A stretch of DNA of 17,452 nucleotides from Alphaproteobacteria bacterium (GTDB lineage: Bacteria; Pseudomonadota; Alphaproteobacteria; Micavibrionales; Micavibrionaceae). The notes under the pieces are model-generated. The model had not been told where the DNA came from and searched no databases. It saw nothing but the letters and a program-made list of their open reading frames with translations. Positions within the stretch are counted from its first letter, which is position 1. Every line of letters begins with the position of its first letter. The stretch covers positions 1-17,452 of the forward strand of contig JAGLKS010000196.1 in the NCBI GenBank assembly GCA_023140905.1, read 5' to 3'. Below are positions 1-17,452 of this stretch, piece by piece. The translations under genes were made by a program, and so were the position numbers.

Positions 1-102
1 AAACGTATGCGCGAGGAAAAAGGCTCGGAGATATTTAATATGGAATTTTTTGAAGCTTTTGCTCAAATGAAGATGGAAGAATTTGAAAAGCAAATTAACT
101 AG
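1..102 (+). CDS. C-terminal fragment of an unrecognised protein, cut by the window edge
   Basis: An open frame runs from base 1 to a TAG stop at 100-102 and gives the last 33 residues of a protein. The fragment is charged and helical, with alternating Glu/Lys and aromatic residues (it ends MKMEEFEKQIN). It does not look like the end of LeuC, although leuD follows only 13 bases later. The leuD ribosome-binding site (AGGAG) overlaps this stop codon, so the two genes are probably co-transcribed and may be translationally coupled. Too little is visible to name the family. Confidence 0.55.
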   Translation, partial: KRMREEKGSEIFNMEFFEAFAQMKMEEFEKQIN

Positions 103-115
103 GAGAAAATAATCA

Positions 116-721
116 ATGGAGCCTTTTACTAAACTAACATCAACAGCCGCTCCGCTGGATATGATTAATGTCAATACAGATGTCATTATCCCGAAACAGT
201 TTCTAAAAACTGTAAAGCGTACAGGACTCGGCATTAGTGCTTTTTTTGATATCCGCTATGATGATAACGGAAAAGAGCTACCAGAGTTTGTACTGAACAA
301 GCCCGAATATAAAAGCGCACAAATCCTGATTGCCGGAGAGAATTTCGGCTGCGGCTCATCACGTGAACACGCACCATGGGCAATAATGGATATGGGCTTT
401 CGCTGTATCATAGCTCCAAGCTTTGCCGATATCTTCTATAATAACAGCTTTAAAAACGGTCTCTTGCCGATGGTACTTTCTCAAGATCAAGTCACAGTCC
501 TGATGGAAGAAGCAAAAACTAACCCAGAGGCTTTATTCGAGGTTGATCTGGGAAATCAAACAATCACTCGCGGAAATACATCATCATTCAGCTTTGACCT
601 TGATCCTTTTCGTAAACATTGCTTGCTCAATGGACTGGATGATGTTGGCTTAACACTGCAAAAAGACGCAGTTATCGCAGCGTTTGAAGCAAAAAATAAA
701 GACGAAAAGCCTTGGGTTTAA
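116..721 (+). CDS. leuD: 3-isopropylmalate dehydratase small subunit (LeuD)
   Basis: LeuD is the small, swivelling subunit of isopropylmalate isomerase. With LeuC it converts 2-isopropylmalate to 3-isopropylmalate in cytoplasmic leucine synthesis. The 201-residue length is normal for bacterial LeuD. The N-terminus carries the expected region with [12 protein letters not shown] (about residues 20-31), and residues 74-90 hold the family hallmark [16 protein letters not shown], the substrate-binding loop that completes the active site of the large subunit. The ATG at 116 has AGGAG about nine bases upstream. leuB follows after 30 bases. LeuC, the iron-sulfur large subunit it needs, is not in the window, and the fragment just upstream does not resemble it. 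Identification is secure. Confidence 0.96.
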
Positions 722-751
722 TACCGTTTATAAGAAAGAGATAAATATATT

Positions 752-1843
752 ATGACAAAAACATATAAATTGAAAGTTCTTGCCGGTGATGGTATCGGTC
801 CGGAAATCATAAAAGAAACCTACAAAATCATTGATTGGATCAATGCTACGTCTGATATAATCATAGAAACATCAGAGGGGCTTATAGGTGGATGCTCTAT
901 AGATAAACATAATTCTCCCTTAACAGATGAAACTTTAGACGAATGCAAATCCAGCGATGCTATTTTAATGGGCGCTGTAGGTGGTCCTAAATGGGACAAT
1001 GTAGCTTATGATATACGCCCGGAAGCCGGACTACTCAAGCTCAGAAAATCGCTCGATCTATACGCAAATTTGCGACCGGCAAAAGTGCTGGATGCTCTGA
1101 TTGAATCATCAGCACTGAAACCGGAAATTGTCAAAGGACTGGATATCCTTATTGTGCGTGAATTAACAAGTGGCCTGTATTTTGGAACACCACGCGCTAT
1201 CGAAGATTTAGATAATGGCGAACAAAAAGGCATTGATACCTGTACTTACACCACATCAGAAATCCAGCGCGTTGCCCGCGTAGCTTTCGAAACAGCCCGC
1301 AAACGCAGCAACAAAGTCACATCATGCGATAAAGCCAATGTTCTGGCCACCAGCAAATTATGGCGTCAAACTGTGACCGAGCTTCATAAGAATGAATATA
1401 GCGACGTTGAGCTAGATCATATGTATGTCGATAACTGCGCCATGCAACTTGTCCGTAATCCTCGACAATTTGACGTTATAGTTACAGATAACCTCTTTGG
1501 CGATATTTTATCCGATGAATCTGCCATGCTAACAGGCTCTCTGGGAATGCTGCCCTCCGCCTCAATGGGCGGCGAAGACATGCCCTATCTATACGAACCT
1601 ATCCATGGAAGTGCCCCAGATATTGCCGGTAAAAACATAGCAAACCCATTAGCAACAATTTTAAGCATGGCTCTAGCTTTGCGCTACTCTTTCGATAGCA
1701 AAGCTCTGGCACAGAAAATAGAAGAAGCTGTATCCGCTGTTTTGGCTGACAACTTACGCACAAGTGACATTATGAGCGAAGGGTGCAAAGAAATCACCAC
1801 AAGCGAAATGGGAAGTGCTATTGTAGCAAAACTAAATGGATAG
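752..1843 (+). CDS. leuB: 3-isopropylmalate dehydrogenase (LeuB)
   Basis: LeuB is the NAD-dependent enzyme that oxidises and decarboxylates 3-isopropylmalate to 2-ketoisocaproate, the third step of leucine synthesis. At 363 residues it has full family length. Visible motifs in order are the N-terminal [10 protein letters not shown] (10-19), [10 protein letters not shown] (73-82), the substrate-binding arginines around NLRPAKV (106-112) and [11 protein letters not shown] (135-145), [13 protein letters not shown] (193-205), the metal-binding [11 protein letters not shown] (246-256) and the NAD-binding [19 protein letters not shown] (281-299). NLRPAKV and ELTSGLYFG separate it from isocitrate and tartrate dehydrogenases. 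The ATG is preceded by a purine-rich AAGAAAGAG. It lies 30 bases after leuD and is very probably in the same transcript. Confidence 0.97.
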
Positions 1844-1888
1844 CAGCATTTTCATAATGCCTTGTAAAGCAAAATAGGAGAATACACC

Positions 1889-2377
1889 ATGATTGCAAGT
1901 ATAATTGTCTTTCTCTATCTGACCGGAGCCATTGACGCAAATAGCGCAATAGCATCCCTTTATATTACAGGTGCTCTGCTTATTATCGCGGAAATTGGTG
2001 TTGTCTCCTTTGGTCTGATAGCACTAAACGGGATAATAGCTTTATACGCCGCCTACGCTATTCAAAGCGGGAATGATCTTATATTTGGTCTTCCTATAGG
2101 CTGGCATTTATTATTTGGTATGGTTTTTGTTGAATTATCCACTGTTTTCTGCATCATCGCGGTACACTTACACTTGCGTAAACAAAAAGTGGTTAGTGGC
2201 ACTGAAAGTATGATTAACGATAATGCTACAATTATCGAATGGGACGGACAAAAAGGTAGTGTCCGTTATGATGGAGAAATCTGGAAAGCTATGTCAGAAG
2301 AACCTCTTACCGTTAAACCGGACGATAAAGTAACTATAAAAGCCGTTAACAAACTGGAGCTTGTCATTACCCAATAA
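1889..2377 (+). CDS. NfeD-family membrane protein, short form
   Basis: This 162-residue protein has the layout of short NfeD proteins. Two to three hydrophobic helices fill about residues 1-95 (with EIGVVSFGLIALNGIIALYAAYA around 35-57), and a soluble C-terminal beta-rich domain of the OB-fold type covers about 108-162. It lacks the N-terminal ClpP-like serine protease domain of long NfeD proteins, so it should be a structural partner and not a protease. The next gene encodes an SPFH/stomatin protein, the usual partner: NfeD-SPFH pairs are encoded together widely and are thought to organise membrane microdomains. A good ribosome-binding site (AGGAG) precedes the ATG. The gap from leuB is 45 bases with no terminator, so read-through from the leucine genes is likely. 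The exact role is unknown. Confidence 0.85.
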   Translation: MIASIIVFLYLTGAIDANSAIASLYITGALLIIAEIGVVSFGLIALNGIIALYAAYAIQSGNDLIFGLPIGWHLLFGMVFVELSTVFCIIAVHLHLRKQKVVSGTESMINDNATIIEWDGQKGSVRYDGEIWKAMSEEPLTVKPDDKVTIKAVNKLELVITQ

Positions 2378-2438
2378 CTAAATAAGTAAACTAACCAATA
2401 ATATAACCACTCAATGCAACATATAAGGAGATTTTAAC

Positions 2439-3191
2439 ATGCCTTTTATTATTCCATTTTTAGTCTTTCTCGCTATCGCCCTGTTTACCTCAGTGCGTAT
2501 TATTCAAGAATATGAGCGAGGCGTTATCTATACACTCGGACGCTATACCAGTAACCGAGGTCCCGGTGTTCAACTCATTTTCCCCGGCATTCAAAAAGTC
2601 CTGCTGGTTGATATGCGCATACGCACCGTAGATGTACCTTCACAAGATGTGATCTCCAAAGACAACATCTCTGTCAAAGTCAATGCTGTGCTGTATTACC
2701 GCGTTGTCGATCCGGGAATGGCCATTAACAAAGTTGAAAACTTTATCGTAGCGACAAGCCAGCTTGCACAAACTACCTTACGTTCCATTCTGGGAAAACA
2801 CGAAATGGATGAGATGCTTTCCAAACGTGATGAACTTAATAGCGATATTCAGGCTATTCTGGACCAACAAACCGAAGGTTGGGGAATTAAAGTCACTAAC
2901 GTTGAAATCAAGAATGTTGATATTGATGCGACCATGGTTCGGGCGATTGCAAAACAAGCTGAAGCTGAACGTACACGGCGTGCAAAAATCATCAACGCTG
3001 AAGGTGAGTTGCAAGCCGCGCAAAAACTGGACGAAGCTGCGGAAATTTTGGCAAGACGACCGGAAACAATGCAACTGCGTTATCTGGGAACAATGGCAGA
3101 ATTCACTAATGCTAAGGGCAATACGATTATTTTGCCACTTCCGCTTGATCTCTTGGGCGGTTTGAAAAAACTGGCTGGTGGCGGGAATTAA
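2439..3191 (+). CDS. Stomatin/prohibitin-like SPFH (band 7) membrane protein
   Basis: This 250-residue protein is a bacterial stomatin homologue (slipin type). One N-terminal hydrophobic segment (about 3-18) is followed by the band 7 domain starting at EYERGVIYTLGRY (24-36) with RGPGVQLIFPG (40-50), the conserved MRIRTVDVPSQDVISKDNISV region (59-79), and the family signature ILGKHEMDEMLSKRDELN (117-134). A helical segment rich in Ala, Glu and Arg (about 165-207) should drive oligomerisation. The C-terminus is glycine-rich and short. Such proteins form membrane-attached rings and work with NfeD partners, here encoded 61 bases upstream. The ATG has AAGGAG nearby. The gene ends 36 bases before a strong hairpin terminator. 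The family call is firm; the cellular role is inferred. Confidence 0.92.
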   Translation: MPFIIPFLVFLAIALFTSVRIIQEYERGVIYTLGRYTSNRGPGVQLIFPGIQKVLLVDMRIRTVDVPSQDVISKDNISVKVNAVLYYRVVDPGMAINKVENFIVATSQLAQTTLRSILGKHEMDEMLSKRDELNSDIQAILDQQTEGWGIKVTNVEIKNVDIDATMVRAIAKQAEAERTRRAKIINAEGELQAAQKLDEAAEILARRPETMQLRYLGTMAEFTNAKGNTIILPLPLDLLGGLKKLAGGGN

Positions 3192-3227
3192 AGTGTAGTT
3201 AAAACAAACACACCGCACAGACAAAGT

Positions 3228-3259
3228 AAAAGAGCCTGAAAATCTCAGGCTCTTTTTTA
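3228..3259. terminator. Bidirectional hairpin terminator between convergent genes
   Basis: AGAGCCTGA (3231-3239) pairs perfectly with TCAGGCTCT (3245-3253) around the five-base loop AAATC. Flanking A and T residues extend the stem. On the plus strand it is followed by a run of T residues (canonical, ending the SPFH gene). On the minus strand the stem is followed by TTTT, so it can also stop transcripts leaving the pilin gene at 3281. Confidence 0.9.
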
Positions 3260-3280
3260 TATTAGTGTTCTACTTAAATC

Positions 3281-3982
3281 CTAGTTAATACGAACAGCAA
3301 GCGCACAAGTTACAGTATCAAGTGCTTCTAAATAAACACCAGCTGCATCAGAACAACCTGTGGCCCCACCAGCAGTACCAACAACAGAACCAGTTGCAGA
3401 ACTACCATCATCAAGCTTCCGATCAATCCGGCCAGCCTGTAACTGTGTCAATCCTACTGTGTCACCAATTGCCGCATCAAAACTAACGCCAAGGTAACGT
3501 CCGGCACGAGATGCTGCTGCGTTTGTACCCGCAATTCCTCCAGCACCAACATGTTGTCCGGGAACTAACATAACATTATTAATATCTGCACTTAAATAAC
3601 CGCTTGCTGTCAAACTACCCGATAATAGATCTGCACCAGATAAATGCTCATAAAACCACGCACTTTCAGCATTAATAACATTAGCCAAAGGCTCAGATTC
3701 CAAAGTACTATTGCCATTACCCTTATTAGCCACGTTAGGCACACGAGCTACAGCATCAGTCATATCTCCGGGAATAGCATCATACATATCCTGAAATGTA
3801 GCACTTGCAGCATCAACTGCTTTGATTTGTGCAATCGTAGCATTAACGCGGGCATTTTCGATCATTTCCTGACCTTTAAGTATACCACCGATCAATAGAC
3901 CAATGATAACCATAACCACAGCAAGTTCGACAAGCGTAAAGCCTTTCTCACTTTTTATGGATTTTGTGAAATGTGTATTCAT
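3281..3982 (-). CDS. Type IV prepilin (probable pilus subunit)
   Basis: This is a 233-residue prepilin. The class III signal is plain: a basic 14-residue leader ends in Gly14, and cleavage before Phe15 gives a mature protein starting FTLVELAVVMVIIGLLIGG with Glu at +5, the hallmark of type IV pilins. PilD (11590-12390) should remove the leader and methylate the new N-terminus. The rest of the N-terminal helix (about to residue 70) is followed by a variable Ala/Gly/Ser-rich globular region. Cys210 and Cys226 near the C-terminus could form the D-loop disulfide of type IVa pilins. AAGGAG stands eight bases before the ATG. It is the last gene of the pilus block, 276 bases downstream of a membrane AraC regulator. 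It may be the major subunit, but a major/minor assignment cannot be made from sequence. The mature length (219) is larger than many major pilins. Confidence 0.93.
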   Translation of the reverse strand: MNTHFTKSIKSEKGFTLVELAVVMVIIGLLIGGILKGQEMIENARVNATIAQIKAVDAASATFQDMYDAIPGDMTDAVARVPNVANKGNGNSTLESEPLANVINAESAWFYEHLSGADLLSGSLTASGYLSADINNVMLVPGQHVGAGGIAGTNAAASRAGRYLGVSFDAAIGDTVGLTQLQAGRIDRKLDDGSSATGSVVGTAGGATGCSDAAGVYLEALDTVTCALAVRIN

Positions 3983-4009
3983 TATTCATTTTCTCCTTAC
4001 GAAAAAGAT

Positions 4010-4041
4010 TGTGTAAAAGATGTGTAAAAGTTTGTAAATAG
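4010..4041 (-). repeat. Three helically phased short repeats in the pilin leader
   Basis: On the plus strand, TGTGTAAAAGA (4010-4020) is followed at once by TGTGTAAAAGT (4021-4031), then a degenerate copy, TTTGTAAATAG (4031-4041). The GTAAA cores start at 4013, 4024 and 4034, so they are spaced 11 and 10 bases, about one DNA turn. They lie 31 to 57 bases upstream of the pilin start codon. They could be regulator half-sites or part of the untranslated leader. The binding partner is unknown. Confidence 0.5.
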
Positions 4042-4054
4042 TATTGAGAACTCA

Positions 4055-4078
4055 TCCAGAACGAGATTTCGTCCTGAA
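4055..4078 (-). promoter_or_regulatory. Possible RNA hairpin in the pilin leader
   Basis: Read on the minus strand, TTCAGGACGA can pair with TCGTTCTGGA around the loop AATC. The ten-pair stem contains two G-U wobbles. The wobbles favour the RNA of the pilin-sense strand over its complement. The hairpin sits about 73 to 96 bases upstream of the pilin ATG and just upstream of the phased repeats. No T-run follows, so it is not an ordinary terminator. The rest of the 276-base gap (3983-4258) shows no convincing promoter. Confidence 0.35.
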
Positions 4079-4258
4079 ACGTGCCGACAAGCACATGCAT
4101 GGATCATACACGCCTTTTCATCTCAATAACAGTCCCATTGTTAAAGCTTGGCATTTTCCTTTTAAAAAAACCTTAATTTTCAATGGGTTATTGATCAAGA
4201 AGACAAAGTGATTAATCAAAATAATAAATTGATGATAGCAACCGGATTTGTTTTTCTC

Positions 4259-5338
4259 TTATTTAATCATATTCTTGCGATAACCACTGGGACTTTGCCC
4301 CACCATATCCTTAAAGACACGATTGAAAGAAGGCACTGAATTAAACCCGACTTCTTCTGAAACAACCCTTATACTGGCTTTTGTCTCTATCAATAAGCGC
4401 TTGGAATCATCTATCCGGTGTTCATTAAGAAGCTGCGGGAAAGATTTCGAAAAATGGGTGTTGATAATGCGTGACGCTGAACCTTCCGATATCCCTAGCT
4501 CACGTGCAAGATCAGAACGCGAATAAGTCGGCTCATGATAAATCTTATCTAATGCAAACAAATCCTCAATCCGCTTTGCTAGAGCCTGGTCTTCTTGATT
4601 AAGACCGAATTCCCTACGCCCCTGATAAGGCAGAAACAAAGCCACTGGATAAATACGCAGTAAACTGGTCGAAACCAGATAAACAAAAGACAGTCCCAGC
4701 ACGGTACGCACTAAAGAAATATCGACACTAAAGTTAACATTGCTACCGCTTCGTAATGCCATCAGCCCCAAGAAAGCAACATTAACTATAATTAACGTCA
4801 ATATAAGCCAATACCGCTCTTTTCCTGCCTTTTGCTCTAATATATCAGCAAAAATGTTGCGACGAGTCCATATCATCAACAAACTAGCAGCCCCGGCAAT
4901 AACCCCCGTCACATTTAACCACTCGTATAATTCAGAACAAGTAGCAGCACTTTCCTGACTAACACCTTGTGTATAATGACTTGCAAAAAAAGCAGCCCCT
5001 AAAGCTAACGGCATAACAAGTAAAATCAACCAACTACGTAATGAAGGAAGAGTATGAATTTGTGATATTTGAATAATCAAAAGCACACCTAGCGGTGCTA
5101 TGAGTGTCCATGCTCCCCAACTAAATACATCATAATACACTGAAATATCTAAAAGGGATCTGCGTGCTAAATCAATAAAGAAAGCACAGCCAAGAGTAAA
5201 AAAATACATAAGTGGCAAAATCAACCTTACCACCGAGCCTTTTCTTACCTTGAAAGCAATATGCACCAACAGATAGACGCACTGAAACACGCCGATCAAA
5301 GATAACACTTCCGGTACTGTAAACCTCAATGAGTCCAT
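4259..5338 (-). CDS. Seven-helix membrane AraC-family transcription regulator
   Basis: This 359-residue protein joins a membrane sensor to a DNA-binding domain. About seven hydrophobic segments can be traced (roughly 10-30, 37-56, 72-92, 101-120, 138-157, 175-195, 207-226). After a linker comes a C-terminal AraC/XylS double helix-turn-helix (about 255-359) with LARELGISEGSASRIINTHF and the second-helix signature around VSEEVGFNSVPSFNRVFKDMVGQSPSGYR. It should bind DNA from the inner membrane and respond to a signal in or across it. It lies directly upstream of the pilin on the same strand, which makes the pilin promoter or the pilus operon its likely target (inference). No clear ribosome-binding site precedes the ATG at 5338, so expression may be low. 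An inverted repeat at 5382-5399 just upstream could serve autoregulation. Confidence 0.88.
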   Translation of the reverse strand: MDSLRFTVPEVLSLIGVFQCVYLLVHIAFKVRKGSVVRLILPLMYFFTLGCAFFIDLARRSLLDISVYYDVFSWGAWTLIAPLGVLLIIQISQIHTLPSLRSWLILLVMPLALGAAFFASHYTQGVSQESAATCSELYEWLNVTGVIAGAASLLMIWTRRNIFADILEQKAGKERYWLILTLIIVNVAFLGLMALRSGSNVNFSVDISLVRTVLGLSFVYLVSTSLLRIYPVALFLPYQGRREFGLNQEDQALAKRIEDLFALDKIYHEPTYSRSDLARELGISEGSASRIINTHFSKSFPQLLNEHRIDDSKRLLIETKASIRVVSEEVGFNSVPSFNRVFKDMVGQSPSGYRKNMIK

Positions 5339-5381
5339 TCTATGATTAGACGGAAAAAACCGCTGTGATGCAATACTATTC

Positions 5382-5399
5382 TTAAGTGAAACTACTTAA
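5382..5399. promoter_or_regulatory. Inverted repeat upstream of the AraC-family gene
   Basis: TTAAGT (5382-5387) and ACTTAA (5394-5399) are perfect inverted half-sites separated by six bases, 43 bases upstream of the regulator start. The symmetry and place suit an operator. AT-rich palindromes of this length also occur by chance. Confidence 0.35.
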
Positions 5400-5411
5400 A
5401 AACCAGATTAC

Positions 5412-5428
5412 AGGGGAGCATGTCCCCT
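5412..5428 (-). terminator. GC-rich hairpin after the helical-repeat protein gene (weak terminator candidate)
   Basis: AGGGGA (5412-5417) and TCCCCT (5423-5428) form a perfect six-pair stem with a five-base loop, starting just three bases after the stop codon of the gene ending at 5432. On the minus strand a TTTTT run appears only about ten bases beyond the stem, so termination would be partial at best. It may instead protect the upstream messenger from 3' decay. Confidence 0.4.
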
Positions 5429-5431
5429 CTT

Positions 5432-6196
5432 CTAATACCCGCCCTGACATAGAGGATCGTCTTTTGCTTCCTCAGTATCCAGTATCTGGTCACAAATAAA
5501 AGCGCGCGCCGCATTAATTTCTTCAGGATGCATCTTATGTATATTCGCTTTAAGCGTTTCAACAAGCAAGCTATAAGCTTCACGCTTACTCCCTTTTGCA
5601 TTCATTACAAAAGCAGGCATTTGATGAACCCAAACGGGGGCTTCAGAATTCTTTGTCTGAGCCAAAGCTTCAGCCAATTCCAGCGCTTTATCCATGTCTT
5701 TAAGACGGTGCCGGGCAAAATAAATCCCCTGCACTAACCAGTTCCATTTAATGCCTTCCGGTCGAACACCAACCATTTTCAGATAATCTAATACAGGACG
5801 ATATTTCTCCGGCTCTTGCAAACCACCAAAATAGTAAGACGCCAGATATGGAATGTAATTTGATACAGGATCAAGCTTGTCTTGCAAAAAAAACCAATCC
5901 GTCAGCGTTTCATAATCATAATCTTTAAGCGCTGTCACACGTCCGCCACTATCACCCATATTCTGAAGCATTAAACTATTGAGACGATACGATAAACTTT
6001 TATCGCCAAGCCCATAAAATGCCGCAAATTCTTCCTTGGGAGCTGGAGGGACATTTCCCCATTGCGACTTCATATCACGCAAAGAAAACCAAAGCATGAA
6101 ATTAGCTAATAAAGCTAACAGCAATGCTGCTTTAACCTTTTTTTCTAGTGAATAATGCCGCTTTTGTTCCACAATACCTGTCCGTATTTTATCCAC
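5432..6196 (-). CDS. Anchored helical-repeat protein of unknown function in the pilus locus
   Basis: I do not recognise this 254-residue protein by name. One membrane helix (about 22-38) follows a basic N-terminus, so the bulk (about 40-254) should face the periplasm. That part is helical and repeat-like. Segments such as KALELAEALAQ (170-180) and REAYSLLVETLKANIHKM (205-222) suggest degenerate TPR-like hairpins. Two cysteines (235, 250) lie near the C-terminus. The start is GTG, and the permease ends with TAG then an in-frame TAA directly before it, leaving only three bases between the genes. No strong ribosome-binding site is seen, so coupling to the permease is likely. By position it could be the third component of the pilus-associated ABC transporter, comparable to PilG in the Myxococcus PilGHI system; no sequence similarity has been shown. 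Confidence 0.75.
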   Translation of the reverse strand: MDKIRTGIVEQKRHYSLEKKVKAALLLALLANFMLWFSLRDMKSQWGNVPPAPKEEFAAFYGLGDKSLSYRLNSLMLQNMGDSGGRVTALKDYDYETLTDWFFLQDKLDPVSNYIPYLASYYFGGLQEPEKYRPVLDYLKMVGVRPEGIKWNWLVQGIYFARHRLKDMDKALELAEALAQTKNSEAPVWVHQMPAFVMNAKGSKREAYSLLVETLKANIHKMHPEEINAARAFICDQILDTEEAKDDPLCQGGY

Positions 6197-6199
6197 TTA

Positions 6200-6961
6200 C
6201 TAAAACTCACGCCTTACGAAATCAAAGCATGCGGCTAATAATACAAACAAAGAATAGATTGCTCCCTGACATAGCGCATAAACAAAATTATAATTGTCCT
6301 GAACGCCATAAATCAGCCACGAACTCTGTCCAAGTAAATCAAGACGCGGCGTAATAACCGAAACCATCTGCATGGCCATAGAATAAATCCCGTGACTATC
6401 TACAATTTCAGAATCAACAATACCTAATAGCTGGCCCATCAGCCGACCTAATACATAAACACCTAATGTAGACATTGCCGCACTCGAAGCACTGGAAATA
6501 TACATTGAAAAGAACAGGGCTATATTGACCATAATCACAGCTTCAACAATGATGCTTCCAACCCATAAAATATGGCCGTAACCAAATAATTGCGGAGAAA
6601 CCGCATAAACACAGACGCCAACGCCAACGCCTAATAAAATGCATAGAAGACTAAAAGCTAAAGCAAAGGAAAATATAATGCTCAAACGCCCGACAGGACG
6701 AGACAGTAAATACTCTATTTCTTTGCTTTCAAAAGCACGGCGGATAAAAAAGACAACAAATAATACCAATCCAAGAATTGAAACTATCCGCAAGCTTGCT
6801 CCAGCAAAAATCACAGTAAACTGGCTTTTTTCAACGATTGCAGCGCTGCCTAAAAATGTTGCAAGAGATGCTCCGACAATAAGTACAATTGCCAGCGATA
6901 ACATAAGCTTGTCACGCAATGCTGCCTTAAATACGTATTTCACCAATGGTGCAGAGAACAT
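6200..6961 (-). CDS. ABC-2 type transporter permease
   Basis: This 253-residue polytopic protein has about six hydrophobic segments (roughly 20-42, 52-74, 94-120, 130-155, 160-181, 226-247). Between the second and third lies a cytoplasmic stretch, RRAFESKEIEYLLSRPVGR (74-92), the coupling-helix pattern typical of ABC-2 permeases. It has no ATPase domain. The obvious partner is the lone ABC ATPase encoded at 13491-14243 on the same strand, separated by the TPR, pilD, pilT, pilU and mshL genes. The gene starts 46 bases after mshL and runs without a real gap into the helical-repeat gene. Known systems with this mix are the PilH/PilI pair needed for pili in Myxococcus xanthus and the Gld-type exporters. 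The substrate is unknown. The ribosome-binding site is weak (AGG about ten bases upstream). Confidence 0.8.
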   Translation of the reverse strand: MFSAPLVKYVFKAALRDKLMLSLAIVLIVGASLATFLGSAAIVEKSQFTVIFAGASLRIVSILGLVLFVVFFIRRAFESKEIEYLLSRPVGRLSIIFSFALAFSLLCILLGVGVGVCVYAVSPQLFGYGHILWVGSIIVEAVIMVNIALFFSMYISSASSAAMSTLGVYVLGRLMGQLLGIVDSEIVDSHGIYSMAMQMVSVITPRLDLLGQSSWLIYGVQDNYNFVYALCQGAIYSLFVLLAACFDFVRREF

Positions 6962-7007
6962 TTTTTCTGGAACCTATATTATATAGTAATTTCATTTAAG
7001 AATAATA

Positions 7008-8927
7008 CTATAACTTCAGAGGGCGACGATCCCCGGAGAAAGTCTTATACAAATCTCTGTCCGTATTATGAATAGTATCATTCGTCAAGTTAACCAAAGT
7101 CACCTTCAGAAAGATTACAAGCTCCGTCTTACTTATAGACCCTGAATTCCCCTTAAACAGGTTGCCCAATAAAGGAACCTCACCAAGCACAGGTACAGCT
7201 TGCTGCTCATTAGCAACCCTGTCCTGAAGAAGCCCTCCCATTACAATAGGCTGACCGGAATTAACTTTGATTACAGTGTCAATTTCCTGCACATTCACTT
7301 CAGGAATTGACGAAGTAATCCCCATACCAGCAGCCGCAGCAACATACAATATAGCCGGATCTTCCACAGTACCAACTACCCTCGTTATTGTCGGACGGAT
7401 ATGTACAGAAATTGTCCGGTCATCAAGATTAATAGACGGTTGAACATTAATTAGAACCCCTTCAGGAACAGTCTTAATCTCACTGTCAATATCCGTGCTT
7501 TGATCACCGGTATCATCGTCAGTCTCGGTGTCAACATCAAGATCAAAGAAAACCCTGTTTGTTGCGACATTCAACACAGCAGATTGGTTGTTAAGAACGG
7601 TCAAACGTGGGCTAGCCAATGCCCGCACAGTTCCAAATCCAGATATAGCCTGAACTAAAGTTCTAAAGTCGCTACCTACAATTCCCGTAACAAAATTAGT
7701 GTTTGCAGCAACAGTTCCACTTGCCGGTAACGTATCCAAAGCACCGGCACCGTACTCTTTAAATAAGTTCATATAAGATGCACCGGCACTTGTATAAAAA
7801 TTAGCCATGACATCCCCGCTATTAAGAAGCTGCCAATCTATACCGTTAATATATTCATCAAATAAACTAACTTCAAAAATCTTCGCCTCAACAAGAACCT
7901 GAGCTGTAACAGTACGTTTCAATTCTCTTAAATACTCTTCAACATGATTTTGCACTTTCTCGGAAGCATAAACATTAATCAGTCCAGCTTGCTTATTCAT
8001 GCTAAAGCTCATCTCTGAGCCACTGTCTTCCTGACTCCCGCTTTCACTTTCAATCGGGTCAACCGGCAAAGACTCAACACGCAACACAGCTTCAGGCGGC
8101 TGTACATTCACTGTACTATTCTCACCATTTTGTGAAATTTGCTGACTAGCTTGTGGAGAAACCGCCGCGACTTCAGGGTTTTGTTCAATAGCAGAAATAC
8201 GCGGATCATTTTTAGTTCTAAGTGTTTTTCCTGTTCCACTACCTAAAATCTGAGCCAAATTCACATCCAACTCGCCCCAAAAATCGGAGGTACTATCCGT
8301 GCTTGCAGAATACGCAGAACCGGTATCCGTGCCTTCTCCTGAGACAACAGAAATACTTGTACTTACAGACCCTGTATTAGAGCGAATAAAACTCAAGTAA
8401 TCAACTTTATATGTCTTGATGTAAGGTGTGTCCACCTCAACACGCAAGAACTGATCTTCCAGTTTATAGCGCAAACCTGCAACATTCGCGATACGATCAA
8501 TAACAACATCCAAAGGCTTGTTACGAGCTGTAAAAATAATTGCACCATGAATATTAGGATCAAGTTCCAAATCATATTCAGCCTGCTGCGCTAATTCATA
8601 CAAAACATCCCGCAAAGGAACAGACTGATTTACTGACACAGAAACAATCGGCATAGAGCGCATAGTTTCCGGTGTCAGAGAAATATAGGGCTGCAAATCA
8701 GGAATTGAAGCATTTCGAGACGCTATAGACTCGGTTTCTTCCGTTTCAGGCAACCGCTCTGCTAAGCCATCCCTAAAATCTTGAAGCTCCATATTTGATG
8801 CACGATCCGCTTTCGTATAATTTGCAGTAAGGTCACAAGACGACAAAATCAACGACGATACAACAAACAACGAAAATGTGCATATAACATAAGAAAAACG
8901 TACTGACGAATGCATATAGGAAAACAT
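7008..8927 (-). CDS. mshL: Type IV pilus outer-membrane secretin, MshL type
   Basis: This 639-residue protein should form the multimeric outer-membrane pore through which the pilus passes. A signal peptide ends in the lipobox LSSC, so Cys31 is the likely lipidated residue. An STN-type domain (about 96-165, around PLRDVLYELAQQAEYDLELD) is followed by KTYKVDYLSFIR, the stretch typical of MshL. Then come a Ser/Thr/Gly-rich linker (183-216), a further low-complexity Gln/Glu/Ser-rich stretch (245-308), an N-domain with LINVYASEKVQNHVEEYL (316-333), and the C-terminal secretin domain (about 430-612) ending with SGQPIVMGGLL, VPVLGEVPLLGNLF and KTELVIFLKV. An acidic insert at 462-483 is unusual. GGAG lies 11 bases before the ATG; Met5 is an alternative start. 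It follows pilU after a 218-base gap and probably has its own promoter. Confidence 0.93.
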   Translation of the reverse strand: MFSYMHSSVRFSYVICTFSLFVVSSLILSSCDLTANYTKADRASNMELQDFRDGLAERLPETEETESIASRNASIPDLQPYISLTPETMRSMPIVSVSVNQSVPLRDVLYELAQQAEYDLELDPNIHGAIIFTARNKPLDVVIDRIANVAGLRYKLEDQFLRVEVDTPYIKTYKVDYLSFIRSNTGSVSTSISVVSGEGTDTGSAYSASTDSTSDFWGELDVNLAQILGSGTGKTLRTKNDPRISAIEQNPEVAAVSPQASQQISQNGENSTVNVQPPEAVLRVESLPVDPIESESGSQEDSGSEMSFSMNKQAGLINVYASEKVQNHVEEYLRELKRTVTAQVLVEAKIFEVSLFDEYINGIDWQLLNSGDVMANFYTSAGASYMNLFKEYGAGALDTLPASGTVAANTNFVTGIVGSDFRTLVQAISGFGTVRALASPRLTVLNNQSAVLNVATNRVFFDLDVDTETDDDTGDQSTDIDSEIKTVPEGVLINVQPSINLDDRTISVHIRPTITRVVGTVEDPAILYVAAAAGMGITSSIPEVNVQEIDTVIKVNSGQPIVMGGLLQDRVANEQQAVPVLGEVPLLGNLFKGNSGSISKTELVIFLKVTLVNLTNDTIHNTDRDLYKTFSGDRRPLKL

Positions 8928-9004
8928 GATTCAGATTACTCCAAAGTCCCAGATATAAATCATAAAGGTATAATTAGTATAAATATATTGTCATGAGAAA
9001 CACA

Positions 9005-9043
9005 GTGCGAACGCACCAAAACCGATTCTACATAGGTATTATA
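9005..9043 (-). promoter_or_regulatory. Possible mshL promoter with operator-like palindrome
   Basis: In the 218-base gap between pilU and mshL the minus strand has a perfect TATAAT (9038-9043), but no good -35 box 16-18 bases upstream. About 22 bases downstream lies GTGCG-AA-CGCAC (9005-9016), a five-base inverted repeat that could be an operator or a small RNA hairpin. Activator dependence would explain the missing -35 box. The rest of the gap is AT-rich with nothing else recognised. Confidence 0.35.
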
Positions 9044-9145
9044 AGTGGAAAAATTACGAAACGCCATGGTTTCTTTTACTTTTTAAACAACTAAAAATTA
9101 GTATAGTCTATGAGATATAATAATTATTGCCGCGCAATTTATAAA

Positions 9146-10288
9146 TTATTCACTTAAATAAATTCTCGAGGTGTCGATTGTTTCCAAGCCACTTCGATCA
9201 CCCGGACCGGATTGTTTCACAAGCTTTGCCTGCTCTACCTTAATTTTCATGTCCGATGGCCTGTCCGAATTCGTAATAGCGGTATCTTCTGTAATCTTAT
9301 CATCCACGAATAACCGCATAAGCGACTGGTCAAAAGTCTGCATTCCGATAGAATTATTCTGCTCCATCACATCATGGATTTTTCCGATTTCTCCTTTCAA
9401 AATCAACTCGCGAACCAAACCTTGATTAATCATAATCTCAATAGCCGGAACCATTTCACCAGAAGAACTGGGCAATAATCGCTGAGATACTATAGCCTTA
9501 AGATTCATCGATAAGTTTAAACGAATTTGATTGTGAAAATCTTCAGGAAATAAGTTAACAACGCGCTCAATCGCCTGATATGCGTTATTCGTATGTATTG
9601 TTGCCAGACATAAATGTCCGGTTTCAGAAATTGTCAAAGCCTGTTCCATCACATCACGGTCACGAATTTCTCCTACCAGAATAACATCAGGGCGCTGACG
9701 CAAAGAATTTTTCATTGCCGTCGAATAAGACTCTGTATCAACACCGATTTCACGCTGAGTTACAACACAGCCCTGATGATCGTGATAATATTCAATCGGG
9801 TCTTCAATCGTAATAATATGTCCCTTGGAATTTTTATTGCGGTGGTTAACCATCGCCGCCAATGTCGTCGATTTACCCGAACCTGTTGGGCCGGTTACCA
9901 TAATCAGCCCTCTTTTTTCCATAGATAAACGTGCCAAAATTTCCGGCAAACACAGATCTTTAAAACTTGGGATACTTGAGATAATCCGTCTAATAACTAG
10001 CGCAGAAGACTGCCTTTGGCGCAAAACATTAACACGGAAACGTCCATGTTTACCCATATCCAGCGCCGTATTAAGTTCCATTTGTGTTTCAAAATCACGC
10101 CGCTGACGATTTGTTAGAACTGAAGCCAATATTTCTTCAATTTCATCAGCACTCATCGGCTTATCTTCAAGCTCAATAAACTCACTTTCACCACGTAATG
10201 TCGGGGGAAACCCCACCGTCAGATATATATCCGATGCTTTATGCGTCTCCATAGCACTTAAATACTCAAAAATTAGTGGTGTATTCAA
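9146..10288 (-). CDS. pilU: Type IV pilus retraction ATPase PilU
   Basis: PilU is the second retraction motor protein of type IV pili, a cytoplasmic hexameric ATPase that assists PilT. Of the 380 residues, the N-terminal PAS-like domain contains KASDIYLTVGFPPTLRG (17-33). The core has Walker A GPTGSGKS (133-140), the Asp box ITIEDPIEYYH (159-169), Walker B DVILVGEIRD (201-210) and the His box HLCLATIHTNNA (225-236). MNLKAIVSQRLLP (261-273) and the replacement of the PilT AIRNLIRE motif by LVRELILKG (291-299) favour PilU over PilT. The start appears to be TTG, overlapping the pilT stop by four bases (TTGA), which suggests translational coupling. An in-frame ATG at codon 13 would remove conserved N-terminal residues. 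The C-terminal tail after about 340 is basic and variable. Confidence 0.92.
   Translation of the reverse strand: MNTPLIFEYLSAMETHKASDIYLTVGFPPTLRGESEFIELEDKPMSADEIEEILASVLTNRQRRDFETQMELNTALDMGKHGRFRVNVLRQRQSSALVIRRIISSIPSFKDLCLPEILARLSMEKRGLIMVTGPTGSGKSTTLAAMVNHRNKNSKGHIITIEDPIEYYHDHQGCVVTQREIGVDTESYSTAMKNSLRQRPDVILVGEIRDRDVMEQALTISETGHLCLATIHTNNAYQAIERVVNLFPEDFHNQIRLNLSMNLKAIVSQRLLPSSSGEMVPAIEIMINQGLVRELILKGEIGKIHDVMEQNNSIGMQTFDQSLMRLFVDDKITEDTAITNSDRPSDMKIKVEQAKLVKQSGPGDRSGLETIDTSRIYLSE
9870..9895. repeat. 26-base exact repeat, copy in the pilU P-loop
   Basis: The minus-strand bases coding TGPTGSGKS in pilU are identical over 26 positions to 11063-11088 in pilT, including every third codon position. 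The flanks diverge at once. Confidence 0.85.
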
Positions 10289-11472
10289 AACGAGTACCCC
10301 TCTTCTTTTTTGCTGCTACTTCCGCTAGATTTTTTTTTACTCCCACTGCCGGTTGCTTTCGGAGAAGGATCATCTTCATAAGATATTTTTCCGCCACCAA
10401 AGGCTCCGGCAGCATAATCCTCGTCGCGCTCGTCATCCTCTTCCGAGGTTTTAATTAACACACGCCGAGCTTCGTCTTTGTCAATAACGCCAGCCTCCAA
10501 CAAATCACTGATTGCATCATCCATAGTAATCATTCCATAACGCGATCCGGTTTGCATCATCGAATACATTTGTGGGATTTGGTTTTCACGAATCAAGTTA
10601 CGTACAGCATTCGTCCCAACCAGAATCTCAAAAGCACCAACACGCCCAGAACCATCTGCACGCCGTAACAAGGATTGTGAAACGACTCCCTGAATCGAGC
10701 TGGAAAGCATCGCACGCACCATCTCTTTATCCCCAGTCGGAAACACATCAATTATACGATCAATTGTCTTAGCCGCAGAATTAGAGTGCAACGTTCCATA
10801 GACCAAGTGTCCTGTTTCCGCAGCGGTCAGAGCAAGAGAAATCGTTTCATGATCGCGCATTTCTCCCACTAGAATAACATCAGGATCTTCACGCAATGCA
10901 CTTTTTAATGCCCGCGCAAAGGTCTTTGTATCTTGTCCAACCTCACGGTGATTAACTAAAGATCTTTTGGAGTTATGAAAGAATTCGACAGGATCTTCAA
11001 CAGTAAGAATATGCTTAGCCTGATTCATATTAATATAATTAATCAAAGAAGCCAGCGTTGTTGATTTACCCGAACCTGTTGGGCCGGTCACAAGAACTAT
11101 ACCTTTCTCAAGTTCAGCAAATCGGCGCATAATCGGAGGAAGATCAAGCTCTTCTATTGTTGGAATTTCAGTTGGGATTGTCCGAAATACAGCCGCTGTT
11201 CCCAAGCGCGTTGTAAAACCATTAACACGAAAACGAGCTTTTTCTCCTAAAGCAATCGCAAAATCCAGCTCCATATTCTTTTCATATTCCGCACGCTGCT
11301 CTTCCGTCATAATCGAGTAAAGCATTGCACGAATATCATCACTGCCTAAAGCCTCTCCTTTTACGCGCTTAAGATGACCACTCACGCGAATAATAGGCGG
11401 ATTCCCTGAACTTAAATGCAAATCGGATGCATCATTTTGCATCGTAAATGCTAATAGCTGTGTTAAATCCAC
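10285..11472 (-). CDS. pilT: Type IV pilus retraction ATPase PilT
   Basis: PilT depolymerises the pilus by driving pilin subunits back into the inner membrane. I place the start at the GTG at 11472: AAAGGAG (11481-11487) stands eight bases upstream, and the resulting N-terminus, MDLTQLLAFTMQNDASDLHL, matches the family. A GTG at 11499 would add nine untypical residues. With 395 residues the order is Walker A GPTGSGKS (130-137), Asp box TVEDPVEFFH (157-166), Walker B DVILVGEMRD (198-207), His box HLVYGTLHSNSA (222-233) and AVRNLIREN (289-297), the PilT-specific motif. Typical PilT is near 345 residues. Here about 50 extra residues form a tail, first acidic, then Gly-rich, then Ser/Lys-rich and ending KKEEGYSF. 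pilU overlaps the stop by four bases. A promoter candidate lies upstream. Confidence 0.95.
   Translation of the reverse strand: MDLTQLLAFTMQNDASDLHLSSGNPPIIRVSGHLKRVKGEALGSDDIRAMLYSIMTEEQRAEYEKNMELDFAIALGEKARFRVNGFTTRLGTAAVFRTIPTEIPTIEELDLPPIMRRFAELEKGIVLVTGPTGSGKSTTLASLINYINMNQAKHILTVEDPVEFFHNSKRSLVNHREVGQDTKTFARALKSALREDPDVILVGEMRDHETISLALTAAETGHLVYGTLHSNSAAKTIDRIIDVFPTGDKEMVRAMLSSSIQGVVSQSLLRRADGSGRVGAFEILVGTNAVRNLIRENQIPQMYSMMQTGSRYGMITMDDAISDLLEAGVIDKDEARRVLIKTSEEDDERDEDYAAGAFGGGKISYEDDPSPKATGSGSKKKSSGSSSKKEEGYSF
11063..11088. repeat. 26-base exact repeat, copy in the pilT P-loop
   Basis: This is the partner of the copy at 9870-9895. Both encode TGPTGSGKS in the same frame and on the same strand, about 1.2 kb apart. 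Confidence 0.85.
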
Positions 11473-11480
11473 CGTTACTA

Positions 11481-11487
11481 CTCCTTT
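11481..11487 (-). promoter_or_regulatory. Ribosome-binding site deciding the pilT start
   Basis: AAAGGAG on the minus strand lies eight bases before GTG at 11472 and inside the longer open frame that begins at 11499. It supports the shorter protein. Confidence 0.8.
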
Positions 11488-11534
11488 ATTACCAAACACT
11501 CAAAAACAACAAAGACTCATTTTCCGATAAAAAT

Positions 11535-11563
11535 ATTATACTCTGACTTTATGGTTCATCTAA
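11535..11563 (-). promoter_or_regulatory. Candidate sigma-70 promoter for pilTU
   Basis: On the minus strand TTAGAT (11558-11563) and a perfect TATAAT (11535-11540) are separated by 17 bases, in the 117-base space between the pilD stop and the pilT GTG. The -35 box matches only half of the consensus. A start near 11528 would give a leader of about 55 bases. Confidence 0.5.
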
Positions 11564-11589
11564 AAAATGAAGCAAATACAAAAAATTTG

Positions 11590-12390
11590 CTAAAACAATA
11601 TAGCACTATCTCCCGTAGTTATAAAAGATTCCTGATACAACAACATCAGAAAAAAAGCAGCTATCAAGGAAGGTCCGAAAGGAAAAACCTCTTGTCCTCG
11701 AACCAACCGCCAAAATAATGCAAAACCAAAAGCCAGAACACCGGAAAGAATTAAAAAATAGGGTAATGCCGCAAGCCCCAACCACAGTCCGGCTACAGCA
11801 AAAAATTTCACGTCACCAAACCCTAAACTTTCTTTATTCAGAACCCATCCGACCAGAGCACCGACACTCCATGACAAAAAACTAAATAAGAATGCAGCAA
11901 AAATATAATTTATTGCAAGATCGGCCCCATCCGCCCCGGCAAAACCTTCAACACTCCATAAATATAATAACCGAAGCATTCCTAGAACAAAAAGCACCAA
12001 AATAAGCTGATTAGGCAAAATCATATGTTTTAAATCTATCAAAGCCAATGCCACTAAGAAAGGAATAGCAATACAAGCAAGCCCTCCCAAGACAGTAAAC
12101 CCATAGGAATAGTAAGCAGCCAGACACAATCCAGCGCAACTCAGCTCGACCAACGGATAAAATATCGGAATTTTATTGCTACAATGACGGCATTTCCCGC
12201 CACTTAAACACCAAGAGAAAAACGGAAATAAATCACGACATCTCAAGACACTGCCACATGAAGGGCAAGAAGAACGTTTTGTCCCCCAAGAAATATCACG
12301 CGGCACCCGGTAAATAAGGGCAGTCGCGAAACTACCGAATATCAATCCCAAGAAAAGCACTACAAAAATTTCAGCTATAATATCCATCAT
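11590..12390 (-). CDS. pilD: Prepilin peptidase and N-methyltransferase PilD
   Basis: PilD is the inner-membrane aspartyl protease (A24 family) that cleaves prepilin leaders and N-methylates the mature subunit. Counting 266 residues from the ATG at 12390, the N-terminal GSFATALIYRVPRD motif (19-32) precedes a cytoplasmic zinc module with CPSC (42-45) and CRHC (67-70), the hallmark of bifunctional enzymes. The two catalytic aspartates are Asp119 in ALIDLKHMILPN and Asp193 in GFGDVKFF. FPFGP is at 236-240. Several membrane helices surround these. The frame continues upstream to a TTG at 12423 with a weak AGG before it; that start adds 11 residues (MLWVKARITRG) and cannot be excluded. The natural substrate encoded here is the prepilin at 3281-3982. 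It sits between a TPR gene and pilT. Confidence 0.94.
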   Translation of the reverse strand: MMDIIAEIFVVLFLGLIFGSFATALIYRVPRDISWGTKRSSCPSCGSVLRCRDLFPFFSWCLSGGKCRHCSNKIPIFYPLVELSCAGLCLAAYYSYGFTVLGGLACIAIPFLVALALIDLKHMILPNQLILVLFVLGMLRLLYLWSVEGFAGADGADLAINYIFAAFLFSFLSWSVGALVGWVLNKESLGFGDVKFFAVAGLWLGLAALPYFLILSGVLAFGFALFWRLVRGQEVFPFGPSLIAAFFLMLLYQESFITTGDSAILF

Positions 12391-12450
12391 ACCCCGCGTT
12401 ATCCGCGCTTTAACCCACAACAAAACAAACCTGACTAATAAAAAAGCCGA

Positions 12451-13377
12451 CTAACGAAGTTGAGCCAACCGCTCATAGACAACCTCCCGCGGGATAGAAC
12501 GTCCACCCCCGTTTATAGTGTCAATTTCCAGTGCTTTCTCATAATATGAAATGGCTTGTTTTTTATCCCCTGCTTTATCAGCAATCACAGCCATATTAAA
12601 TACATGGTTTGCATTAGCCGGTTCCATACTCGCAGCAACACCAAGATATTTAATAGCGTCTTGTGTTTCACCAAGAGATGCATAACAAACAGCAATCTGT
12701 GCCGTTAAACCAACGTTACTCTTATGGTCCACATGTAAATCCAATAATTGTCTTAGCGCAATAGAAGGAAAGCGTGTTGAAAGAAGACCAAGCATATTAA
12801 TTTTCACTTCAAGGTTATCCGGTGCCACTTCCGATAACTCTTCATACATCCCCATAGCTTCTTCAAACCACCCAAGCTTTTGCAGCACAACAGCACGTCC
12901 CATAAGAACACGAGGATCTTTCTTATTTTTCTCATAAAGCACATCAAATAACGATAAAGCGGAATCATAACGGCCCAAAGCCATTGCACGTTCAGCCGAT
13001 ACTAAATGAGCTTCTTTTGTATCAGGTTCATAATTCTTTTTTACAATCACTAATTTTGAAGCAGGTTGAAGAACAGGATTTACAGGATTCGGACCACCGC
13101 GTGCCATTTCGCCTTGCGGTACTAAGTCCTCTGCATCAAAAAACATTTGATTGTTAAAGGCCTTGTTTTTCGACTGCGCCTCTTCCGCAGCATTATCATA
13201 TTCAAAAACATGAGGATCCGCCTCTCCTTGTGCACTAACATCAGCATCAGAACCGGTACCTGACGAAACCTCAGACAAAGCACCTTGGGCTATTGCCGGT
13301 ATTATACCCAGCGTCACATATGCACATAAAAAAACAGCACTATACAGAATAAAAGTGAATACACGGAACACAGACAT
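12451..13377 (-). CDS. Exported tetratricopeptide repeat protein of the pilus locus
   Basis: This 308-residue protein begins with a hydrophobic segment (about 7-29) that looks like a signal peptide with a possible cleavage site after AIA (28-30). If it is not cleaved, this is a membrane anchor. A low-complexity acidic stretch (35-105) follows. From about 121 to 290 there are four to five TPR units, for example SAERAMALGRYDSALSLFDVLYE, RAVVLQKLGWFEEAMGMYEEL and NMAVIADKAGDKKQAISYYEKALEID. TPR proteins of this kind assist secretin assembly (PilF/PilW pilotins) or belong to MSHA systems (MshN). Residues before the cleavage site do not form a lipobox, so a classical lipoprotein pilotin is unlikely. 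It lies between the ABC ATPase and pilD genes. GGAAG stands about 11 bases before the ATG. The role is inferred from architecture and place. Confidence 0.85.
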   Translation of the reverse strand: MSVFRVFTFILYSAVFLCAYVTLGIIPAIAQGALSEVSSGTGSDADVSAQGEADPHVFEYDNAAEEAQSKNKAFNNQMFFDAEDLVPQGEMARGGPNPVNPVLQPASKLVIVKKNYEPDTKEAHLVSAERAMALGRYDSALSLFDVLYEKNKKDPRVLMGRAVVLQKLGWFEEAMGMYEELSEVAPDNLEVKINMLGLLSTRFPSIALRQLLDLHVDHKSNVGLTAQIAVCYASLGETQDAIKYLGVAASMEPANANHVFNMAVIADKAGDKKQAISYYEKALEIDTINGGGRSIPREVVYERLAQLR

Positions 13378-13415
13378 AACAACAAATCTTCCAATGATTA
13401 ATAATGCGAGAAAGC

Positions 13416-13437
13416 GCAGATTTCAGAACAAATCTGC
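13416..13437. promoter_or_regulatory. Hairpin upstream of the TPR protein gene
   Basis: GCAGATTT (13416-13423) and AAATCTGC (13430-13437) form a perfect eight-pair stem with a six-base loop in the 113-base gap between the ABC ATPase stop and the TPR start. No T-run follows on the transcribed (minus) strand, so it is more likely a processing, stability or operator element than a terminator. Confidence 0.45.
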
Positions 13438-13490
13438 AGAAAAAGAAAATACACAGCGAATCAACTACGTACCTAACTTGGGTTATAGTA

Positions 13491-14243
13491 TCATACTAAG
13501 CAATACTGCTCAATAAATTCGAGGTAGGCTTGTTCAAGATATCCCTTATTTGTGCGCTTTTTAAGCTCATCTGGAGTGCCAATATAACAAATCTTCCCTC
13601 CATGCAATATCGCCACACGATCACAGATTTCATCCATATCAGCTAATATATGAGAACTAAGAAATATGGTGCGTTCATGGGACCGTATATCTAAAATCAT
13701 CCTCTTAACCAATGCACGTGCCTGAGGGTCCAAACCACTCATAGGCTCATCAAGAATAAACAAAGAGCACCCGGTCAATAACGTTCCCATAAGCCCAAGC
13801 TTCTGACGCATTCCCTTTGAGTATGTGTGCATCCTACGGTCTAATGCTTGTGTATCCAAAGCTAATTTATGTGCCGTCTCAATCACATCCTGACGATTAA
13901 ACGGGCGTTTATAAAGCTCAAGCGAGAATTTTATAAACTCCATCCCCGTTAGAAACCACGGTGGCTCAAACTTTTCAGGCAGATACGCTAATTTTGCCTT
14001 ACTTTCCTGTGAGGTCTTGTCTTTCCCAAAAATAAAAATATCTCCGTCACGTTGCCGGCGAAGACCTAACACCGCTTTAATCATGGTTGTTTTTCCAGCA
14101 CCATTCAGCCCCATCAATCCGAATATTTCGCCGCCGCATAATTCCAGATTAATGTCCTCAATAACCGGAATATCGGTGTAAGAGACGCTAACGTCCTTTA
14201 AAATAAGAGGAGAAGATACATCACCATCGCGCTGTTTTGTCAT
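13491..14243 (-). CDS. ABC transporter ATPase of the pilus locus
   Basis: This is a single 250-residue ABC nucleotide-binding subunit. Walker A GLNGAGKT (45-52), Q-loop region around YLPEKFEPPWF (87-97), signature YSKGMRQKLG (141-150), Walker B LFILDEP (161-167), D-loop SGLD (169-172) and the switch His198 in SSHILADMDEICDR are all present, so it should be active. The YSKGMRQ signature is of the kind seen with ABC-2 permeases and Gld-type exporters. I chose the ATG at 14243: AGGG lies nine bases upstream, whereas the TTG at 14249 has only three bases of spacing. No permease is adjacent. The only candidate is encoded at 6200-6961 on the same strand. Its position between alignment-complex and TPR genes suggests a role in pilus building, as PilH has in Myxococcus; the substrate is unknown. 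Confidence 0.9.
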   Translation of the reverse strand: MTKQRDGDVSSPLILKDVSVSYTDIPVIEDINLELCGGEIFGLMGLNGAGKTTMIKAVLGLRRQRDGDIFIFGKDKTSQESKAKLAYLPEKFEPPWFLTGMEFIKFSLELYKRPFNRQDVIETAHKLALDTQALDRRMHTYSKGMRQKLGLMGTLLTGCSLFILDEPMSGLDPQARALVKRMILDIRSHERTIFLSSHILADMDEICDRVAILHGGKICYIGTPDELKKRTNKGYLEQAYLEFIEQYCLV

Positions 14244-14302
14244 AAACAATAGCCCTACTATGTCTAAAAATTTAAAGAGAAATGATACCGTAATCCCAAT
14301 TT

Positions 14303-14947
14303 TTAACCGGGAAGAAAAATCCTCATATCCAGATTAAATCGCTGATGTGCTCGAAGACGCAAAGGGAAAATTTGATCCGTATAGTCATCAAACCACTTAA
14401 CCTCTATATAATCCTCATATACTTGCAGATCAAGAGCTTCCACGGGAAGAGCGTCCGGAGTCACACGTTTACCATTCAACCAGATTGTCCAATCATTTTC
14501 ACCATTATAAACAATTCCACCCAAAGTTACATAACGCCGTTTCGGATCAAATTTCAATTGCCGACCTTCTTCCAGCGCTTTTAACTCTTCTGCGCTAAGA
14601 GGCCGTGCTTTACCATGGGAATTCTTGGCGTCAATAATTGACTGGTGTTGCCAATAAGTGAAAAATAACGAAGGCATTTTATCAATCGAAGCATCCCAGC
14701 TTTTATTAATCTTTTCTGTTAGTTGTAAAATTTTTACTTCTCTAGCAACCTTAAAATCATTTACTTCCACCGCAGAATCACTATCAGCCTCTTCAGTATC
14801 AATGGCAACATCTTCAGACTGGAATACGCTTTCAATACTATCCTGTCGTGCGTAAGCAACGCCACCAGCGACCCACATACAAAAAAACATGCCTACAAGA
14901 ACAGCGGCTAACACCATGTCCATTATTGCAAATCTTTTGTGTTTCAC
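14303..14947 (-). CDS. PilP/MshK/GspB-like inner-membrane protein
   Basis: This 214-residue protein is anchored by one helix (about 11-29). A Glu/Asp-rich linker (38-65), a helical stretch (65-130) and a small C-terminal beta domain (about 137-214) follow. That domain, around RRYVTLGGIVYNGENDWTI and WLNGKRVTPDA, then VYEDYIEVKWFD, resembles the C-terminal folds of PilP, MshK and GspB/GspC, which link the inner-membrane complex to the secretin. The similarity is my reading of pattern, not a database match. Its place after the PilO-like gene is exactly where PilP or MshK is expected. I chose GTG at 14947 because GGAAGGGAG stands seven bases upstream; a TTG at 14971 overlapping the preceding stop has no such site. 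PilP is usually a lipoprotein, but no lipobox is seen here. Confidence 0.78.
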   Translation of the reverse strand: MKHKRFAIMDMVLAAVLVGMFFCMWVAGGVAYARQDSIESVFQSEDVAIDTEEADSDSAVEVNDFKVAREVKILQLTEKINKSWDASIDKMPSLFFTYWQHQSIIDAKNSHGKARPLSAEELKALEEGRQLKFDPKRRYVTLGGIVYNGENDWTIWLNGKRVTPDALPVEALDLQVYEDYIEVKWFDDYTDQIFPLRLRAHQRFNLDMRIFLPG

Positions 14948-14954
14948 TTTAATA

Positions 14955-14963
14955 CTCCCTTCC
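14955..14963 (-). promoter_or_regulatory. Strong ribosome-binding site deciding the PilP-like start
   Basis: GGAAGGGAG on the minus strand lies seven bases before GTG at 14947 and inside the longer open frame that begins at 14971. It supports the shorter protein. Confidence 0.8.
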
Positions 14964-14967
14964 AACC

Positions 14968-15615
14968 TCAACGCGCTATACCGGATTTATCCAGCACCTG
15001 ATTTTCAGGAATCATTGTACGCCATAGGAACTCCACTTCAGCCGTAACAATCTCAGGACTTGCTCCATTTGCAATTGCACGAAGTAATGTTGTACTGATA
15101 TCTTTTTCCCTTCGTACGCTAACATGCTCCAATGACACAAAACCGGGGAAAACTTTCTGTACCAAGTCGATATAATGATAAACATCATTATCATCAAACG
15201 CCTTAATTCTTACACTCACGTCACTGATAAGAAGTTTATGCTTTGCTTTCTTTGTCCCATCATTTTCTTCTACGTAACCGGGTTTCACACTTACATGTGC
15301 TGAAATAATACGGGATTTTTTCTGAATAAGGCTAAAAATATCTTTGGCATCGGCACGATCTTGTGCGGAAAAAAAACCTTTTTCTTTAATTTCGTCAAAA
15401 CGCTCCTGCTGATGGTCAAGTTGATCAAACTCAATTTGCATTTGTTCAACATCATTTTGCAAAGAAGAAAGTTGGCTACGTTGTCCCCTTAGCTGACGCA
15501 TAACAGTCTGATATTCCGGCGTTGCATACATATAAACGACCGCAGCCAGCGTCACATTAAACGAAGCCAAAATCACTAAAACCACTACACGCTTAACGCC
15601 AATAATGTTAATCAT
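14968..15615 (-). CDS. PilO/MshJ-like pilus alignment protein
   Basis: This 215-residue bitopic protein has one N-terminal membrane helix (about 8-28), a coiled coil rich in Gln, Leu and Glu (about 35-78), and a periplasmic alpha/beta domain (about 98-200) with the ferredoxin-like pattern VSVRIKAFDDNDVYHYIDLVQKVFPGFVSLEHVSV. That is the architecture of PilO, MshJ and GspM, which pair with PilN or GspL. The upstream gene supplies that partner. I chose ATG at 15615, which overlaps the preceding stop by eight bases; a TTG at 15621 would add two residues but spaces GGGG too closely. Family similarity at residue level is weak, as is usual for PilO, so the call rests on architecture and gene order. 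The overlap implies coupled translation and fixed stoichiometry. Confidence 0.82.
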   Translation of the reverse strand: MINIIGVKRVVVLVILASFNVTLAAVVYMYATPEYQTVMRQLRGQRSQLSSLQNDVEQMQIEFDQLDHQQERFDEIKEKGFFSAQDRADAKDIFSLIQKKSRIISAHVSVKPGYVEENDGTKKAKHKLLISDVSVRIKAFDDNDVYHYIDLVQKVFPGFVSLEHVSVRREKDISTTLLRAIANGASPEIVTAEVEFLWRTMIPENQVLDKSGIAR

Positions 15616-17224
15616 CGACAATCGGCCCCTTTATCTTAATCTCTGCGACATAATCTTGAGCTGAAACTTGAGAAGGAGCTCCTCCAGTTTCTACAACAAT
15701 TTCCTTACTATACTCATAATCTTCAAGCAACTTGACTACCTCAACAACATGTTCCGGCAATAATCTTTGTAACTTCTCACCTAAAGCACGCACCTCCTCA
15801 TTTCCTTTTTGAGTATCCGTGCTGCTCGGAAAAGTCATTTGCATATTTGCCCAGAATAAAGGTTCTCCCTTATCTTTATCACTGCTGTTTTTATAACTAA
15901 ATCTCCCGATATCATCATTAGGATCACCACCACGCGTCACCTGTATCTGATCGATACGCATATCGCGCCCCAAAGATTCACCAATCTTGGTAAATAAAGG
16001 AATTACCGATATTTGATTTTCCTCAAGATGATCATACACACTCAACGCCCCTTGAATAAGTTCAATATCAAAACCGAGTTCTCCTTTGCGCTTAACCTCT
16101 TTGTCATATTGAAGTTTTAACTGCGCTGTACGATGCCGGGCAACTTCGTAATTATCATTTTCTTCTGTTAGCTTTTGATAAATATCAACACATTGATAGC
16201 ATTGAAATGCTCCGCCAAGAATCATCAAAAGAATCGCTAAAACAGCCACTTGGCGCGGTTGAGACACCGAATCAACTTGTTTAGCCTTCATGGGCAATAT
16301 AAATTTATTTTTTCTACCGATCCATGCGACATGTAACACATCCGCAAAAAAATTATCGCCGCTACTTTGTTTGCCTAATTTAACAGATAGAATGTGTGCA
16401 ACATCATCCGCAGAGACAGAATGGAAATCACACGAAACATCAAGTAATTCGCCGACCTTCTCGCCCATCCGGGATTCAGAAACTAAAATAACATTAAGCC
16501 CGTCCTCCTCATCAAAGCCAAAACGGGACAGATAGCTCATAGTTGCCTGAAATTCCTGATTCACCTCATCAGCCCAGCTTTCCGAATCAGCTTCTGCAAT
16601 TGAAGTCATCCGCGTAAGAGCCAATTCACCATCTTTAATCACAATCTGGCGCAATCCCCCGCCACGATGCTGTCCCATAAAGATGGTCCAACGCGACTTT
16701 TTTTCACCCTTTGCACTAATTTTATCAGAAATCTTTTTGACCATATCAGAAGCTTCTATAGGCAAAAGCAACACACCAACAATCGGGGCCAATGATTTGG
16801 TCGCAGCCGCTAATGTTCTATCAAAAGCATCGGTAGAAGGAACTGCCGCAAATATATAAATATCACCAGCCATAGACTTATTGGTTTTTATGGCTTTTTC
16901 CTTAAGCGGCAAAGCGGCGCGCACAGAATAATTTGGAAAAGTTACATGCAGCTTCCTTTTAACAACGCTTTGCTTATCCAAGACACTAACGCGCGGAACC
17001 TTTTCTTTACGATAGTGCTGCTCAACCATGTCATTGACAATCAAGACAGGCTTTCCACCACATTCCTTGGAAATAAGCGATGCTACGTCATTTTCAAAAT
17101 TTTCAACAGACCAAGGCACTGTTTCAACCATTTTCACCCCACGAGCACTCGTAGAGTAAATAAACAGCGCATCATCTGAAATCAAAAGGACTGTTCTGGC
17201 TGGAGCTAATAGAGACAATGACAT
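15608..17224 (-). CDS. PilM-PilN fusion (GspL/MshI-like) alignment protein
   Basis: This 538-residue protein combines parts that are separate in classical type IV pilus operons. Residues 1-310 form a cytoplasmic domain of the actin-like PilM/GspL type, with alternating strands such as ARTVLLISDDALFIYS (9-24) and KPVLIVNDMVEQHYRKEKVPR (58-78). A membrane helix follows at about 325-343, then a coiled coil (345-385) and a periplasmic PilN-like alpha/beta domain (about 400-538) ending AEIKIKGPIVDD. The order PilM + helix + PilN equals the GspL layout of type II secretion, and MSHA systems have similar MshI proteins. It should couple the cytoplasmic ATPase and platform to the periplasmic ring together with the PilO-like protein encoded next, whose start it overlaps. 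The ribosome-binding site (GAAG) is weak and the leader is ATT-rich. The nucleotide-binding residues of PilM are not clearly recognisable. Confidence 0.82.
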   Translation of the reverse strand: MSLSLLAPARTVLLISDDALFIYSTSARGVKMVETVPWSVENFENDVASLISKECGGKPVLIVNDMVEQHYRKEKVPRVSVLDKQSVVKRKLHVTFPNYSVRAALPLKEKAIKTNKSMAGDIYIFAAVPSTDAFDRTLAAATKSLAPIVGVLLLPIEASDMVKKISDKISAKGEKKSRWTIFMGQHRGGGLRQIVIKDGELALTRMTSIAEADSESWADEVNQEFQATMSYLSRFGFDEEDGLNVILVSESRMGEKVGELLDVSCDFHSVSADDVAHILSVKLGKQSSGDNFFADVLHVAWIGRKNKFILPMKAKQVDSVSQPRQVAVLAILLMILGGAFQCYQCVDIYQKLTEENDNYEVARHRTAQLKLQYDKEVKRKGELGFDIELIQGALSVYDHLEENQISVIPLFTKIGESLGRDMRIDQIQVTRGGDPNDDIGRFSYKNSSDKDKGEPLFWANMQMTFPSSTDTQKGNEEVRALGEKLQRLLPEHVVEVVKLLEDYEYSKEIVVETGGAPSQVSAQDYVAEIKIKGPIVDD

Positions 17225-17277
17225 ATTAAAAACACTTCAATAATAGTAATAATAACAAATAATAATCGTTCTGAATT

Positions 17278-17452
17278 CTAGAAATCCATCATATTTCCCA
17301 GATTGATATATATAGGACCAAGAGCACCCGCAGCAATCCAAACAATAATTAAAGCGAGTATAACAGTTAATGCCGGTTGAATCATCTCAATCAATGCATC
17401 AATTGCTTCATCCACATCTTTTGTATAAAACTCTGCGACTTGATCCAACACT
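17278..17452 (-). CDS. C-terminus of a PilC/MshG/GspF platform protein, cut by the window edge
   Basis: The minus-strand frame entering at 17451 gives the last 57 residues of an inner-membrane platform protein. It opens with LDQVAEFYTKDVDEAIDALI, the conserved helix before the last membrane segment of GspF-family proteins. The segment itself follows, with the IQPALTVILALIIVWIA pattern, and then GPIYINLGNMMDF before TAG. In the family this region reads as Glu-Pro-(hydrophobic)-Pro-(hydrophobic)-Phe; here Gln replaces the usual Glu before Pro. The protein anchors the assembly ATPase. The PilM-PilN gene starts 53 bases downstream. The assembly ATPase gene (PilB/MshE) is likely just upstream, outside the window. 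Confidence 0.88.
   Translation of the reverse strand, partial: VLDQVAEFYTKDVDEAIDALIEMIQPALTVILALIIVWIAAGALGPIYINLGNMMDF

What the first reader, a model, noticed from the sequence alone, without database searches (positions are those of the whole stretch)
6200..14243. An ABC transporter split across the type IV pilus locus
A complete ABC ATPase (13491-14243) has no permease next to it, and an ABC-2 permease (6200-6961) has no ATPase. They lie on the same strand about 6.5 kb apart, separated only by pilus genes (TPR, pilD, pilT, pilU, mshL). They are the only ABC parts in the window, so they probably form one transporter dedicated to the pilus. Myxococcus xanthus needs an ABC transporter (PilG, PilH, PilI) for type IV pili, but its substrate is not settled. 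An MSHA-like locus with an embedded, split transporter may be a second, distinct case.
Basis: partly seen in the sequence, partly recalled or inferred. Interest (0 to 1): 0.7.

Follow-up and report, generated by a model that had tools for sequence, protein, structure and literature searches.

The report
Dedicated ABC transporter for a pilus
Bacteria related to the predator Micavibrio carry, inside the gene cluster for one kind of surface thread (pilus), the genes of a small ATP-driven membrane machine whose parts occur and evolve together, which points to an unstudied motor or exporter that serves the pilus.

The parts
13491..14243 (-). ABC ATPase subunit (alternative TTG start at 14249)
   Evidence: PF00005 E 1.6e-21; PDB relatives include NosF, E 1.2e-33; match at E <= 1e-35 in 121 of 142 genomes of the order
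6200..6961 (-). ABC-2 (NosY-type) permease subunit, 253 aa
5432..6196 (-). third part: 254-aa protein with one predicted N-terminal TM (21-39) and a probably periplasmic domain of no known family
   Evidence: next to the permease on its strand, downstream, in 80 of 82 order loci, 9 of 10 class loci and 17 of 20 phylum loci; no Pfam family over cut-off; TM by hydropathy; W101, W151, W189, Q78, G64 kept across classes
3281..3982 (-). type IV pilin, last gene of the operon
   Evidence: PF07963; followed by a bidirectional terminator-like hairpin at 3228-3256
4259..5338 (-). membrane-bound AraC-type regulator (about 6 TM plus HTH_18); its distances follow those of ATPase and permease
   Evidence: PF12833; TM count by hydropathy; partial correlations 0.44 with permease, 0.41 with ATPase, but only 0.10 with the accessory
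7008..8927 (-). MshL-like secretin, directly upstream of the permease
   Evidence: TIGR02519 218.5 bits, below cut-off 250.2; directly upstream of the permease in 82 of 82 order loci
9146..10288 (-). PilT/PilU-family ATPase, here called PilU by position
   Evidence: TIGR01420 419 bits, over cut-off
10285..11499 (-). PilT/PilU-family ATPase, here called PilT by position
   Evidence: TIGR01420 477 bits, over cut-off
11590..12423 (-). PilD prepilin peptidase (context)
   Evidence: named by sequence and position; not itself scanned; the profile-matched gene in L101 matches PF06750 and PF01478
12451..13377 (-). TPR protein (MshN-like by position)
   Evidence: TPR Pfam families
14303..14971 (-). MshK-like small protein (name by position; context)
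   Evidence: conserved order; no Pfam match
14968..15621 (-). PilN/PilO-like protein (name by position; context)
   Evidence: one TM and conserved position; no Pfam match over cut-off
15608..17224 (-). PilM/MshI-like protein (name by position; context)
   Evidence: conserved order; no Pfam match

Best explanation
The ATPase (two copies), the NosY-type permease (two copies) and the membrane-anchored 254-aa protein form one ABC complex dedicated to this MSHA-like type IV pilus. Shown here: predicted fold of the permease, intact ATPase motifs, joint presence, joint absence where the pilus locus is gone or reduced, joint evolution, and conserved linkage to pilin and secretin genes. Inferred: that the three proteins touch; the copy numbers; that ATP binding closes the ATPase dimer and drives the permease as in NosFY; that the accessory's periplasmic domain passes this to pilin (or to the pilin/secretin assembly site), helping pilin to be exported, matured or released for assembly, as reported for PilGHI in M. 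xanthus. The gene split is probably a derived arrangement; a compact permease-accessory-pilin-ATPase order is seen in four loci outside the class.
Against: No direct evidence of contact, transport or piliation. At class level the picture is less clean: of 9 permease-bearing genomes outside the order, G368 (80% complete) and G476 (99%) show no clear ATPase orthologue, and 16 of 385 genomes have an ATPase match at E <= 1e-35 without a detected permease, 15 of them weak (E >= 4.8e-44) and one (G453, E 3.3e-53) probably orthologous. One outgroup genome (G191) has permease and accessory without a strong MshL match, though next to a prepilin peptidase hit. In G143 and in the second copy of G443 the permease is not next to MshL. 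In 14 of 20 phylum loci no ATPase orthologue of 150 bits lies in the held stretch (one, L183, is cut off by the stretch end), and none of the 20 has an MshL-profile match next to the permease. Joint absence with the pilus still in place rests on one genome (G010). Negative partial correlations are in part forced by the method, and pairs inside the pilus machine score as high as ATPase-permease or higher (0.68).
Confidence: 0.72

Rival explanations
1. Mechanical engine, not a transporter: the complex moves nothing across the membrane, and the ATPase cycle drives the 254-aa periplasmic domain, which remodels pilin, secretin or peptidoglycan (NosFY-NosD, FtsEX or MacB style, as recalled), perhaps in support of retraction.
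For: Nearest fold is NosY of NosDFY; a one-TM accessory with a conserved soluble domain is tied to the permease; in G010 the two PilT/PilU genes are missing from the locus together with the transporter genes, and the best PilT match in that genome is 32% identical.
Against: PilGHI, the nearest functional analogue, is described as a pilin exporter (PMC3924187, PMC3724824, passages). Against a tie to retraction: in L032 (G037) PilD, PilT and PilU are missing from the locus while ATPase, permease and accessory remain (not sought elsewhere in G037), and the 32% match in G010 is a full-length 411-aa ORF, so a distant retraction-type ATPase may remain there. No structure of the accessory was obtained.
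Confidence: 0.3
2. Exporter or flippase of a small molecule or lipid used to decorate or release the pilin.
For: ABC-2 permeases mostly export lipids, glycans or small molecules (general knowledge); ABCA-type lipid transporters are the best PDB sequence matches of the ATPase.
Against: No glycosyltransferase or lipid-modifying gene among the genes of the window; other loci were mapped only with the window's own genes, so this was not tested there.
Confidence: 0.2
3. Not one transporter: the ATPase serves an unlinked permease and the permease an unlinked ATPase, and both merely sit in the operon.
For: The genes are split, and 2 of 9 permease-bearing genomes outside the order lack a clear ATPase orthologue.
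Against: Co-occurrence and joint absence, paired evolution, compact order in four loci outside the class, and the other seven stand-alone ATPases of G047 best match named systems.
Confidence: 0.07

Closest known systems
PilGHI of Myxococcus xanthus (pilAGHI operon)
   Same: ABC ATPase, membrane permease of similar length (a published deletion runs to codon 250 of pilI, PMC5544727 passage; here 253 aa), an accessory protein and the pilin in one neighbourhood; tied to type IV pili
   Different: There one operon with pilA (PMC3546991 passage); here split by pilus machine genes in an MSHA-like locus of Alphaproteobacteria; sequence orthology of the three proteins was not tested, PilG versus the 254-aa protein included
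NosDFY (serves nitrous oxide reductase; role recalled)
   Different: No nos gene in the window; no NosD family among the accessory's Pfam matches; pilus context
CcmAB and PmtCD ABC-2 exporters
   Different: Different context; 9 and 12% identity in those alignments
MSHA pilus locus of Vibrio cholerae
   Same: mshL-type secretin and a similar gene order (recalled)
   Different: No ABC transporter in that locus (recalled, not checked by a call)
GldA/GldF/GldG of gliding Bacteroidota
   Same: ATPase, permease and accessory in a surface-motility machine (recalled); the ATPase matches TIGR03522 at E 4.8e-36
   Different: 124.7 bits against a cut-off of 402.6; different machinery

Membership tests
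PilGHI-type pilus ABC transporters | ABC ATPase plus ABC-2 permease plus accessory protein as a set | tested here: met
PilGHI-type pilus ABC transporters | encoded together with pilin and pilus machine genes | tested here: met
   (pilin within 6 kb of the permease in 67 of 82 order loci, 5 of 10 class loci, 14 of 20 phylum loci)
PilGHI-type pilus ABC transporters | sequence orthology to MXAN_5780-5782 | not testable with these tools
   no M. xanthus sequence was reached; the 53 loci of the single genome-contig scan bear titles of Alphaproteobacteria, Rhodospirillales, Micavibrio or Proteobacteria only
PilGHI-type pilus ABC transporters | required for pilus assembly and pilin export | not testable with these tools
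   needs mutants
ABC-2 (NosY/CcmB-type) transporters | permease fold of that type | tested here: met
ABC-2 (NosY/CcmB-type) transporters | stand-alone ATPase with intact catalytic motifs | tested here: met
NosDFY | nos gene context | tested here: not met
   genes of the window
NosDFY | NosD-type beta-helix accessory | tested here: inconclusive
   no NosD family among Pfam matches of 68 aligned members; no structure predicted
MSHA-type pilus (TIGR02519 MshL) | secretin over the curated cut-off | tested here: not met
   218.5 against 250.2 bits, so called MSHA-like only

The most novel reading that the evidence does not exclude
A NosFY-type ABC complex, with a new family of periplasmic accessory protein, is a built-in ATP-driven mechanical part of type IV pili across Micavibrionales, other Alphaproteobacteria and a further class, working on pilin at the inner membrane and perhaps coupled to retraction, so that these pili use a further ATPase besides the extension and retraction motors.
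Probability: 0.3. Interest if true: 0.8.

Novelty: new variant of a known kind. Interest (0 to 1): 0.6.

Why it matters
What an ABC transporter does for a type IV pilus has, to my knowledge, essentially one experimental model, PilGHI of M. xanthus. Here is a widespread second setting, with a proposed three-part complex, a genome that lacks it while keeping much of the pilus locus (G010), a cultured predator that carries the locus (G047, M. aeruginosavorus ARL-13) and compact versions elsewhere that place a pilin gene inside the transporter cluster. That makes the open question of substrate or mechanical role testable, and it adds an unannotated part to a candidate attachment machine of predatory bacteria. 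A 2023 review of ABC transporters in bacterial nanomachineries (PMC10094684) has no occurrence of pilus, pili, PilH or Myxococcus (term search of the main text).

Tried and rejected
Rejected: (1) the permease as a mis-called non-ABC membrane protein: against its predicted fold. (2) A better partner for the ATPase elsewhere in G047: among the PF00005 matches, eight lie on open frames of 231-354 aa with 76 bits or more; besides the pilus ATPase these best match LolD, LptB, FtsE, a Mn/Fe importer, CcmA, MlaF and SufC (LolD and MlaF below their cut-offs; an FtsX next to FtsE and a permease next to MlaF were not confirmed). One weak match on a 176-aa frame (25.1 bits) and the longer, mostly fused or ABC-F-sized frames were not followed up, apart from two stretches (L205, L206). 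(3) L108's ABC hit (64 bits) as the orthologue: the alignment shows another ABC type; the strong match of G251 lies about 70 kb away on the same contig. (4) A conserved disulfide in the accessory: C235 and C250 are kept in 70 of 81 order sequences but in 0 of 9 class and 0 of 16 phylum sequences, so not a defining feature.

Led nowhere: promoter scan at chance level (32 found, 35.9 expected); an arbitrary half-site pattern TTTNAACC at chance (2 found, 4.0 expected); paper searches for Micavibrio or Magnetococc with type IV pil and ABC transporter (5 and 1 papers, none on such a system as far as titles and abstract starts tell) and for MshL or MSHA with ABC genes (2 papers; 203 papers, only 12 listed), all seen as listings only. 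The structure of the 254-aa protein was not obtained. Absence of a fold from the VIA-align list is not used as evidence.

Limits of counts: order gene maps come from 82 stretches of 81 genomes (G103 appears twice), out of 123 permease-bearing genomes; 10 class loci of 9 genomes; 20 loci of 15 genomes, out of 28 outside the class with a match at E <= 1e-10. ORFs were called by script (first ATG/GTG/TTG) and mapped with profiles grown from the window's own proteins, so unrelated genes in those loci were mostly not identified. In one search the 'PilU' row mixes PilT and PilU; one search separates them. The co-occurrence table was put together by hand from the listings.
Full report
What is there. 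The window holds part of an MSHA-like type IV pilus operon on the minus strand: PilM-like, PilN-like, MshK-like, ABC ATPase, TPR, PilD, PilT, PilU, MshL, permease, a 254-aa protein, a membrane AraC-type regulator and a pilin, ending at a bidirectional terminator-like hairpin at 3228-3256. Several of these names rest on position only (see parts). Both ABC genes are real. The ATPase has its catalytic motifs. The permease has no family match of its own, but some relatives match ABC-2 families and its model (pLDDT 86.7) has the NosY-type fold.

Where it comes from. G047, in the same family, has one contig of 2,481,983 bp, the published size of Micavibrio aeruginosavorus ARL-13 (PMC3189940, passage). 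The genome scan also returned records titled Micavibrio. The order is therefore taken as Micavibrionales (inference). The genome paper speaks of multiple dispersed pil genes and has no occurrence of 'ABC transporter', 'MSHA' or 'pilH' (term search of the main text).

Conservation of the arrangement. In 82 loci from 81 genomes of the order, MshL is directly upstream of the permease in 82, the 254-aa gene next to it downstream in 80, and an ATPase orthologue in the stretch in 72. The two without the 254-aa gene in place are a contig end (L041) and G066 (L067), where it lies on the other side of MshL. Of the ten without the ATPase, eight are stretches that hold under 5 kb upstream of the permease; the other two (G066, G074) carry the orthologue on another contig. 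A pilin is found within 6 kb in 67 of 82. The split is thus stable in this order.

Co-occurrence. Permease: 123 of 142 genomes, one match each. ATPase at E <= 1e-35: 121 of 142. Both 119, neither 17, permease only 4 (G004, G040, G061, G112), ATPase only 2 (G042, G056); all six discordant assemblies have at least 130 contigs. All 123 permease genomes have MshL at E <= 1e-63; of the 19 without permease, 16 have only weak secretin matches or none, two (G056, G108) have MshL cut at a contig end, and one is G010.

A natural absence. G010 (8 contigs, 100% complete) keeps pilin, MshL, TPR, MshK, PilN and PilM in the same place next to leuB/leuD, with a short PilD match, but ATPase, permease, 254-aa gene, AraC gene, PilT and PilU are not at the locus. 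Genome-wide there is no permease and no ATPase orthologue; the best PilT match is a full-length ORF of 32% identity on another contig, so a distant PilT-like ATPase may remain. Accessory and AraC were not sought genome-wide. This is one genome. Speaking against a strict tie to retraction, L032 (G037) lacks PilD, PilT and PilU at the locus and keeps the three transporter genes.

Paired evolution. I compared protein distance matrices across loci, regressing each pair on the mean of the other genes. ATPase-permease gives 0.60 (66 loci, 8 genes) and 0.54 (59 loci, 10 genes, Mantel p 0.001). Permease-accessory gives 0.37 and 0.33, ATPase-accessory 0.33 and 0.26 (Mantel p 0.001 and 0.002). Immediate neighbours from the two groups do not correlate: permease-MshL -0.19 and -0.39, ATPase-TPR -0.20 and -0.29. 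MshL, PilM, PilN, TPR and PilT form the other group. The AraC regulator goes with permease (0.44) and ATPase (0.41) but hardly with the accessory (0.10, p 0.078). Negative values are partly a product of the method; the positive blocks are the result. Pairs inside the pilus machine reach 0.68 (PilM-TPR), so the transporter signal is high but not unique.

Outside the order. In 385 genomes of the class, 13 have the permease; 9 of these are outside the order, in 9 families. Seven of the 9 have a clear ATPase orthologue (E <= 8.2e-46), two (G368, G476) do not. The ATPase search alone gave 27 of 385, of which 16 have no detected permease; 15 are weak and probably other ABC types, but G453 is probably an orthologue. 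In the 10 class loci the accessory is next to the permease in 9, MshL in 7, a pilin within 6 kb in 5. MshL is elsewhere in G143, and G191 has no strong match. With a wider profile, 53 of 398 genomes of the phylum match at E <= 0.001, 28 of them outside the class at E <= 1e-10. Twenty loci of 15 of these were read: accessory 17, pilin within 6 kb 14, ATPase orthologue 6, MshL-profile neighbour 0. Where the ATPase is seen it lies within 120 bp of a pilin in 5 of 6 and 1.07 kb away in the sixth; in L180, L181, L184 and L195 the genes run permease-accessory-pilin-ATPase. A pilin gene thus sits inside the transporter cluster, and the split order of Micavibrionales is best read as derived (inference from few loci).

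The third part. The 254-aa protein has one predicted TM near its N terminus behind a basic stretch, so its domain is probably periplasmic (inference), and no family over cut-off. Tryptophans 101, 151 and 189, Q78 and G64 persist across classes, so it is one family.

Other partners. In G047 eight ABC ATPases with clear matches are stand-alone by open-frame length. Seven best match LolD, LptB, FtsE, a Mn/Fe importer, CcmA, MlaF and SufC (LolD and MlaF below cut-off); permeases of LolD and CcmA were confirmed next door and two polytopic ORFs follow the Mn/Fe ATPase. The pilus ATPase is the one left without a named system. The weak matches and the longer frames were not gone through one by one.

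Comparison with the known. In M. xanthus PilI, PilH, PilG and PilA are encoded by one operon and PilG is annotated as an accessory factor (PMC3546991, passages). PilGHI are said to be essential for translocation of pilin across the inner membrane (PMC3724824, passages) and for pilus assembly and PilA export (PMC3924187, passage), each citing Wu et al. 1998, which I did not see. Homology-based hits to pilG, pilH and pilI were reported in almost all bacteria of one survey (PMC6060248, passages). The parts list and the pilin neighbourhood match; orthology could not be tested. It works like PilGHI (likely); whether it is a member is open.

Verdict. The mechanism (pilin handling, or mechanical work through the accessory) remains inferred.

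Noticed in passing
4259-5338: AraC-type regulator with about six predicted TM helices and a C-terminal HTH_18; its distances follow ATPase and permease (0.41, 0.44), it is missing from the locus in G010, yet also not detected in some loci that keep the transporter (L028, L029, L040).
   Followed up: partly
L111 (G010:C1:826000-845999): Pilus locus without PilT, PilU, ABC ATPase, permease, accessory and AraC but with secretin, pilin and PilM/N: a natural experiment.
   Followed up: partly
L105 (G443:C6, second copy): A second permease copy without the accessory gene next to it, several kb from two PilT/PilU-type genes on the other strand.
   Followed up: no
L047, L054, L072 downstream of the AraC gene: Three or four pilin-like hits in a row instead of one, suggesting pilin expansion in some lineages.
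   Followed up: no
3228-3256: Strong bidirectional terminator-like hairpin between the pilin operon and the convergent SPFH/NfeD genes.
   Followed up: no
P0275, P0312, P0326, P0339, P0349: Relatives of the permease in records named Sulfuricella, Noviherbaspirillum, Burkholderiaceae and Deltaproteobacteria; their gene context was not seen.
   Followed up: partly
L032 (G037), between TPR and MshL: PilD, PilT and PilU missing from the locus while ABC ATPase, permease and accessory remain; not checked elsewhere in G037.
   Followed up: partly
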